A program made the position numbers and the translations under genes. A DNA stretch of 64,000 nt, from NCBI GenBank assembly GCA_018266055.1, contig JAFDYT010000006.1, forward strand, positions 1-64,000. The letters are read 5' to 3'. Below the pieces are notes generated by a model. That model had not been told where the DNA came from. It ran no database searches and saw only the letters and a program-made list of their open reading frames with translations. Source of the DNA: Bacteroidota bacterium (GTDB taxonomy: Bacteria > Bacteroidota > Bacteroidia > Cytophagales > Cyclobacteriaceae). Position 1 is the first letter of the stretch. The number at the start of each line of letters is the position of its first letter. This document shows, one piece after another, positions 1 through 64,000 of the stretch.

Positions 1-1704
1 CACGCTCTGCGTGGCTGTACAATTGTTCGCATCGCGCACGGTGACCGTGTAATTCCCTGATGGCACATCACTGAACGCGTTTGTCTCTGCCTGAAATATT
101 CCTCCGATCGACCAGCTCAAAACTCCCGTGCCTCCGCTCGATCCGTTCAAAGTGATCGTACCATTGTCTGTGCCGCTGCACGTGGGGTGGGTAACACTTA
201 CCGCACCTACGCTAAGCGGCGACGACACTATCACGCTTCCTGTTGTGCTGCAATTGTTCTCGTCTTTTACTGTAATGGTATAGCTGCCCGGCGCAAGGTT
301 TGTGAATGTATTGCTCGACTGATAATTTGTGCCATCTAGGCTGTAGCTCATAGCCCCTGTGCCTCCTGTGCCATTCACCGTGATGATGCCGTTGTTACTT
401 CCATTACAAACACTCGGCACAAGACTGGTGATTACCACAGGCTGTGGCGCAGTGATCGTAATTTTGCTGGTCGTCGCTGTAGTGGGTGTTGCACATCCGT
501 CTTTCACGGTGACCAGATAGTCGCCTGCTCCTAGTCCAACAAAAACGCTGTCGCTCTGCGACGGCCCTCCATTCAGACTGAAACTGTAATGCCTGTCGCC
601 GCCGCCATTCATCCCTACTGTCACCTTACCATCACTCGAACCGTTGCAGCTCAAAGCAGAACCGTGATAATCTGATGCTATCGAAATAGCTGCACTTAGC
701 TGTCTTCTTGGACCAACAGGTATGGTAATTGCTGGTGAAAAATTAGGAGAACCACAGCCTCCCTCATTCGTGGTCACTAAAATATACTGTGTGCCAACCG
801 GTACATTATTTATTGTTCCTCTATTATTCCCATCGAGATTGACAGGCGCTACAGGCGAAGCTATCGAAGGAAAATCATAAGTTGTCCGTACATAAGTAAC
901 ACCAGTTTGAGGATCTGTCACTGAAGCGCTAGTCGTCGTAAAACTGTTGGCTGTGTAAAAATTAAATGCACTTATCGATTCATTGGGGTATAATGCTCGG
1001 TTAAGAGTCACCTGAACAGAGCCATCACTTCCTCCAGCACAAATAGGTGCTTGAGGCGAAACATCGGTAACAAATAATGCATCTTGCAAAAAAGCGTATG
1101 GGCCAACCACCGGGCTTGTCGGTGAACAACCTGTGACCTTGTAGCGGAAATAAATGTTGTCTTTAAACGTAGCTCCGGGAATATCTGAAAGCTTGAATGC
1201 AAAGGAGTTTCCGGAAACCGTAGGCAATGGATTCCAACCATTGTTACTGTTAGCATTGATGATCAGATATTCCCATGAATACGATTTATAAACATTAGGG
1301 GCGCTAATTGTTAACGCCTGGCTCGCACAATAAACATCAGGGTTCGGACCCGTCAATGTAAGATTGTAAGGCTCCCAGGAAATATAGTTATCGGAATAGC
1401 AATCCGCATCAGTTAAGTTGAAAGAGCAATTTTTATATATAGTGGGAAAATTAGGTGGTTGACATTCGGTCGTTACATCCACTGACAATGGGAGGCCCAA
1501 TACTGAGCTAAGATTTAAAGTTGAGCTTGATCCAGTGTTATAGGAACATCGGCATTGCGACACCCAATTACTATCATCGAAATAGTGAACAACAAAATAT
1601 TTACCGTAGAGAGGGTAGCTTTGCTGAGCATTGGCTTCAAAGCCAGGAAAAAAAATCCGCACAAAAAAAAATAAGAAGAATAATCTAAAACCCTTGTTAT
1701 TCAT
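1..1704 (-). CDS. SprB-repeat surface protein (3' end outside window)
   Basis: Reading leftward from the ATG at 1704, the frame stays open for 568 codons to the window edge, so the C-terminus is missing. The first 26 residues form a signal peptide (MNNKGF, then a Phe/Leu-rich core, ending near NAQ). After an N-terminal region of about 320 residues come SprB-type repeats of roughly 85-90 residues. Each has a Cys-x-Gly start, an NG-x-I/V strand, a YSLDG or YSFSL turn, and a closing G-x-Y-x-(V/I)-T-V-x-D-x-x-x-C. SprB repeats are known from gliding adhesins and other T9SS cargo, so a C-terminal secretion tail is expected outside the window. It lies 10 nt after the FN3 gene and is probably co-transcribed with it. 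The repeat call is firm; the exact role (adhesion or gliding) is inferred. Confidence 0.85.
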   Translation of the reverse strand, partial: MNNKGFRLFFLFFFVRIFFPGFEANAQQSYPLYGKYFVVHYFDDSNWVSQCRCSYNTGSSSTLNLSSVLGLPLSVDVTTECQPPNFPTIYKNCSFNLTDADCYSDNYISWEPYNLTLTGPNPDVYCASQALTISAPNVYKSYSWEYLIINANSNNGWNPLPTVSGNSFAFKLSDIPGATFKDNIYFRYKVTGCSPTSPVVGPYAFLQDALFVTDVSPQAPICAGGSDGSVQVTLNRALYPNESISAFNFYTANSFTTTSASVTDPQTGVTYVRTTYDFPSIASPVAPVNLDGNNRGTINNVPVGTQYILVTTNEGGCGSPNFSPAITIPVGPRRQLSAAISIASDYHGSALSCNGSSDGKVTVGMNGGGDRHYSFSLNGGPSQSDSVFVGLGAGDYLVTVKDGCATPTTATTSKITITAPQPVVITSLVPSVCNGSNNGIITVNGTGGTGAMSYSLDGTNYQSSNTFTNLAPGSYTITVKDENNCSTTGSVIVSSPLSVGAVSVTHPTCSGTDNGTITLNGSSGGTGVLSWSIGGIFQAETNAFSDVPSGNYTVTVRDANNCTATQSV

Positions 1705-1714
1705 AACGCTGCAA

Positions 1715-3769
1715 TTAGAATTGAATGTTTTTCTCCACCCCAAACCCACTCTCCCTACCATCCTTAGAAACACTCTTGATCCTGTAGCGGTAAGTGGTAT
1801 TCATTTTCACTTCATAATCTTCATAACTTGATGAATCGGCGGGTATCGTTTTATAGAGCGAAAGAGGCTCGTCGCCCATAGCTCGATAAATCATGTACTT
1901 GATGACTTCAGATTCACTGATCCTCCAGGTAAGGATCACTGCCTTACGCTCGCGATCAGCCTCCGCTCGAAAGTTCTTTACCACAGGCGCGCCATCATTG
2001 ATGATAAATTTTGCTGACACTACATTTGAAGCGACTGATTTTAACCCCGCGTTGTCCACAGACAACAGCCGATAATAATAGAGTTTGTTTTTGGTCGGTC
2101 GCAGATCTTGAAAGGCAGTGGAGTCCTTGTTAATATTTTTTTTGATTTGCCAGTCTGCAGAATCGCTCGCTCTCCTTTCTACACGATATGCGGTCACATC
2201 GTCGCTTGGGCTGGCTTTCCATTTTATTTTTATTCCACCCTTCTCTGGCTTTATTTCGGTGATAGACGGCGGCATCGGCGGCACCACATCGGGAAGTTCA
2301 GCTTCCACTACCTGCGAAAAGGGTGACCTGTTCATCCGCTTATCGAAAGCGGCTATTTTGTAATATATTTTTTTTGTGAGTGTGCGTACGTTAATAGAAT
2401 CCTGAAACATGGAGGTACCGACCATTTCCTTATTTACCTGCGAAAACTCCGCTCCTGAAAAGTTGGACCGATAGATGTGGTATCCTTTCAAATCCTTCTC
2501 GGTGTTTGCCACCCAACTCATCTTTGTAACTCCGGCGGTATCGATTTTTACTTTTAACCCCTGGGGCGCAGCAGGCGGAATGCTATCCACCATCTGCACC
2601 ATAATTGGAAAAGACTCCGCTATCTGGCCGCGGTCTCCAACTACTTTTATCCGGTAATAATTGGTACTTAAAGGAGAAGGATCTGTGTACTGATTTTGAT
2701 TTCGTGGCAACCCTTCGGAGTTGAGTCGTTCGTATTTACTGCCCGACTCACTGGCCCGCTCTACATAAAATGCAGTCACCAGGTTTAGGTTTCCGGTAGT
2801 CTCCCATTGCAGGTAGACTCTGCCTTTATCTTCTCGAGCTTCACTTATGGATGCACGCACATCGAGCGTCTGAAAACCTTTTCCACTTACTCGCTCTGAC
2901 TCAGGACCCAATTCGCCGAATGGCGTTATCCCGCGAATGCGGTATTGGTATTCTACTCCGTTTTGAGGAAGTGAATCGAGGGCTTGAAAAAATAACTCGG
3001 CTTTACTATCAGGCGAAGTGTTTAAGTATGGTTTTGAGTTGCGCGTCAGAAATTCAGCTCCCGCTTCACTCCGCTCAATGACAAAGCTGGTGTACTGTTG
3101 CTGAACAAATGCTTTGGGCCAACGCAGCAGCACCAACTTGTCGGCAAACTGAGCGGTAAGGTTCATCGGCGGCATCAGGCCCACAGAATCCTGAAGCCCC
3201 AGATAATAATTTCCGGTGTCAATTTTCACCGTTGCTTCCGGTGACGCAACATAAACGCGATACAGATAGCGCTCCTCTTTTTTGACTGTGGAGTCGGCAA
3301 AACCTAGTGCAGCAAATTTTGCGGTTTTAAAAGAATGGTCAGCGGCAAAAAGTGTGAAGGAATATCGTTGCTCAAGTTCACGCGAACGGTTTACTACTTC
3401 CGATAGCCCTGCATTTTCAGACATGGTGACTTGAAACGACGATCCATAAATCGCCTGCGCGGCAATGGCAGAATAATCATTCTTCGCATCAGCCTTCCAA
3501 TCGTCAAGTGGTCGTGGCTTGAGCGCCACAGGCGTCAACGACAACCGTACGGGTTTGCCCACAACTTTTCCCTGGCCGGTGATCAGATAGCGATCAATCT
3601 TATACCCGTATTTATTTCCCTGGGACCAGGCTCCTGAAGTTGTCGGAGCCCATCTCAACAAAATCGATTTGCCTTTTACTTTGGCCAACAGTTTTACGGC
3701 GGGCTTCTCTTGCGCAAAGAGCAAAGTGTTAAGCAGCAAACAGGTAACAAACAATAGAATGTTCTTCAT
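1715..3769 (-). CDS. Exported fibronectin type III repeat protein
   Basis: This 684-residue protein has a signal peptide (MKNILLFVTCLLLNTLLFAQ). The remainder reads as tandem FN3-like modules from about residue 205 on, each with a YRI/YRV-type G strand (for example YQYRIRGI, NYYRIKVV, KIYYKIAAF, LYYYRLLSV, YRYRIKSV). The N-terminal 200 residues may hold another divergent module. No T9SS C-terminal domain is visible: the chain ends just after the last FN3 strand. It lies between the 1560-residue gene (6 nt upstream) and the SprB-repeat gene (10 nt downstream), so the three are probably one transcript. FN3 modules commonly mediate protein or carbohydrate contacts outside the cell; the specific partner is unknown. 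It may bind one of its large neighbours. Confidence 0.8.
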   Translation of the reverse strand: MKNILLFVTCLLLNTLLFAQEKPAVKLLAKVKGKSILLRWAPTTSGAWSQGNKYGYKIDRYLITGQGKVVGKPVRLSLTPVALKPRPLDDWKADAKNDYSAIAAQAIYGSSFQVTMSENAGLSEVVNRSRELEQRYSFTLFAADHSFKTAKFAALGFADSTVKKEERYLYRVYVASPEATVKIDTGNYYLGLQDSVGLMPPMNLTAQFADKLVLLRWPKAFVQQQYTSFVIERSEAGAEFLTRNSKPYLNTSPDSKAELFFQALDSLPQNGVEYQYRIRGITPFGELGPESERVSGKGFQTLDVRASISEAREDKGRVYLQWETTGNLNLVTAFYVERASESGSKYERLNSEGLPRNQNQYTDPSPLSTNYYRIKVVGDRGQIAESFPIMVQMVDSIPPAAPQGLKVKIDTAGVTKMSWVANTEKDLKGYHIYRSNFSGAEFSQVNKEMVGTSMFQDSINVRTLTKKIYYKIAAFDKRMNRSPFSQVVEAELPDVVPPMPPSITEIKPEKGGIKIKWKASPSDDVTAYRVERRASDSADWQIKKNINKDSTAFQDLRPTKNKLYYYRLLSVDNAGLKSVASNVVSAKFIINDGAPVVKNFRAEADRERKAVILTWRISESEVIKYMIYRAMGDEPLSLYKTIPADSSSYEDYEVKMNTTYRYRIKSVSKDGRESGFGVEKNIQF

Positions 3770-3775
3770 AAAAAA

Positions 3776-6700
3776 TTACTGACCGATTGGATTGTAGAGT
3801 ATTAACTGCTTGGTGGAATTTTCTTTAGGCCGGTTGGGAAGTGTGTAGCGGACATTTACTTTATAATTTCCCTTTCTCATGATTGGGAATTGGCTCCATA
3901 AAATTTTCTCCATGCGCTGGTTAATAATTGATTGTGACAGATAGCGGTTGGCTACCCTTTGCTGGATGTCTTGAAAATCGTAGTACATGTAATTCAACAC
4001 ATCATAGAAATAATATTGAGAAGTGTGGACGGGCTGGTACTGCGGGTCGTTCTGATCTAATTCAAGATTGTCTGGAGTTTGAATTACGGAGACTGCCTTT
4101 ACAGGAGGTACCCCAAGCGTTGACTCATCCCTGTTTTTTATTCTGATGTCTCCATCGAGCGGATAGCCATCGTAAATGATCGGGTTCGCTTGTTCTACAT
4201 AGTAGGTGTTGTCGGTCAGGTCTGCATCAAAGCTCAGGAGGGGTTTATTCATCGTATAATCTGTGCCATATAATTCTGCCTTATCAAAGGGCTCGTCACT
4301 TTCAAATGAACCTTTCAGGAAATCGACACGCCACAAAATTCTGATGCCTCGAAGGGCTGTGGCTAAATTCTGCGCAGCCACTTTTGCGCTCAGTGTGCTG
4401 TACTTGCTTGATCGGATGAAGGCGGAGAAAATTGTTTTTTCCTGAAGCTGAACCAAAGAACCTTGTGCCTGCTGTGTCTTGATTTCCGTATTTGTGCTCT
4501 GGCCATTCACTGTTACTTGTTCAGATACACCACTCACGTTTCGGTCAACCGCTCCGCTTTGTTTGTTGGGAACATTGACGAACTGAAGGCCATACACCAA
4601 TCCGTTTTTCAATGCAGTGTTAGGAATTGAGAAATTCAAAAGCGCGTTACCCGCACTGTAGGTAAAAGCAAACGGCACATTGGATAGTGCGTTGATATCG
4701 GCAAACCGTCCTTCCTGCCGCCACTCTGCACCGGGTGAGAAAAGATAGGGCTGTCCTTTTTTCAATTTGATATACCCGTCGGCCGATTCATCTTTATAAA
4801 AATTGAGCTGGCCAATGACGGGATAACTGTACTCTACATTAGAAAGTGGAATATAATCAGGTGCCTCGCCGGTGGTAAAAGTGATTTCTTGTTTCTCTAT
4901 TATGGGTTGGCCGTTTTGCAAAACCTTTTGCCATGAACCATTCACCATTTTTTCGAAACTAACCTGCACCGACGATTTGATTTCTTGTTTGGGAGGAAGC
5001 ACATCAAACGTGCTGACTACAGCCACTGACTTTTCCTGATTCCAACCTAGCTTTCCCTGAACTGAATTTCCGCCTGCTGTGAGTGTGAAGTAATCAAGCG
5101 CTACCCGATAGCGAGTGTTGTCCAGATCAAAAGGTTTGTCAACCGGAAGGTTGAAAACGGCTTGTGGGTTGCTAAATACATTTACATTAGTCTCACCGGT
5201 GCCCGGCGTCAGCTGAGCGATGACGGCAATGTTCTTAAGCTTGCTGTCGTCACTCTTCTGCACAAGTTTACATTCGCTACCGATGGTTACCTGGAAAGAA
5301 CACTGACCGCTTGCCAGTCCGCCCAATACACTAAAGTATCCACCTACTGTACCCCGGAGCCAGATTGGGTTGGGCAATTTGGCCTGCAGTACAACCGCCG
5401 CTCCAATTTTTAAAATTTCAATGCGGATAGATGAAAAGAATACGTTGATTTTTATACCTATCGAACCGGTGAAATAGGCATACGCCTGACCGTTCGCATA
5501 CCATCCATTGATACCAATTGGGCTGCTGCTTCCCTCGCAATAGGTGTTGCCATAGTTCTTGAGCATGATGTCAAAGCCTGCGCCAAGACTGAAGTTGGCG
5601 TAGAAAATAAGAAAGGTGATGTCACCGGTTTTTATTCCGAGCGAAGCTCCAAAGGCAATACCTGCTCCGTTGCCGATGGCATTCAGATCTTTCATGTAAT
5701 CGAGATCGACGCCTTTTAAAATCTCAGAAACTTCCGGAGGTGGTGGTGGGCTTCCGGGGATCGTTGAGCCTACCATAAAGTAGCTGGTAGCGGTAGCTCT
5801 GATCGGACCTACGCCAACACTGATGCTAAACCGATTGTCAGGGGTGCCAACATATACGTACCATTCTTCGGGAGAGAAATGCAAAATAGCTCCACCGCCA
5901 CCTTTGATGATTCCTCCAACTACATTGATGCCCACGTCAAGATTGGCATGTAGTGTACTTGTTTCAAAGTCGTAAGAAATGAAAATGTGTGCCGATATCG
6001 CGCCTTTGCTGCCGGCGGCATCACCCACAGGACCTTGAATACTCTCGGTTATTTTAGCCTCTGTCGGAGATATTTTAGAGACGATACCTCCAACCCTTGC
6101 TTTGGTGCTTGCCTCCAACTCACTGATCTTGGATTGCATTTTTCCCACCGTAGATTTGAGTTGCTCCACCGAGGCACCAAGTCCATCCGATGCTATGTAA
6201 GCGTTGCCTGTAAACGAAATGCTGTGAATACCTCCTCCTTTAAAGAAGTCGATTTGAAAAGTTACGTCACCCGAAAACGCTTTGTCGCTCGGATAAGAAC
6301 CGATATAAACAATCGCTTTAAAGCCGAGCCCATTATTTAATTCAGGTACGTAAGCTACACCGGATGCGGTTTGCCCAATCGGGCTCTTTGCATCTTTATC
6401 CATCTTCATCCGGTAGTACACTCCGCCGCCAAAGCCATAAAATCCTACGCCCGGTACAAACGGAATTCCTGAATTAAATTTTGCCAGCGCATCGGCATAC
6501 CAGTATCGCTCGCCTTTCAGGTTTCCGAATATGGCAGTCGCTTTAACTGTAAGTTTAGAAAGAAAGCTGGCGTCCAACACTCCGTGAAAGCCATCTCCAT
6601 ATACAGGATCTTGCTTATAAAAAGTAAGACTGCCTTTGAATTTGAATGCCTCACCCTGATCGACGTTAATACTGATATCGCGAACTTCGATGTCTTTATA

Positions 6701-8455
6701 TTGCCAGCTTTGACTTCCATCTGAGCTGCTCATCTGGCCTATGATCGTCAGCCCTGCATCGGCGGCAAATGCTCCGCCTGATTCACCCACCAGGTTGAGC
6801 TTCATATCGAAACTAAGACCTACCTGATCCGGCGTAATATTTTTCATTCCCACTTTAGTCACATGAATGGGGAAGCCAGCCATTACTTGTTTTGCCGCAT
6901 CTGATCCAAATGAAAAATTCCCTACTTTGATGTAAGGTTGAACTGCTTGTATTTGCAGATTTTCAAAACGGATGTCAGCCAGTTGCACCGCTTGCCCGTT
7001 TTCACTGAGCTTGGCCGCGATGTCCATCTTACCGCTTAGAATTGCTTTCGGAAGAAATTTTCCGTTGGCAATTTTTACCTCCAGACTTGAGCCTTTATTA
7101 ATTTCAACTTTGGCTGCTTTAAAAAGATCAAACTTCATGTCCGACTGACTGATGACCTGAAATAGGTACTGATCGTTTGCACTAAAGGAGGCATTGTACT
7201 TAAACGAGTTCTGCTTGCTCGAAACAGGAATTACAATATCTCCCTTGAAGCCCGCACTTTGAATTTGGTTCGCCATCAACGACACCTTCAGCGAGTCAAC
7301 CGAAAAAGCCCATCCACTCATGTCACCATTATCCAAAGGGATTAGGTTCGTCCCCGTGAATAATCCGGATACTCCCTGATGGTCGATCAGCAGGTCGTTG
7401 GCTGATAAGGTGATGGCCGGTTTTTTCTTATCCTTAAAATGATTGGGCAATCGTACCGATAATTGCCGGACATAAATTCCTCGCCAAAGGTTTACCAATT
7501 CAAGATCCGTCTCAGCAGCGTACCCTTTCGGGAAAACTACGCTTGGCGCATTGTGTGTGTCAGAAAAATCAAAGACAGCGTCGTTAACAGAAAATCCAAA
7601 CCCATTGAGTCCTACTACCTGAAAATTGGGAAGGGTGATCTGCACCAGTAAATCGTTCCATCCGGAGATTATCGTTTTGAAAGAGGCGATAACGTTTCCT
7701 GGCTTTACCGCTCCGGTCGCGTCTTCTGGGAGCAACAAATCGCGCGAAAATTTAACTTCAGCATCAAGCCCCATTTCCTTGAAGCCATCGCAATCCATTC
7801 TTATGAATGTGCCGCCAGTTCCGCCTACTCCACCTTTCAACACAAGCTGGCCCTTGTCTCCATTGAAGTTTACAGCAAAGTCTCCTACCAAAGCCAACTT
7901 TGCATCGCCGATGATTCCGCCAGCCTTCGAGAACTTAATTCCCTGTGCCATGAACGTAAGTTTCTTCCCATTTTGCGGCACCTCAAACTGCATGTACACA
8001 TCTACTTCGGCATAAGTAGGCTTAAGCCGTATGGCATCGATGCCGATGGTATAATCCGCACCGGCAATAGTTTTGCTAATTCCTACTGGCAGCGGATACT
8101 GATACTTGTCGTTCAGGTTGTGAATAAACTTTTGTCCTTCTTTGATTTTTTTAAGGATGCTCGAAGCTTTGGCGATAATCGCGCGGATGGTATCACCTTC
8201 ATTTGAATCACTAATAATAAGGCCGTCATCGTAGAGTTCATCGAAATGGTTTTGTAGCTGAGCTTGCCACGCGTGAAGCGAATCTGGGTTGCTATTGATT
8301 TGCTGGTTCCAATGCGCTCCAACAGAGTCTGAAATATCATTTCGTTTTTTATTTTCCTTTCTTACAGAATCAGAAGGATGAAAAGCGAAAGCGGCGGCGT
8401 TCAGAAAGATTAAAAAAAGCAGGCCAAAGAATTTCTTACAACATGGTAAAGACAT
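3776..8455 (-). CDS. Giant exported protein of unknown function
   Basis: I do not recognise a family. The frame opens with TTG then ATG; the ATG at 8455 is the better start and gives a hydrophobic signal peptide ending near AFAFHP. The chain is about 1559 residues, beta-rich, glycine-rich and low in cysteine. Its first 650 residues alternate short hydrophobic strands in a way that recalls long beta-sheet repeats. Residues around 640-1050 are very Gly-rich with barrel-like strands, including a PPPPP hinge near residue 903. A short helical stretch with coiled-coil character is near 770-800. The C-terminal 400 residues include Ig-like strands and end in an Arg/Lys/Pro-rich tail without a T9SS tail. 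It is the second gene of the HEAT-FN3-SprB operon. A surface or periplasmic structural role is inferred only from the signal peptide and neighbours. Confidence 0.75.
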   Translation of the reverse strand: MSLPCCKKFFGLLFLIFLNAAAFAFHPSDSVRKENKKRNDISDSVGAHWNQQINSNPDSLHAWQAQLQNHFDELYDDGLIISDSNEGDTIRAIIAKASSILKKIKEGQKFIHNLNDKYQYPLPVGISKTIAGADYTIGIDAIRLKPTYAEVDVYMQFEVPQNGKKLTFMAQGIKFSKAGGIIGDAKLALVGDFAVNFNGDKGQLVLKGGVGGTGGTFIRMDCDGFKEMGLDAEVKFSRDLLLPEDATGAVKPGNVIASFKTIISGWNDLLVQITLPNFQVVGLNGFGFSVNDAVFDFSDTHNAPSVVFPKGYAAETDLELVNLWRGIYVRQLSVRLPNHFKDKKKPAITLSANDLLIDHQGVSGLFTGTNLIPLDNGDMSGWAFSVDSLKVSLMANQIQSAGFKGDIVIPVSSKQNSFKYNASFSANDQYLFQVISQSDMKFDLFKAAKVEINKGSSLEVKIANGKFLPKAILSGKMDIAAKLSENGQAVQLADIRFENLQIQAVQPYIKVGNFSFGSDAAKQVMAGFPIHVTKVGMKNITPDQVGLSFDMKLNLVGESGGAFAADAGLTIIGQMSSSDGSQSWQYKDIEVRDISINVDQGEAFKFKGSLTFYKQDPVYGDGFHGVLDASFLSKLTVKATAIFGNLKGERYWYADALAKFNSGIPFVPGVGFYGFGGGVYYRMKMDKDAKSPIGQTASGVAYVPELNNGLGFKAIVYIGSYPSDKAFSGDVTFQIDFFKGGGIHSISFTGNAYIASDGLGASVEQLKSTVGKMQSKISELEASTKARVGGIVSKISPTEAKITESIQGPVGDAAGSKGAISAHIFISYDFETSTLHANLDVGINVVGGIIKGGGGAILHFSPEEWYVYVGTPDNRFSISVGVGPIRATATSYFMVGSTIPGSPPPPPEVSEILKGVDLDYMKDLNAIGNGAGIAFGASLGIKTGDITFLIFYANFSLGAGFDIMLKNYGNTYCEGSSSPIGINGWYANGQAYAYFTGSIGIKINVFFSSIRIEILKIGAAVVLQAKLPNPIWLRGTVGGYFSVLGGLASGQCSFQVTIGSECKLVQKSDDSKLKNIAVIAQLTPGTGETNVNVFSNPQAVFNLPVDKPFDLDNTRYRVALDYFTLTAGGNSVQGKLGWNQEKSVAVVSTFDVLPPKQEIKSSVQVSFEKMVNGSWQKVLQNGQPIIEKQEITFTTGEAPDYIPLSNVEYSYPVIGQLNFYKDESADGYIKLKKGQPYLFSPGAEWRQEGRFADINALSNVPFAFTYSAGNALLNFSIPNTALKNGLVYGLQFVNVPNKQSGAVDRNVSGVSEQVTVNGQSTNTEIKTQQAQGSLVQLQEKTIFSAFIRSSKYSTLSAKVAAQNLATALRGIRILWRVDFLKGSFESDEPFDKAELYGTDYTMNKPLLSFDADLTDNTYYVEQANPIIYDGYPLDGDIRIKNRDESTLGVPPVKAVSVIQTPDNLELDQNDPQYQPVHTSQYYFYDVLNYMYYDFQDIQQRVANRYLSQSIINQRMEKILWSQFPIMRKGNYKVNVRYTLPNRPKENSTKQLILYNPIGQ

Positions 8456-8479
8456 CAATAGTGGTATTAGTTTAAAGGT

Positions 8480-9427
8480 TTAGAATGTCGATTGATCAAT
8501 CTGATAGTTCTTATTGGTATTAAACCATTGCCTCACTTCCTGCAATGATTTTTTATAATCCCAGGTTTTCACATCGCCGCTTACGTCAAGAGATAGTGGG
8601 TAATTTTTTATGGCGGGTGCCAGAAGTTCCATGACGCGGTAGCCACACAACACGGGTGTAGGGTTATCATTGTCGGCCGACTCACAGTTGGCCTGTTCGC
8701 TTTGGAGAACTTCTGTTAAATAATCAAAGACTATCTTCTGCCGTGTGTAAACCATGTCGGGAAAAAGTTGCTGCACTACATCGTCACTTACTTTAATTCT
8801 CCGCGCCTTCTCTACCACCTTATGAATAGACTCTTCATCGTTCAGTCGGGCCATTGCCAGCAAAGCACTCCATCGCACGGATACTGTGTTGTTATCCGTT
8901 GAAAATTGTGCGAGGCTAGCCGCATCTTCCGGTCTTCCGGCAAAGCCAATCAAGCGGAGCAATTCTGATCTCAAGGCAACAGGCTTTTTCACAACACTAA
9001 CAAGGCTGTCGCGAGTAGCTTCATTAAAATCTGACGAGTGAAATTTTTTCAGCGCTTGAAAGATTCTTCGGTTGACTTCTACCGTTTGCCCCCATTGCGA
9101 GAAGAGCAGTGAGGTTGCTTTTTGGCGGACAATTTTACTCGGCGATTTTAGCGCTGCTTCTTTTAAAACTTCAATGCTGTGCAGTCGGACTGAAAGAATA
9201 GTATCCGTCAGAAAGCGAGGTACGTAGTTGACAATTGCTTCGGAATTGCCCGCGACGAGCAACGACGAAATGGAGGCAGGTGTTTTGTTTTGTTTGAGAA
9301 GTTGAAAGTACGATGCGAGCGCGTTCTGTACTTTACTGGTCTGACAGAAGGAGGGCCGTGCAACAGCACAGAGTAATAAAACTGAAGCAAAGAGCTTCAC
9401 TGAATGCGACTTTTGAGCTAGGAACAT
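8480..9427 (-). CDS. Exported HEAT-like repeat protein
   Basis: This 315-residue protein has a signal peptide (MFLAQKSHSVKLFASVLLLC, cleavage near FCQ). Residues 50-230 are helical pairs typical of HEAT or PBS-lyase-like repeats: VRLHSIEVLKEAAL, VRQKATSLLF and VRWSALLAMARL each begin with VR and continue with an amphipathic helix. Such solenoids usually act as protein-binding scaffolds. The C-terminal 80 residues, which contain two Cys, are not recognised. It is the first gene of the operon that continues through the 1560-residue protein, and the gap to that ATG is 24 nt. Its scaffold role is inferred from the fold, and no enzyme motif is seen. Confidence 0.72.
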   Translation of the reverse strand: MFLAQKSHSVKLFASVLLLCAVARPSFCQTSKVQNALASYFQLLKQNKTPASISSLLVAGNSEAIVNYVPRFLTDTILSVRLHSIEVLKEAALKSPSKIVRQKATSLLFSQWGQTVEVNRRIFQALKKFHSSDFNEATRDSLVSVVKKPVALRSELLRLIGFAGRPEDAASLAQFSTDNNTVSVRWSALLAMARLNDEESIHKVVEKARRIKVSDDVVQQLFPDMVYTRQKIVFDYLTEVLQSEQANCESADNDNPTPVLCGYRVMELLAPAIKNYPLSLDVSGDVKTWDYKKSLQEVRQWFNTNKNYQIDQSTF

Positions 9428-9688
9428 CTTGAATTTTGCCTAGCAATAGTCGATCCATTTTTATGAGAGAGCGATTTCCGCTAAAATGAATTGTTTACGC
9501 AGATTGACTGAGCACCTGAACTAAAAAAGTGTGAGGCACTAACTATATTTCGTAAATGACTTTGTTAAATATCGTGAATCGTGATTTATCGTAAATCAAT
9601 TTTAAGATTAAATACACGCTGCTTGTTGATAAAATTGTCTTTTGTCAATAAGAGGAGTGATCACTCGCAATGTGCTCGAGGGAGTTTT
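9428..9688. other. Intergenic region between two minus-strand operons
   Basis: These 261 bases are AT-rich and contain no convincing gene. They should carry the 3' end of the SRPBCC operon and the promoter for the HEAT-first operon, but no clean TAnnTTTG element was found. Near 9571-9597 the units ATCGTGA and ATCGTAA recur in direct orientation. A perfect palindrome is noted separately at 9655-9666. Confidence 0.5.
9655..9666. repeat. 12-bp perfect palindrome GAGTGATCACTC
   Basis: The sequence GAGTGATCACTC reads the same on both strands. It lies 22 nt beyond the stop codon of the SRPBCC gene. A dyad of this kind can be an operator or part of a terminator stem. No U-tract follows it on either strand, so it is not a plain intrinsic terminator. 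Its function is unknown. Confidence 0.4.
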
Positions 9689-10126
9689 TTACTTATTAAC
9701 TCTTTCGCAGTGATTTTTTAGCCCCTCCGTCTCCATAGTGAGATATCGGCTTGTCAAATCTCTTGTTAGCCGAAACACCAACGGTGTCAATAGCCCCTGA
9801 TATTGGATTGATAGTTGAACTACTGTTCCCTCGGGGTTTGGAGTTAATACGTGACCTGCAACTATTTTCAGCCCGGGCGATTTCTTTTCCCACACCAGAG
9901 TATTGTTTCTTTCCAATTCAGTAATCGTCCACACCGCAGGCATTAGTTTTGGTTGATGAATCTTAAGCCTTGCCCCTACACAAATTGGGCTGTTGTCTAA
10001 AATAGAAATACTTGTTATTGATTTAGTCCACATATGCCATCTCTGTACCTGAAGGAGCTCATCAAATACTTTTTCTATTGGAGCATTGATGGTTGTGCTT
10101 TTTGATATTCTTTTAGTTTCGGACAT
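9689..10126 (-). CDS. SRPBCC-family protein (polyketide cyclase/START-like fold)
   Basis: The 145-residue product opens with the pattern usual for SRPBCC proteins: a strand of the STTINAPIEKVFDELLQ type followed by W-x-M-W. It continues with alternating strands (VGARLKIHQP, WTITELERNNTLVWEKKSP, GTVVQLSIQYQG) and ends in a long helix. The fold makes a hydrophobic ligand cavity; the ligand cannot be told from sequence. There is no signal peptide, so it is cytoplasmic, unlike most of its operon neighbours. It is the last gene of the caspase operon, 31 nt after the 226-residue exported protein. Confidence 0.75.
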   Translation of the reverse strand: MSETKRISKSTTINAPIEKVFDELLQVQRWHMWTKSITSISILDNSPICVGARLKIHQPKLMPAVWTITELERNNTLVWEKKSPGLKIVAGHVLTPNPEGTVVQLSIQYQGLLTPLVFRLTRDLTSRYLTMETEGLKNHCERVNK

Positions 10127-10157
10127 AGTTTCAATTTGAATTTATTTATGTTTTGAA

Positions 10158-10838
10158 TTAGCGAATCGGACAACCCATCAGGTTTTTATCAACCACATCG
10201 GCGGCTAATTTACCATCGCCCACTCTATCATCCGACATGTAAAGGTAATTCTGAGTCAATAGCAAAGAGTAAAGAGTACAATGCTTATGATCGTCCGAAG
10301 GATTGTACGCCCAGATGTATCCTTTTTTGAATGGACGGCTATCGCCTCTTCGCTGCCATTGGTCGTGGATAAATCCAATTTTATGAATTTTCATTTGATC
10401 TCCATTCGGTATTGCCAATACCATTATTGCCTCTTCACTAGCATTTCGAAATGCAAAAAAACGAGAGTCAGGAATGAGCTGTCCTATTTTTTTATCAAGT
10501 GCTATAGCAAGCGCCTGAAATGCTTTATCAAATTCTACCTTAGTAGCCGCAGACATCGGTTGAAATCGATACCAGCGTTCTCTTTCACGAGTAGATACTG
10601 CTCGCAGTATCCACTGCTCCGCTTGCTCACTAACTATATAGGGATTCCTTTCAACGTTTACCGACTGCTTTGCGCCGGAACTTAAATTCAGAACATCATT
10701 GGTGGCATCTTTAATGTCTTCCAATTTCTGTTTCAATGTAGGGCTCATCTCTTCATCCTGTGCTCGAACTGTTTGAAATCCTATCAAACACGAAATCATA
10801 CCGCCGGCTAATAAAGCGTTGTAAATTGACATAGTCAT
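10158..10838 (-). CDS. Exported protein of unknown function, 226 aa
   Basis: No family was recognised. The N-terminus has a signal peptide (MTMSIYNALLAGGMISCLIG, cleavage near VRAQ). The mature part is mixed alpha/beta with a WILRAVSTRERERWYRFQP helix, a YIWAYNPSDDH segment and two C-terminal Cys-containing strands (HKHCTLYSL and LMGCPIR) that might form a disulfide. The start could also be the second ATG two codons later. The gene is 11 nt downstream of the 340-residue paralogue and 31 nt upstream of the SRPBCC gene, and so belongs to the caspase operon. Confidence 0.65.
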   Translation of the reverse strand: MTMSIYNALLAGGMISCLIGFQTVRAQDEEMSPTLKQKLEDIKDATNDVLNLSSGAKQSVNVERNPYIVSEQAEQWILRAVSTRERERWYRFQPMSAATKVEFDKAFQALAIALDKKIGQLIPDSRFFAFRNASEEAIMVLAIPNGDQMKIHKIGFIHDQWQRRGDSRPFKKGYIWAYNPSDDHKHCTLYSLLLTQNYLYMSDDRVGDGKLAADVVDKNLMGCPIR

Positions 10839-10849
10839 CTTATTAAATT

Positions 10850-11872
10850 CTATTTTTTCTTTTTCGAATTTTTATTTAACGCCGCTTCAATGAAAGAGGC
10901 TCCTACCGGAGATCGCTCTTCCCATTTCAGGTAGGAATCTCCATAGGTCGAATTACCGAGATAATCCTGACGAACACCACCTTTTGAACACGTGTATGTA
11001 CCTTCTCTTTCTGAAAAGAAAATCAAGGTTTGATTAAACCATCTGAATAAGATTTTCTCGTAGGAGACCTTTTCATCCCTGTACATAACCCATCCGCCTT
11101 CTGCCGGAAGGGCAACTAGCTTTACTACTTTTGTGTTCGGTGGTTCCTGTGAAAGAAATATTTTTTCGAGCTGCTTCTCTGTTTCGCCGGAGCCGATCTT
11201 TGCGCCTTTCAAGTCCCACTCTTTTGGCAAGCCACGCTCTTCCATCGCGCTTTTGCGGCTGCTATCCTTTACAAGCTTATCGGCTTCTACTTGTTCGGTT
11301 TGCAAAGATGAAATTGCTGCAACTTTATACTGCAACTGAAATGTACCAGAGCACTCCTTATCTTCACCGTAGCGCGGATATCCGGTAGAGGGGTCGATAG
11401 TCCAGCGCGACAGGGTTATTTTGATTGTGTACTGTTTACCCTCCTCAAATGCTGGCACCCTTCCGTAGTACGCACTCTGATCAAACAGCTTACCGAATTG
11501 TGTAGAAAAAACGCCCAAATCAAATTGAGGAAGCATTGACAATTGTAATGTTGCTTGCTTTGGTTCCGGGCAGACATCAAAATTCAAAAACTTATTTGTC
11601 AATTCTTCTTCATCCAGTTTAAAATATCGCTTCGGAATTTCACCCATCACAGTAGTTCCGTCTTCAGCGATAGCTTCCATTTTAAACATCATTACCGATC
11701 GGGGATTACTACTGGTTTGACTATTCTCTGTATCAAAAAACTCTTTCACAGTGGAAGATAATTCAACGCGGCCATAGATATATTCGCCCATTTTGAAGGT
11801 TGCTTTACCTACCGCGCTTTTGTTTCCAAAAGGTTTGCTTGCAAACGCAAATGATACTTGATTAGAACTCAT
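10850..11872 (-). CDS. Unknown-family protein, paralogue of next gene upstream, no signal peptide
   Basis: The 340-residue product matches the 352-residue neighbour over nearly its full length. Shared landmarks include IYGRVEL/IYARVEV, FFDTENS/FFGTDNS, RGLPKEWDLK/RGLPKEWNLK, AKIGSGE, IFLSQEP, PAEGGWV, KILFRWFNQTL and GGVRQDY. Unlike the neighbour, it starts directly with MSSNQVSFAFASKPFG and has no hydrophobic leader, so it is predicted to be cytoplasmic. It ends in a KNSKKKK tail. The pair is a tandem duplication in which one copy differs in location. The family function is unknown; the beta-rich N-terminal half and a C-terminal domain with conserved Trp, Arg and Gly suggest a binding protein. 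Confidence 0.7.
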   Translation of the reverse strand: MSSNQVSFAFASKPFGNKSAVGKATFKMGEYIYGRVELSSTVKEFFDTENSQTSSNPRSVMMFKMEAIAEDGTTVMGEIPKRYFKLDEEELTNKFLNFDVCPEPKQATLQLSMLPQFDLGVFSTQFGKLFDQSAYYGRVPAFEEGKQYTIKITLSRWTIDPSTGYPRYGEDKECSGTFQLQYKVAAISSLQTEQVEADKLVKDSSRKSAMEERGLPKEWDLKGAKIGSGETEKQLEKIFLSQEPPNTKVVKLVALPAEGGWVMYRDEKVSYEKILFRWFNQTLIFFSEREGTYTCSKGGVRQDYLGNSTYGDSYLKWEERSPVGASFIEAALNKNSKKKK

Positions 11873-11892
11873 ATTTATTTATTAGCATTTAT

Positions 11893-12951
11893 TTAGTTAG
11901 CGTTTGATTTAATAGCTTGTTCCATAAACTTAGAGGCTACTTCAAATTTCTCTTCCCACTTCAGGTACGATTTTCCGTAGCTGTCGCCAGTATAATCCTG
12001 GCGAACTCCGCCTCGGGCACAGTAGTATTTGCCATCCCTCTTGTAAAAAAATACAAGTGTCTGATTAAACCAACGGAAGAGAATCTTACGGTAAACAGAT
12101 TTTTCATCTGTGTAAACTACCCAACCTCCTTCGGCTGGCACGGCTATTACTTTGATTATTTGCGTTTGGTTTGGCTCTTGCGACAAGAATATTTTTTTCA
12201 GTTCTTCTTCCGATTCACCAGAGCCAATTTTTGCACTTTTCAAATTCCATTCCTTTGGTAGCCCCCTGTCTTCGGTTTCCTTTCGCTTAGAGTTAGTTAC
12301 CACCATCTCCTTCGCGTCTTTTCCATCTTTCATGATCTTTTGCAAATCTGAAGCATGGTATTCCATTGTGAATTCGCCAGAACAACTGGAATACGTTCCC
12401 ATCCAATAGCTATTAGAAGGATCCAGCTTCCAACGCGATAAGGACACTTTCACTTTATAATTCGAACCTTCCTTATAAGCAGGAGCTCTGCCGTAAAATG
12501 AACTCTGATCGAAGACAGAATAGAAGGGAACAGCGATTCCAGAAGTAAAGGGTACTATGGAAGCTATTACGGTGGATGCTTTCGACGGTTCGGGATATAT
12601 ATCAAAGTTCATCAGCTTCCCATTCAATTCAGAGGCAGAAGGTTTAAGGTAATTTTTATAAATCCCACCAAGCTCATTATCCTGGTCATCAGTAACAATC
12701 ACATCGAGTATGAGATAGTCTTTGGGGTACTGATTTCGACCATCGCTATTGTCTGTGCCAAAAAAATCTTTGATTGTGCCAGGAACCTCCACGCGAGCAT
12801 AGATATGCTCGTTGGTTTTGAATTTTTGTTTGATCGGGCCACCTCTTTCATTTGAAAAGCTAATCTTTTCTTGTGCTGTTGCTGGATGAGAAATAACTAG
12901 CAACACAAGAGCAAAGATCCCGTGAGCTATACTAATGCATTTAGATTTCAT
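11893..12951 (-). CDS. Exported unknown-family protein, paralogue of next gene downstream
   Basis: The 352-residue product has a clear signal peptide (MKSKCISIAHGIFALVLLVI, cleavage near ATAQ). The mature part aligns with the 340-residue protein encoded just downstream, most strongly in the last 130 residues (RGLPKEWNLK, KIGSGESEEEL, IFLSQEP, PAEGGWVVY, ILFRWFNQTLVFFYKR, GGVRQDY). I do not recognise a named domain. The gene sits 46 nt after the caspase-like gene and 20 nt before its paralogue. The conserved block with FRWFNQ and GGVRQDY is the region most likely to hold the binding or active site. Confidence 0.7.
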   Translation of the reverse strand: MKSKCISIAHGIFALVLLVISHPATAQEKISFSNERGGPIKQKFKTNEHIYARVEVPGTIKDFFGTDNSDGRNQYPKDYLILDVIVTDDQDNELGGIYKNYLKPSASELNGKLMNFDIYPEPSKASTVIASIVPFTSGIAVPFYSVFDQSSFYGRAPAYKEGSNYKVKVSLSRWKLDPSNSYWMGTYSSCSGEFTMEYHASDLQKIMKDGKDAKEMVVTNSKRKETEDRGLPKEWNLKSAKIGSGESEEELKKIFLSQEPNQTQIIKVIAVPAEGGWVVYTDEKSVYRKILFRWFNQTLVFFYKRDGKYYCARGGVRQDYTGDSYGKSYLKWEEKFEVASKFMEQAIKSNAN

Positions 12952-12997
12952 TATAATAGTTTATGTTTTTAAATCGTTTGGATCCGCCTACTTGCCA

Positions 12998-14182
12998 TTA
13001 TCGTTTCCCAACGAAAATAAAATCGCTGAGAGGTTCATCTTCACCAAATGAACCGAAACGTGGAAGCTGTTTCAGTTTTTCGAGATTGGTTTGTAATTCG
13101 CCCAGCGTAAGGAGATGGTCTTCGCCGCCGAGACTATTTAAGGACTCGATTAGTTTGCCAGCAAACGGCGAATGCTTGCCAGGCACTCCGTCTGACACAT
13201 ATTCTTTTCCTCCCGAGGTTAAGTACTTTCTCGTCTTATGACCCCACTTGCGCACCAACATCTGGTTGATAGAAACTTCTGCTTCGCTCGCTCCGCGACT
13301 GGCTATTATCGGATCAAGTGTACCGCCAAAGCAGACGTCCATGGTCAATAAAATATGCCGACAGGGTATGTTATTGATCACCCCTCTCAATCGGTTGTGC
13401 GAAAGGTAAGTGCTCTTCGACAAGTCCTTGCTCTGAGAATTTTTAGCTACTACATATCCTTCGCCAAAACTTTCGTCGTAGTGCCCGTGACCGGCAAAGA
13501 AAACGAAGAGTTGATCCTGAACACCAAACTTTCGTTCGTTGTACTCTCTTAGTTTTTCCCAAATCTTTTCTGTGGTAGGGTCTTCTACCAGCTCAACTAT
13601 GAATCCATATTTTTCTTTCAACACACGAGCAATCTCATGGGCATCATCGATTGGGTTTACTAGGTCATCCCAGTTATCATATCGGTTCGTGGCAAACAGT
13701 AGCGCATAGTCCTTTCGGTCTAACGCTATCATCATTTCTTCAGCTCCTTTCCCTGCTGTAATCAATCGCTTTTCTGATACTATGAATCCCTGTTCGGTAG
13801 TTACTTCCAGCAAAAGAAAAGAACCACCATCAGGCAATGTGAGCGTCATGGCTACCGAATATTGCTTTTGATCTTTGTTGGTATCGAAGCGCTTTGTGGC
13901 GATGATCGATCCGTCATTGCTTTTTCCAATACTAAGTTTTATTTCCTTCAATGGCTGGCGTGCATCCACTTCAGCTTTTACATCTATTTTGTTTTTAGCA
14001 CTGGTCGTAAACTCCATTCTGGGCACAATCCACGTGATTGTTGGTAAAGGACCACTGTCTGACGCAGGCGACTGCTGGTGAAGAGATATTTCGTTGCTTC
14101 TCGCTGAAAGGTTTTGTGCTAAACTACTCTCAGCACTTATTAATATCCCTGCGCACAAAATCAAAAATTGCTCTATTCTCAT
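12998..14182 (-). CDS. Exported caspase-like cysteine peptidase (C14 family)
   Basis: The 394-residue protein has a signal peptide (MRIEQFLILCAGILISAESS, cleavage near LAQ) and a beta-rich domain at about 45-140. A caspase/metacaspase-fold domain spans about 158-310. The first caspase strand is YALLFATNRYDNW, followed by the PIDDAHEIARVLKEKYGF helix. The catalytic His is probably H232 in FFAGHGHYDE, and the Cys is C284 in LTMDVCFGG. Both members of the His-Cys dyad are present, so activity is expected. A C14 peptidase with a signal peptide would act in the periplasm or outside the cell. It follows the FN3 adhesin by only 3 nt, so the two are almost certainly co-translated. Substrates are unknown; maturation of operon products or a defence or death role are both possible. 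Confidence 0.88.
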   Translation of the reverse strand: MRIEQFLILCAGILISAESSLAQNLSARSNEISLHQQSPASDSGPLPTITWIVPRMEFTTSAKNKIDVKAEVDARQPLKEIKLSIGKSNDGSIIATKRFDTNKDQKQYSVAMTLTLPDGGSFLLLEVTTEQGFIVSEKRLITAGKGAEEMMIALDRKDYALLFATNRYDNWDDLVNPIDDAHEIARVLKEKYGFIVELVEDPTTEKIWEKLREYNERKFGVQDQLFVFFAGHGHYDESFGEGYVVAKNSQSKDLSKSTYLSHNRLRGVINNIPCRHILLTMDVCFGGTLDPIIASRGASEAEVSINQMLVRKWGHKTRKYLTSGGKEYVSDGVPGKHSPFAGKLIESLNSLGGEDHLLTLGELQTNLEKLKQLPRFGSFGEDEPLSDFIFVGKR

Positions 14183-14185
14183 AAA

Positions 14186-17100
14186 CTATTGCTTTAAGAT
14201 CTTTCCGTTTTTAACAGTCGTGTTGTTGCCGGAATTTTCTACCAATTTGAAAATGTAAAGTCCGGCTGGTGCTGTTATCCCTTCCAAAGTATTTCCATTC
14301 CATGTGATCGTATTTAACCCAAGCTCTGTTTCCGCTTTGTTTGTTACGACTGCTATTTCTCTACCACTTAAGTCATAGACAAAAAGCGTAGCCTCAGGTT
14401 TTTCGGCAGCAGAATAATCAAACGCAATTGTCACTTTATCATGAAATGGGTTTGGAAATGGAGTTGCCATTATTACTTTCTCTGTTTCTATGCGTTGTTG
14501 TTTCTCAAAATAGATTGAAAGTTTAGTTGATCGGTTCACCGTGAGCTCACTAATCTTGGCCATATCGATCAATACATTTTGCGATTTGTCGTGAAGAATG
14601 AGTTGACCTCCAGCGGCTGCAACTTTCTCCTTACTCCAAGAGATGACAATCGGATCATCCGCATCACTTTCTACATTGAAGTTCCAAACATGGTGGTCTC
14701 TGGCGGGAACGATATTTCGGGACAAAGTGAATTCAGAATTAGGCACTGGCTCGCTCAACTGTAAATAGCTCAACACAGCTGGCAGAGAAACCTGGTCATA
14801 CTCATCTTTTCCATCCGATGCCAAAGACGACATGCCAATGCCTGACAAATTACTTTCTACTTGCCCTTGGTTTAATTGAATGGGAACTTTCCAGCCATCA
14901 TCGTTTCCGGAAGTCATAATTGAGCCCGAACCAATGCGGCCCGAAGCAACCGGTAGTGACGTGCTAAAGGTTATCTCCGTATCATTTTCTGCGAATACAA
15001 GACCGCCGCCGAATACTTGGAGTTTATCGCTCTCTACAAAAGAAACGGATGACTGCTGGAACACGAATAATTTCCCCACGCCCGCAGGATTGCCGTTGCT
15101 GGCCAATACGCTTTGCCAACTTAGATTGTACGGAAAGGGATTTCCTACTTGATTCCATCCCTTCTTCAGCGTCATTTTAAACGGCGTAGATATGGAGTTA
15201 CCAAAACTGTATCCCTGACCAACCGACAAGTCAACCGCTGTTTTTGAAATAAAGAAATAAGATTCTCCTTGTGCGAAGCTCGACACAGCGAGACCTTCCT
15301 GATAGTCTATTATTTTTCCGTTTTTAAATTGTGAGAACCGCCATTTCTTTTTGTCGTATGTGCCCATTACTTTTTCCATCACGTTGTTGATCTGATTGTT
15401 TTCTAGCGTGTAGGGAAAAGAGATGATCTGATAATTTTTTATTTCGCGGCCGAACGAAAGTAGTGGCACGCTTACATTTGAAACTCCTCTCAAAATTGTG
15501 TGATGGCTGGATTGCTTCGACTGACCCGAAGCATCAGACACCTGAAAATAGTATTCCAAACCGAAGTAATCGAACCATGCGTCACTGATGTTAATGGAAT
15601 ATTTTCCGGATGAGAGTGTCAATGTTTCTGAAGAGAAGTTTTGCTCTGAGTTTTTACGATGAAACAATGTTACGGTCACTGCACCTATGCCTCCGGATGC
15701 GATGGTTGCAAGAACACTCGATTGGCTGGTAACAAGTTTGTCAGGATTGGAGGAATCTTCTGTTAACTGTATGGCAAAATCATTCCCACCGGATGAAGAC
15801 AGTGTATTGCTCACTTTTATAGCCGATGGCTCAGAAAGACCCGCCTGATTTTTAGCTCTGATTCTTAGATAATAAATAGTAGAAGGCAAGAGCCCAACGA
15901 CTATGTCCTCATTGAGAGTAGAGGAAATAACCTTAGGTGCATAATTAGTCAAGAGTGAACTAAAATCTTGTGTGGTTGAAACCTGAAGTTGATACTCCGT
16001 AGCACTAACCGTAGCATCCCACGATACTTTGAGGCTAGTGGCTGTGATATTAGATGTAGCGAAATTTTGTGGCGCCGATGGAAGAGTAATCTGGCTCATG
16101 GCATCTGAGTTGGCCGAAGCTCCTCCGGCATTTATTGCTCGTACTCGAAAAGAGTAAGAAGTACCAGGAGTTAAATTGTTAATTAATAAGCTAGTGCCTG
16201 TAACTGGCAAATTTTGAAAACCTGTGATGAAGGTCGCGAAATTATCTGTTGACAAATCAAGTGAATAAGCGTCTGCACCAACGCTTGAGTTCCAATTGAC
16301 TGTGAATGAAGTGGTCGTAATATTGCTCGCTAGTTGTACCGCAGGAGCATCACTAACTGTTATCTGACTACTAGCTGAATTTTCCGATGAGCCTGAAGCA
16401 TTAAGTGCCCTTATTCTATAATAATAAACTGTGCCTGAAGTAAGGCCCGTTACAGAAGCTGAAGTTCCGCTTATTGAAATATTGGTTCCTGAAATCAAAG
16501 TAGAGAAGTCGCTCATCGTGGAAACATCAACTTGATAGCTTGTGGCACCTGTCGTTGCATTCCAGTTGAGACGCATTCCAGATGTCGAAATATTATCTGC
16601 AGCCGTCAACACCGGCGCTGGCGAAATGGTTATTACTGAACCAGCTGCGCTGCTGACCGAAGTGCCGCTTGCATTTTCTGCTCGCACACGAAATTTATAA
16701 GACGTGCCCGCAGACAAACCAGATACTATTTGCGATGTGGACGTCACCAACAAATTGGTGTAGCTTGAAAGCGTTGTCGCAAAATTATCCGCTGAAACAT
16801 CCAGGCGATACTTCGTCGCACCAGTACTGGCATTCCAATTTGCCGTGAAAGAACTCGTGGTAATAGCTGAAGTGGATAACAAAGAAGGCGCATCGCTAAC
16901 GGTAATCTGATTGCCTGTCGAGTAGCCAGAATTTCCTGACCCATTCACCGCTCTGACCCGAAAGTAATAGGCAGTGCCAGAGGATAAACCAGTCACTGTT
17001 GCGGAAGTTCCGGTTATTGTAATGTTTGATGAAGAGACGAGGCTTGAAAAATTACTCGCTGTTGAAACATCCACTTGATAACCCGAGGCGCCAGTAGTAC

Positions 17101-17842
17101 TATTCCAATTTATGCGCATACCCGAAGAAGAAATGTTATCCACGGAAGCAAGGACCGGTGCAGGCGGAAGTGTTAGCGCGTTTATCGCATTAGAATTCGA
17201 TGAGGTTCCCGTGGCGTTGACTGCCCGTATGCGATACTGATAAGTTGTCCCGGCCGACAGACCTGTTACACTTTGCGAGGTAGTGGAAACAGCCAGGTTA
17301 GAGTACGCTGGGAGAGTCGTTGCAAAGTTATCGGTAGAAACATCCAAACGATAACTCGATGCTCCTGTTACCGATTGCCAATTGGCGGTAAATGAAGTTG
17401 TCGTCATGGCAGACGCCGCTGACGCATTAGGTATAGGGAACAATTGTACTGGTGAAAAATCTAACGATACTGCGTCTGAGTAGTCATTGATAGTTTCATG
17501 AGTTATCGGATTAATGTCAGAACATGAGATCGAGGTATTTGCCGTAAAAATATATTGAGCACCAGGAGTTAAACCAGTTAATGTAATAGATGCCTTATTG
17601 GCTGCTGCTTGCGAAAACGGAGTAGGTGTGAGATTGGAGTAACCACTTATGCTGGTAAGCAACACGCCAACATTGAAGCTTGAATTATCGACCAAGGGGT
17701 TAGCTTGTTTGAAGTTAATCACCACCGAGGTCGACGAAAGAGCCGTTACGGAGGAAATTTGATACGGCCAGTTGATACAATTGTATTGTGCCGCTACGCC
17801 AAATGGGGCGAACATTAGAAAATAAATCAGAATACGTTTCAT
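14186..17842 (-). CDS. T9SS-secreted adhesin with paired FN3 repeats
   Basis: The 1218-residue protein has a signal peptide (MKRILIYFLMFAPFGVAAQY). Residues about 30-130 are a divergent FN3-like domain, followed by six FN3 domains (140-683) arranged as three A-B pairs. A-type domains carry SFTANW, LDVST and DNFAT; B-type carry GMR(I/L)NWN, VDVST and (N/D)FS(S/T)L. Residues 690-1120 are a distinct beta region of the kind found before T9SS tails (GWNQVGNPFPYNLSW). The C-terminal 90 residues (from ATPFPNPFHDKV to VKNGKILKQ) form a Por/type A secretion domain. T9SS would export it and attach it to the surface. It lies 23 nt after the 17866-18603 gene and 3 nt before the caspase-like gene. Confidence 0.9.
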   Translation of the reverse strand: MKRILIYFLMFAPFGVAAQYNCINWPYQISSVTALSSTSVVINFKQANPLVDNSSFNVGVLLTSISGYSNLTPTPFSQAAANKASITLTGLTPGAQYIFTANTSISCSDINPITHETINDYSDAVSLDFSPVQLFPIPNASAASAMTTTSFTANWQSVTGASSYRLDVSTDNFATTLPAYSNLAVSTTSQSVTGLSAGTTYQYRIRAVNATGTSSNSNAINALTLPPAPVLASVDNISSSGMRINWNSTTGASGYQVDVSTASNFSSLVSSSNITITGTSATVTGLSSGTAYYFRVRAVNGSGNSGYSTGNQITVSDAPSLLSTSAITTSSFTANWNASTGATKYRLDVSADNFATTLSSYTNLLVTSTSQIVSGLSAGTSYKFRVRAENASGTSVSSAAGSVITISPAPVLTAADNISTSGMRLNWNATTGATSYQVDVSTMSDFSTLISGTNISISGTSASVTGLTSGTVYYYRIRALNASGSSENSASSQITVSDAPAVQLASNITTTSFTVNWNSSVGADAYSLDLSTDNFATFITGFQNLPVTGTSLLINNLTPGTSYSFRVRAINAGGASANSDAMSQITLPSAPQNFATSNITATSLKVSWDATVSATEYQLQVSTTQDFSSLLTNYAPKVISSTLNEDIVVGLLPSTIYYLRIRAKNQAGLSEPSAIKVSNTLSSSGGNDFAIQLTEDSSNPDKLVTSQSSVLATIASGGIGAVTVTLFHRKNSEQNFSSETLTLSSGKYSINISDAWFDYFGLEYYFQVSDASGQSKQSSHHTILRGVSNVSVPLLSFGREIKNYQIISFPYTLENNQINNVMEKVMGTYDKKKWRFSQFKNGKIIDYQEGLAVSSFAQGESYFFISKTAVDLSVGQGYSFGNSISTPFKMTLKKGWNQVGNPFPYNLSWQSVLASNGNPAGVGKLFVFQQSSVSFVESDKLQVFGGGLVFAENDTEITFSTSLPVASGRIGSGSIMTSGNDDGWKVPIQLNQGQVESNLSGIGMSSLASDGKDEYDQVSLPAVLSYLQLSEPVPNSEFTLSRNIVPARDHHVWNFNVESDADDPIVISWSKEKVAAAGGQLILHDKSQNVLIDMAKISELTVNRSTKLSIYFEKQQRIETEKVIMATPFPNPFHDKVTIAFDYSAAEKPEATLFVYDLSGREIAVVTNKAETELGLNTITWNGNTLEGITAPAGLYIFKLVENSGNNTTVKNGKILKQ

Positions 17843-17865
17843 AGAAACACTTGAAATAAAACTAT

Positions 17866-18603
17866 CTACTTGGGAAGTTTATCAACCGGAAACGAAGGGA
17901 TGTCAGTATTGCTACTAGCCGACGAGCCTGATACGACCATGTAAACGCCGGCCACAAAACCTGCTACCGCCAAGGCCTTTATCGCCAAAGGAGTTTTCCT
18001 TCTCACTCTAAAGAGTGAAGTATTGACAACATCTTCCTTATTTTTGGAATCGCTTATTCGGAAATGATAGTTGTTGCCTGGTCGAACATAACCAGGGATT
18101 TCGAATGCGTGGTGACCGACATTGGCGAGATTAGGAAACGTAACCACCTTTTTATCGCCTCGCATCAAGTCAAAATTGAGAATATTCTGAGGTGTGCCGC
18201 CGCTCCAGGTGAGATTGTAACGGCGGTTTCTCTTCATCACTTTGTATGCGCTGATATTCTCTGTATTAATAAAAGGAACAAATAGTCGTCCCCTTATTTC
18301 AATAGACAGCTTGCCCGATAGCGACGTGCCAGTCTCGTTCTTATAGTCCCAATAGATTTTTTTATCCTTACCAGGCCTTACTTCCAAGCCCACGTCGCCA
18401 GATACTTTTTCCACGCTGTTTAAAAAACCATCGGAAGAAGAGTAAAGACGGACAGAGTAAAAGCGTCCTTCCACCGTGTCCATAAGATCATAGTGTACCA
18501 CCAATCGGCCGCCCGAAAACTCGACATAATTCAATTCTATACTTTGACCCAACGCCGCCCCGCTTAGGGTCAGCATACATCCCACGACGAGCCATCGCAT
18601 CAT
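17866..18603 (-). CDS. Exported Ig/FN3-like protein with C-terminal membrane segment
   Basis: The open frame extends to 18783, but the first residues there are not protein-like. The tandem ATGs at 18603/18600 begin a good signal peptide (MMRWLVVGCMLTLSGAALGQ), giving about 245 residues. Another ATG at 18636 is possible. A -7 element TAATTTTG at 18645-18652 would start transcription near 18636-18641, which favours the 18603 start. The mature protein has two beta-sandwich-like regions (FSGGRLVVHYDL onward, and RRYNLTWSGGTPQNI onward) and one hydrophobic helix near the C-terminus (PLAIKALAVAGFVAGVYMVV) followed by a short Ser-rich tail. It is the first gene of the adhesin-caspase operon. The function is unknown; an inner-membrane-anchored periplasmic partner is one possibility. 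Confidence 0.68.
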   Translation of the reverse strand: MMRWLVVGCMLTLSGAALGQSIELNYVEFSGGRLVVHYDLMDTVEGRFYSVRLYSSSDGFLNSVEKVSGDVGLEVRPGKDKKIYWDYKNETGTSLSGKLSIEIRGRLFVPFINTENISAYKVMKRNRRYNLTWSGGTPQNILNFDLMRGDKKVVTFPNLANVGHHAFEIPGYVRPGNNYHFRISDSKNKEDVVNTSLFRVRRKTPLAIKALAVAGFVAGVYMVVSGSSASSNTDIPSFPVDKLPK

Positions 18604-19005
18604 TCCGAGGGGAAAATTCACATTAAATAAGTCCATACAAGGGGCAAAATTAGCCCGCCTGTAAGCCAGCGGTGAGTAAAATCGTCTCTTAACATCAGAC
18701 TTTTGTTGCGTCAGAGAGGTTAAAGACGGCAGTAGTTGAGCAGCCCTACACGCTATTTCATACGCATTGTAGGGGCATGCCATTTTCGGACAATTTCGTC
18801 AGTAAATTGAATTCATTTTAGAGCTGACTTTTAAACGCCTTCAGACTTAAGAAACGAGTTTCGTAGCGAAGTTCGTCAGGCGTAATTTGTAAGTCATTGC
18901 CAGCCTGCGGGCAACAAAATTACCCACTATGTGCAACAAAAGTGCCCGAGTTAAAATCACAACATCATGTAGTTTGCGCGACAATTTTATCTCTTAGTTG
19001 CGCAA
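18604..19005. other. Divergent intergenic region
   Basis: About 400 bases separate the adhesin-caspase operon (minus) from the PAS kinase gene (plus). Two minus-strand TAATTTTG elements are visible, at 18645-18652 and 18915-18922. The second has TTG triplets 11-14 nt upstream, shorter than usual spacing. No clear plus-strand TAnnTTTG was found before 19006. No small gene was convincing. Confidence 0.45.
18645..18652 (-). promoter_or_regulatory. -7 promoter element TAATTTTG for adhesin-caspase operon
   Basis: On the minus strand the sequence is TAATTTTG, a perfect match to the Bacteroidota -7 consensus TAnnTTTG. Transcription would begin 4-8 nt downstream, leaving about 33-38 nt of leader before the 18603 start. 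A clear -33 TTG at the usual distance is not visible, so this is a candidate only. Confidence 0.4.
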
Positions 19006-20436
19006 ATGTCTATATCAAAAAATGAGAGGCTAGAAGTCATTCAAAATATACTAAACGGCCTTGAGGAGTATTGGCTTGACACCAATGGCTTTATCTACGC
19101 TACCAATCTGGAAGCGATTAACATTACTGGCTACGAAGAAGCCGAAATGATAGGAAAACATTTCTCGATTCTTTATCCAAAAGAAGGTCGCGATAAAAAT
19201 TTGCCTCAAGAGGATCTTGCGCGAGTTCTTAAAACCAAATCATTCAAAACAAAGAGTATTCGCTTAAAAAAAAACAATATCAAATTTCTTTCTAAAATAA
19301 ATTTTGAAACTGGAGCACGCGAGCAAGGTGGCGTGGGCATTAAAATGACTATTCAAGACATTACGTACAGCACTATTCAAAATCACAAGCTTAAACATCT
19401 GGAGTCGCATTACAATTCTTTATTTCACAACCACTTTGTCGGTGTGTTAAACATTGATGACCAAGGTTTAAAAATTTCGCTGGCAAATGTTAAGGCCTGC
19501 GAAATGCTCGGTGAATTTGAATTGGTGGGAAAAAACCTTGGTGGTTATTTGGCTTTACCCAATTCTCTTGATTCATTTCGCCGCATTATTGATGCGGAAG
19601 AGGAGCACATTTTTGAGCTTCCCTTAATGCGCCGTGATGGGAAAACCATCTGGGCCCAAATGCAATGCTCCTACTTTCAAGTAGAGGGCGTTGTAGAGTT
19701 ATTAATGTTTGATATCACCGAAGAAAAAAACAGGATCAGAGAACTGGAACGAATTAACACACACCTCGACCAGTTTATTTATCATGTCTCACATGATCTT
19801 CGTGCTCCTCTTACTACCTTGTTGGGATTGCTAATGTTGGTAAAAAAAGAAGTGCCTATTTCCGCGTCAACCGACTATATCGGGTTAATGGAAGACCGCG
19901 TAAGACACCTGGACACCATTCTCGTCGACCTTACTTCCATTGCTTTTAACGAAAAGGCATCCATCGAATCAAGTGAATTCTGTTTTGAAAAAGAAATCAA
20001 CGAAATGCTGAAAGACTTCGCCGAAAGTCCAATAATTGCTGAACTTGTAGTGCAACAGTCAAAGACTTTTTTTACGGATGTAAAACGATTACGAATAATC
20101 ATCCGCAACCTTTTGTCCAATGCGTTCAAGTACAGTAACCCAGCCGAACCGACGCCCTTTGTAAAGCTTAGGGTATGTTCCGATGCGAAAAAAGCAATCA
20201 TCGAAATTGAGGATAACGGCATGGGCATTCATCCTTCATTCATAGAAAAGATTTTTGAAATGTTTTTCCGGGCTACAACTCGGTCATCCGGCTCCGGATT
20301 GGGGCTTTATATTGTGAGCTCGATAGTCAACAAGCTTAACGGAACAATCACAGTAAAATCCATTCCAGACCGAGGCACAACCTTTCAGGTTACTATTCCC
20401 AATCAGCTTAAGGCGACAACAGTCAGTATTTTGTAA
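19006..20436 (+). CDS. Cytoplasmic PAS-domain sensor histidine kinase
   Basis: The 476-residue protein has two PAS domains (about 5-125 and 130-240), then HisKA with the phospho-acceptor H263 in YHVSHDLRAPL. The HATPase domain shows the N box (IIRNLLSNAFKYS), G1 box (IEDNGMGI), F box (IFEMFFRA) and G2 box (GSGLGLYIV). It has no transmembrane segment, so it senses an internal signal. No receiver domain follows. The nearest regulator gene, the LytTR gene, is convergent and 28 nt away, so it is not an operon partner. The ATG at 19006 follows TTGCGCAA and has no Shine-Dalgarno sequence. Confidence 0.92.
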   Translation: MSISKNERLEVIQNILNGLEEYWLDTNGFIYATNLEAINITGYEEAEMIGKHFSILYPKEGRDKNLPQEDLARVLKTKSFKTKSIRLKKNNIKFLSKINFETGAREQGGVGIKMTIQDITYSTIQNHKLKHLESHYNSLFHNHFVGVLNIDDQGLKISLANVKACEMLGEFELVGKNLGGYLALPNSLDSFRRIIDAEEEHIFELPLMRRDGKTIWAQMQCSYFQVEGVVELLMFDITEEKNRIRELERINTHLDQFIYHVSHDLRAPLTTLLGLLMLVKKEVPISASTDYIGLMEDRVRHLDTILVDLTSIAFNEKASIESSEFCFEKEINEMLKDFAESPIIAELVVQQSKTFFTDVKRLRIIIRNLLSNAFKYSNPAEPTPFVKLRVCSDAKKAIIEIEDNGMGIHPSFIEKIFEMFFRATTRSSGSGLGLYIVSSIVNKLNGTITVKSIPDRGTTFQVTIPNQLKATTVSIL

Positions 20437-20464
20437 CTACCGCTGATTTCATGAGCTCGGTTAT

Positions 20465-20857
20465 TTAGTTCACTAGCCATTCTCTGAATGCGCTTGTATT
20501 ACTTTGGCTTGTGACAAGGGAAATCTGGTTGTCTTGGAAATAAACAGCCACACTACTTTTAGTGTACGATTCTATTCTTCGGATATACTTTTTATGAACA
20601 ATCTCACTCCTGTTTATTCGAAAAAAATCAGATGGGCTTAACTTGGCTTGTAGCTCCAAAAGAGAATTCTCACAGATAATATTACTCTTACCTTTAACAT
20701 CAATTGCTTTTATTACGCTTCCTTCGCCTTTGAAATAGACTACCTGGTCAAGCTCAATAAAATATAGGCTTTCGCCCTTCTTAACCGCCACTCTTGACAA
20801 TAAGCCAAGGGCATTCCTATTCTGATTTCGTTTCAATAGCGAAGACACCTCTTCCAA
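20465..20857 (-). CDS. LytTR DNA-binding regulator, probably the 3' part of a frameshifted gene
   Basis: The 130-residue frame is a LytTR domain: VKKGESLYFIELDQVVYFKG, then IICENSLLELQAKL, FFRINRSEIVHKKYIRRIE, and a SVAVYFQDNQISLVTSQ strand. LytTR domains bind DNA and usually follow a receiver domain, which is absent here. The only in-frame start is TTG at 20857. Upstream, the same frame stays open without an ATG until a TGA at 20930-20932, and reads sensibly (PDNKAKLEFYNEQGK). A 39-codon frame beginning with ATG at 21023 runs into this region one base out of phase. A +1 shift at its CCC-TGA end would give a protein of about 185 residues. It could be a real frameshift, a sequence error or recoding. 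Confidence 0.7.
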   Translation of the reverse strand: MEEVSSLLKRNQNRNALGLLSRVAVKKGESLYFIELDQVVYFKGEGSVIKAIDVKGKSNIICENSLLELQAKLSPSDFFRINRSEIVHKKYIRRIESYTKSSVAVYFQDNQISLVTSQSNTSAFREWLVN

Positions 20858-20903
20858 AACAACTTTACCTTGCTCATTGTAAAATTCAAGCTTGGCTTTA
20901 TTA

Positions 20904-21023
20904 TCAGGGCCGATATATGACGTCCGTGCTCAAAATTTGCATCACTTGATCCCCATCGTACCGATCAAAAGTCAAAGACATCCCTCCACTGTGGCCCATC
21001 CCTACGGCGAAGTTATATCTCAT
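20904..21023 (-). CDS. Short frame, probable 5' part of the LytTR gene
   Basis: The 39-codon frame starts at an ATG that overlaps the stop of the SnoaL-like gene in an ATGA arrangement, which suggests translational coupling. Its product begins MRYNFAVGMGHSGGMSL and ends QILSTDVIYRP. It stops at CCC-TGA, and shifting +1 on the Pro codon (CCC to CCT) enters the open LytTR frame as PDNKAKLEF. The peptide has no recognised domain by itself. I read it as the N-terminus of the LytTR protein, not as a separate gene, but the joint is inferred. Confidence 0.4.
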   Translation of the reverse strand: MRYNFAVGMGHSGGMSLTFDRYDGDQVMQILSTDVIYRP

Positions 21024-21439
21024 TGTGCAGCTAACATTTTAAGAATTTCCGGAATGTTGCTCATACCCCAATGCTCAGCATACTTTCCTTCGTGAAGGCG
21101 AATGATGTCTATCACATGAAAAGTAACTTTCTTCTTGGATGGGGCCAACCCCATAAATTCACCTTCGTGCGAACCGTGAAGTAGTTTGCGCGTAGTCACT
21201 TTATCGCCTTCTGCGATCTGATCTAAAATTTCAACCTTGATATCTGGAAAGCCCTTGCGGAGAACTTCCATAATAAAGAACCGCATGCTTTCGGGCCCCT
21301 GTTGTGACCCTGCCGGGGCCGCATGATTGATCACCTCATTGCTTACCAGTTCCTTAAATGACTCCATGTTTCCCTGCTCAATAAATTCTTTATTGAAGCG
21401 TCGTACAGTTTCTTTGTTGCGTTCAAGTTGCGATTTCAT
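21020..21439 (-). CDS. SnoaL-like/ester cyclase-family protein
   Basis: The 139-residue protein has the SnoaL-like cone fold pattern: helix NKETVRRFNKEFIEQGNM, then VINHAAP, the helix SMRFFIMEVLRKGFPDIKV, and strands EGDKVTTRKLLHGSHEGEF, VTFHVIDIIRLHEGK and YAEHWGMSN. Members bind small hydrophobic or polyketide-like ligands; many act as cyclases or isomerases, and many have no known reaction. His and Asp residues typical of the pocket (NHAAP, HWG) are present. The gene lies between the AraC regulator (97 nt upstream) and the LytTR frames, which overlap its stop codon. Confidence 0.85.
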   Translation of the reverse strand: MKSQLERNKETVRRFNKEFIEQGNMESFKELVSNEVINHAAPAGSQQGPESMRFFIMEVLRKGFPDIKVEILDQIAEGDKVTTRKLLHGSHEGEFMGLAPSKKKVTFHVIDIIRLHEGKYAEHWGMSNIPEILKMLAAQ

Positions 21440-21486
21440 AGCCTAAATTGTTTTTAATGTTTGCGTCAAGTCATTAATTGACAATG

Positions 21487-21494
21487 CAAACCTA
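21487..21494 (-). promoter_or_regulatory. -7 promoter element TAGGTTTG for SnoaL-like gene
   Basis: The minus strand reads TAGGTTTG, an exact TAnnTTTG match, about 47 nt upstream of the ATG at 21439. No clear -33 TTG is at the expected distance. An imperfect dyad GTCAA...TTGAC lies just downstream (about 21466-21483) and could be an operator. Confidence 0.38.
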
Positions 21495-21536
21495 CTGCCA
21501 GGCTAGCTAGCGATGCTAAGGCTATTCGTCCAAAAG

Positions 21537-22424
21537 CTATTGCCGGACGCTCACATGCTGCAATTGAAATTCTTTGGGAGTCAAGCCATAAATTTGGCGA
21601 AACGACTGTGAAAAGCTCGAATGATTTTCATAGCCAACTTTATAATACACTTCGCTCGGTTTTTGATCGTAGTACAGCAACAAGTCCCTGGCTATCTCCA
21701 TTCTTCGCTGCAGAATCCAGCGGTTTGGCGAAGTGCCATACAAACTGTTGAATCTCCTTTTAAAGGTAGAGAGGCTGAGCTTGCAAAGAAAAGCCAATTC
21801 CTCAATCGTAATGGCATTAGAAATGTTGGCTTCCACTGCTTTTCGAATTTCGAAATCATCCAGGCTTTTGTTCTTGTGCGGCTGAAAAGATAAAATATCA
21901 TACGGGTGAGTTTCAAGCAAATGGAGCATCAACTCTTCAAACTTAAGCAACTTCATCGCTGCCGAAATTTCAGTTTTACTTTCAAAAAGTATTTGCAGTG
22001 AGTGAATGAAGTTTAAAATAAAATCATCTTTCTTAAAAGCGAGGTAAGGCTGGGATTCAGTTATTTGGTTTGCTTTAATTCGAGCTATGAGAGCATGATG
22101 TTTCAAATGAAAATCCGTAAGTATTTTGTCATCAAAGAAGATCAGAATGCTACGGAACGTTTTCTTTTCCGATAATTTCATGGATGCCAGACAATGACCC
22201 GCCGAAAGAAAATGGAATTCGTCATCCTTAATGAAGACGGACTTATTACTGAATAGCATAGTTTTTTCACCGCTGAGTACCATGCTAATGGCATTCATTT
22301 GCAGAATACTTTTCCCTTTGAAACTGCCAATTGGCGCCTCGTAGTTATGAAAGATTATCTCATCGTACTTTTTAACCTTTGGAAATATATCCTGAGGTAG
22401 TGTCGTGATACTCAAGTTCGTCAT
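21537..22424 (-). CDS. AraC-family transcriptional regulator
   Basis: The 295-residue protein has an N-terminal sensor region (1-185) and a C-terminal AraC/XylS domain with two helix-turn-helix motifs. The first is around AITIEELAFLCKLSLSTFKRRF; the second ends with the family signature of the YYKVGYENHSSFSQSFR type, followed by YGLTPKEF. It has no membrane segment. It probably controls a nearby gene such as the SnoaL-like one downstream on the same strand, but the target is not shown by sequence. Its promoter (22429-22459) is placed so close to the ATG that the mRNA may have no leader. Confidence 0.92.
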   Translation of the reverse strand: MTNLSITTLPQDIFPKVKKYDEIIFHNYEAPIGSFKGKSILQMNAISMVLSGEKTMLFSNKSVFIKDDEFHFLSAGHCLASMKLSEKKTFRSILIFFDDKILTDFHLKHHALIARIKANQITESQPYLAFKKDDFILNFIHSLQILFESKTEISAAMKLLKFEELMLHLLETHPYDILSFQPHKNKSLDDFEIRKAVEANISNAITIEELAFLCKLSLSTFKRRFNSLYGTSPNRWILQRRMEIARDLLLYYDQKPSEVYYKVGYENHSSFSQSFRQIYGLTPKEFQLQHVSVRQ

Positions 22425-22428
22425 CTCA

Positions 22429-22459
22429 CAAAATTATTGACAAATAAAGCTGATTGCAA
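22429..22459 (-). promoter_or_regulatory. Promoter of AraC-type gene, predicted leaderless
   Basis: On the minus strand, TTG (22459-22457) is followed after exactly 20 nt by TAATTTTG (22436-22429), a full match to the Bacteroidota -33/-7 pattern. Only 4 nt (TGAG) separate the -7 element from the ATG at 22424, so transcription should start at or next to the ATG. Confidence 0.6.
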
Positions 22460-22628
22460 TACACGAGTGATGCTTCGAATCGAGAACACGAGTACTCACA
22501 AAGGTTTATTCAATCGGCCACTGACAATTGCTTTCTCTACTTCCTCTAACAGCGGGCATTAAGCCCTATATTGTATTAAGTTCATTCAAGATTTTTTTAT
22601 TTCTTCCCTGAAATCCTTATCTTCCTTA

Positions 22629-24056
22629 ATGGTGCAAAGGGTTTTGTTATTCATTTTCCTGGCAAGCATGGTCGGTTGCTTCTCTTCAACCGGCGAAATT
22701 TCATTTACTACTACTCCTCAACTTACGCGCGATTTGGCAGAAATCCGTCAGCGCGGTTATATCGAAGCCCTTGTCGACAATAATTCGGTAAGCTATTTTA
22801 TTTACAAAGGTAGGCCCATGGGCTACGAGTACGAGTTATTGAAACTGCTGGCCTCTTCGCTTAAGGTTGAACTCAAGATCAAACTCATCTCAGGCATCGA
22901 AGAGGCCATCGACCGGCTCAACAAAGGAGATGGTGACCTGATCGCTTTTCCGCTCACCATCACGCAAGAGCGAAAGGAATACGTGGCATTCACCGACGCT
23001 TTCTTTTCTACCTACCAGGTGCTGGTACAAAAGAAGCCAGCCAACTGGCGGCGGCAACCACCGCAATTAGTAGAATCAAAACTGGTGCGCAATCCGATTG
23101 ACTTGATTGGCAAGGAAGTGCACGTAATTCATGGTTCTTCGTTTGTCCAACGACTAGAAAATCTATCGGAAGAAGTAGGTGGCGAAATCATCATTCGCGA
23201 AGACAGCGCCAATGCAGAGACTGAATCATTGATAGAGAAAGTAGCGACGGGTGAAATTCAATATACAGTGTCCGACCAGATGCTCGCGCAGGTAAACGAA
23301 CTATATTATCCCAACATCGACATCAATACAGTAATGAGTTTGCCACAGCAGATTGCATGGGCTTATCGCACCAATTCTCCGAAACTTCTCGAAGTCACCA
23401 ACCAATGGCTTGCCTCCACTAAGAAGCAAGGTGTGTTTCAAGTAATTCATGAGCGCTATTTTAATAGTCCACGTTTTTCGGTCACGATGGCTTCGAGCGA
23501 TTATTCCTCACTGAAAGGGGAAAAGCTTTCACCGTACGACGAGCAACTGAAAAAGGGAGCGACAGAACTTGGGTGGGATTGGCGGTTGTTGGCGTCCGTA
23601 GTGTTTCAGGAATCGAATTTTGATCCACATGTTGAGTCGTGGGCTGGCGCTGTGGGGCTTATGCAAGTGATGCCGGAAACGGGCGAGCACTTTGGTATTC
23701 ACAATTTGTGGGATCCGGGGCAGAATATTTTGGTGGGCGTGCGTTTCCTCAAATATCTCGATGACTACTGGAAGAAGTCTGTGCCCGACGAAGCCGAGCG
23801 TAAGAAATTTGTGCTGGCATCCTACAACGTCGGCCTCTCGCACGTAATCGACGCACAAAAACTCGCGAAGAAATACAAAAAGAAAACTGAAGTGTGGGAC
23901 GGCAACGTAGGCTTTTACCTCGCACAAAAATCAAATCCAAAATATTACCGCGATGCTTTGGTGAGTGCCGGCTACTGTCGCTGCGACGGGCCTGTGCTTT
24001 ATGTAAAGCAGGTGTTGCAACGCTACGAAGAGTACAAGATTCACATTGCAGCGTAA
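22629..24056 (+). CDS. mltF: MltF-like membrane-bound lytic transglycosylase
   Basis: The 475-residue lipoprotein has a lipobox (SMVGC, with C17 as the likely lipidated Cys). A periplasmic solute-binding-like domain (SBP_bac_3 type) spans about 40-280, and a soluble lytic transglycosylase domain spans about 305-460. The catalytic Glu is E328 in VFQESNFDP, and the family features GAVGLMQVMPETG and the ASYNVG segment follow. This two-domain layout is that of MltF, which cleaves the MurNAc-GlcNAc bond to form 1,6-anhydro products and is attached to the outer membrane. The transcript is single; the PglD-like gene downstream is convergent. Confidence 0.93.
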   Translation: MVQRVLLFIFLASMVGCFSSTGEISFTTTPQLTRDLAEIRQRGYIEALVDNNSVSYFIYKGRPMGYEYELLKLLASSLKVELKIKLISGIEEAIDRLNKGDGDLIAFPLTITQERKEYVAFTDAFFSTYQVLVQKKPANWRRQPPQLVESKLVRNPIDLIGKEVHVIHGSSFVQRLENLSEEVGGEIIIREDSANAETESLIEKVATGEIQYTVSDQMLAQVNELYYPNIDINTVMSLPQQIAWAYRTNSPKLLEVTNQWLASTKKQGVFQVIHERYFNSPRFSVTMASSDYSSLKGEKLSPYDEQLKKGATELGWDWRLLASVVFQESNFDPHVESWAGAVGLMQVMPETGEHFGIHNLWDPGQNILVGVRFLKYLDDYWKKSVPDEAERKKFVLASYNVGLSHVIDAQKLAKKYKKKTEVWDGNVGFYLAQKSNPKYYRDALVSAGYCRCDGPVLYVKQVLQRYEEYKIHIAA

Positions 24057-24074
24057 ACCATAAGTCGAAAAGCC

Positions 24075-24713
24075 TTACGCCTTCACAACTTGTGCGGGGT
24101 TCCCAAAAACGGTGTCGCCAGCTTTCACAGGAGCAATCACTACCGAGCCAGCACCAATCCTGGCACCTTTACCAATAGCTATTCCTCCGACAATGGTTAC
24201 ACCCGAACCAATGAAGGCTTCGTCTTCTATTTTCACTCCAGGGTTAATGGTGCTGCCGGCTCCGATCTGTACAAAGTTGCCAATCTCTGAGCCCACACCG
24301 ATGGAGGCATTCGTGTGAATCAAATTATGGCTTCCCATTTTTACACCCGGCGATAGATAGGCGCCGTGATCAATGAAATTACCGTGGCCGATTTCAGCCT
24401 TCGCCGACACAGAAGCTCTGGCATGAACGGCGTTCACCGGTTGCACGTGGCGAACCTCCTGCAACATTTTTACAATATTCTTTCGCAGCTTGTTATCATC
24501 AACCGCTACAAAGGCCTCACATTTCTTTCCAATCAGTTTGGTAAAACCTTCGTCGTCGGTTGAGCCCATGACAAGTACTTCGTCGAGTTCTTGCTGATGA
24601 AGTTTTTTGTCATCATCCAGAAAGCCGTACACCACTACCTCGTTCGTTTCAAAAATTTCCTTTGCTGCGCGGCCCAAATAGTTGGCGCCAAAAATGATTA
24701 CCGGATTTTTCAT
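24075..24713 (-). CDS. PglD/NeuD-family sugar O- or N-acyltransferase
   Basis: The 212-residue protein has an N-terminal Rossmann-like region (VIIFGANYLGRAAKEIF and YGFLDDDKKLH) and a C-terminal left-handed beta-helix with hexapeptide repeats (AEIGHGNFIDHGAYLSPGV, GVGSEIGNFVQIGAGS, and later units ending IGAGSVVIAPVKAGDTVFGNPAQ). The family transfers acetyl or similar groups from CoA to sugar amines or hydroxyls in surface glycan synthesis. The expected catalytic His is probably in NFIDHGAY. The gene starts 16 nt beyond the end of the membrane-protein gene and also has its own promoter inside that gene's 3' end. Confidence 0.88.
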   Translation of the reverse strand: MKNPVIIFGANYLGRAAKEIFETNEVVVYGFLDDDKKLHQQELDEVLVMGSTDDEGFTKLIGKKCEAFVAVDDNKLRKNIVKMLQEVRHVQPVNAVHARASVSAKAEIGHGNFIDHGAYLSPGVKMGSHNLIHTNASIGVGSEIGNFVQIGAGSTINPGVKIEDEAFIGSGVTIVGGIAIGKGARIGAGSVVIAPVKAGDTVFGNPAQVVKA

Positions 24714-24718
24714 GGCGG

Positions 24719-24749
24719 CAAAGATACTTTCAAACCCGCGTTGGCCAAA
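24719..24749 (-). promoter_or_regulatory. Promoter of PglD-like gene, predicted leaderless
   Basis: The minus strand carries TTTG (24749-24746), 19 nt, then TATCTTTG (24726-24719), both consensus. Five nt (CCGCC) then lead to the ATG at 24713. The transcription start would fall on or next to the start codon. The promoter overlaps the last codons of the upstream membrane-protein gene. Confidence 0.6.
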
Positions 24750-25992
24750 GCCTTTGTATCAATGGATTTTTATAGATGATCAGAAAAATCAGGAAAGGCA
24801 GGAAGCCGATACGGTAACGCGACAAACTTCCCAGGTTAGGTGTGGATAACGCAAGAAATACACCGAGTACCAGCACGTAGCTTAACACGGCGAGTAAAAA
24901 TATTTTATTGGTGCCATCTGCTTTATTTCGCAACGAAGGTATCGCTGTGAGGAGCAATAGTAACAAAACTCCATTTTCCACCGATGCCACGAGGCCCAAC
25001 ATTCCCTGGCCCTCACCCACAACCGGCCTCAGCACACCCGACACTATAGCCCACGGCGAATTGATAAAAACACTTTGCCATGTTGCAGTAAGATGATAAT
25101 AATGAATCAGGTTCTTTCCATCCGATATCCTCACGAAATCATCATGGTTAGTGACGAGCACATTCAGGAAAGTAGTAAAGCAAAAATTTGGGTGACTGAA
25201 ACTAGCGACAACCGCAGCCCCAATAAAAACAATAATCCACGTAAGGAGCAACCGACTGCTCAACCACAGTTTTTTTTGCTGTAAAATCCATACGGCTATG
25301 GCCGTAAACACTGTAATGAAAAAAACAGCTGCCCAATAGTATTTCAAATTCCAGACAAGGGCTACGCTGGCGAGTATTCCCAAACCCTCAACCCATTTTA
25401 TTTTCCGTTGCTTCAAAAGACGTATAAAAACGGCTGACAAATAATATATCCCGCAAAGGGCCAGTGTTTCTTTTTCAATGCCGCTGCTCCAAAACACTAC
25501 CGAAGGAAAAAATAAAAATGCTATGCCCGCTGAAGTCGATGCCTTCGGAAAATTATTTTCGATTGTGCGGAATAAATACCACGATGTCAAAAAGGAAGCG
25601 AGTGAAAAATAGGCAGTGATAATCCAATAATTATCTCCGGAGACAAGAGCAAATACACTGATTACTTTGACGAAGAAAAGTGAGCGCAAATCATGGTTAG
25701 GAAGAATTGAAAGCGCGCTTTGATCTTCACCGAAGTCGAACATCATTTTCAGGTAAGTAACAAAATCATTACGCCCGAAAGTGGATAGCTTCGTTGACTC
25801 TTCAAAAAAATTCCATGTATCGTTTGCCGAATAGTAGTACAAATAAATCAGTCCAAGGCTTGCGCCAGCCGCAAGGCGACATGCAAACGCCGCCCAATAC
25901 ACTCGGCGTGAAGTCGCATTCCATTTTTTTGCCATGCGGTAAGCGATGAACAAAATAATCGCCAGGTGCATCAGGAGTAATACAACTTTCAC
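24730..25992 (-). CDS. Polytopic membrane protein, possibly GT-C-like
   Basis: Nearly the whole product is hydrophobic, with roughly ten to eleven membrane helices and one more polar loop near the N-terminal third (SANDTWNFFEESTKL). The overall shape and the aromatic-rich loop recall GT-C glycosyltransferases or O-antigen-type membrane proteins, but I do not see a diagnostic motif. The open frame reaches an ATG at 26037, overlapping DUF2851 by 49 nt. The GTG at 25992 overlaps the DUF2851 stop as GTGA, which suggests coupling, and an ATG at 25971 is also possible. It links DUF2851 upstream with the PglD-like acyltransferase downstream. Confidence 0.7.
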   Translation of the reverse strand: MKVVLLLMHLAIILFIAYRMAKKWNATSRRVYWAAFACRLAAGASLGLIYLYYYSANDTWNFFEESTKLSTFGRNDFVTYLKMMFDFGEDQSALSILPNHDLRSLFFVKVISVFALVSGDNYWIITAYFSLASFLTSWYLFRTIENNFPKASTSAGIAFLFFPSVVFWSSGIEKETLALCGIYYLSAVFIRLLKQRKIKWVEGLGILASVALVWNLKYYWAAVFFITVFTAIAVWILQQKKLWLSSRLLLTWIIVFIGAAVVASFSHPNFCFTTFLNVLVTNHDDFVRISDGKNLIHYYHLTATWQSVFINSPWAIVSGVLRPVVGEGQGMLGLVASVENGVLLLLLLTAIPSLRNKADGTNKIFLLAVLSYVLVLGVFLALSTPNLGSLSRYRIGFLPFLIFLIIYKNPLIQRLWPTRV

Positions 25993-27269
25993 AACGATGG
26001 CTTTAATAATGCGATACCAATGGTACAATTCAGGCATTGCCTGCGACTACAAAAATTATTGTATAACTCGATCAAGGCTTGTGAATCAAACGCTGTGTTA
26101 ACTGTAAGGCCGAGCTCGGCCCATAGTCGTGTGATTTTGTTTTGCTCTGCTTCAGTACTTTGCAACAATTCCACAGCGCGATCGATCATCGACTGTTCAT
26201 CCTTGTGTTTGCCGTAGGCCACCAGCAGCGGAGCGATCGTGTTGATGATAACGTTTTGAATGCTGGCCTTCCCCAACTCAGGTACAGCAGCCTTTGCCTT
26301 CGGGCCAAACCGATAATGAGTTTTCCAATACGCCGACTGCCCTGCCGAAATTATTTTCTCCACATCAGCAAAGGAAGTGGCTTCCATGAATTTTGAAAAA
26401 ATATTTTTTATCTGAAACAACACTGACGCGAGTTGTGCCAGACGCACCGTCGGAAAATTCGCCGGGCGCAAACGGAGAAATCGCCATTGGGCATAATTGA
26501 CCGTCACATCGCGATAAGCATATTTCTGAGCTAACAGCGCATACTCCTGATACAATGCTGTGATATACTCGTCCTTAGTTTTGGATACCAACATGCCGGC
26601 CTGGCCAAAAAGCAAAGCCTCGACCTGAAGCAGCGAATTCTGTTTGCAAATTATTTTATAAGGCACCGCTTTGGCTAATTGAAAAAATGGATCGGCATTT
26701 ACCTTAAATCCAAAATTTTTCGCCAGCATTTGATACGCCGTTTCTTCCCAATCGCCCGTATTGGAATGCACTAGTTCCGTTACCCATTGAGCTTTGGTTT
26801 CCATTCTTTGCATAAGCGCTTTATCGAGCATAGAGAGCTTCACAATTCTGTCTACGCCATCAAACGATTTCTCACAAGCGATCGGAGTAGCGCTATTGAG
26901 CAGTTTTTTATATTCTCTCAACATCTTCTCCTCCACCCGATTTTTTAACTCAAGTGTTGGTAGCACGGAGCCGTCGGCGAGCGTAACTGGTTTGTCGTCT
27001 TGCCACACTACGTGAAGGATTACATTGTTATAGGCTCCATCAGCCTGATGGCGATGAGCAAACCAATCTGAACTTTTCAAATGTACCTCTACATTTCCAG
27101 CCCAGGATACATCAGCAATTTTAACTTTAGCATTAGAAAAATCAGGGCCCGAATGCGTGTTGGTCGTTCCGGTTTTTAACACAGAAATACTTTCGCCCGA
27201 TGTAGTGACTAAATCCTTCTTCTCAAAATATTGAAACTGCCAGAGGTAGTGAAGGAAAGATTCATTCAT
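25989..27269 (-). CDS. DUF2851-family protein
   Basis: The 426-residue protein has the features typical of DUF2851: MNESFLHYLWQFQYFEK at the start, SGPDFSNAKVKI, GNVEVHLKSSDW, H-x-x-D-x-x-Y-x-x-VILHVVW, and a long helical C-terminal region ending in NCTIGIALL. The N-terminal part has conserved acidic, Lys and His residues arranged as in nucleases, but no function is established to my knowledge. It is cytoplasmic. Its stop overlaps the next gene (GTGA at 25992). Confidence 0.85.
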   Translation of the reverse strand: MNESFLHYLWQFQYFEKKDLVTTSGESISVLKTGTTNTHSGPDFSNAKVKIADVSWAGNVEVHLKSSDWFAHRHQADGAYNNVILHVVWQDDKPVTLADGSVLPTLELKNRVEEKMLREYKKLLNSATPIACEKSFDGVDRIVKLSMLDKALMQRMETKAQWVTELVHSNTGDWEETAYQMLAKNFGFKVNADPFFQLAKAVPYKIICKQNSLLQVEALLFGQAGMLVSKTKDEYITALYQEYALLAQKYAYRDVTVNYAQWRFLRLRPANFPTVRLAQLASVLFQIKNIFSKFMEATSFADVEKIISAGQSAYWKTHYRFGPKAKAAVPELGKASIQNVIINTIAPLLVAYGKHKDEQSMIDRAVELLQSTEAEQNKITRLWAELGLTVNTAFDSQALIELYNNFCSRRQCLNCTIGIALLKPSL

Positions 27270-27357
27270 TCTTCGATTTACGATTTTATCGCTCTAAAAT
27301 CAATTGGTTGTAATCAAGAAAATCATGGCTGTAGGCAACCGAGAATCTATGTAGATA

Positions 27358-29256
27358 TTATGCCGAAGTGGTTTCAGCCATTTCTCTTTCTTTGAGAATC
27401 TGCTCGTCGATCCATTCTTGTGCTTCATTCATAGATGAGAAAAATTGGATCCTGCCCTGGTAAAATTCTATCAATCGTTTTTTGTATTCAGCAAAATCTG
27501 GTGGTTCGTTTTCCTTGGCGATCACATACCCCATTCGTTTCAATGAGGTTCGCTTCATTTCATTGGCAAACTGCATACGCGCCCGCTCATACTCTTCGTC
27601 CTTCTCTTCAGCTTTGGTGCCTTGCTGTATTTCTACAATCCAGTTGGGGCAACGTTGCGTGTTGTTGAACTCTACACACCGACTAAAGAAATCCGAAAAC
27701 TCATCAACCCTCAAGGCCCGTTTCCAAATGACTACAGAAGTATTCCTCGGTGCGTCAAAATAAAGTTTCCCCCACTCTTTGTCCATTACTATCTGGTGGT
27801 CAGGAGCAGAGGCGTTGGCAATTGAAACGCGGAAAACAGACCCAAGCCCTTCGGTGCTTTCAATCTCTACCTTTCCACCCAGCGACTCGGCCTGTAGTTT
27901 TACGAGAAACAATCCTAAGCCCTTTCCATCCACATGCGTGTGAAATCGTTTGTAAAGACCAAACAATTTCTCTTTGTGTTTTTCAAGATTAAGACCAAGG
28001 CCATTATCTCGCACCTCAAGGATCACGAAGTCATCAACGGCTGTTGTGGCAATACTGACTAAAGGTCTTCGGTTGGCGGCTCTGTATTTTATGGAGTTAC
28101 TGATCAAGTTATACAGAATACTGCTGATCATCGGTTTCACTGAATATATTTCTCCAGCGCGATCAAGATTTACTATTACCTCTACATTGTGGTCAATGAT
28201 TTCCTTGCGCAGCAGGGTACACACCTGTTCCACCTCATCATTAAGGTTAATACGCTGTTTCATTTTTGTGATGGTGTTGCGCAAGTCGATGATGTGGCTT
28301 AAATCTCGAATTGTAATGTCCAAGGAGTTTACTGACTTGCGCACATGCTCAAACAAAATCCGGTTAGATTCTCCCAAAGCATTTTCGTCTACCAGACTTG
28401 CCAGGCCGATAAGGCTTGCTACCGGGCCTCGCAAATTATGCGACACGGAGTAAGAGAACTGCTGCAAGTCGTTGTTATGTTGAATCAGCTGTTCGTTGGT
28501 TTCCATCAACTGCTCGTTCTTCTCGATCAGCTCTTCATTAAGCGTGGCATTTTCTTCCGCGAGTGCGGCTCGCTGTGCTGAGATCACGGCATTGGCTTCG
28601 GTGATTTCATTTTTCTGCACCGACAGCTCGTCAATCAGCAATCGGTTTTCATTTTCATAGGTTTCAAAACTTGATTTCAAAAAATAGGTGCATCCCACTA
28701 AAATCGAAAAGCAGGCAAAGAACATAAAATTCAGAAAGGCATAGTTGGGCCCTTTCATTCCGAGTTGAAAATATCCCACATTAAATAATTCGTGAATCGG
28801 ATCATACAACATCAGGCAGAGGAAATTAAAAATAAGAGCGATCATCAGGTATTTTTTTTCTGCCAGCCTGAAAACGATGAACGGCACCAGGCTTGCACAC
28901 ATTAACATTAACCTGAACTCAAAGTATTGAAACTCTTCTAAAATTACCGTGTCAAATTTGTCAATCACTGAAATGAAAACAGATGCCGCACTGATGATTA
29001 CCGAAAGAAAAACACGACTGAGGTTGGTGAAGCCAAAGGTGTTGATCAACAATGGAAAGGAAAATATTATAGTAAAGATGATAGCAAGTTGTATCGAATA
29101 AATCATGCCAAAATAGGCGTAGCCCGCCGCCGCCACTACTGTGGTAAACCCAGAGATTAAAAGGCTGATGACGTTCGTGATGATGACGTACCTTTTCTGG
29201 TTATAGTCCATCGCTGGGGTTACACCTAAATTACGGATGGACTGCCAACTGATCAT
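27358..29256 (-). CDS. Membrane histidine kinase with extra C-terminal domain
   Basis: This 632-residue protein has about six N-terminal membrane helices (25-190), a long coiled coil (200-262, Glu/Asn/Gln-rich), and HisKA with H273 in YSVSHNLRGP. HATPase motifs follow: N box (ILYNLISNSIKYR), G1 (VRDNGLGL) and G2 (KGLGLFLV). An additional domain of about 130 residues comes after the ATPase (YFDAPRNTSVVIWKRAL onward); it resembles STAS/SpoIIAA-like single-domain proteins by its strand-helix pattern, though I cannot name it. The protein thus may combine kinase and docking functions. No response regulator gene is adjacent. Confidence 0.9.
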   Translation of the reverse strand: MISWQSIRNLGVTPAMDYNQKRYVIITNVISLLISGFTTVVAAAGYAYFGMIYSIQLAIIFTIIFSFPLLINTFGFTNLSRVFLSVIISAASVFISVIDKFDTVILEEFQYFEFRLMLMCASLVPFIVFRLAEKKYLMIALIFNFLCLMLYDPIHELFNVGYFQLGMKGPNYAFLNFMFFACFSILVGCTYFLKSSFETYENENRLLIDELSVQKNEITEANAVISAQRAALAEENATLNEELIEKNEQLMETNEQLIQHNNDLQQFSYSVSHNLRGPVASLIGLASLVDENALGESNRILFEHVRKSVNSLDITIRDLSHIIDLRNTITKMKQRINLNDEVEQVCTLLRKEIIDHNVEVIVNLDRAGEIYSVKPMISSILYNLISNSIKYRAANRRPLVSIATTAVDDFVILEVRDNGLGLNLEKHKEKLFGLYKRFHTHVDGKGLGLFLVKLQAESLGGKVEIESTEGLGSVFRVSIANASAPDHQIVMDKEWGKLYFDAPRNTSVVIWKRALRVDEFSDFFSRCVEFNNTQRCPNWIVEIQQGTKAEEKDEEYERARMQFANEMKRTSLKRMGYVIAKENEPPDFAEYKKRLIEFYQGRIQFFSSMNEAQEWIDEQILKEREMAETTSA

Positions 29257-29269
29257 TGCAAATGTTTAA

Positions 29270-29293
29270 CCCAAGATAATAAAGTTGGGTTTT
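29270..29293. other. Hairpin between pyrF and the kinase gene
   Basis: AACCCAA and TTGGGTT form an inverted repeat with a ten-base AT-rich loop. It lies downstream of pyrF and just upstream of the kinase start at 29256. There is no U-tract after it on the minus strand, so it is a weak terminator or a leader structure. Confidence 0.35.
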
Positions 29294-29351
29294 ATCCGAT
29301 AAAAAAATTTAAAAAAGAGCAGCTAAGGAAAGATCCGTTGAAAGAATGCGT

Positions 29352-30170
29352 TTAGCGGCAATATTCATTGAGCAGTTTCTTCATTTCTTGTTGTGTCTGT
29401 GCAGCGGCTTTCCGGGCCGCTTCAGCGAAGTCCTCCTTGCCTGACGCATAAATGATCGCCCGCGACGAATTGACAATCAACCCACACTGCGCCGTCATGC
29501 CGGCCTGCGACACGCCTTCAAGGTCGCCGCCTTGTGCGCCCACACCTGGAACAAGAAAAAAATGATCGGGCGCCAGCGTGCGGATAGACCCAACCTTGTC
29601 CGCGTGCGTGGCGCCTACCACGTACATCATGCGATCAGCTGAAGCCCAAAACTGAGAAGCCAGGATTACCTCCTCGTACAGAAATTTTCCCTCCCGTGTT
29701 TCCAGCAATTGAAAATCTCTACTGCCCGAGTTTGAGGTATGTACCAGCAAAATCACCCACTTCCCATCAAATTCCAGAAATGGTTTTACAGAATCCTCGC
29801 CCATGTACGGTGCGACAGTCACCGAATCAAAATTCATTTGCTTGAAAAAGGTGCGCGCATAAAGTGACGACGTATTGCCAATATCACCGCGCTTGGCGTC
29901 GGCAATTGAAAAGCAATCTTTCGGAATATAATCCAAAGTTTTTTCCAGGCTCCTCCACCCATCCGCGCCAAGTGATTCGTAGAAAGCAATGTTGGGTTTG
30001 TACGCCACCGCAAAATCTTTAGTAGCATCGATGATCTGCTTGTTGAATTCAAAGACAGGATCATCTGATTTTAATAAATGCTTCGGAATTTTTTCAAGGT
30101 CAGTATCTAGGCCTACGCACAAATACGACTGTTTCTTTTGGATCTGATCGAATAGTTCTTTTCGTGTCAT
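29352..30170 (-). CDS. pyrF: Orotidine 5'-phosphate decarboxylase (type 2)
   Basis: The 272-residue enzyme converts OMP to UMP, the last step of de novo pyrimidine synthesis. The active-site DxKxxD array is visible as DAKRGD (D91, K93, D96). Other family segments are [23 protein letters not shown], and the phosphate-binding end [10 protein letters not shown] with NSSRAI. The length and motif spacing match the type 2 (longer) PyrF subfamily. It lies 64 nt after lolA, from which it is separated by an intrinsic terminator, so it probably has its own promoter. Confidence 0.96.
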
Positions 30171-30181
30171 ATATTAAAATC

Positions 30182-30209
30182 AAAAAAAGCCTTGTCAACG
30201 CAAGGCTTT
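30182..30209 (-). terminator. Intrinsic terminator after lolA
   Basis: On the minus strand, AAAGCCTTG, a six-nt loop and CAAGGCTTT form a perfect 9-bp stem followed by a run of Ts (plus-strand A run 30182-30188). This directly follows the lolA stop codon at 30235 and ends the ftsK-lolA transcript. Confidence 0.8.
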
Positions 30210-30234
30210 CACTTTCATTTTCATTCACCAGTTA

Positions 30235-30876
30235 TCATCGCAAATCATTTGGCGTTACGCCTGGAAATTTCTTAATGTCAAAGGTGAAGAACGCGTCTTC
30301 AACTTTAATATTAGGAGTGAACTTGGTGATCGTGTATTTGTAGCGGTTGCCTCCGCGGTCAAACATCGTCCAGCTCTGTACATTCTTGTCCTTCTTGGAA
30401 ATTAACATCTTAATCTTAAAATACTGAGCGTCCTTTTTTTCAGGCACCAGGTCGATTTCATCGCAAGCAACGCCGCCTTCAGTTTTGTCGCCGACAAGGA
30501 GATACTTGAATCCCTTCTTATACATTTCAAATATTTTGGTCGGGTTGAGATCCTCTGATTTAGGATCAAAGTTGTCGATGTTCACTTCCTTTTCGTTGGG
30601 CAAGTAAGTCCAGACTGTAGTGCCATTGTTATACACTTGCTGCTCGGCCAATTCAAGTCTGTATTTGTCGCCTTTTACGGTAATCCTGGGCTTGAATTCT
30701 TCTTTCACACCCGCCGATTCATTGATCAGCGATGAGGTAAGGTTCACTTCAAAAGAACTGTAGGTTTTGTATTTTTTGCTCATCGCTTCCAATATTTCCA
30801 ATGCCTTGGGATCGTATTGGGCGCACACCACGCCGGCCAGCATGATACCTACTATAACTAATACCGATTTCTTCAT
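30235..30876 (-). CDS. lolA: Outer-membrane lipoprotein carrier LolA-like protein
   Basis: The 213-residue protein has a signal peptide (MKKSVLVIVGIMLAGVVCAQ) and the LolA pattern: helix ALEILEAMSKKYKTYSSFEV, then beta strands NLTSSLINES and RITVKGDKYRLELAEQ, the W-x-Y strand TVWTYLPNEKEVNID, and a late YTITKFTPN strand. LolA takes lipoproteins released by LolCDE across the periplasm. It follows ftsK by 10 nt and is co-transcribed with it, an arrangement common in Bacteroidota. The terminator at 30182-30209 follows. Confidence 0.88.
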   Translation of the reverse strand: MKKSVLVIVGIMLAGVVCAQYDPKALEILEAMSKKYKTYSSFEVNLTSSLINESAGVKEEFKPRITVKGDKYRLELAEQQVYNNGTTVWTYLPNEKEVNIDNFDPKSEDLNPTKIFEMYKKGFKYLLVGDKTEGGVACDEIDLVPEKKDAQYFKIKMLISKKDKNVQSWTMFDRGGNRYKYTITKFTPNIKVEDAFFTFDIKKFPGVTPNDLR

Positions 30877-30886
30877 TACTTTATTT

Positions 30887-33319
30887 TTAAGATTGACTAT
30901 GTTTTTCTTTCAATGCATTCAATAATTGTTCCAAACTCATTTCGTCTTTGATCAGCACCTCACGGGCCTTACTTCCTTCAAAGGGGCCCACAATCCCAGC
31001 CGCTTCAAGCTGATCGATCAAACGGCCAGCGCGGTTATATCCTAATTTCAACTTCCGTTGAATCAATGAAGTACTCCCCTGCTGGTGGTGCACGATCAGG
31101 CGGGCAGCTTCTTCAAACATGGCGTCACGGTCAGACAAGTCAACTGCCGACGGGCCGCCTTCGTCTTCGCCCTCAAACTCAGGAAGCAAATACGCTGAAT
31201 CATAGCCGCGCTGCGAGCCAATAAAATCAACTATTTTATCCAACTCCGGCGTATCGACGAACGGGCTTTGCAAGCGAATAATTTCAGATCCTGCCGATAG
31301 AAGCATGTCGCCCTGACCAACAAGCTGATCGGCGCCGCCAGTGTCGAGAATGGTGCGTGAGTCGATTTTAGAAGTAACGCGGAACGACAAACGCGCCGGG
31401 AAGTTCGCTTTGATTACACCCGTGATCACGTTTACCGACGGACGTTGCGTAGCCACGACCAAGTGAATACCAATAGCGCGCGCCAGCTGCGCAAGGCGTG
31501 CGATCGGAGTCTCTACCTCTTTCCCTGCGGTCATCATCAAGTCGGCCAACTCATCTATCACCAAAATTATATACGGCAAAAAGCGATGACCTTCTTTCGG
31601 ATTGAGCTTGCGCGACACAAACTTCGCATTGTATTCTTTCAGGTTTTTAGCGCCTGCATCTTTCAGCATTTCGTAGCGGTTCTCCATCTCAATGCAAAGT
31701 GAGTTGAGTGTGTAAACCACTTTTTTGGTGTCGGTAATGATAGCCTCTTCGCTGTTGGGCAACTTCGCGAGATAGTGTCGTTCAATTTTGCTGAACAAAC
31801 TCATCTCCACTTTTTTCGGATCGACCAACACAAACTTGAGCTGGCTCGGATGTTTTTTATACAACAGCGAAGTGAGAATCACATTAAGCCCCACTGATTT
31901 TCCCTGACCCGTAGCTCCCGCTACCAGTAAGTGCGGCATCTTGGTCAGGTCGATTACAAACAGTTCGTTGGAAATCGTTTTGCCCAACGCCACCGGAAGC
32001 TCACGATCGGATTTGGAAAACGTAGGCGACGATAGCACTGAGCGGATGCTCACCATCTCGCGGTTTTTATTAGGCACTTCAATACCTATCGTTCCCTTGC
32101 CGGGAATTGGCGCAATGATACGAATGCCCAGCGCGGCGAGGTTCAGCGCGATGTCGTCTTCAAGGTTTTTGATTCGCGATATTTTAATGCCGGCCTCGGG
32201 TACAATTTCATAAAGAGTAACCGTCGGACCGATGGTCGCCTTGATGCTTGAAATGCCAATTTTAAAATTGGTAAGTGTCGCTACGATCTTGTCTTTGTTG
32301 GCATTGAGTTCTTCCTGTGTTACCTGGACTTTGCCCACCTCGTATTCGTTGAGCAGTTCAAGCGGTGGAAATTTATATCCACTCAGGTCGAGAGTAGGAT
32401 CGTACACGCCTTTTTCCTCTACCAGCTTTTCTGCAAGTACATCCGTATCGGTTGGCGGCTCTTCCACAAAAAGAGGCAAGTCGGGCTTCTCTTCTTTTTT
32501 TGGCTCAACCTCAAGCTTTAAATCAGTTTTTACAGGCGGCTTTGGATCATTGACCAACAGCACCGGTTCAGGAATCTCTTCTTCCTTTATGGCCGGCCAG
32601 TTGTCACGATCGTCAGTATAAGGAGATACCGGAGTTTCGTCGGGTACAATCGCATCATTGCCCATCGGCTTGGGGTCTTTGACTTGGAAGGCATTGATGG
32701 CGGTAACGTTGTAGAAATAAATAATGAAGATGAAGAGCGTGAGTACCAGAATCAAAAATGTGCCCCAGCCAAACAAGCCGGAAGAAATTTTAGCCAGCTC
32801 GTAACCCAACCCTCCGCTAAGAAAACCGATCTCCGTTACACCGGCCAAACTGTGGGTGATGTATCCCAACAAAAGGCTAAGCCACAATCCGGCGAAGACC
32901 GAAAAAATAAAGGCGGAGAAAAGCGGAATGAGATCGCGCTTGAAAACCATTTTGAATCCGAGGAAGAAAAATAGTGGCGGCATAAAAAACGCCGAGATGC
33001 CCAGCCACCGGAAAATCATGTAGTGTGCGGTGACGGCGCCGTAGAGGCCAAGCCAGTTTTCTGCTTCCTTACCTGACTCGAGCAAGTCTGTCTTCCAAAG
33101 CGCTTCCACCACACTCTGGTCGGCCTTGCCGGTGAAGAGGTAGGAGAGGAATGCCGTGAACAGATACAAGGCCACGATAATCAGAAAGAAGCCTGCCGCC
33201 AAAGGAAGACGTGGGTCTTTAAAAAACTCAAAATTGAACGAGGACTTCGATTTGGGTTTCGCTTTTTTTTCCTTTTCAGGTTTTTTGAATGAATTGCTTT
33301 TAAAGGTATTCTCCGCCAT
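30887..33319 (-). CDS. ftsK: DNA translocase FtsK/SpoIIIE
   Basis: The open frame reaches 33382, but the ATG at 33319 (MAENTFKSNSFKKPEKEKKA) gives a normal cytoplasmic Lys-rich start; the upstream residues read like leader. The product has about 810 residues: four N-terminal membrane helices with a Pro/Glu-rich linker, the FtsK motor with Walker A (GATGQGKSV, about residue 470), Walker B (IILVIDELADL), and the gamma domain (SLIQRKLKLGYNRAGRLID). FtsK pumps chromosomal DNA through the division septum and activates XerCD resolution at dif. The gamma domain would recognise KOPS. lolA follows 10 nt after the stop. Confidence 0.95.
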   Translation of the reverse strand: MAENTFKSNSFKKPEKEKKAKPKSKSSFNFEFFKDPRLPLAAGFFLIIVALYLFTAFLSYLFTGKADQSVVEALWKTDLLESGKEAENWLGLYGAVTAHYMIFRWLGISAFFMPPLFFFLGFKMVFKRDLIPLFSAFIFSVFAGLWLSLLLGYITHSLAGVTEIGFLSGGLGYELAKISSGLFGWGTFLILVLTLFIFIIYFYNVTAINAFQVKDPKPMGNDAIVPDETPVSPYTDDRDNWPAIKEEEIPEPVLLVNDPKPPVKTDLKLEVEPKKEEKPDLPLFVEEPPTDTDVLAEKLVEEKGVYDPTLDLSGYKFPPLELLNEYEVGKVQVTQEELNANKDKIVATLTNFKIGISSIKATIGPTVTLYEIVPEAGIKISRIKNLEDDIALNLAALGIRIIAPIPGKGTIGIEVPNKNREMVSIRSVLSSPTFSKSDRELPVALGKTISNELFVIDLTKMPHLLVAGATGQGKSVGLNVILTSLLYKKHPSQLKFVLVDPKKVEMSLFSKIERHYLAKLPNSEEAIITDTKKVVYTLNSLCIEMENRYEMLKDAGAKNLKEYNAKFVSRKLNPKEGHRFLPYIILVIDELADLMMTAGKEVETPIARLAQLARAIGIHLVVATQRPSVNVITGVIKANFPARLSFRVTSKIDSRTILDTGGADQLVGQGDMLLSAGSEIIRLQSPFVDTPELDKIVDFIGSQRGYDSAYLLPEFEGEDEGGPSAVDLSDRDAMFEEAARLIVHHQQGSTSLIQRKLKLGYNRAGRLIDQLEAAGIVGPFEGSKAREVLIKDEMSLEQLLNALKEKHSQS

Positions 33320-33407
33320 TGTGAATTTGGTGGTAAAAATAAACAATATATTCTTGGCGAAAGCGGTAATCACTTCAATCAATTCATATTTTTGAGGTGC
33401 AAAAGAA

Positions 33408-33439
33408 TTGGCGAGGGCTTTCCCGCCGGATTACTTTTT
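33408..33439 (+). promoter_or_regulatory. Promoter of TPR kinase gene, predicted leaderless
   Basis: TTG at 33408-33410 is followed after 21 nt by TACTTTTT (33432-33439), one mismatch from TAnnTTTG. Four nt then lead to the ATG at 33444. This argues that the in-frame TTG at 33408 is the -33 box and not the start codon. Confidence 0.45.
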
Positions 33440-33443
33440 TCTT

Positions 33444-35483
33444 ATGTTCCGATCTACTTTTTTCAAAGGACTTGCCGTTCTGATCTCCTGCTTTCTTATT
33501 CACACTCCACCCTCCGTTGCCCAGCAGCGCACAGAGGACAGCCTTCTTCAAATTGTCAATACTAAACCCAATGACAACTCCGCTTTCCGGGCATTAAAAG
33601 CCTTGGGCGAACTCAACAACAAAACCAATGCGCCGAAAGCCATTCGGTACCTGAAGCGAGCCATTGTGTTTCCCTTTCACATGGAGTACTCCAAAGAGTT
33701 TGTTGAAGTATATAACTCGCTGGGTGAGCTTTACCACATGCTGGGTCAATACGACTCGTCGATTGTGATGCACCGTCAAGCTATTGGCCTAGCTCAAAAA
33801 TTTAATTTTGAAAAGGAAATCGCCACGGCTTACCAGGGGATAGCCCTCACGCACATGCGCCAATCGGTTACTGACTCGGCGCGGTTATACTTACAGCAGG
33901 CGCTAATGATCTCAGTAAAACTCGGACTGCACTCGATGGAGGCCGGGATACATGTTAACCTAGGCAATGTTTTTTTGGAGGAAACCAAATATCCCGAAGC
34001 TGTCAATGAGTTTATCAATGCTTCGAAGATTTACGAAACGGTTGCCCACGATCCGGCCGGACTGGGCAAAGCATTGGTAAACATCGGGAACATCGAAACA
34101 ATTCTTGGTCATTACGATAAGGCCTTGGAATATACTGAACGCAGTATGCGCCTTTCGCGGGAGACGGGAAACGACATCAACGTCGCGTATTGCCATAGAC
34201 TGAAAGGTCGTATTTACAGGAAGCAAGTCAACCATGAAAAAGCACTGAGCGAATATCGCGAGGCCATTAAGATTTATAAACAACGAAGTGACTACCGCAA
34301 CGAAAGTGAGACCCTCCAAAATGTGGGTAACATCTATTATGATATGCACCGTTATGCCGAGGCGTTGAAGGAATACGACAAGTCGTTGCAAATTGCGCGG
34401 GCTATTTCCAACCCGGCGCTGATGGCCTACGGCTATTCTGGTATTGCGTTTACCTGGTACGAATTGAAAAAATATACTAAGGCTATCGCTTACTTTGATT
34501 CATCCAAGATTAAAGCCAGGGAAATAAAAAATCGTTATTTGGTAATGGATGCGTATGAAGTGATTAGCCACATCAACGAAGAACAGAAAAAATATAAAGA
34601 AGCACTCGCATTTCATCAGGCATTTTCATCACTGAAAGACAGCCTGACATCCGAAGAAAACAGAAAAGGAGCAGAGGAGATGGAGGCCAAATACCAAAAC
34701 GCGCAAAAACAAAGTCAGATTGAATTGCTGCAAAAAGACCAACAATTGAAAAACGTCTCGATTCAGCAAAATCGCATCATTCAACTGGCGATGATCACGG
34801 CATTCGGACTGTTGATTGTGATTGGTGCATTGGTTTTCAACCGGCATCGGCTTATTCACCAGGCCAAGCGCCAGATGGAAATTGAGAAAATGCGAAACGA
34901 AATTGCACGCGACCTGCACGACGACATTGGCTCAACGCTATCGAGCATAAATATTCTCAGTCAGCTGGCCATCAAAGAAAATCAAAATGCTTCTACGGCC
35001 ACTTACTTTCAGCGCATTGCTGATCAGTCCGCAAAAATGATGGAGAGTATGTCGGACATGGTGTGGTCGATCAACCCGGAGAACGATTCGCTGCAAAAAA
35101 TGCTTGCTCGCATGAAAGAGTTTGCCTCTGAAATTCTCGAACCTAAAAATATCAACTACCAATTCACAGGCGAAGATTCACTCAGCGGGATCTCACTGGA
35201 TGTAACGCAACGCAAAAATCTTTTTCTGATTTTCAAAGAAACTATCAATAACGCCGCCAAGTACAGCGAGTGCTCGTCTATTGCGATTTCGCTTGGGCAT
35301 GTTGGGGCAGCATTTCAACTGCTGATCCACGATGATGGCCGCGGTTTTGATCTTCAGAAAACCGAGCAAGGAAATGGGCTGAACAATATGCGTGAAAGAG
35401 CCGAGGAGATTCATGGCAAATGGAACCTTGAAACTTCACCCGGGAAAGGCACCACCATGACACTCACCATTCCAATCACATAA
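33444..35483 (+). CDS. TPR-domain sensor histidine kinase (LytS/NarX-like HisKA_3 type)
   Basis: From the ATG at 33444 the protein has about 679 residues: a signal-type hydrophobic start (MFRSTFFKGLAVLISCFLIH, cleavage near SVAQ), then TPR repeats over about residues 60-400 (for example YDSSIVMHRQAIGLAQ, YPEAVNEFINASKIYE, YDKALEYTERSMRLSR). A membrane helix (LAMITAFGLLIVIGALVF) and a HisKA_3-type dimer helix with the H-box ARDLHDDIGSTL (about residue 500) follow. The HATPase has N box (ETINNAAKYS), G1 (HDDGRGF) and GLNNM. The periplasmic TPR part is the sensor. It is followed at 49 nt by the LuxR-type response regulator, its probable cognate partner. Confidence 0.9.
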   Translation: MFRSTFFKGLAVLISCFLIHTPPSVAQQRTEDSLLQIVNTKPNDNSAFRALKALGELNNKTNAPKAIRYLKRAIVFPFHMEYSKEFVEVYNSLGELYHMLGQYDSSIVMHRQAIGLAQKFNFEKEIATAYQGIALTHMRQSVTDSARLYLQQALMISVKLGLHSMEAGIHVNLGNVFLEETKYPEAVNEFINASKIYETVAHDPAGLGKALVNIGNIETILGHYDKALEYTERSMRLSRETGNDINVAYCHRLKGRIYRKQVNHEKALSEYREAIKIYKQRSDYRNESETLQNVGNIYYDMHRYAEALKEYDKSLQIARAISNPALMAYGYSGIAFTWYELKKYTKAIAYFDSSKIKAREIKNRYLVMDAYEVISHINEEQKKYKEALAFHQAFSSLKDSLTSEENRKGAEEMEAKYQNAQKQSQIELLQKDQQLKNVSIQQNRIIQLAMITAFGLLIVIGALVFNRHRLIHQAKRQMEIEKMRNEIARDLHDDIGSTLSSINILSQLAIKENQNASTATYFQRIADQSAKMMESMSDMVWSINPENDSLQKMLARMKEFASEILEPKNINYQFTGEDSLSGISLDVTQRKNLFLIFKETINNAAKYSECSSIAISLGHVGAAFQLLIHDDGRGFDLQKTEQGNGLNNMRERAEEIHGKWNLETSPGKGTTMTLTIPIT

Positions 35484-35532
35484 TTATGGTATTTTTTAGG
35501 CATTCGATTTTAATTTTCTTTGCTTGAACCAA

Positions 35533-36177
35533 ATGGCAACTCCCGGCATCATTTCTGTCCTTGTCTACGAAGACAATGAACTGCTCCGTCAGAGTATTGA
35601 GAGTATGCTCAGTTTCAACACCAAGTTTAAACTGGTAGGATCATACAACAATGTAATGAAGGTAGAAGAACAGATGAAAGCCTTGCAACCTGACCTTCTT
35701 TTGATGGACATTGATATGCCCGGACGAAGTGGTATTGAGGCCGTGAACAAGATCAGGAGCGGAGGATCGAATGCGTTGATTTTAATGATCACTGTGTTTG
35801 ATGACAACGAGCATGTATTTGATGCGCTTTGCGCGGGAGCGTCGGGATATTTATTGAAAAAACACCTGGCCACGAAACTCTACGACGCCATTGATGAATT
35901 GCTAGCCGGCGGAGCACCGATGTCGCCAAGTATTGCTCGCATGGTGATTGCCTCCATGCACAAGAAAGCCGTGCAGCAAAATCCTTATGCGCTCACAGCG
36001 CGCGAAACCGATGTGTTGACTTCGCTTTCCAAAGGAAACAGCTATAAGCTAATTGCCAATGAATTTGGCATTAGCATTGATACCGTGCGTACTCACATTA
36101 AGAACGTGTATGAAAAATTGCACGTACACTCTCAGGCCGAAGCCGTGGCCAAAGCGATTAACGAAAAGTTAATTTAA
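35533..36177 (+). CDS. LuxR/NarL-type response regulator
   Basis: The product has about 214 residues: a receiver domain with the acidic pocket in VLVYEDNE, the phospho-acceptor Asp in LLLMDIDMPGRSG, the Thr switch in LMITVFDD, and Lys in YLLKKHL. A LuxR helix-turn-helix follows (LTARETDVLTSLSKGNS to TVRTHIKNVYEKLHV). The frame also opens with TTG at 35524, but the ATG at 35533 (MATPGIISV) fits better. It is predicted to be phosphorylated by the preceding TPR kinase. The large T9SS cargo gene starts 135 nt downstream and is a plausible target. Confidence 0.92.
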   Translation: MATPGIISVLVYEDNELLRQSIESMLSFNTKFKLVGSYNNVMKVEEQMKALQPDLLLMDIDMPGRSGIEAVNKIRSGGSNALILMITVFDDNEHVFDALCAGASGYLLKKHLATKLYDAIDELLAGGAPMSPSIARMVIASMHKKAVQQNPYALTARETDVLTSLSKGNSYKLIANEFGISIDTVRTHIKNVYEKLHVHSQAEAVAKAINEKLI

Positions 36178-36216
36178 ACTCCCGCTTTTCATCACCCATT
36201 CATGTGATAGCGACAG

Positions 36217-36230
36217 CCTCTATTTAGAGG
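36217..36230. repeat. Small inverted repeat CCTCT-ATTT-AGAGG
   Basis: CCTCTATTTAGAGG is a perfect 14-bp dyad between the response-regulator stop and the FG-GAP gene. It may be an operator or weak hairpin. AACTTTG, one base short of a -7 consensus, follows immediately, so a promoter for the cargo gene could be close. Confidence 0.3.
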
Positions 36231-36312
36231 AACTTTGTAGTTACATAACAGGATACGTAGTCCATTAAGATTTATCCACTCAGTAACTATTCATCACATT
36301 TTCAGGTAAAAT

Positions 36313-39300
36313 ATGTCGCGCACAAAAGTTTCATTGATTTCAAAAATCGCTGTCTTAGTTGTTTATTTTCTTTTGGTTTTCATTATTTCCCGCGCCCAGG
36401 TAACGAGCGATTTTTCTGCCAACGCTGACGGTTGGACAATATATACTACCGTGTTTGCTATTCCTCCCGTTCCTGTTTACAATGCGGCCGGAGGGAATCC
36501 TTCGGGCAATATTTCCACCACGCTCACGAATGGTTCCACTAATTTTTTCTGGAATGCTCCTGCTAAATTTCTAGGCAACCTTAGCCGGGCATACAATCAG
36601 ACGATCTCTTTCGATTTGCTTCAATCTACTTCAGGCACAGACAATACCAACAATGATCTTGAAATAATTGGTGGCGGTGTAAGTATCGTCTATCAATTAC
36701 CAACAAAGCCAGGGACCACGTGGACTCACTACGCGATTCAGCTTAATGAAAATGTGGCCGGGTGGCACAGCAGCTCGCTGTTTGGCCCGGCGCCAACTCA
36801 GATTCAAATGAAACAAGCTCTTTCGAATGTCACCTCACTTCGCATCCGGATTAAATACAACACTACTTCATCTTCTTATAGTGGGCAACTTGATAATGTA
36901 GTGCTTACCGAAACTGCGCTGGGTGCTGTCCCAACAATAACTGCTTTCTCTCCTTCATCGGCATTGCCTGGAACTACAGTTACTATTCAAGGATCCAATT
37001 TTAATCCGACCGCTGCACAAAACGCGGTGTACTTTAAAGGTGTAAAGGCCACGGTAACCAGCGCCACCACCACACAACTCACTGTCACTGTTCCAAAGAG
37101 TGCCACATTCGGACCAATCTCAGTGATCAACCTTGCCAATGGATTGCAAGGCAACAGCATTCAAAGTTTTAATCCGCTTTTTGACAACAATAAAGATTTT
37201 GGCGGAAGGATTATTCCTGCCTCCATGTCACGCGGTTACACTAATATAGTGCCGATGAGTAATTCAAGCAACGGGTTCGGCGGCATGGACAAAGGCGATA
37301 TTGACGGCGATGGCTGGATCGATATGGTGGTCACAGAAACCGGAAGTAAAAGCATTTATGCCTACCCTAATCTCGGAACCGGTAACCCGCTGAGCACAGC
37401 ATCCTTTGGGGCAGCCATCACACTTCCCTCTTTTTCTTCTATTCCTGGTGGATTTCCATCTACTTCTGAAATTCTTCTCGCCGATATAAACAATGACGGG
37501 AAGCTGGATCTGGTCGCTCAAGTGTCGAGTAACACCAGCGGTTTCTTTGCGGTGTTTCAAAACACGAGCACGCCAGGAAATATTTCCTTCGCAGCTCCAT
37601 TATATTTTGGATACCCTTATTACAGCGGAGGGATTTTAGCGTGCACCGATCTGGATGGCGATGGACTCCTCGATCTTCTTACCACCACCGGTACTGCACC
37701 AGGCAATGTGTGGATATGTCAAAACCTTAGCACAGGAGGTTCTGTCGACTTTGCGTATGGCAGCGTAATCAACCCTGCCAGTACTGGTGGCTATAGCGAT
37801 CTGGCAGTAGGCGACCTTGATGGTGATGGCAAGCCGGAGGTAGTAGCGCCAGGATACAACTCAGCAGTACTTTCCATTTATAAGAATAATTCCACGCCAG
37901 GCACCATCTCAATGGCTTCGCCCTTCACGATTCCGGCGCAAGTAAGCTACACCGTACAACTGGCCATGGCCGATCTTGATGCCGACAATAAACTGGACAT
38001 GGTGTGGAGCGTGTACAACGCTTCGTACGTTTACTTTACCAAAAACATTTCGAACGGAAGTGTTTTCGATGCCACATCGTTTAGTTCTACCATTCAAGTG
38101 CCCAATGGTCTGGCCGACCCGAGCGGAATATCAATAGGCGATATCAATGCCGACGGTAAACCCGATGTAGTCATGACCGGTCATGCAGACCTGGGTATTT
38201 TACAAAATGTAGGAGCTGCCGGCGCATTGAGTGCGACGTCGTTTTCATCTCCCACACTTTTTCAGGGAAGTGCCACCGGTGCGTACATGTATGCTCCCAC
38301 ACCTGCCATTGCCGACTTTGACGGCGACAATAAACCCGATGTAGCTATGGTCTATTCCAACAGCTCAATCGGTGCGACCGAAAAAGGAGTTTACCTATTT
38401 CACAATGAGTGTTTCCCCGTTCCATCGGTAACAAGTTCAACACCTTCGTCAGGGTTTGCAGCTTCTTCGGTTTCATTGAATGGAAATTTGCTTGAAACAG
38501 GAAATGTCAATCCTACGGTTCGGCTCAATAAAATCGCAGCTAGTGTAAGCGGTAGCCCCACCAATACCGCAGTCTCCGTGACAATTCCTGGAAGTGCCAT
38601 CAGTGGAAACTTTACCGTGACCAATCATGGACTTACGACCAATGGAAATTATTTCAAATCGACATTTGGGACCAGCCGCACCATCAACTCGGCTGCATTC
38701 GGGCCCACTGTAGATTTTGGTTTGGCAAGCGGAACTGTTTATACCAATCTTGATCTGGCCGATTTTGATGACGACGGAAAGATGGACTTGGTGATACGCG
38801 ACGCTGGCGGTACTGGAATTTTTCAAAATAGCGCTACTGTCGGGCAAACCATAACAGCAACTTCGTTAACAAAATTAGCAACCACCTATTCAGGAGGAGT
38901 AAATTCATTCTGCTTCGACTTTGACGGTGACGGCAAGGTAGATCTTAATAATGCGTATAATAATTTTCAAAACACCAGCAGTGGTTCAACCATTTCCTTT
39001 GCTACCGGTGTTTATACCAACGCCAATTCATTCACTGGCGCTTCTTACTCTGATTTCAATAAAGATGGCAAGTTCGATGTTGCGCTGGTCAATAATTCAG
39101 GTACTATCCGAATCTATGAAAACCTGACATCGCGAGGAGCCTTTGTAAACACCAGCGCCTTCAGTACTTTTTCTTCAGGTAGCACCAACCTCACCACACC
39201 TGTAAATACAGGCGGTAATGGCGGACTTATCACTGTGGACTTTGATGGCGACGGATACGATGACGTGGCTACCATTACACCGTCGAACAACAGTTTCGCC

Positions 39301-41175
39301 GTGTTTAAAAACATGGCTGTGAATAGTACAATCGGCGCCTCATCGTTCTCCGCAATCACTACTATTGGTGCCGGTAACTCACCATCAGGCATCACCGCCA
39401 ATGATTTTGACGGCGATGGCAAAATTGATGTTGCTATTTCCAACCACAACTCCACATTCATCAGTGTGTATTTGAATACCAGCACGGTGGGAACGATAAG
39501 TTTTGCCGCTCCGGTTTCAGTAACTTGTCCAACAGCTGCTTCCGGAATTGGCGCTCAAGATTTGGATGGCGACGGTAAAGCTGAATTGGTATCCATTCAT
39601 GCGCCGGCAGCAGTACCTGGTTCATTTTCGGTATTCCAAAATAAGAGCACCACTGGCGCGTTGTCGTTTGCTACCGGAGTAAGCTTCTCTCTCGCCCGAC
39701 TTCCTCAGGCCATCGCTTTTGCCGATCTCAACGTCGATCAGAAACCAGATATCATCATCCTGGCCACGAATGGGTCAGCGGCACCAGCCAATGCAGTGAT
39801 GGTTTTTCAAAATAACATTCAACCTCCAGTGATCACCATCAGCACTCAGCCTACCTCTGTGTATTCCGTCTGCGATGGCGCCACACCAACTATCACTACG
39901 GCAGCCACCGGCACCACCAACATTACCTATCAATGGCAATACTCTTCGGATGGCGTTGCTCCCTACACCGATCTCACCAACACCGGCGGTTACTCCAACG
40001 TTGCCACAGCTTCGTTCACCATCAATAGCACCGGAAATTTTGGCGGAGGATTCTACCGTTGTAAAGTGAATGGCGATTTTGCTACTACGGTTTACTCCAA
40101 CACAGTTTCCTTTACTGTAAATGCATTGCCTACCAAGCCAACTACTTCAGATGTAAGCAACTGCGGGCCTGGAAGTGTAGTGCTTACTGCATCGGGTGGA
40201 AGCAACGGGCAATATTTATGGTATGATCAAAACGGATTGATCAGCGGGCAGAATAATAATACCTACACCACACCATCGATCTCCACCACTTCAGGGTACT
40301 CAGTGGCAATTACAGATGGCACCTGTCTAAGCGCGAAAGTATCTATCACTGCTACGATCAATTCAGTGCCTGCGGCACCAGTCACTCAAGGAGCAAGCGC
40401 ATGTTCGGGAAAAACAATTTCACTCAACGCCACGGGCGGCACCAATGGCCAATACCGTTGGTACACAGCGGCTTCGGGGGGAACAGCAATCAACGGCGAA
40501 GTAAATAGCAGCTATGTCACCCCTACACTTACTTCTACGACAACTTATTATGTCAGTATCAACAACGGAACTTGCGAAAGTGGGCGCATCGCTGTAGTTG
40601 CAACCGTAAATAATTGCGCAGCTCCAGTGATAAAACCTGACTCCGTGGCTACACAAATCGGTGGAAAGATTACGCTCGACCTAAAACCGTTGATCACTAC
40701 GGCCAACCTGGACTTATCCTCACTGCAAATTATTACGCCGCCTTCGAGCGGGGCTTCGGCCAGCATTGATGCGAATGGTATTCTTACGATTGACTATTCG
40801 GGCAAAGCTTTTTCGGGAACTGAAAAAATAAAAATTCAGGCGTGCGACCTGAATGGCCAATGCTCGGTACAGAATTTTTCAATCAACGTGGCCGGAGACA
40901 TCATCGTGTACAATGGAATCTCTCCAGATGGCGCCAATCCCAAGCTAGTGCTACAATATATTGAAGTGTTGCCCGAAACAAAAAACAACAGCGTGTATAT
41001 TTTCGATCGTTGGGAAAACCTGGTGTGGCACGGCAGCAACTACGATAACACTTCTGTGGTGTTTACCGGCTCAAGCGATAGCGGCAGCGCTTTGCCTTCG
41101 GGCGTGTATTTCTACAAGATCGCATTCGCCAGCGGACGCAAAACACAAACCGGGTTTATCTCCTTGCGTCGATAA
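36313..41175 (+). CDS. FG-GAP/VCBS-repeat surface protein with type B T9SS tail
   Basis: The 1620-residue protein has a signal peptide (KIAVLVVYFLLVFIISRAQ). Next come an N-terminal lectin-like domain, an IPT/TIG domain (about 205-290), and two blocks of FG-GAP/VCBS repeats. The repeats contain about fourteen Ca-binding loops of the D-x-D-x-D-G type (DIDGDGWID, DLDGDGKPE, DFDDDGKMD, DFDGDGYDD and others). A second TIG domain (about 705) lies between the blocks. Ig-like repeats (from about 1170, with CSGKTISLNATGG) and a gliding-motility-associated C-terminal (CHU_C/type B) domain follow (FDRWENLVWHG, SGVYFYKIAF, GFISLRR). Type B cargo is secreted by T9SS and usually needs a PorP/SprF partner, which is encoded 49 nt downstream. 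It probably binds glycan or surfaces. Confidence 0.92.
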   Translation: MSRTKVSLISKIAVLVVYFLLVFIISRAQVTSDFSANADGWTIYTTVFAIPPVPVYNAAGGNPSGNISTTLTNGSTNFFWNAPAKFLGNLSRAYNQTISFDLLQSTSGTDNTNNDLEIIGGGVSIVYQLPTKPGTTWTHYAIQLNENVAGWHSSSLFGPAPTQIQMKQALSNVTSLRIRIKYNTTSSSYSGQLDNVVLTETALGAVPTITAFSPSSALPGTTVTIQGSNFNPTAAQNAVYFKGVKATVTSATTTQLTVTVPKSATFGPISVINLANGLQGNSIQSFNPLFDNNKDFGGRIIPASMSRGYTNIVPMSNSSNGFGGMDKGDIDGDGWIDMVVTETGSKSIYAYPNLGTGNPLSTASFGAAITLPSFSSIPGGFPSTSEILLADINNDGKLDLVAQVSSNTSGFFAVFQNTSTPGNISFAAPLYFGYPYYSGGILACTDLDGDGLLDLLTTTGTAPGNVWICQNLSTGGSVDFAYGSVINPASTGGYSDLAVGDLDGDGKPEVVAPGYNSAVLSIYKNNSTPGTISMASPFTIPAQVSYTVQLAMADLDADNKLDMVWSVYNASYVYFTKNISNGSVFDATSFSSTIQVPNGLADPSGISIGDINADGKPDVVMTGHADLGILQNVGAAGALSATSFSSPTLFQGSATGAYMYAPTPAIADFDGDNKPDVAMVYSNSSIGATEKGVYLFHNECFPVPSVTSSTPSSGFAASSVSLNGNLLETGNVNPTVRLNKIAASVSGSPTNTAVSVTIPGSAISGNFTVTNHGLTTNGNYFKSTFGTSRTINSAAFGPTVDFGLASGTVYTNLDLADFDDDGKMDLVIRDAGGTGIFQNSATVGQTITATSLTKLATTYSGGVNSFCFDFDGDGKVDLNNAYNNFQNTSSGSTISFATGVYTNANSFTGASYSDFNKDGKFDVALVNNSGTIRIYENLTSRGAFVNTSAFSTFSSGSTNLTTPVNTGGNGGLITVDFDGDGYDDVATITPSNNSFAVFKNMAVNSTIGASSFSAITTIGAGNSPSGITANDFDGDGKIDVAISNHNSTFISVYLNTSTVGTISFAAPVSVTCPTAASGIGAQDLDGDGKAELVSIHAPAAVPGSFSVFQNKSTTGALSFATGVSFSLARLPQAIAFADLNVDQKPDIIILATNGSAAPANAVMVFQNNIQPPVITISTQPTSVYSVCDGATPTITTAATGTTNITYQWQYSSDGVAPYTDLTNTGGYSNVATASFTINSTGNFGGGFYRCKVNGDFATTVYSNTVSFTVNALPTKPTTSDVSNCGPGSVVLTASGGSNGQYLWYDQNGLISGQNNNTYTTPSISTTSGYSVAITDGTCLSAKVSITATINSVPAAPVTQGASACSGKTISLNATGGTNGQYRWYTAASGGTAINGEVNSSYVTPTLTSTTTYYVSINNGTCESGRIAVVATVNNCAAPVIKPDSVATQIGGKITLDLKPLITTANLDLSSLQIITPPSSGASASIDANGILTIDYSGKAFSGTEKIKIQACDLNGQCSVQNFSINVAGDIIVYNGISPDGANPKLVLQYIEVLPETKNNSVYIFDRWENLVWHGSNYDNTSVVFTGSSDSGSALPSGVYFYKIAFASGRKTQTGFISLRR

Positions 41176-41224
41176 GAAAAGTAGTTCGTAGAACCGATAC
41201 AGTTTAGATCAGAATAAAATCGAA

Positions 41225-42121
41225 ATGAAAAAAATTATACTCTCTCTCTTTCTTTTGGCCGGTGCTTTTGAATCGATGTCTCAGCAAGATCCATTGTATT
41301 CCCAATACTTTAATAACCCCATGCTGATTAATCCAGCTTTCGCAGGAAGCAACGAGCGACTCTATGCGGGCGTGGCTTACCGCTCACAGTGGTCAGGCAT
41401 TGAGGGCGGCCCAACTACTTTTAATTTCAACGGACACATTGCCCTCGTCGATAACAAAGTAGGCCTTGGGTTGATGGTCGTGCAAGATCAGTTAGGAGAC
41501 ATTAAAAACACACAGTACAGCACCAGCTACTCGTACAGAATCAAATTGAAGAACACAACCAGTTTCGCGTTTGGCATGCAGACAGGTTTTACCCGCTACG
41601 CTACTGACCCCAACGGAGTGCGCGTGTTAAATCCTGATCCTCTGTTTGCTACTTTTACCGAAACGAAATTCAATACGGGCGTAGGCGTGCTGCTGCAAAA
41701 TGATCGCTATACGCTGAGCCTTTCTGTCCCTCGACTGTTGCCCGGCACGGTTAGTCAAGGAGGTCAAAGCATCCAGGTGTATAGCCAGAATTATTATTTG
41801 TATGGCTCGTATTTATTTTATGTGAACGAGCGGGTACAATTCAAACCTTCGGCGTTGCTCCGCGTTACGTCGGGCACACCTCTGTCAGCGGATATCAATT
41901 GCAATTTTGTGATCAATAAGTTGTACACGGCCGGTGTGTTTACGCGCAAGTTCAACACCTACGGTGCGCTGCTTCAGATGGTGATGAACAATTATCGGTT
42001 TGGTTATGTCTTCGAACTTCCGGGAAAAGGTTCGGCTTTAAATTATAACACGCACGAAATCAGTCTTTCGCTTTCGCTGGATGTGTTGCGTTCGCACAAT
42101 CACTCATCTCCTGGATTTTAA
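41225..42121 (+). CDS. PorP/SprF-family T9SS membrane protein
   Basis: The 298-residue protein has a signal peptide (MKKIILSLFLLAGAFESMSQ) and the classical PorP/SprF start QDPLYSQYFNNPMLINPAFAG, with strands such as AYRSQWSGI, a QTGFTRY region and a SLSLDVL end. SprF-like proteins are outer-membrane proteins needed for surface display of SprB-type (type B) T9SS cargo. It is 49 nt after the FG-GAP cargo gene, the usual partner arrangement. The small 63-residue gene follows after 2 nt. Confidence 0.93.
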   Translation: MKKIILSLFLLAGAFESMSQQDPLYSQYFNNPMLINPAFAGSNERLYAGVAYRSQWSGIEGGPTTFNFNGHIALVDNKVGLGLMVVQDQLGDIKNTQYSTSYSYRIKLKNTTSFAFGMQTGFTRYATDPNGVRVLNPDPLFATFTETKFNTGVGVLLQNDRYTLSLSVPRLLPGTVSQGGQSIQVYSQNYYLYGSYLFYVNERVQFKPSALLRVTSGTPLSADINCNFVINKLYTAGVFTRKFNTYGALLQMVMNNYRFGYVFELPGKGSALNYNTHEISLSLSLDVLRSHNHSSPGF

Positions 42122-42123
42122 CT

Positions 42124-42315
42124 ATGGAGCCAGAGGAGCTTGAAGCGGGAAATTGTTACATCGTGCTGTTTGAAAAACAACTTCCGATTGAATTCAAGTT
42201 TCTCGAATCCAAGTCTGACGGAAAAATCATTTGCGTAAAGCGAAACGGCGAAATCTTTGACCTTACCCATCTCGATCAGTTTTTGATTATCAAAAATTTG
42301 TACCCTGGCTGGTAA
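42124..42315 (+). CDS. Small conserved-looking protein, 63 aa, function unknown
   Basis: The 63-residue product has no signal peptide and no named domain. It has an alternating strand pattern (NCYIVLFEK, PIEFKFLES, IICVKRNGEIFDL) ending in a FLIIKNLYPGW tail. It starts 2 nt after the PorP/SprF stop, so it is probably in that transcript. It has the same layout as the 68-residue protein at 46602-46808: a G-x-x-Y-x-(I/V) start, an (I/F)E(F/I) strand and a late L-x-x-L. The relation is only a by-eye impression. Confidence 0.55.
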   Translation: MEPEELEAGNCYIVLFEKQLPIEFKFLESKSDGKIICVKRNGEIFDLTHLDQFLIIKNLYPGW

Positions 42316-42415
42316 CACTTGGCGGGGCAATTTGCCATTGGGCGAAAAATTGTCTTTTCTTTTCCAGCCATTCTCGCGGCCGTAAGGTTTCCCGAAAAGA
42401 TATTCCAAAAAAGTA

Positions 42416-43312
42416 GTGGACGACACTGCGGGTCTTATTACTTTCAGCCCCGTGAAATCCGATTTTCGAAAAATTGGTCTTGCTATCGCCTTTTCGCCAA
42501 CAGCCGAAGCCATGTTGGCCGAAGCCGCCAGGCTGGCGTCGCTCTTTAGCGCTGAACTTGTTTTAATCCATGTCGGAAAAAAAGAAGAAGCCAAAGAACT
42601 GCGAGTGAACGAAATGATCCGTTCGGTGAATATCGCGGTTCCTTATAAAATTATCTGGCGCGAAGGAAATCCCGACAAGGAAATTTTAAAAGCATGCCGT
42701 GAAGAGCAAATCGATTTACTGGTGGCCGGCGCGTTGAAAAAAGAAAAAGCATTGCAACACTACATCGGGTCCATCGCCCGCGCCATTATGCGCAAAGCCG
42801 ATTGCTCTGTGTATATGGTGAACAATCCGTCGGTGAACCCGCAGCCCATTCAGCAAATAGTAGTTAACGCCGAAGATAGTGCCCACGTGGAGTTTGCTAT
42901 TGCAACGGCATGTCGCATGGCCGAATTGGAAGGTGCTTCGTGGGTGCACATTGTACGCGAATTGAAAATGTTGGGACTTACGCTTGCCGCGAACGACCAA
43001 TGCACCGAAGAGGAGTACAATGAAACCAAACAGGAATTGGTGCAGGATGAAGTGACCGCTGTAGAAAAAATTCTGGCGCGGATCCCACATCAAAAAACCA
43101 AAATCAATATCAAGATGCTTTCCGGAAAATCCGGATTCGAGCTTTGCAAATTTGTAGAACGCAAACAGGCAGGCCTTCTCATTGTGGGTGCGCCGCCACA
43201 AAGGCTCTCACTTTTCGATCGCATTTTTCCGCACGACCTTGAATATGTTTTCGCCGACTTGCCGTGCAATCTTCTGGTAGTTAACCAACAAAACGAAACA
43301 CACCATGGGTAA
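42416..43312 (+). CDS. Tandem universal stress protein (UspA family)
   Basis: The 298-residue product has two UspA domains. The first (about 16-140) begins FRKIGLAIAFSPTAEAML and has the ATP-site segment LLVAGALKKEKALQHYIGSIARAIMRKADCSVYMV; the second (about 145-295) ends with LLIVGAPPQ and PCNLLVV. The Gly-rich nucleotide loop is weak in the second domain, so only one may bind nucleotide. The start codon is GTG at 42416; a GTG at 42452 is also possible. The stop overlaps the antiporter start by 8 nt, so the two are coupled. The USP may regulate the antiporter, as in other such fused operons. Confidence 0.85.
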   Translation: MDDTAGLITFSPVKSDFRKIGLAIAFSPTAEAMLAEAARLASLFSAELVLIHVGKKEEAKELRVNEMIRSVNIAVPYKIIWREGNPDKEILKACREEQIDLLVAGALKKEKALQHYIGSIARAIMRKADCSVYMVNNPSVNPQPIQQIVVNAEDSAHVEFAIATACRMAELEGASWVHIVRELKMLGLTLAANDQCTEEEYNETKQELVQDEVTAVEKILARIPHQKTKINIKMLSGKSGFELCKFVERKQAGLLIVGAPPQRLSLFDRIFPHDLEYVFADLPCNLLVVNQQNETHHG

Positions 43313-44549
43313 GCTACTTCACGCCGATGTCGTGCACCTGTTGTTTCAACTCAGCATCATGCTGCTGATGGGCAGGCTGTTCGCCGAGATGGCGAGAAAA
43401 CTAAAACAGCCCGCCGTAGTAGGGGAAATCCTGGCCGGCATTTTATTAGGGCCTACTGTGTTGGGAATGGTTCAGCCAGAATGGTTTCAGGCGCTGTTTC
43501 CGGTGCCGAGCACGTCGGCCACCATTCTGTCAGGTTTCGTCCAGGTGGCAGTAGTGATGTTGCTTTTCATCGCCGGCCTTGAAGTCGACCTTCACATCGT
43601 ATGGCAACAAGGGCGGCAGGCGCTGGCCACTAGTCTGCTCGGATTGATCATTCCATTCTTTGTAGGATTTATTTTCCCGTATCTGTTTCCAGAATTTTTT
43701 GGCATTGCCGACAAGCATCAGCACATTGTCTTTGCGCTCTTCATGGGCACCGCCATGGCGATCTCCGCGCTGCCGGTGATCGTGCGCATCCTGATGGATC
43801 TGAACCTTTTCAAATCGCGTATGGGCTTGCTGGTGGTGACATCGGCTATGGTTGACGACGTAGTAGGATGGATTATTTTTTCAGTCATCCTCAGCATGAT
43901 CGGGAAACACGGACACACGATGTCGATCGGCTACACCATCGGACTCACGATCACTTACGTTGCACTTATGCTCACACTCGGCCGCGGATTGCTCAACCGG
44001 ATTCTTCCGTGGGTGAATAAAAAATTGGCGTGGCCCGGTGGCGTACTCTCCATTTCGCTGGCGTTGTGTTTTATGGGCGCCGCGTTCACTGAGTACATCG
44101 GCATTCACGCAATCTTCGGAGCCTTTATTGTCGGCGTGGCTCTCGGCGACTCTGAACATTTCAGCGAGCGAGCAAAAGAAATCGTACATCAGTTTATCAA
44201 TAATATTTTTGCGCCGTTGTTTTTTGTCTCCATCGGACTGCGCGTAAATTTTATCACCAACTTCGATGGACTTCTTACGCTGATCATCATCGCCATTGCT
44301 TTTGTTGGGAAAATTTCTGGCGCTGGTTTAGGCACTCGACTTGGTGGGGGCTTTAGCTGGCGCGAATCGTTTGCTGCTGCCTGCGGTATGAATGCGCGTG
44401 GCGCCATGGAAATTATTCTCGGTATTGTGGCGCTTGAAAACGGGCTGATCAACGAGCGCGTGTTTGTGTCGCTGGTGGTGATGGCGCTGGTGACCAGCAT
44501 GAGCAGCGGACCGCTGATGAAATGGCTTCTCAAAAAAAATAATGGCTGA
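43305..44549 (+). CDS. CPA2-type cation/proton antiporter
   Basis: The 414-residue membrane protein has about twelve helices and CPA2/KefB-type segments: KLKQPAVVGEILAGILLGPTVLG near the N-terminus, FIAGLEVDL, ALFMGTAMAISALPVIVRIL, MVDDVVGWI (the acidic pair typical of the ion site), GIHAIFGAFIVGVAL, and NARGAMEIILG. Such proteins exchange Na+ or K+ for H+. There is no C-terminal TrkA domain, so regulation may come from the universal stress protein, whose gene overlaps this start by 8 nt. The stop TGA at 44547 lies in the stem of a terminator for the opposite strand. Confidence 0.9.
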   Translation: MGKLLHADVVHLLFQLSIMLLMGRLFAEMARKLKQPAVVGEILAGILLGPTVLGMVQPEWFQALFPVPSTSATILSGFVQVAVVMLLFIAGLEVDLHIVWQQGRQALATSLLGLIIPFFVGFIFPYLFPEFFGIADKHQHIVFALFMGTAMAISALPVIVRILMDLNLFKSRMGLLVVTSAMVDDVVGWIIFSVILSMIGKHGHTMSIGYTIGLTITYVALMLTLGRGLLNRILPWVNKKLAWPGGVLSISLALCFMGAAFTEYIGIHAIFGAFIVGVALGDSEHFSERAKEIVHQFINNIFAPLFFVSIGLRVNFITNFDGLLTLIIIAIAFVGKISGAGLGTRLGGGFSWRESFAAACGMNARGAMEIILGIVALENGLINERVFVSLVVMALVTSMSSGPLMKWLLKKNNG

Positions 44550-44566
44550 CATCTACGTCAGCCATT
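44532..44566 (-). terminator. Intrinsic terminator after tonB, overlapping the antiporter 3' end
   Basis: AATGGCTGAC and GTCAGCCATT form a perfect 10-bp stem with a six-nt loop (44541-44566). On the minus strand it is followed by a T-rich run (plus-strand A run 44532-44539), the normal layout for a terminator of the tonB transcript that ends at 44582. On the plus strand no U-tract follows. The antiporter stop codon lies inside the stem. Confidence 0.7.
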
Positions 44567-44581
44567 AACCCCTAAACCTGC

Positions 44582-45364
44582 TTACTCGTCCAACTTAAAT
44601 TTTACGGGCAACACCATGCGTACACTCACCGGGTTGTTGTGCTGGCGACCTGGTTTCCATTTCGGCATCATGGCAATTACACGCATCGCTTCTTTGTCAA
44701 GTACACCACTTACTCCTTTGATTACCTCCACACCAATAACGTTTCCGTCTCCGTCTACAACGAATCTTACAAAGACCGTTCCTTCTTGAGCAATCTGTTG
44801 TGCGGCGCGCGGATATTTTAAATGCTTTTGAAGAAACTTCATCATCGCGCTTACACCACCATTGTATTCCGGCATCACTTCAGCGATGTCAACAATTTTC
44901 GGTGGATCAACAACCTCAGGGACAATATTCTCACCGCCACCTACCAATGTTCCTAGATCAGGTGAAACGGTACCAGTACCCGTGGGGCTGCCATCTACCT
45001 CGGGTTGGGATGGCTTAATTGGAGGGTCGATTACTTCGGTAGTTACAACTTTTTGCAACACATCTCTTTCGGCGTGTCTCACCTCAGTCACTTTAGTTTT
45101 TTCAATTGGTGGATTTGGTATGATTATAGGCTTATCAATTATATGTGAACCTGGTGGTTTAGGAAGAGGCACATTTATCTTCACATCCATAAGCGAGGCC
45201 ACTTGCAAGGCGCCAAACGCAAACGAGGCAATGAAGATCATGATGAGTGACGCTTTCGTGACGTTGTCGTCATACGACTTGCGGATGGTGTAGGCTCCGT
45301 ACTCCTTGTTGCGATTTTCAAAAAGGATGTCTTCCCAGGTGGGTCTGGTTAATTCAGGTTTCAT
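44582..45364 (-). CDS. tonB: TonB-family energy transducer
   Basis: The 260-residue protein has a cytoplasmic start (LFENRNKEYGAYTIRKSYDD) that is characteristic of Bacteroidota TonB, one membrane helix (ASLIMIFIASFAFGALQV), a Pro/Lys/Val-rich periplasmic spacer with PPIKPSQPEVDGSP, and a C-terminal TonB domain (MPEYNGGVSAMMKFLQKHLKYP, then GTVFVRFVVDGDGNV and PVSVRMVLPVKFKL). TonB with ExbBD drives transport through outer-membrane receptors. It lies 79 nt downstream of the small membrane-protein gene, probably in the same transcript as the ECF sigma gene. Confidence 0.9.
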   Translation of the reverse strand: MKPELTRPTWEDILFENRNKEYGAYTIRKSYDDNVTKASLIMIFIASFAFGALQVASLMDVKINVPLPKPPGSHIIDKPIIIPNPPIEKTKVTEVRHAERDVLQKVVTTEVIDPPIKPSQPEVDGSPTGTGTVSPDLGTLVGGGENIVPEVVDPPKIVDIAEVMPEYNGGVSAMMKFLQKHLKYPRAAQQIAQEGTVFVRFVVDGDGNVIGVEVIKGVSGVLDKEAMRVIAMMPKWKPGRQHNNPVSVRMVLPVKFKLDE

Positions 45365-45442
45365 AGGAATAGTTTTAAGTTGGAAAAACTCGTTACACTA
45401 TGAATTGCAATTCAACCTAAGAATGTGGCTGCCTTTAAAAAG

Positions 45443-45733
45443 TCACAGGTGTGAGAAGGAATCTTCAAAAAAAGATATCGCCGCCTGCGCGGTTTTCGTA
45501 TTGTTCTGTTTCAATTCGCGGTTTTTTTCCAACCGAACTAGGATATACGACACCAGCGTGAGCAAAAGAATTACCACGAGCGCTATCAATAGCGAGTACA
45601 TAAAAAAGCGTTTCGTACGCTCAATGCGCTTCTTTCGCTCGTGCTGTTTGAGCACCAGCGAATAGTTGCGATGACGTTGCAACGTGGTGTCATCGATCAG
45701 TCGTCGTCTTACTTTTATTTCATTCTTTGCCAT
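45443..45733 (-). CDS. Small single-pass membrane protein
   Basis: The 96-residue protein has a highly basic N-terminus (KVRRRLIDD, RKKRIERTKRFF), one membrane helix (MYSLLIALVVILLLTLVSYI), and a short C-terminal tail with Asn and Thr. The ECF sigma gene overlaps its start by 14 nt, so translation is coupled. Its position next to a sigma factor and its single helix suggest a sigma-associated or TonB-associated membrane protein. It lacks the zinc-binding motif of classical anti-sigma factors, so an anti-sigma role is only speculative. Confidence 0.65.
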   Translation of the reverse strand: MAKNEIKVRRRLIDDTTLQRHRNYSLVLKQHERKKRIERTKRFFMYSLLIALVVILLLTLVSYILVRLEKNRELKQNNTKTAQAAISFFEDSFSHL

Positions 45734-46286
45734 CGTACCTGATCTTTACCTTAAAACTTTTTCGCAGGCGGTCGAGTGCGCGGTAGGTGCGCATCTTGGC
45801 GCCGCTTTCTGTAATATCAAGGATAAACGCAATTTCCTTAAAATCTTTGTCTTCAAAGAACCGGAGCTGAAGTACTTCCAGCATATCGGCGGGCAGGTCC
45901 TTCATCAGTTCCAATAATTTAGTCAGCACTTCTTCAGAATAGTCTTCCTCCTCGCGGCCAAACAATTCGCGAATGCGCACTTCTTCCAGGCTATACACTT
46001 TACGCGATTTGATTTTGCGGTAGTGCTTGTTTACTTCATTGGATGCAATCTTGTACAGCCACGCCGAAACCGGGACTCCGCGAAACTCGAATTTGTTGAC
46101 GTTGCCAAGGGCAATCAGAAACGTTTGTGAGCACAGGTCGGCAGTAAGTTCTTCGCTGTCGGTCTGCGTGTAGATGAAATTAAAAATACGGTCGAAGTAT
46201 TTTTCATACAGCACACCAAAGGCAGCAGGATCTCTCCTCGCCCGGTTGATCGCCTCGAACTCTTGCCGTATTTCTTCTTCTGACAT
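45720..46286 (-). CDS. ECF-type RNA polymerase sigma factor
   Basis: The 188-residue protein has region 2 (RRDPAAFGVLYEKYFDRIFNF, then ELTADLCSQTFLIAL and the W-L-Y-K-I-A-S-N-E segment) and region 4 (LEVLQLRFFEDKDFKEIAFI followed by a helix-turn-helix). It directs RNA polymerase to a regulon, usually in response to envelope signals in this phylum. It shares a 55-bp divergent region with the SemiSWEET gene. The small membrane-protein and tonB genes follow downstream. Confidence 0.93.
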   Translation of the reverse strand: MSEEEIRQEFEAINRARRDPAAFGVLYEKYFDRIFNFIYTQTDSEELTADLCSQTFLIALGNVNKFEFRGVPVSAWLYKIASNEVNKHYRKIKSRKVYSLEEVRIRELFGREEEDYSEEVLTKLLELMKDLPADMLEVLQLRFFEDKDFKEIAFILDITESGAKMRTYRALDRLRKSFKVKIRYDGKE

Positions 46287-46315
46287 TGCGGGAAGTTAAT
46301 TAAAACTTAGATTTG
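46286..46315 (+). promoter_or_regulatory. Promoter of SemiSWEET gene
   Basis: TTG (46286-46288), 19 nt, then TAGATTTG (46308-46315) match the Bacteroidota -33/-7 pattern exactly. Transcription would begin near 46320, leaving a leader of about 22 nt before the ATG at 46342. The -33 box overlaps the divergent ECF sigma start codon. Confidence 0.65.
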
Positions 46316-46335
46316 TTTTCGAAATCCTAACGCAA
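46302..46335 (-). promoter_or_regulatory. Candidate promoter of ECF sigma operon
   Basis: On the minus strand, TTG (46335-46333), 23 nt, then TAAGTTTT (46309-46302), one mismatch from TAnnTTTG. It overlaps the divergent SemiSWEET promoter, so only one polymerase might use the region at a time. Spacing is at the long end, so this is a weak call. Confidence 0.3.
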
Positions 46336-46341
46336 AACAAA

Positions 46342-46599
46342 ATGAATTCAATCGAGTGGGTAGGTTACTTAGGGTCTTTCCTGACGTCCATTACATTTGT
46401 TCCGCAAGTGTACAAATCCTGGCAAACCAAAAGTGTAGGTGACCTGAGTGTGTGGATGATTTCAATTATTATTTCAAGCGCCCTTGTGTGGCTTGTGTAT
46501 GGAATATCTATTAGCAGTGGGCCAGTGATTTTAGCGAACTCCATGGTTTTTGTGATGACCGTTACGCTTTTAGTTTTTAAATTCAGTTTTAAAAAATAA
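46342..46599 (+). CDS. SemiSWEET-type sugar transporter (PQ-loop)
   Basis: The 85-residue protein has three helices and the PQ-loop motif TFVPQVYKSW (P21-Q22), then a W-x-I-S-x-x-S-x-x-W-L-V-Y-G segment. These are typical of bacterial SemiSWEETs, which work as dimers and move mono- or disaccharides across the inner membrane. The size equals that of the family. The 68-residue gene starts 2 nt after the stop and is co-transcribed. Confidence 0.92.
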   Translation: MNSIEWVGYLGSFLTSITFVPQVYKSWQTKSVGDLSVWMISIIISSALVWLVYGISISSGPVILANSMVFVMTVTLLVFKFSFKK

Positions 46600-46601
46600 G
46601 A

Positions 46602-46808
46602 ATGAAAGGCCTTGCGTTCAGCTCGCTTAGGGTGGGGAAGAAATACCGCATCGTCAATTTCGGCGACACCAATGAATTTGAAATAGAACACGTGCTTGGC
46701 AATGGCGACTTCGCGATCAAAGATTTGCTCACGCTGGAGCGGCACCGACTACGTGACTTATATAAATTCGGAAAGGGAAAGGATTTTGAAATCCGCGAAC
46801 TTGAATGA
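46602..46808 (+). CDS. Small protein, 68 aa, function unknown
   Basis: The 68-residue product has no signal peptide or known domain. It begins MKGLAFSSLRVGKKYRIVNF and has a strand pattern (NEFEIEHVL, DFAIKDLL) that suggests a small beta barrel, followed by KGKDFEIRELE. It starts 2 nt after the SemiSWEET stop. The layout resembles that of the 63-residue protein at 42124-42315. Confidence 0.6.
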   Translation: MKGLAFSSLRVGKKYRIVNFGDTNEFEIEHVLGNGDFAIKDLLTLERHRLRDLYKFGKGKDFEIRELE

Positions 46809-46813
46809 TAATT

Positions 46814-46880
46814 GTTAATGGTTATCCGTTAATTGTTATCGGGTCAGACAACCATTAACGAATAACTATTAACCGATAAC
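46814..46880. repeat. AT-rich inverted repeats in convergent intergenic region
   Basis: GTTAATGGTT (46814-46823) pairs with AACCATTAAC (46850-46859). GTTATCGG (46835-46842) pairs with CCGATAAC (46873-46880). Related units recur as GTTAAT(T/G)GTTA. It lies between the convergent 68-residue gene and the DUF4139 gene, so it could work as a two-way terminator, though no long U-tract follows on either side. Confidence 0.5.
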
Positions 46881-46883
46881 ATC

Positions 46884-48488
46884 TCAGAGTCCATTCACTT
46901 GTTTGTCTTTCGGATACTTCACCTCGTATTTGAAGACGATCTTTTTAGTCTCGTTGGGTTGCAGATTCAAATCCCACGAAAGCTTGCCCGTATCTTTGTT
47001 GTATTTCGCTCCGGCGATGTCGATGGCCGTCACTTCGATCTGACTGTTTTGCGAAACTGGGATCTGATCCTCCACAGAAATTTTTACGGCTTCGGTTTTG
47101 GTGTTGCGCACCGAAATCTCCCACGCGTATGTCTCACGCTGGTTGGTACCAATGAATTTTCGTGTGGTCAATTCTTTTTGTTTCTCACGCTTTACCACGA
47201 TGCGTTTGTCGCGGCCCAACGAAAGTGAAAGTGTGTCTTTGATGTTGTTCGGGTCGATGTACGATTTTCCCGTAAAGGTGCCTTCAAAGAAAATGTTGGC
47301 TTCTCCGGGCAACAGACTCAACTCTTCCCAGCCAATGGCTTTGGCAATCAGGAATGCATCGTTGTCAAGCTTGGGTGCGGTAGAATAATTGTAGTCGGCT
47401 TTCAATTCGTAATTGCGGATGTCCACCAGCGTAGGTTTGCTTGCCGAAGCCACCGTGTAAGGCAAAGAGATATCAAATTCAGTATTGAGGGAAGTTTGAA
47501 TGGTTGAAACATAACCGGCAACAGAAGATGCCGCATCAAGTTTCGCTGAATCGTTAATTTCCCTTTCTGCATTTTTGTAAACTGCCATCGGAGCTGCGCT
47601 GTAACGGTATTTTGCAGATCTCACAACTGGTTGATACAAATCCAAATACCACGCAACCAACTCCGGCTTCAACCCGCTTTGGCTTGGGTTAGCGGTAGAA
47701 AGTTTCAGTTTCACATTCTTCCATTCTTCACCCGTGCTTTGAAACACATTGGCTTTGTAGTTCAACTGTAGCGGGCTTTTGGTGTTGATGGCGCGAATAT
47801 CGTATTGCGGCGTCCAGCCAGCGTTACTCACCACGTAACTGATTTCAAGATCGGCACTGGTGGCGGCATCGGCCGAAACACTTACCACAATTTCGCTGGT
47901 GTTGCGCTGGTGCAATTCATTTTGTGTGTTGATCTGCTGTTGCAAGTGCACGATGCGCTCGTTCAATTTTTTGATCTTGTCGTCTTCTTTCATGCGCGAC
48001 GCCGCGATATCGGTAAGGCGCGCACGGTAAAAGTCGGCCATCGCCTTCAGTTCCGTTACCGTCAGGTTTTGGTTGTTGCCGCCGATCTTCTGATTGCTCA
48101 GCAACATCTGTTCTTCTTTGGCAAGAATTTCTTTTTGTGTGTTTTCAAAGGTCGCCTGGTTTTGCAAAAGTTCGACTGAGTCTTTCAGTTGCTTCAGACC
48201 TTTGGGCATATTCAGCTCCGACAAATAATTCTGCTGATGGCTGGTGCCGAGGATTATAAAATTGCCCTTTCCGGAAATCTGAATGCTTTCCGGATCTAAC
48301 ATGGATGTAAGCCCGTTGACGATCAAATTTGTTTTTCCTGCATTTAACTGAGTGTGAACTTGTCGAGTTACCTGCGCCCGGTTAAGGAAGACGGTAACAT
48401 CCGTTATTCTTGAGCCCGCTGATTGATTGGTCTGGGCCAAGCATTCGCCTGCCCACATACCTAATAGTACTACCACTAACTTTTTCAT
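46884..48488 (-). CDS. Exported DUF4139-family protein
   Basis: The 534-residue protein has a signal peptide (MKKLVVVLLGMWAGECLAQ). The N-terminal part (about 26-110) is the DUF4140-like beta domain, followed by a long coiled coil (about 95-190, with KEEQMLLSNQKIGG and KKLNERIVHLQQQIN), then the C-terminal DUF4139 domain (about 200-530: VSNAGWTPQYDIRA, YKANVFQSTGEEWKN, VKLKLSTANPSQSG, and the later NP-T-K-K-I-V type end). This layout is known as the mucoidy-inhibitor A-like family. It is likely periplasmic; the exact function is not established. Confidence 0.88.
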   Translation of the reverse strand: MKKLVVVLLGMWAGECLAQTNQSAGSRITDVTVFLNRAQVTRQVHTQLNAGKTNLIVNGLTSMLDPESIQISGKGNFIILGTSHQQNYLSELNMPKGLKQLKDSVELLQNQATFENTQKEILAKEEQMLLSNQKIGGNNQNLTVTELKAMADFYRARLTDIAASRMKEDDKIKKLNERIVHLQQQINTQNELHQRNTSEIVVSVSADAATSADLEISYVVSNAGWTPQYDIRAINTKSPLQLNYKANVFQSTGEEWKNVKLKLSTANPSQSGLKPELVAWYLDLYQPVVRSAKYRYSAAPMAVYKNAEREINDSAKLDAASSVAGYVSTIQTSLNTEFDISLPYTVASASKPTLVDIRNYELKADYNYSTAPKLDNDAFLIAKAIGWEELSLLPGEANIFFEGTFTGKSYIDPNNIKDTLSLSLGRDKRIVVKREKQKELTTRKFIGTNQRETYAWEISVRNTKTEAVKISVEDQIPVSQNSQIEVTAIDIAGAKYNKDTGKLSWDLNLQPNETKKIVFKYEVKYPKDKQVNGL

Positions 48489-48535
48489 CGTTTTGATTTT
48501 ATTCTATGATTCATTCTGCACGCTAATTCCACACT

Positions 48536-48543
48536 CAAAGGTA
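48536..48543 (-). promoter_or_regulatory. -7 element TACCTTTG for the DUF4139 gene
   Basis: The minus strand reads TACCTTTG, an exact TAnnTTTG match 47 nt upstream of the ATG at 48488. No good -33 TTG is visible. Confidence 0.4.
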
Positions 48544-48655
48544 AAAAATTTTAAAGCCGGGCATCCATTTACACCGTTTGCGGAAGCTGATTTTAAAAAT
48601 AATTAGCCACAGGCGTTGGAAAGCTGTGATTAAACTGATTACTTGGGCAACTCAA

Positions 48656-48763
48656 ATGCATAAGCAACACGCCATATCATCTATTATTACCGCTGGCAGC
48701 ACCGTTGCAACCATTTCATTCGTGGTGACTATCACCACTATTACGACCATTATTACGGGGTAA
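48656..48763 (+). CDS. thrL: Threonine operon leader peptide
   Basis: A 35-codon frame starts at ATG 48656 and ends at TAA 48761. Its product has nine Thr and eight Ile, and the C-terminal half is almost entirely Thr, Ile and Val (VVTITTITTIITG). This is the same design as E. coli ThrL, where ribosome stalling at Thr and Ile codons decides whether a downstream terminator forms. The end of the frame is 94 nt before thrA. It is followed by hairpins and a U-tract terminator. An upstream in-frame TTG could extend the frame but is less likely. The name thrL is by position and content, not by homology. Confidence 0.75.
   Translation: MHKQHAISSIITAGSTVATISFVVTITTITTIITG
48722..48738 (+). promoter_or_regulatory. 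Hairpin in the Thr-codon run of the leader
   Basis: GTGGTGA (48722-48728) and TCACCAC (48732-48738) form a 7-bp stem with a 3-nt loop inside the leader frame. An alternative: 48721-48727 could pair with 48794-48800 (7 bp, two GU pairs), which is the 5' arm of the terminator. Either may take part in attenuation switching. Confidence 0.4.
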
Positions 48764-48771
48764 CCCGTAAT
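48752..48771 (+). promoter_or_regulatory. Hairpin over the leader-peptide stop codon
   Basis: ATTACGGG and CCCGTAAT form a perfect 8-bp stem closed by a GTAA (GNRA-type) loop. The leader stop TAA is in the loop and last stem base. Such a hairpin could be the pause or antiterminator-blocking structure of an attenuator. Confidence 0.5.
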
Positions 48772-48793
48772 CACTACCATATCGCCCCCATAC

Positions 48794-48838
48794 CATCATG
48801 CTGTTTCCAGGAAGCGGCCACTGATGTCTGTTTTTTTT
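48794..48838 (+). terminator. Attenuator terminator before thrA
   Basis: The 5' arm CATCATGCTGTTT pairs with AAGCGGC-(C)-A-(C)-TGATG, about 13 bp with two single-base bulges and two GU pairs around a CCAGG loop. After TCTG comes a run of eight Ts (48831-48838). It lies 20 nt before the thrA ATG and 31 nt after the leader stop. This is an intrinsic terminator placed upstream of the genes it controls, as expected for attenuation. Confidence 0.7.
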
Positions 48839-48857
48839 ACACACTATTATTTGGTTT

Positions 48858-51305
48858 ATGAAAATTTTAAAGTTTGGCGGCTCATCAGCCTCCACCCCGG
48901 AAAGAATAAAATCGATTATCGAAATCGTAAAGCCGAACCTGAAAGAAGATGTGGCGATCGTTTTCTCTGCCTTTGGTGGCGTCACCGACCAGCTCATCAA
49001 CCTCAGCAAGCTGGCGCTGGAAGGAAATCTCGATTACAAACAAAAACTTGAGCAACTGGAGAAGCGGCACCTCGACGCTGTGCGCGAGCTCACTCAGGTC
49101 TCCACGCAAAGTGGAATATTAGCGCAGGTAAAAGTTCAGATCAACGAACTGGAAGATGTGCTTCACGGAATTTTTCTGGTAAAGGAAAGGACGCCGCGCA
49201 CGCTGGATTACATCATGAGCTTCGGCGAGCGGCTCTCGGCCTACATCATCAGCGAAGCGTTCAAAGACAAAGGTCTGGCGGTAGAGTACCTCGATGCCCG
49301 CAAGGTGATTCGCACCGACAATCAGTTTGGTTATGCCAAGGTAGATTTTGAAACGACGCACAAACTCATCCGCGATCATTTTAAAAATCACGCCGATGTG
49401 CAGATCATCACGGGTTTTATCGCTACCTCTGAAAGTGGCGAAACTACAACTCTTGGCCGCAGTGGTTCGGATTATACTGCAGCCATTTTTGCTGGCGCGC
49501 TGCAGGCGTCAACGCTCGAAATCTGGACCGACGTAGACGGAATGATGACCGCCGATCCGAGGCTGGTGAAAAAATCTTTCACCGTACCCAAGATGAGCTA
49601 CGAAGAAGCCATGGAGCTCTCGCACTTTGGTGCTAAGGTGATCTTCCCTTCCACCATGCAACCGGCCATGGCCAACCGTATTCCTATTTGGATAAAAAAT
49701 ACGTTCAACCCGAAAGCCGTAGGCACAGTCATCAGTGCCGACTCGGTGAATGGCAAGCTGATCAAAGGAATTTCGTCGATGAACAACATCAGCCTGCTCA
49801 ATGTGCAGGGCAGCGGATTGCTCGGTGTCGTGGGCGTTTCCATGCGGTTGTTCTCTACGCTGGCCCGCGAAAAAGTAAACGTCATCCTCATCAGTCAGGC
49901 TTCGTCAGAACACTCTATTTGTATTGCTATCGAAACGGACTCAGCCGCTCGGGCAAAAGCTTCGTTGGAAAAAGAATTCCTTCATGAAATTCAGGATGAA
50001 CTGATCGACGAGATCAAAGTGGTGCAAGGGCTTTCGATTGTCGCCGTGGTAGGCGACGGCATGAAGCACCATCCCGGCACCAGCGGACGGATGTTTAGCG
50101 CGCTGGGAAAAAATGGTGTGAATGTAGTGGCCATCGCGCAAGGTTCATCCGAGCGAAACATCTCTACCGTAATTCAGCAATCAGACGTATCAAAAGCGCT
50201 TAACGTACTTCACGACGCATTCTTCCTCTCCGATATCAAAACGACATACGTTTTCCTTGTCGGGACAGGATTGATCGGAAGCACACTGATCAACCAGGTG
50301 AAAGAGCAGTTTCAAAAACTTTCTTCGCACAACAAACTTGAAATCAAACTGGCTGGAATTGCCAACAGCAAAAAAATGCTGTTCGATGAAAATGGTCTTC
50401 AGTTGGAGTCGTGTGTAGCGCAGATGAAAGAACACGGCGAAGTAATGAACCTGAAGGAGTTTGTGCGCAAGATGATTTACCTGAACTTGCCCAGCAGCGT
50501 GTTCGTGGATTGTACTTCAAGCGCCGACGTCGCTGCCAACTACGAGGAAGTTCTTTCGGCCAATATCTCAATCGTGACGCCCAACAAAAAAGCGAATTCG
50601 GGAGCATACGAAAATTATCAGCGACTAAAACAAATCGCGCTGGCACGTGGCGTTCGTTTTCTTTACGAGACCAACGTTGGCGCCGGCCTTCCGGTGATCA
50701 ATACGTTGAACGATTTGCTGCTTAGTGGTGACAAAGTAATTCGCATCGAAGGCGTACTCAGCGGCACATTGAATTTCATTTTCAGTTCATTCACGAAAGG
50801 AAAAAATTTCAGCGACGTAGTAGCTGAAGCCAAAGCAAAAGGCTACACCGAGCCCGACCCACGCGACGATTTAAGCGGGATGGACGTGGCTCGTAAAATA
50901 CTTATCCTCGCTCGCGAAGCTGGCGCCGTACTTGAACTCAGCGATATCGAAGTAGAAAATCTTGTTCCCGAAAATTGCCGAGGCGAAATGAGCGCCGATG
51001 CATTTCTGGCGAAGATCAAAGATCACGATGCTCATTTTGAAAAACTTCGCGCACACGCCGAGGCCAAAGACAAGAAGCTGCGCTATCAGGCAATTTTTGA
51101 AAACGGAAAAGCCTCTGTGAAATTGGGAACCGTGGCCAGCAGTCATCCTTTTTATTCCTTGTCGGGAAGTGACAACATCATTTTGCTCACCACTGAGCGT
51201 TACCACGACCGGCCGATGGTGATTCGCGGGCCAGGCGCAGGAGCTGAAGTGACAGCCGCCGGAGTTTTTGCTGACATCATTCGCATCGGAAATTATTCGC
51301 ATTGA
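48858..51305 (+). CDS. thrA: Bifunctional aspartokinase/homoserine dehydrogenase
   Basis: The 815-residue enzyme fuses aspartokinase (1 to about 300; MKILKFGGSSAS start, IITGFIA, TTTLGRSGSDYTAA), two ACT regulatory domains (about 310-460; VGVSMRLFSTLA and ERNISTVI) and homoserine dehydrogenase (about 465-815; NAD(P)-binding GTGLIGSTLINQ). It catalyses the first and third steps from aspartate to threonine. Feedback inhibition by threonine is expected from the ACT region. It is the first gene of thrABC. thrB overlaps or immediately follows its stop. Confidence 0.97.
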   Translation: MKILKFGGSSASTPERIKSIIEIVKPNLKEDVAIVFSAFGGVTDQLINLSKLALEGNLDYKQKLEQLEKRHLDAVRELTQVSTQSGILAQVKVQINELEDVLHGIFLVKERTPRTLDYIMSFGERLSAYIISEAFKDKGLAVEYLDARKVIRTDNQFGYAKVDFETTHKLIRDHFKNHADVQIITGFIATSESGETTTLGRSGSDYTAAIFAGALQASTLEIWTDVDGMMTADPRLVKKSFTVPKMSYEEAMELSHFGAKVIFPSTMQPAMANRIPIWIKNTFNPKAVGTVISADSVNGKLIKGISSMNNISLLNVQGSGLLGVVGVSMRLFSTLAREKVNVILISQASSEHSICIAIETDSAARAKASLEKEFLHEIQDELIDEIKVVQGLSIVAVVGDGMKHHPGTSGRMFSALGKNGVNVVAIAQGSSERNISTVIQQSDVSKALNVLHDAFFLSDIKTTYVFLVGTGLIGSTLINQVKEQFQKLSSHNKLEIKLAGIANSKKMLFDENGLQLESCVAQMKEHGEVMNLKEFVRKMIYLNLPSSVFVDCTSSADVAANYEEVLSANISIVTPNKKANSGAYENYQRLKQIALARGVRFLYETNVGAGLPVINTLNDLLLSGDKVIRIEGVLSGTLNFIFSSFTKGKNFSDVVAEAKAKGYTEPDPRDDLSGMDVARKILILAREAGAVLELSDIEVENLVPENCRGEMSADAFLAKIKDHDAHFEKLRAHAEAKDKKLRYQAIFENGKASVKLGTVASSHPFYSLSGSDNIILLTTERYHDRPMVIRGPGAGAEVTAAGVFADIIRIGNYSH

Positions 51306-51307
51306 TC

Positions 51308-52246
51308 ATGGATAAGAATAAATCAGTAAAGGTTTTTGCACCTGCCTCCATCGGCAATGTGTCGTGCGGGTTTGATGTACTTGGTCTTGCCGTTGATTCG
51401 CCAGGCGACGAAGTGTTACTTTCGTTCAATGATTCCGCGCAGGTTACCATCGCGGCGATCATTGGCGATGACGGAAGACTTCCGTTGGAAGCGAACAAAA
51501 ATACAGCCGGTGTCGCGGTGATTGAATTCCTGAAGTCGATCAACAAAACGCAGGGAGTGGAAATCACGCTTTATAAAAATTTGCCGCTGGGTAGTGGCAT
51601 GGGTTCTAGTGCTGCTAGCGCTGTAGCCGCTGTGGTAGCGATCAATCATTTGATGGGCAGTCCGATGAAGCGCGAAGACTTGCTTCCTTTTGTGATGGAA
51701 GCAGAGCGCATCGCCTGCGGTTCGGCGCATGCCGACAATGCAGCGCCGAGTTTGCTCGGAGGCTTAATCCTTATCCGTGAAAATCATCCACTCGATATCA
51801 TCAGCATCCCAACGCCTGAGGAATTGTTTTGTGTGCTGGTGCATCCGCACGTAGAAGTAAAGACAAAAGACGCGCGGTCGGTCTTGAAAGCCACTATTCC
51901 GCTGAAAGATGGAATTAAACAATGGGCCAACACCGCTGCACTCGTCGCCGGTATGATGAAAAAAGATTACGCGCTCATTGGCCGCTCGCTGGTAGATGTG
52001 GTAGCTGAGCCATTGCGCTCTGATTTGATTCCCGGTTTTGAAAAAGTAAAAAAGGCAGCGCTGCAAAATGGCGCGTTGGGTTGCGGCATCTCCGGCTCAG
52101 GGCCTACTATTTTTTGTCTTTGCCAAGGAAAGGAAAACGCCACACGTGCAGGCAACGCCATACAACTGGAGTTTGAATCGCTTCGGCTGCAAAGTGAAAT
52201 TTATATTTCAGAAGTAAACCGAAAAGGGGCTTATATCATTGATTAA
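51308..52246 (+). CDS. thrB: Homoserine kinase
   Basis: About 312 residues from the ATG at 51308 (the TTG at 51302 is less likely). It is a GHMP kinase: the ATP-binding loop PLGSGMGSSAASAVAAVVA (about 90-105), the N-terminal VFAPASIGNVSCGFD motif, and the late ALGCGISGSGPTIF segment are present. It phosphorylates homoserine, the fourth step of threonine synthesis. The ATG lies 2 nt after the thrA stop. Confidence 0.96.
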   Translation: MDKNKSVKVFAPASIGNVSCGFDVLGLAVDSPGDEVLLSFNDSAQVTIAAIIGDDGRLPLEANKNTAGVAVIEFLKSINKTQGVEITLYKNLPLGSGMGSSAASAVAAVVAINHLMGSPMKREDLLPFVMEAERIACGSAHADNAAPSLLGGLILIRENHPLDIISIPTPEELFCVLVHPHVEVKTKDARSVLKATIPLKDGIKQWANTAALVAGMMKKDYALIGRSLVDVVAEPLRSDLIPGFEKVKKAALQNGALGCGISGSGPTIFCLCQGKENATRAGNAIQLEFESLRLQSEIYISEVNRKGAYIID

Positions 52247-52251
52247 CGACC

Positions 52252-53547
52252 ATGAGATTTTACAGTACAAATACTACACAGCAATTCGTAACGCTTCAGC
52301 AAGCCGTGATCCAGGGACTTGCGCCCGACAACGGGCTTTATATGCCTGAACAAATTCCGGTTTTTCCTTCCGAATTTTTTAAAACCCTTTCGGGGAAAAC
52401 CTTTCAGGAAATTGCGCTGGCTGTGGCCAAGCCTTTTGTCGGTGACGAAATTCCGGAAGAGCAACTCCAAACAATCATTCACAACACCATCACCTTCGAT
52501 GCACCGCTGGTGGAAGTAGAAAAAAATATTTTTTCACTTGAGCTATTTCATGGGCCGACGGCTGCTTTCAAAGATTTTGGCGCGCGATTCATGTCGCAGG
52601 TGCTAGGGTATTTTGCGCAGCAACAAAAGCGGGAGATCGTCATCCTGGTTGCCACGTCGGGCGACACAGGAAGTGCCGTGGCAAACGGGTTTTTAGGTGT
52701 CCCCGGCACACGCGTGATCGTGCTTTATCCTTCCGGAAAGGTCAGCGACATTCAGGAAAAACAATTCACTACGCTCGGAAAGAACATTACCGCCGTGGAA
52801 GTTTCCGGCACGTTTGATGATTGCCAGCGATTGGTGAAACAGGCTTTTTTAGATGAAGAATTAAAATCGAAATTCTTTCTTACGTCGGCCAACTCCATCA
52901 ACATTGCGCGATTGATTCCACAGTCATTTTATTATTTCTATGCATGGTCGCGGTTAGCGCAACAGAATGAAGTTGTGTTTTGTGTCCCCAGCGGAAATTT
53001 TGGAAATCTCACCGCCGGACTTTTTGCGCAGCGCATGGGCTTGCCTATTCAGCATTTTGTAGCAGCCACCAATGCCAATGACATCGTGCCGCAGTATCTC
53101 AACACCACGCAATTCTCGCCACGGCCATCGGTGCAGACCATCAACAACGCGATGGATGTAGGAAACCCCAGCAACTTTGCTCGTATGCTGGATTTGTTTC
53201 ATCACGATCATAAAGCGATGTCTCGGGCAATCACAGGATATTCTTTTTCAGACCAGGAAACGCAGGCTGCGATGATTGATGTGTTTAAAAATTTAAACTA
53301 CGTGCTTGATCCGCACGGCGCCATCGGCTATCTCGGTATAAAAAAATACCTGAAGCAGCATCCCTCTGCCACTGGTGTTTTTCTGGAGACCGCTCATCCA
53401 GCCAAGTTTCCTGACGTGGTAGAAAGCACGCTGAGCACCCGAGTCGCCATTCCTGATTCATTGCAGCGATTTTTGTCGGGCAAAAAAGAAACCATTGCTT
53501 GCTCCACAACATTTGCTGACTTCAAAAAAGTACTGAACCACATTTGA
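52252..53547 (+). CDS. thrC: Threonine synthase
   Basis: The 431-residue PLP enzyme turns O-phosphohomoserine into threonine. The cofactor Lys is K107 in HGPTAAFKDFGARF; the ATSGDTGSAVA phosphate-binding loop and the SANSINIARL segment are also visible. The N-terminus (MRFYSTNTTQ) and overall size fit the bacterial ThrC form that includes an N-terminal helical part. It starts 5 nt after the thrB stop and ends the thrABC operon. Confidence 0.97.
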   Translation: MRFYSTNTTQQFVTLQQAVIQGLAPDNGLYMPEQIPVFPSEFFKTLSGKTFQEIALAVAKPFVGDEIPEEQLQTIIHNTITFDAPLVEVEKNIFSLELFHGPTAAFKDFGARFMSQVLGYFAQQQKREIVILVATSGDTGSAVANGFLGVPGTRVIVLYPSGKVSDIQEKQFTTLGKNITAVEVSGTFDDCQRLVKQAFLDEELKSKFFLTSANSINIARLIPQSFYYFYAWSRLAQQNEVVFCVPSGNFGNLTAGLFAQRMGLPIQHFVAATNANDIVPQYLNTTQFSPRPSVQTINNAMDVGNPSNFARMLDLFHHDHKAMSRAITGYSFSDQETQAAMIDVFKNLNYVLDPHGAIGYLGIKKYLKQHPSATGVFLETAHPAKFPDVVESTLSTRVAIPDSLQRFLSGKKETIACSTTFADFKKVLNHI

Positions 53548-53584
53548 ATGGAAGATTTACATTTCCTCCTTCTCAAATAAAATT

Positions 53585-53592
53585 TAGTTTTG
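53585..53592 (+). promoter_or_regulatory. -7 promoter element TAGTTTTG for Ldh gene, predicted leaderless
   Basis: TAGTTTTG is a full TAnnTTTG match and is followed by CAGC then the ATG at 53597, only 4 nt. Transcription would start at or by the ATG. A clear -33 TTG at 17-23 nt was not found. Confidence 0.45.
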
Positions 53593-53596
53593 CAGC

Positions 53597-54676
53597 ATGG
53601 CAGACACAATTCTTTCGCTCGATCAACTTCAGCATTTTGCACGTCAGGTTTTTCTTAAAATAGGTTGTCCTCAGGATCAGGCCGAGTTGGCCGTGACCTC
53701 GTTGCTGCGTGCTGACCTTCGCGGCATCGACTCGCATGGCGTCGCTCGACTCAGTGGCTACGTGCGGCTGTGGGAAGCCAAGCGCGTAAACAGCAAACCC
53801 AACATCCGCATCGTTCACGAAAGTCCAAGTACAGCCGTGGTGGATGGCGATGCCGGCCTGGGATTAGTCGTTGCGCCAAACGCTATGGAGATTGCTATCG
53901 CGAAAGCGAAGGTGGCGGGAACAGGCTGGGTGGCTGTTAAAAATTCTAATCACTTTGGAATCGCCGGTCATCATGCGATGATGGCTTTGCCACACGACAT
54001 GATCGGCATGGCGATGACCAACGCGAGTCCGCTGGTGGCTCCTACTTTTTCGGTGGAACGTTTACTGGGAACAAATCCTATTGCTGTTGCAATTCCGGCG
54101 GATAAACAACCACCCTTCGTGGCTGACTTTGCGACGACTACTGCCGCTAACGGCAAACTTGAAATTTTGCAGCGCAAAGAAAAAGAAGCGCCACTCGGAT
54201 GGATTCAGAAAAAAGATGGCTCGGCTTCATCCAACCCCAATGAACTTAAAGATGGTGGCGCGCTTATTCCGTTAGGAAGTGATCGTGAGCATGGAAGCCA
54301 TAAGGGTTTTTGTTTGGGTGCGTGGGTTGATATTTTTTCGGCTGTGTTAAGCGGCGCAAACTATGGTCCGTGGGTTCCTCCTTTCGTGAGCTTCCTTGCT
54401 CCTCCCGCTGACCCCGTGGGCGAAGGCATCGGTCATTTTTTCGGCGCGATGCGCATTGATGCATTTCGGCCGGCCAGTGAATTCAAATATCACATGGACA
54501 ATTGGATTGCACGATTTCGCGCGGCGAAGACCATTGAATCAGAAGCGCGATTAATTATTCCCGGCGATCCGGAGAGAGAGTTTGAAGAAGAGCGAAGGAA
54601 AAACGGAATTCCACTCAATGAAAAAGTGGTGGCTGATCTTCAAGAGCTTGGAAAAAAATTCGCGATAGAGTTCTAA
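53597..54676 (+). CDS. Ldh-family (malate/L-lactate) NAD(P)-dependent dehydrogenase
   Basis: The 359-residue enzyme belongs to the Ldh2/YlbC/MdhG-type oxidoreductases, unlike the classical lactate/malate dehydrogenases. Family segments include RADLRGIDSHGVARLSGYV near 40-60, VDGDAGLGLVVAPNAM, the catalytic-type His in VKNSNHFGIAGHHAMMAL, TNASPLVAPTF, and GSHKGFCLG. Members oxidise 2-hydroxyacids or reduce related keto acids; the substrate cannot be set by sequence. The gene is downstream of thrC and may share its transcript or use its own promoter. Its stop shares the bases CTAA with the stop of the convergent neighbour. Confidence 0.9.
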   Translation: MADTILSLDQLQHFARQVFLKIGCPQDQAELAVTSLLRADLRGIDSHGVARLSGYVRLWEAKRVNSKPNIRIVHESPSTAVVDGDAGLGLVVAPNAMEIAIAKAKVAGTGWVAVKNSNHFGIAGHHAMMALPHDMIGMAMTNASPLVAPTFSVERLLGTNPIAVAIPADKQPPFVADFATTTAANGKLEILQRKEKEAPLGWIQKKDGSASSNPNELKDGGALIPLGSDREHGSHKGFCLGAWVDIFSAVLSGANYGPWVPPFVSFLAPPADPVGEGIGHFFGAMRIDAFRPASEFKYHMDNWIARFRAAKTIESEARLIIPGDPEREFEEERRKNGIPLNEKVVADLQELGKKFAIEF

Positions 54677-55212
54677 AAGGAAAAGAAAACCCGGAACACA
54701 AAAGGGGATTGAAATACTCCGTTTTGTTTATACAACAAATCATATAAACCCATTGCATTGATTGCTCCGCGCTTGCCTAACGGTTGCGCATAGCCAACAC
54801 CAACGAGAAAGCGATCATAATACTTGCGTGTCTGATTGTCGAGCGTAGCTGAACTAATCTTGTCGTACTCCACCTGAAAAAACAATTGTTGAATGTAATA
54901 CCGTGCAAAAGGCGCTACACCAAATTGTGTGATCGAAAGGCCTACATCCGGGTAGGAGTATCGGGTATAAGTAACATTCGTTCCGAGAAGAAACTCAGGT
55001 TTCACCCGGTAGGCAATGGTAGGAAGCAATGAAAAATAATTGTACCGAAAACCGCCTGCGCTGGTACCTGATCCAAAGCCGCCTCCACCCGCGAAGTACA
55101 GCTTGTCCATGATTGAACCCGACGATGAATTTTGCCGGTTAGACCGATTATACTGCGCGAAGGATCCAATTGAAAAGACTATCGCACAAGCCAACAGCAC
55201 GAGCTTTTTCAT
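54673..55212 (-). CDS. Small outer-membrane beta-barrel-like protein
   Basis: The 179-residue product has a signal peptide (MKKLVLLACAIVFSIGSFAQ), a Ser/Asn-rich linker, and a run of amphipathic strands (FRYNYFSLLPTIAYRV, FLLGTNVTYTRYSYP, QFGVAPFARYYI, LFFQVEYDKI, RFLVGVGYAQPLG) ending in SPFVFRVFFSF. This ends in Phe, as expected for an outer-membrane barrel. It resembles OmpW/porin-like or PorT-like small barrels; the exact family is not certain. It lies 5 nt after the DivIC-like gene and is probably co-transcribed with it. Confidence 0.78.
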   Translation of the reverse strand: MKKLVLLACAIVFSIGSFAQYNRSNRQNSSSGSIMDKLYFAGGGGFGSGTSAGGFRYNYFSLLPTIAYRVKPEFLLGTNVTYTRYSYPDVGLSITQFGVAPFARYYIQQLFFQVEYDKISSATLDNQTRKYYDRFLVGVGYAQPLGKRGAINAMGLYDLLYKQNGVFQSPFVFRVFFSF

Positions 55213-55217
55213 AAGAA

Positions 55218-55508
55218 TTAATTTTCTTGAATAATGAATACGTCTTCTGTAGGTTTCTTCATCAGGTATTTTTCGCGGGCGAATTTTTCAAGCAACTCTT
55301 TGTTGGTCGTCAGTTCTTTCTTGTCTTTTTCCACTTCCGAAATTTTCTCCTGATAATATTCTTTTTCTTTTTCCAGCGAACGGAGTTTGGAGCCCATTCT
55401 GAAACGCGAGATCAGATCGTTTGAATCCAGAAAGATCATCCACATCAAAAAACAAAAGCCAGTGACCGCATAAAAATTCCGGAACAACGGCGGCAGTCTT
55501 TTTATCAT
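55218..55508 (-). CDS. DivIC/FtsB-like septum formation initiator
   Basis: The 96-residue protein has a short cytoplasmic N-terminus, one membrane helix (FRNFYAVTGFCFLMWMIFL) and a coiled coil (LRSLEKEKEYYQEKISEVEK) followed by the REKYLMKKPTEDVFII end that is characteristic of DivIC/FtsB proteins. These act in the divisome with FtsL and FtsQ. The small barrel protein follows downstream on the same strand. A near-consensus -7 element (TACCTTCG) lies about 27 nt upstream of its ATG. Confidence 0.86.
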   Translation of the reverse strand: MIKRLPPLFRNFYAVTGFCFLMWMIFLDSNDLISRFRMGSKLRSLEKEKEYYQEKISEVEKDKKELTTNKELLEKFAREKYLMKKPTEDVFIIQEN

Positions 55509-55554
55509 AAGTTTAAAAAATGGTTCTACGAAGGTAATAATTCTTTTTAAAAAG

Positions 55555-58500
55555 CTAATTGGCCACCATTATGCGGAATGTTTTCTGGTCTCTGGCTCCC
55601 TCAAACCGAATCAGGTAAAGCCCATTGGAAAGTGTGGCGGTAGAAATGCTAAGTTGAACGAGTCCGGGCGCCACGTTAGAAAATTGCTGTTGAAAAGCCA
55701 ACTCGCCAGTAGGTTTATACAATGACACTTTTACTTCTTCTGCCGCAGCACTTATCCAATCCATATTCACCGTGCCAGTAGCCGGATTTGGATACGGCGA
55801 AAACAAATAATCGGAGTTGCTGTATGACAAACACTTTTCGTCATTAGACGGGTCCACGTCGCTGATTGCATTGACCATCGCACAGATGTAATCCAACGAG
55901 CGGGGAATTATCTCAAGCGAAAGAGTTGTTGTTATTGATTTGCCAGGAATCACAGTTCCCTGAATGGCTTCTTTAAGCATCGCGCTTCCGGCCAGATCAA
56001 TCTTAACGTCAGGATTTGTCAATGGGATGTTTCCTGAGTTGAAGATTGTCACCACGGCGCGCGATACACCGGATGTAGGATCATTGACCAACGAAAAATT
56101 CTGCATCGCCAAATCCACTTTTGGAATTACCACATTGATCTCGCTGCTTAAGGTATCCGTGCATCCGTAGGAATTATTTGCGGTGAGTCTGGCTTTGTAC
56201 TTTCCTAATTTTGTATAAGTGAAAATCGGCGACACGGTGGTACTCGTCGTGTTGTCGGCATCACCGAAACTCCATATGTAAGAATCGGCCAGTGAGTTAT
56301 TTTGAAAAGTCACTGTAAGGGGAGCCGCTCCAGCCAACGGCGTAGGTATAAAGGCAGCGATCGGACCATTGTTGATGATCACATTTTTTGAAGAAGAATA
56401 GACACAGCCTGATTGACGCGTAGAAGTCAACGCAACTGAATAACCACCTGCCACCGCGAAGGTGTAGGCAAAGGGAGATCCCGCTCCGCTGCTCACGCCA
56501 TTAAAACTCCAGTTCCATGCTGTAGCGGGATCCGAGCCTCCGGTATTTAGCTCTTGAAAAATGGTCGGGTTTCTGGTGCATGGTGCAGTAACCGTGAAAT
56601 CAATCACCGGCATCACCGGGACAACCACAGTTTTGGTGATTTGGTTTTTACATCCGCCGTTGGCTGTGACCGTAAGCGTTACCGGATAAGAGCCAGCCGC
56701 CTTAAAGGTATAAGGTGAAGGGCTTGCTCCCGACAACACGGTACCCTGCACCGACCACTCATAGGAAGTAATGCTGCCGTTAGAAAGATCAGTAAACTGA
56801 GTGCCTTGATTTACGCACGCAGGCGATGTTTTGAAATTCGCTGTGGGCGAAGCACCGATGGTTATCGCATTCTGCTGTGTAGCCGAACATCCGAAGTTAG
56901 TAGTAGCCGTGAGGGAAACGTTGTACGAGCCTTCGGAGGTAAAAGTGTACGATGGATTTTTTTGGGTTGAACTTCCACTGGCCGCATCACCAAAAGCCCA
57001 CGACCACGACACAATATTACTATCCGTGGGTGGAGAAGTATTGTTGTCGAATTGCGCCGGATAGTTGGCACACGAAAAGGGTGGAGCTTCAATGGCGAAT
57101 GCAGGCTGAGGATTAGAATAGATCGAGATATTTTTGGATGCAAAATTCTGACAACCTGCGGCATTCGATACTGTGAGTTTGACCGCATAGGGCCCTGTGT
57201 TTGCATACGTATTCGATACTGAGGTTGTAGTGGTTTGTGCCGATGTATTGCCGTCGCCGAAATCCCAAGTGTAGCTGGTAGCCGTGCTGGTAGTACTGTT
57301 AATGAATTTTATGGACGAGCCTACACAACCTGCCGACACCGCGGTAAAATCAACCAGCGGACCGGTGGTAATAGTACTAATGGAGTTGGTTGCTTGCACT
57401 GAACACCCCGGAATTGAAGCCGTCAATACTATACTTTGTGAAGAAGTGGAAGGGATGGTATATACCAGGTTCTTAGTCGTTGCCACATTACTGCTGTTGA
57501 CACTCCATTGCCAGGTGGGCGTGGTGCCAACATCATAGGTTGAGGTGTTTGTGAACGTATAACTTTGATTGGAGCAGATGGGCGAGGTAGTGGGTAACGA
57601 GAATGAAGCTACCGGCGCGTTGTAAATTGTAAGCGAGGTGCTGGCCGAATTGCTACAACCATTGGACGCTGTGACCACCAGGTTCACCTGATAATTTCCC
57701 GCCGTCGAAAAACTATGACTTGGATTAGCTACAGAAGAACCAGGGCTATCGCCGAAGTCCCACGCATACGAAGTTAAATTACCCGACACATTGCTCGACG
57801 TAAACCCAACCGCATTACCCGCACAGATGGATCCATCCGATGCAAACGAAATATCAGGTGCAGGTAAGGCCGACACCGAAACGGTCGATGAATAAGAAGA
57901 CGAAAGTCCGGAAGAACTTTGGCTTGCCAACAACTCAATTCCCTTATTTCCATTTTGCGAATAAGTAATTCCGGAAGGTATGGCCGATGAAGAGAATGAT
58001 GGACTGGCGCCACAAGAAAGTTCGAACACAAATTTTCTCAACTCATTGGTGGTAACGTTGTTAATTCCCCACACCACTTCCTTGCCTTGCCACCGCACAA
58101 AATCAAGACCTGCAAGACCAGACAACCCTGCGTGATAGACCACGGTTGGCGTTGTCGAGGAAGTCATGTCTTTAAAATTAATCATCGACATGGCATTTGA
58201 TGAATTGCTAACGACGACAATATAATTCTGAGCTTCCTGCACAATTTTGATTTTATCCGGCGAGCTTACACCCGTGAAGCTAAATGGAGCTTCCACTGTG
58301 AACGTGGACATCAGATCACTTCCAAAGTTAACGCGAGTGATCGTACTATTGTTGAGCGAGTTTACAAGTGCAAGCCAGTTGGTTCCAACTTTTACCAAAT
58401 CAATCCCCATCGCCAAACCTAGTTGAGGAATATTGCCGGTCGTCACCGTAGTGGGGCTAGTAGTATTAAATGTACTGCCGAGGTTAGCCCTGACTAAAGA

Positions 58501-59124
58501 TCCGAGATAATCGACTAAAACCAGAATCGTATTGCTTCCCTGCTGCACGCATCTCAAATTTCTTATCCTGGTATTAGTGATGCCGAAGGTGCCGACATCG
58601 GCTGCTGCGGGATTTGAGGTAAGGCTGCTTCCAAAACTAAGCTTGATAATTCCAGGATCCGATACTGAAGATATTTGGTCGAGCGAGGCTATTAACGCAT
58701 ACCAGTTGCCTCCAACCTTAACCATATCAATATCTTCAGGATAATGCAAAAGACCTCCCGGATTTCCCAGGTCTATTATTGAAGGTGTGTTCTCCAGGCT
58801 ATTGCCAAAATCTAAACGAAATAATTTGTGATTGTCGCGACTTGTAGCGAATCCATACCAGGAGCCATTGTCTTGCACCAGCTTCACTCCCTCGCCGCTA
58901 GCAAAACTGCTTATCGTGGCGACTGCCGAATTAATTTTTAGTGTATCAAAATCCGGCAAGCAAAAGTCCCACGCATAGGTGTCGGCATTCGTTGAAGTAT
59001 TTTTCAGATCAAGCCGTTGAAATTCGCAAAACGAAGATGAAAGCGTAAAGCCAGCCGTTGGACCCTGTGCCAACAAGGTTTGTATTGATAAAATCCAGAG
59101 TACAAAGGGTAAAAAAATTCTCAC
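55555..59124 (-). CDS. PKD-repeat surface protein with type A T9SS tail
   Basis: The 1189-residue protein starts with GTG at 59124 and a signal peptide (MRIFLPFVLWILSIQTLLAQ). The first 400 residues hold a beta-propeller-like region in which strands recur every 50-60 residues. PKD domains follow (from about 430: YAWDFGDSPGSSVANPSHSF, YTWDFGDGNTSAQ, WSWAFGDAASGS, and YIWSFGDADN among them). Residues 990-1100 are a CARDB-like domain. The last 80 residues (YPNPATGTVNMDW, SLYKPTGEL, LSNGLYLIRFEG, FRIMVAN) are a Por/type A secretion domain. It is probably exported by T9SS and surface-bound. The gene stands alone between the DivIC-like gene and the glycosyltransferases. Confidence 0.9.
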   Translation of the reverse strand: MRIFLPFVLWILSIQTLLAQGPTAGFTLSSSFCEFQRLDLKNTSTNADTYAWDFCLPDFDTLKINSAVATISSFASGEGVKLVQDNGSWYGFATSRDNHKLFRLDFGNSLENTPSIIDLGNPGGLLHYPEDIDMVKVGGNWYALIASLDQISSVSDPGIIKLSFGSSLTSNPAAADVGTFGITNTRIRNLRCVQQGSNTILVLVDYLGSLVRANLGSTFNTTSPTTVTTGNIPQLGLAMGIDLVKVGTNWLALVNSLNNSTITRVNFGSDLMSTFTVEAPFSFTGVSSPDKIKIVQEAQNYIVVVSNSSNAMSMINFKDMTSSTTPTVVYHAGLSGLAGLDFVRWQGKEVVWGINNVTTNELRKFVFELSCGASPSFSSSAIPSGITYSQNGNKGIELLASQSSSGLSSSYSSTVSVSALPAPDISFASDGSICAGNAVGFTSSNVSGNLTSYAWDFGDSPGSSVANPSHSFSTAGNYQVNLVVTASNGCSNSASTSLTIYNAPVASFSLPTTSPICSNQSYTFTNTSTYDVGTTPTWQWSVNSSNVATTKNLVYTIPSTSSQSIVLTASIPGCSVQATNSISTITTGPLVDFTAVSAGCVGSSIKFINSTTSTATSYTWDFGDGNTSAQTTTTSVSNTYANTGPYAVKLTVSNAAGCQNFASKNISIYSNPQPAFAIEAPPFSCANYPAQFDNNTSPPTDSNIVSWSWAFGDAASGSSTQKNPSYTFTSEGSYNVSLTATTNFGCSATQQNAITIGASPTANFKTSPACVNQGTQFTDLSNGSITSYEWSVQGTVLSGASPSPYTFKAAGSYPVTLTVTANGGCKNQITKTVVVPVMPVIDFTVTAPCTRNPTIFQELNTGGSDPATAWNWSFNGVSSGAGSPFAYTFAVAGGYSVALTSTRQSGCVYSSSKNVIINNGPIAAFIPTPLAGAAPLTVTFQNNSLADSYIWSFGDADNTTSTTVSPIFTYTKLGKYKARLTANNSYGCTDTLSSEINVVIPKVDLAMQNFSLVNDPTSGVSRAVVTIFNSGNIPLTNPDVKIDLAGSAMLKEAIQGTVIPGKSITTTLSLEIIPRSLDYICAMVNAISDVDPSNDEKCLSYSNSDYLFSPYPNPATGTVNMDWISAAAEEVKVSLYKPTGELAFQQQFSNVAPGLVQLSISTATLSNGLYLIRFEGARDQKTFRIMVAN

Positions 59125-59230
59125 GGTTTTATTTCGAATTTAATTCATACGAGATGTTGAAGTTGGGTAAGTCAAGCTTTCTCTTTTTAGATTTATTTCA
59201 AACGGTCTTCACTCCTGTTTTCGTGTCATT

Positions 59231-60430
59231 TCATGATGTCTTGTTGTGCGAAAACGCCTTCAATAAGTTGGTGTAATATTCTTCAATAAGTTCAAACCGT
59301 CTGAACTGAAATGCCACCGGTTTGATTTTCCGCGACAGTTCTTCACGTCCTTCGCCTAATAAATTCCGCAGCTTTTCAAATCCTTGTTCTGGATTTTGAT
59401 TATTGATGATGACGCCACCTCCGTATTCCTTCACTATATCAGAATCATCTCCAATGCCTTCTTCTAAAAGTACAGGCAACCCGTTGGCCCAATATTCACC
59501 ATCTTTTACAGGGCAGCAATATACACGAATGGGTGTGGGCTTTATCGTGGCAAAAGCAAAGTCAGCTGCCGACAAATAACTGGGAACTTCATGGTGAGGC
59601 ACTGATAATATCCTCACCTTGTCGGTAGCAATGCCTGCGTCAACTAATTTTCCTTTTACTTCCGCTCTAGAATGACCCGATAAAATGATCATGCGGTAAT
59701 TCTCTCCAAAAAAATCAAATGCTTTTTTAAAAAGCTCAAAAGCTTCTTTATCGTAATATATGCCTCCAAATTTTCCGACGTATATTCCAACCACAGCATC
59801 CTGCGGCCAAGTCAGTTTCGCGCGCGTTTCTTTTCGCTTTGAGGAATTAAATTCAAAATCAGAAATCTTCAGGCAGTTGGCGAGTGTAATTATCTTCGAG
59901 TGCTCAACGCCTTCGGTTAAAAGTTTTCGGGTGTAATGTTCCGATACCGTCACCAGGCGCCAGGCATATTTTTTCTGCTTTTGCTCAAGGTATTTCAGTA
60001 CCCAATAGCGCGGGTCCCAGCGTGTCCAAACTTTCGACTCAAGCATTGAGTCGGCATGGGGCTCGAAACATTCCACCACGAGAGGTAGTGAAGAATTTTT
60101 CATAGCCAGGTAACATGCTCCGCCAGCAAGTGGAGAGTTAGCAATGACAAGATCAATTTTTTCTTGCTCTACTTTTTGCTTAATTAATTTTGGCAGGCCG
60201 GTGAAGTCATCGAATTTGGTAAACAAAACATTTCCCTTCGGTTTGGATTCAAATCCAATCCATTCTGTCTTGTCCAGCTTCTCAAAGTTGACATGGCCCT
60301 GACGCTCGATGGAGCAGAAAAAAATTTTTTTTACTTCACTTAGTTTGGCCAATACCTGAAGCCTCGGCACGATCACCGATTGGGTCAACGTATCTGTGGC
60401 CGACCAATATCCGAGGTACAAGATCCTCAT
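59231..60430 (-). CDS. GT-B family glycosyltransferase
   Basis: The 399-residue protein has the GT-B layout: an N-terminal Rossmann domain (MRILYLGYWSATDTL and LVIANSPLAGGA) and a C-terminal nucleotide-sugar domain (VVGIYVGKFGG, RMIILSGHS, VRILSVPHHEV, ADFAFATIKP, GLPVLLEEGIGDD). The exact sugar is unknown. It overlaps the wecB stop by 4 nt, so the two are translated together and likely act in one polysaccharide pathway. Confidence 0.88.
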   Translation of the reverse strand: MRILYLGYWSATDTLTQSVIVPRLQVLAKLSEVKKIFFCSIERQGHVNFEKLDKTEWIGFESKPKGNVLFTKFDDFTGLPKLIKQKVEQEKIDLVIANSPLAGGACYLAMKNSSLPLVVECFEPHADSMLESKVWTRWDPRYWVLKYLEQKQKKYAWRLVTVSEHYTRKLLTEGVEHSKIITLANCLKISDFEFNSSKRKETRAKLTWPQDAVVGIYVGKFGGIYYDKEAFELFKKAFDFFGENYRMIILSGHSRAEVKGKLVDAGIATDKVRILSVPHHEVPSYLSAADFAFATIKPTPIRVYCCPVKDGEYWANGLPVLLEEGIGDDSDIVKEYGGGVIINNQNPEQGFEKLRNLLGEGREELSRKIKPVAFQFRRFELIEEYYTNLLKAFSHNKTS

Positions 60431-61545
60431 GAATGCTCCTGAATAATTTTAACGATTCGCTCGGCTGCATGGCCATCGCCGTAGGGGTTGGCACGCGCCG
60501 TCATGGAGAGATAGTGATCGGCATTTTCTAGTACACGAATAGTTTCTGAAACAATTTTTTGGCGGTCAGATCCTACCAGCAAAGCGTTGCCGGCTTCTAC
60601 ACCTTCGGTGCGCTCGGTCACTTCGCGCAACACCAATACTGGTTTTTTGAATGAGGGCGCTTCCTCCTGAATACCTCCCGAGTCGGTCAAAACAATCGTG
60701 CATTTGTCGAGCAGCCACAACAGTTGCGGATACGACAACGGCTCCATCAATGTGATCGACGGATGAGTTAAAAGCTGATGGGCTACGGCCTGTATGTTCG
60801 GGTTTAAATGTACGGGGTAGACAACCCGATAGTTTGGATTGCTATTCACTAGGTCTAGCAGCGCATTACATATTTCAACAAAGGGCGCTCCAAAACTTTC
60901 ACGACGATGGCAGGTCACCAGAATTATTTTTTTGGTGAAGTCAATTGATTTAAAGTGTGAAAAATAATTTTGTTGATCTTCTTTTTGGATTTGCGCGATC
61001 CCCGTGAGGGCCGCGTCGATCACGGTGTTACCAATATTAAACACATTGTGCGTCAGACCTTCTGCCTTCAGGTGTTCTACGGCTTTATCAGTGGGGCAGA
61101 AATGACAATTCGCGATATGCGAAATAACGATGCGGTTCATCTCTTCCGGAAACGGCGATTGAAGATTGTGACTTCTCAAACCGGCCTCCACGTGAGCTAT
61201 TTTTTTTCTTTCGTAAAACGCTGCCATCGCTCCTGCCATGGCTGTCGTTGTGTCGCCTTGCACCACTACCCAGTCAGGTTGAAATCCTTTTAACACGTCA
61301 GAAAGCAGTGTAAGAATTTTGGCCGTAAGTGTAGGAAGCGTTTGGTTGGGCATCATTACCTGCAGGTCGTAGTCAACCTGAAGCTTGAAAAAATTTAACA
61401 CTTGCGTGAGCATTTCTTTGTGCTGCGAGGTAATGCACACTTTGGTTTCAAAAAAAGTAGAAGCCCTGAGTTCATTCACCAGGGGAGCAAGTTTGATAGC
61501 CTCGGGGCGAGTGCCTATCACCACCAAAATCTTTATTTTACCCAC
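60427..61545 (-). CDS. wecB: UDP-N-acetylglucosamine 2-epimerase
   Basis: The frame opens with TTG at 61563, but the GTG at 61545 gives MGKIKILVVIGTRPEAIKLA, the typical WecB start, and a -7 element overlaps the TTG. The protein (about 372 residues) shows VVQGDTTTAMAGAMAAFYER, IAHVEAGLRSHN, HFCPTDKA, LVTCHRRESFG, and the PLSYPQLLWLL ... TDSGGIQEEAPSF segment that binds UDP. It interconverts UDP-GlcNAc and UDP-ManNAc for surface polysaccharide. Its stop overlaps the glycosyltransferase start. Confidence 0.95.
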   Translation of the reverse strand: MGKIKILVVIGTRPEAIKLAPLVNELRASTFFETKVCITSQHKEMLTQVLNFFKLQVDYDLQVMMPNQTLPTLTAKILTLLSDVLKGFQPDWVVVQGDTTTAMAGAMAAFYERKKIAHVEAGLRSHNLQSPFPEEMNRIVISHIANCHFCPTDKAVEHLKAEGLTHNVFNIGNTVIDAALTGIAQIQKEDQQNYFSHFKSIDFTKKIILVTCHRRESFGAPFVEICNALLDLVNSNPNYRVVYPVHLNPNIQAVAHQLLTHPSITLMEPLSYPQLLWLLDKCTIVLTDSGGIQEEAPSFKKPVLVLREVTERTEGVEAGNALLVGSDRQKIVSETIRVLENADHYLSMTARANPYGDGHAAERIVKIIQEHS

Positions 61546-61560
61546 CGTCTTTCTTTTCGG

Positions 61561-61568
61561 CAAAGATA
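61561..61568 (-). promoter_or_regulatory. -7 promoter element TATCTTTG for wecB
   Basis: The minus strand reads TATCTTTG, a full TAnnTTTG match. Transcription would begin about 61557-61553, leaving roughly 10 nt before the GTG at 61545. No -33 TTG is clear. Confidence 0.4.
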
Positions 61569-61604
61569 GTTTGTAATTTCTTTCGCCATCGAAAATAATT
61601 TCCG

Positions 61605-62831
61605 CTAGGTAGCTATGCGGGTAAGGAGTGCGGCAAGGCTGTGGGCGCTGGTCTTGGCATCGAATGCAGAAGGTACCTCCAGCGATTTGAAAGGTTCGTT
61701 TCCCTCAGCATTATAGTGGCGGATACTTTCAATCAGGAATGAACTCATGGCATCAATTTCACTATGGTCAAAAGCCGCGTGGTTGTACCCTTCGAGAATT
61801 CCGCGGGTAGCGCTTTCCTGTGGAGTAACCGCCCAGATTTTCCTTTGCATTAGAAAATAATCGAGCAACTTGGAAGGAAAGAAAATCGCTTCCTCTTTCG
61901 CTGTTGGATTATCGACCACCAGCAGAATCTGAGCGGTGGAACAGAGCTCTTTCACTTTACTGTAGCTGACCTGGCCGATGTGCGTGATCGGTTTTTGTTG
62001 CTCGCTGAAAAATTGTCGGTTAGGCCGATCCATATCTCCGGCAAAAATGAATTCAACTCTTTCCAGAAGCTGCGAATCGGTGGCGCGTACCTTCTCCAGT
62101 ACTTCTTTAAGGAAGAAAACATTTCGCTTCCCCGACAATCCGCCGGTATAGACGATGCGTAACTTATCCGATGTATTCCACACCGGTGGGGAAATATCTT
62201 CAGGGTCATAAACATTGGGGAGCACTGCAAATTTAGCGGCGAGCTCAGGGTAGGCGCGCGCATACAAATCAAGTGTTTGAACGGTGGTAAATGTCACCGC
62301 ATTTGCTCGTTGTAGCAATCTCTTTTCGATCGGTGTGTATCGTCTGCGTTCTTCTTCAGAAAGTGCTTTGAGTGGAGACAAAACCCACGGATCACTCAGA
62401 TGAAGCACCCATGGGCACTTGTAGTGCTCACTTAGTTTATACGCCATAAATGCCGAGCTCATCGGATTCGATCGTGAGTAAATGATGTCTGGTTTTTGCT
62501 TCAATCGGCGAACAACCTTTCGCCATTGCCAGTGAAACGTCATCTTGCTGTCAGGAAATAAAATCCGGGCGAGCTTCAGCTTCACCAGGGCAAAGCTGGT
62601 AAGCTTTGATTCTCCAAGTTTTATTTCAACCTTTTGTCTATACCCTGAATCATATTTTAACAAGCTCTCATCAAAAGGCATGAATAGTGTTGGCGAGGCA
62701 CTGGTTGCCACATCAATAACCCAGCTGGGGTCTGTAGAAAGATATCTGAAGTAGCGTGCTGTTTGCAGACACTCAGGGTCATTCTTGGGTGGGAAAGCAA
62801 TACTTACAAAAAGGAGGTTTCGCTTCTGCAC
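61605..62831 (-). CDS. GT4-family glycosyltransferase
   Basis: The 408-residue protein starts with GTG at 62831 (MQKRNLLFVSIAFPPKNDPE). It has the GT4/GT1-type GT-B fold: IIYSRSNPMSSAF and PWVLHLSDPWVLSP in the N-terminal domain, and LRIVYTGGLSGKRN, VEFIFAGDMD, ITHIGQVSYSKV and a C-terminal helix in the second. Usual products are extracellular or O-antigen polysaccharides. It precedes wecB on the same strand with a 59-nt gap and has its own -7 element (TACATTTG at 62856-62863). Confidence 0.9.
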   Translation of the reverse strand: MQKRNLLFVSIAFPPKNDPECLQTARYFRYLSTDPSWVIDVATSASPTLFMPFDESLLKYDSGYRQKVEIKLGESKLTSFALVKLKLARILFPDSKMTFHWQWRKVVRRLKQKPDIIYSRSNPMSSAFMAYKLSEHYKCPWVLHLSDPWVLSPLKALSEEERRRYTPIEKRLLQRANAVTFTTVQTLDLYARAYPELAAKFAVLPNVYDPEDISPPVWNTSDKLRIVYTGGLSGKRNVFFLKEVLEKVRATDSQLLERVEFIFAGDMDRPNRQFFSEQQKPITHIGQVSYSKVKELCSTAQILLVVDNPTAKEEAIFFPSKLLDYFLMQRKIWAVTPQESATRGILEGYNHAAFDHSEIDAMSSFLIESIRHYNAEGNEPFKSLEVPSAFDAKTSAHSLAALLTRIAT

Positions 62832-62855
62832 GTGTAGGTAATTAAATGGCTAAAG

Positions 62856-62863
62856 CAAATGTA
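62856..62863 (-). promoter_or_regulatory. -7 promoter element TACATTTG for GT4 gene
   Basis: TACATTTG matches TAnnTTTG exactly on the minus strand, 24 nt upstream of the GTG at 62831. A -33 TTG at normal spacing is not obvious. Confidence 0.4.
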
Positions 62864-62877
62864 CACGAAACCCAAAA

Positions 62878-62904
62878 TTGTTGTTCGGTTAATGAATAAC
62901 TTTG
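62878..62904 (+). promoter_or_regulatory. Promoter candidate of the divergent glycosyltransferase
   Basis: TTG at 62878-62880 is followed by 16 nt and TAACTTTG (62897-62904), a full -7 match with slightly short spacing. It would give a leader of about 20 nt before the ATG at 62932. Confidence 0.4.
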
Positions 62905-62931
62905 TCGGGATTTACTTGTATTGCTTTGCTT

Positions 62932-64000
62932 ATGAAATTAGTCGGTAAAACTATTTTGATCATCTCGCCCGAGCCTTGGGGTACTAATTTCGTATCCAAG
63001 CACCATTATGCGGTGCTTCTGGCAAAGAGAAACAATAAAGTCTTCTTTCTTAACCCGCCTCAGAAGAAACATACTAATCCGGTGGTTGAGGCGATCTCTG
63101 CCGTAGAAAATCTTTACCAGATAAACTATTCACCAAGGATTCAAGGAACTAACCGAATGCCCGTCTGGCTGAAAAATTATTTTCAGCGCATGGACATTCA
63201 ACGCATTATAAAAAAAATTCCTCATGCGCTTGACATTGTTTGGAGTTTTGATCCTTACCGGTTTCAAAACCTTCGGTCATTTCGCGCTGCCGTTTCTGTT
63301 TTTCATCCCGTTGATTTTTTCAATACCTCCCTTGAGTTTGAAGCGGCTAGCCGCGCCGATCTGGTTATATCGGTGTCGCGCGAAATATTGGCCAAGTATC
63401 CAAATCCACATAAATATTTTATTAATCACGGAGTAGGCGAGGTTTTTCTTACCTCAATTAAAGGCAAAAAAAATGATGGTAAGCTGCGCTGTGGTTATGT
63501 AGGCAATCTGCGCTCGTTTGGGTTAGATATACCCGCACTACTCAAAATTGTAAAAGAAAACCCTGAAATCGAATTTCACTTTATTGGCCCCAATGTAAAC
63601 AGCAACTTGGGTGGCTCAGCCAACGAAGAATTGGATGCGATGTTTACGCAGTCTAAAAATGTTATAGCTCATGGTTCACTTCGGCCGGAGGAAGTGGCCA
63701 CCCGAATTTCATCGTTCGATTTTTTTCTAATCTGTTACCGAGATAACCTTGGAGAGATTGCCAGCAACAGCCATAAACTTTTAGAATACCTAAGCACAGG
63801 CAAGGTGGTGGTGTCGTCGTGGATATCAACGTATGAATCAATGACGCCCCATCTTTTTGAGATGGTCAAGAATAACTCTGATTTGCCTTCTCGTTTCAAA
63901 GAGGTGGCCTCGCGACTCGACTTCTATAATTCAGAATCACTGCAAGAAACCAGAAAAGCCTTTGCGAACGACAACTCGTATGAAAAGCAGATCGAAAGAA
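62932..64000 (+). CDS. Glycosyltransferase, GT-B type (3' end outside window)
   Basis: Reading from the ATG at 62932 (MKLVGKTILIISPEPWGTNF), the frame stays open to the window edge, so the C-terminus is cut at about codon 356. Visible features include SKHHYAVLLAKRN near the start, DIVWSFDPYRFQN, a FHPVDFF segment, ADLVISVSREI, LRCGYVGNLRSFGLD at the start of the second Rossmann domain, FHFIGPN, IAHGSLRPEEVA, and SNSHKLLEYLSTGK with the usual C-terminal donor-site Glu. It is divergent from the GT4 gene and probably belongs to the same polysaccharide region. Confidence 0.88.
   Translation, partial: MKLVGKTILIISPEPWGTNFVSKHHYAVLLAKRNNKVFFLNPPQKKHTNPVVEAISAVENLYQINYSPRIQGTNRMPVWLKNYFQRMDIQRIIKKIPHALDIVWSFDPYRFQNLRSFRAAVSVFHPVDFFNTSLEFEAASRADLVISVSREILAKYPNPHKYFINHGVGEVFLTSIKGKKNDGKLRCGYVGNLRSFGLDIPALLKIVKENPEIEFHFIGPNVNSNLGGSANEELDAMFTQSKNVIAHGSLRPEEVATRISSFDFFLICYRDNLGEIASNSHKLLEYLSTGKVVVSSWISTYESMTPHLFEMVKNNSDLPSRFKEVASRLDFYNSESLQETRKAFANDNSYEKQIER

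Follow-up and report, generated by a model that had tools for sequence, protein, structure and literature searches.

In the thrLABC operon of Escherichia coli (Rfam RF00506, Thr_leader), a leader peptide rich in threonine and isoleucine precedes thrABC, and control follows a terminator/antiterminator logic. Classical attenuators are often sought by this combination of a leader peptide and a terminator, and a terminator-based search would miss the second design described below. Leaders of other kinds are known. The tna system senses free tryptophan through its nascent peptide. For speF, an orf34 leader with arginine codons, a structure that sequesters the ribosome-binding site, and Rho as the output are described (PMC6386406). 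Mycobacterial cysteine leaders have been predicted that lack a terminator and carry a polypyrimidine stretch, and Rho is suggested for them (PMC1262725). Among Bacteroidetes, the Bacteroid-trp motif RF01692 is listed as a cis-regulatory candidate (PMC2864571). Our literature search, run mostly without subscription journals, found no publication on thr leaders of Bacteroidota. A 2010 survey of attenuation in bacteria by Lopatovskaya et al. may describe some such leaders.

We analyzed a window of 64,000 nucleotides from a Cyclobacteriaceae bacterium (contig JAFDYT010000006.1), in which a sequence-only reading had proposed an E. coli-like attenuator ahead of thrA. We give an even chance to a joint interpretation of the locus as a previously uncatalogued thr-operon RNA of Bacteroidota, composed of a leader, a hairpin with freely swapping arms that encloses the leader stop or directly precedes it, an unpaired motif resembling CATATnGCCC at a fixed distance downstream and, for members of the window's family, one further hairpin, and acting by attenuation that dispenses with an intrinsic terminator. 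The features are as follows.

48577..48607, + strand: candidate Bacteroidota-type promoter, TTTG-N19-TAATTAGC, read by eye and weak
48656..48763, + strand: ORF of the leader peptide (35 codons; 9 Thr, 8 Ile), 3' end ATT ACG GGG TAA
48722..48738, + strand: P1, a perfect hairpin within the leader ORF, GTGGTGA-CTA-TCACCAC
48752..48771, + strand: P2, hairpin over the leader stop, ATTACGGG-GTAA-CCCGTAAT
48778..48789, + strand: unpaired motif CATATCGCCCCC, 10 nt beyond the P2 core stem
48794..48826, + strand: P3, bulged hairpin with a CAG loop (the terminator stem of the sequence-only reading), -13.6 kcal/mol
48831..48838, + strand: T8 run, 4 nt past the P3 stem, not conserved
48858..51305, + strand: thrA, bifunctional aspartate kinase/homoserine dehydrogenase I (NCBIfam NF006959, 1079 bits, cut-off 726)
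51302..52246, + strand: thrB, homoserine kinase (NCBIfam NF002288 and TIGR00191, above cut-off)
52252..53547, + strand: thrC, threonine synthase (NCBIfam TIGR00260, above cut-off)

NCBIfam and Pfam assign the downstream genes as thrA-thrB-thrC, which is the gene order of E. coli and bears out the operon identity given to the locus by the sequence-only reading. That reading also had the leader right, at 35 codons with nine Thr and eight Ile; the frame translates as MHKQHAISSIITAGSTVATISFVVTITTITTIITG followed by the stop. The perfect hairpin over the stop is there as well (P2), as are the bulged hairpin and the eight-T run ahead of thrA. The order of hairpin, T run and gene stands, with corrected gaps: 30 nt, not 31, from the leader stop to P3, and 19 nt, not 20, from the T run to the thrA ATG at 48858. 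The candidate promoter was read against the Bacteroidota consensus. A promoter score of at least 9/10 occurs upstream of the leader in 16% of 55 relatives, as against 7% of shuffles; the window itself scores no higher than 7. Strings of the form TTTG/ATTG...TATTTTTG, resembling the candidate, were seen at the equivalent position in three same-genus loci (L002-L004).

As in the E. coli type, then, an ORF with threonine and isoleucine codons lies ahead of thrABC, its translation being predicted from sequence. Conservation was assessed on the sequence upstream of close relatives of thrA. Of 58 near genomes, 54 have ThrA, and named genomes contributed the best 80 of 520 confirmed loci. The regions used came from same-genus loci (L001-L024 and L036) and from all named loci whose ThrA is at least 64% identical (L040-L086, L097); L025 and L083 were excluded, their ThrA start lying off the contig, and removal of 17 rows with an identical upstream stretch left 55 distinct rows. 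A Thr/Ile-rich frame runs into the core in all 55, so the leader proposed for this operon is conserved. Across 54 relatives, Thr and Ile codons make up 73.5% of the 12 codons that precede the last glycine codon when read in frame, versus 1.7% and 1.2% in the other frames, an excess well above anything due to chance. A stop follows the core directly in 52 of 55 rows (TAG 26, TAA 19, TGA 7), and the same position holds TGG in two rows and TAT in one; since all three stop codons are in use, stopping itself is what is kept. The coding part ends in ACG GGG in 54/54 rows (L036 left out), and the Thr and Ile codons further upstream vary synonymously, which indicates that the upstream part is conserved at the peptide level and the end at the nucleotide level. 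The leader is also present at five more loci of the window's family (L212-L216); none was seen at L217 (f1), where ThrA is distant. We are confident that 48656-48763 senses threonine and isoleucine as a leader, translation itself being predicted.

The leader stop, TAA at 48761-48763, sits within the GUAA tetraloop of P2. Within the window's family, 26 rows (group A) share a CGGG-loop-CCCG stem with the stop in a GURA-type loop, and 28 rows (group B) share GGGGUAGCKCCC, a weaker stem. Other families place the C-rich arm first, for example AACCC-UUUAG-GGGUU, CAUGCCC-UAAG-GGGCAUG and ACCCC-AUAAC-GGGGU. Among 28 representative rows, both CG and GC occur at each of three central stem positions; because these rows were chosen by best hairpin, pairing is present by construction and only the arm swap is informative. 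The stop lies wholly within the loop in 16 of the 28. A flipped-arm alignment (A1) misaligned rows that differ in loop length and was excluded from the pair counts. P2 scores of at least 14 occur in 27/55 family rows and 16/21 other-family loci, versus 1.4% and 1.9% of shuffles. The same score is reached at the stop by 0/22 his, 2/17 ilv and 0/7 f61 thr controls. At a score of at least 12, his leaders qualify in 7/22 and ilv leaders in 8/17 cases, of which only 4 and 0, respectively, have a loop that contains the stop; hairpins near the leader stop are not unique to terminator-less leaders. P2 is also uneven within the family: the score falls below 12 in 20/55 rows (the weak P2 of group B), its mean probability by equilibrium folding of the 55 rows is only 0.46, and in several rows GGGG pairs with a later C block rather than with its P2 partner. 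RNAalifold on two sub-groups of the family found P2 alone, a result limited by poor alignments further downstream. By eye, the P1 position in relatives holds short, unrelated hairpins.

About 10 nt after P2 lies a conserved single-stranded motif close to CATATnGCCC. CATA or ATAT occurs 5-18 nt after P2 in 16 of 20 other-family rows, the set in which the motif was discovered (3.2 expected; at most 9 in 2000 shuffles). The motif is present in 15 of 16 further loci outside the model (1.15 expected). Its place after P2 is constant, even in families with flipped arms. P3 follows; that of the window has a z-score of -2.72, with 2/200 shuffles equally good. Of the 26 group-A rows, 22 were compared at this hairpin (L021, L041, L043 and L047, with a divergent or displaced P3, were omitted), and 5 of 7 P3 pairs vary on both sides among them. 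The covariation looked for at this hairpin is thus seen in the two-sided changes (29 cells versus 10.2 plus or minus 2.9 in shuffles) and not in the number of two-sided pairs, a count that 123/500 shuffles reach; P2 is invariant in these 22 rows. From the end of P3 to the thrA ATG the distance is 40-44 nt in 12/16 further loci and 31 nt in the window.

Past the leader stop the RNA is C-rich and G-poor, in composition like that of Rho-controlled leaders. The C minus G value after the stop is 0.123 in the 55 family rows, 0.138 in the 16 further family loci and 0.081 in 20 other type II leaders, as against 0.048 in 7 type I leaders and 0.031 in 99 thrA genes with no recognized leader, a set that included L276, later found to have one (Mann-Whitney 2e-14 and 0.007; the rows are related, so these p-values overstate). 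In the window, it exceeds all 17 of 17 local 5' regions.

Covariance models retrieve this element from whole genomes. A window-form model was built from 22 rows, spanning P2 to P3 and excluding thrA sequence. It has one match in the genome of the window (48751-48833, E 1.9e-23) and matches 54 of 148 family genomes and 33 of 84 genera at E <=0.01 (42 at <=1e-4); a few family genomes carry more than one weak match. Twenty family matches were fetched, mainly the strongest new ones, and all 20 lie 81-141 nt upstream of thrA, behind leaders with 4-10 Thr/Ile within the last 13 residues. Four of them are model rows; the remaining 16 span 13 genera, one of which also has a model row, and in these Thr/Ile make up 54% of codons in frame versus 5% and 2%, with a terminator in 1. 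A flipped-form model of 18 rows, run on 395 genomes of the class at E up to 0.05, returned 19 places, one per genome, of which 17 lie just upstream of thrA (16 model rows and the new locus L276) and two are weak matches elsewhere (L349, L350). A group-B core pattern, unable to match the window's own core, hit only 2/78 family genomes and is of little informative value. Predictions were compared with 20 more loci of the class. Leader, P2 and motif were borne out in four f33 loci (one genus) and one f74 locus, and classical terminators in seven f61 loci, as predicted. The prediction failed at f4 loci L326 and L327 and at f33 loci L316 and L317 of another genus, where no leader with at least 6 Thr/Ile in 12 was found; f53 locus L330 has a Thr-rich frame with a weak P2 and no CATA, and no leader was found at L331.

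The terminator and its switch are where the locus departs from the sequence-only reading, according to which stalling prevents terminator formation. We searched for stems of -8 kcal/mol or better followed by at least 6 T in 8, with a gap of at most 1 nt (strict) or 4 nt (relaxed). Among the thr loci of close relatives, 1/55 pass the strict and 4/55 the relaxed test. The window passes the relaxed test only: its T run begins 4 nt past the stem, so the strict scan does not list it, and a simple terminator scan lists none at this locus. An intrinsic terminator with a directly attached U-run is thus not kept in the relatives. Same-genus controls pass in 21/22 his cases (22 of 26 rows, after broken or fragmentary hisG were dropped) and 17/18 ilv cases (18 of 19 loci over the cut-off; L210 fails), and f61 thr leaders pass in 7/7; thr leaders of other families that lack f61-like terminators pass in 0/21 (strict) and 1/21 (relaxed).

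Switching was scored as positive when the 5' arm of the terminator pairs upstream on a stall and not with the ribosome at the stop, using nearest-neighbor folding, which excludes pseudoknots. The controls are positive in 21/22 his, 17/17 ilv and 7/7 f61 thr leaders, and a looser T-run rule gives switching in an additional 11/11 thr leaders from f61 and f13. In the window, upstream pairing of the P3 5' arm is 0.05 with the ribosome at the stop versus 0.06 at the best stall, so folding shows no antiterminator forming on stalling, and the weak candidate offered earlier (48721-48727 with 48794-48800) is not borne out. P3 keeps a probability of 0.975-0.979 across seven ribosome states, and a search for competing structures found nothing upstream that contends for it. 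Among the 27 family rows that have a CCAGG/CAAGG hairpin, 8 show some switching, but no U-run. Control of thrA translation by refolding was rejected: start accessibility is independent of ribosome position (1 up and 1 down of 55 rows), pairing of the C block with GGNGG codons of thrA occurs in some rows only, and codon choice at the GGNGG codons shows no unusual bias.

A single bacterial class therefore uses two designs for the same operon: the textbook attenuator and a form that lacks a conserved terminator. Textbook thr attenuators are found in f61 (14/14 loci examined) and f13 (4/6), where all four attenuator segments are present and the stop codon lies within the 1:2 hairpin. The form with no conserved intrinsic terminator, which we call type II, occurs in f1, f4, f5, f33, f34, f42, f56 and f74, with doubtful cases in f53 and f88; in many other families of the class no leader was seen, and the distribution is patchy. 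The proposal that the E. coli solution exists in Bacteroidota accordingly stands for f61 and f13 thr and for his and ilv, and not clearly for the window's own locus. The coexistence of two designs suggests that P2 derives from the 1:2 hairpin and that the 3:4 terminator was either lost from type II leaders or never present in them; P2 probably corresponds to the 1:2 (pause) hairpin in attenuators of the classical kind.

How might such a leader act? Our preferred explanation, held tentatively and somewhat short of an even chance, is a ribosome-mediated Thr/Ile attenuator of type II with Rho-dependent output; in Rho as the output step we place, if anything, slightly less trust. With charged Thr- and Ile-tRNA plentiful, the ribosome would complete the leader and depart at the stop, P2 would close, the C-rich RNA behind it would become accessible to Rho, and Rho would terminate transcription before or early in thrA. 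With threonine or isoleucine short, the ribosome would halt on the codons just upstream of the stop, its footprint would cover P2 and the start of the C-rich stretch, and Rho would be unable to load in time, so that thrABC is transcribed. A steric output of this kind is the simplest, given that there is neither a conserved intrinsic terminator nor refolding; the added T run of the window may be a constitutive partial terminator. The speF orf34 leader and the Rho output predicted for mycobacterial cysteine leaders are precedents. Against the Rho reading, Rho action is poorly predicted by C-rich, G-poor composition, and a halted ribosome would still leave more distal RNA open. The fixed motif and the near-constant distance from P3 to the ATG are not explained by steric Rho output, and the constant placing of motif and P3 suggests a partner more specific than Rho. 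A classical attenuator, with P3 and the T run as terminator and a stalled ribosome freeing an antiterminator, is unlikely: P3 is stable, a T run follows, the relaxed test is passed and classical attenuators exist in the same genus (his, ilv) and for thr in f61 and f13, but the T run sits 4 nt off the stem, and is unconserved (a terminator is present in only 1 of the 16 further loci), nothing in the window offers a competing pairing, and those relatives that do switch somewhat carry no U-run.

Pausing of polymerase offers another account, improbable in our judgment, in which P2 is a pause hairpin, polymerase pauses at CATAT some 10-13 nt further on, and the ribosome on the leader sets it free, which would couple transcription to Thr/Ile supply. 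The constant place of the motif even behind flipped arms fits it, the usual distance from hairpin to pause being roughly 11 nt, as does the identity of P2 with the 1:2 hairpin in f13, but pausing by itself leaves expression raised by starvation unexplained; it may combine with the Rho reading. The motif and P3 could instead be bound by a protein or a small RNA, or control thrA translation, with the leader adding Thr/Ile input only; the conserved motif is unpaired between two hairpins, and P3 keeps a near-constant distance from thrA in most of the further loci. We regard this as quite improbable, as folded accessibility of the thrA start is indifferent to ribosome state, though pseudoknots and proteins are beyond the method. 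That a chance ORF met chance hairpins is scarcely credible, given the conserved frame and the models that retrieve thrA upstream regions from whole genomes. In the joint interpretation as an uncatalogued RNA element, the state of P2 would signal whether the stop has been cleared by the ribosome, while Rho, another factor or the paused polymerase would make contact at the motif. Cultured relatives that carry the element (Ohtaekwangia, Chryseolinea, Dawidia and others) could separate the Rho, pausing and protein-binding readings.

Against catalogued RNAs, the Rfam scan of the window at gathering thresholds gave no match, RF00506 included, and the locus (L001) has no RF00506 match at E up to 1. 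Weak RF00506 scores of 31.7-36.5 bits (gathering 55) occur at type I thr leaders (L259, L265, L266, L319) and at his leader L155 of the window's genome, whose 34.5 bits mark such scores as not specific. Permissive scans of 32 type II loci gave no match at the leader (L027 matches about 3.5 kb away), and the covariance model of RF01692, from its name presumably a trp leader, matched none of the leaders. The locus resembles E. coli thrLABC in its Thr/Ile-rich leader ahead of thrABC and a hairpin near the leader end, and differs in having no conserved terminator or antiterminator. The his and ilv leaders of the same genus and the thr leaders of f61 and f13 likewise encode the amino acid that their operon produces, but have strong terminators and switchable antiterminators; f13 also shares the stop codon within the 1:2 hairpin. 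For mycobacterial cysteine leaders, the available part of the source describes no stop-codon hairpin or fixed motif (PMC1262725). Like the tnaC type and speF, the window's locus joins a leader ORF to C-rich RNA with no intrinsic terminator; it differs in reading Thr and Ile codons, rather than a nascent peptide with Trp (tna) or Arg codons (speF), and in that Rho is here the putative output.

The thr operon of the window, in which the Thr/Ile-rich leader reading frame lies ahead of thrA-thrB-thrC, has a divergently oriented neighbour:

46884-48488, minus strand, MuiA-family/DUF4139 protein

In further thr loci (L363-L378), the distance from the end of P3, the hairpin between the leader stop codon and thrA, to the thrA ATG is 40-44 nt in 12 of 16 cases, and the sequence of the P3 stem varies from locus to locus (for example, GGUCC...GGACC). 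Two other loci, L022 and L077, carry TGG in place of the leader stop codon; their leader frame extends to a stop where the hairpin at the usual stop position ends (STTTGWRP*).

Leaders of other amino acid operons occur in the same genus. A His-rich leader reading frame precedes hisG in all 22 loci examined (L150-L171; L155 is from the window's own genome), accompanied by a strong terminator in 21; the genus carries a classical his attenuator. Likewise, ilvE-ilvD-ilvB operons combine a branched-chain leader with a strong terminator in 17 of 18 loci (L194-L211, including L196 from the window's own genome), and many have GGGG at the leader end, complementary to the C-rich arm of the terminator.

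Among thr operons themselves, a complete four-segment attenuator is present in L250, L251, L328, and L329, members of f13, a family of the same class with classical terminator-type thr attenuators in 4 of 6 loci; there, at least in L251 and L328, the leader stop codon lies inside the 1:2 (pause) hairpin.
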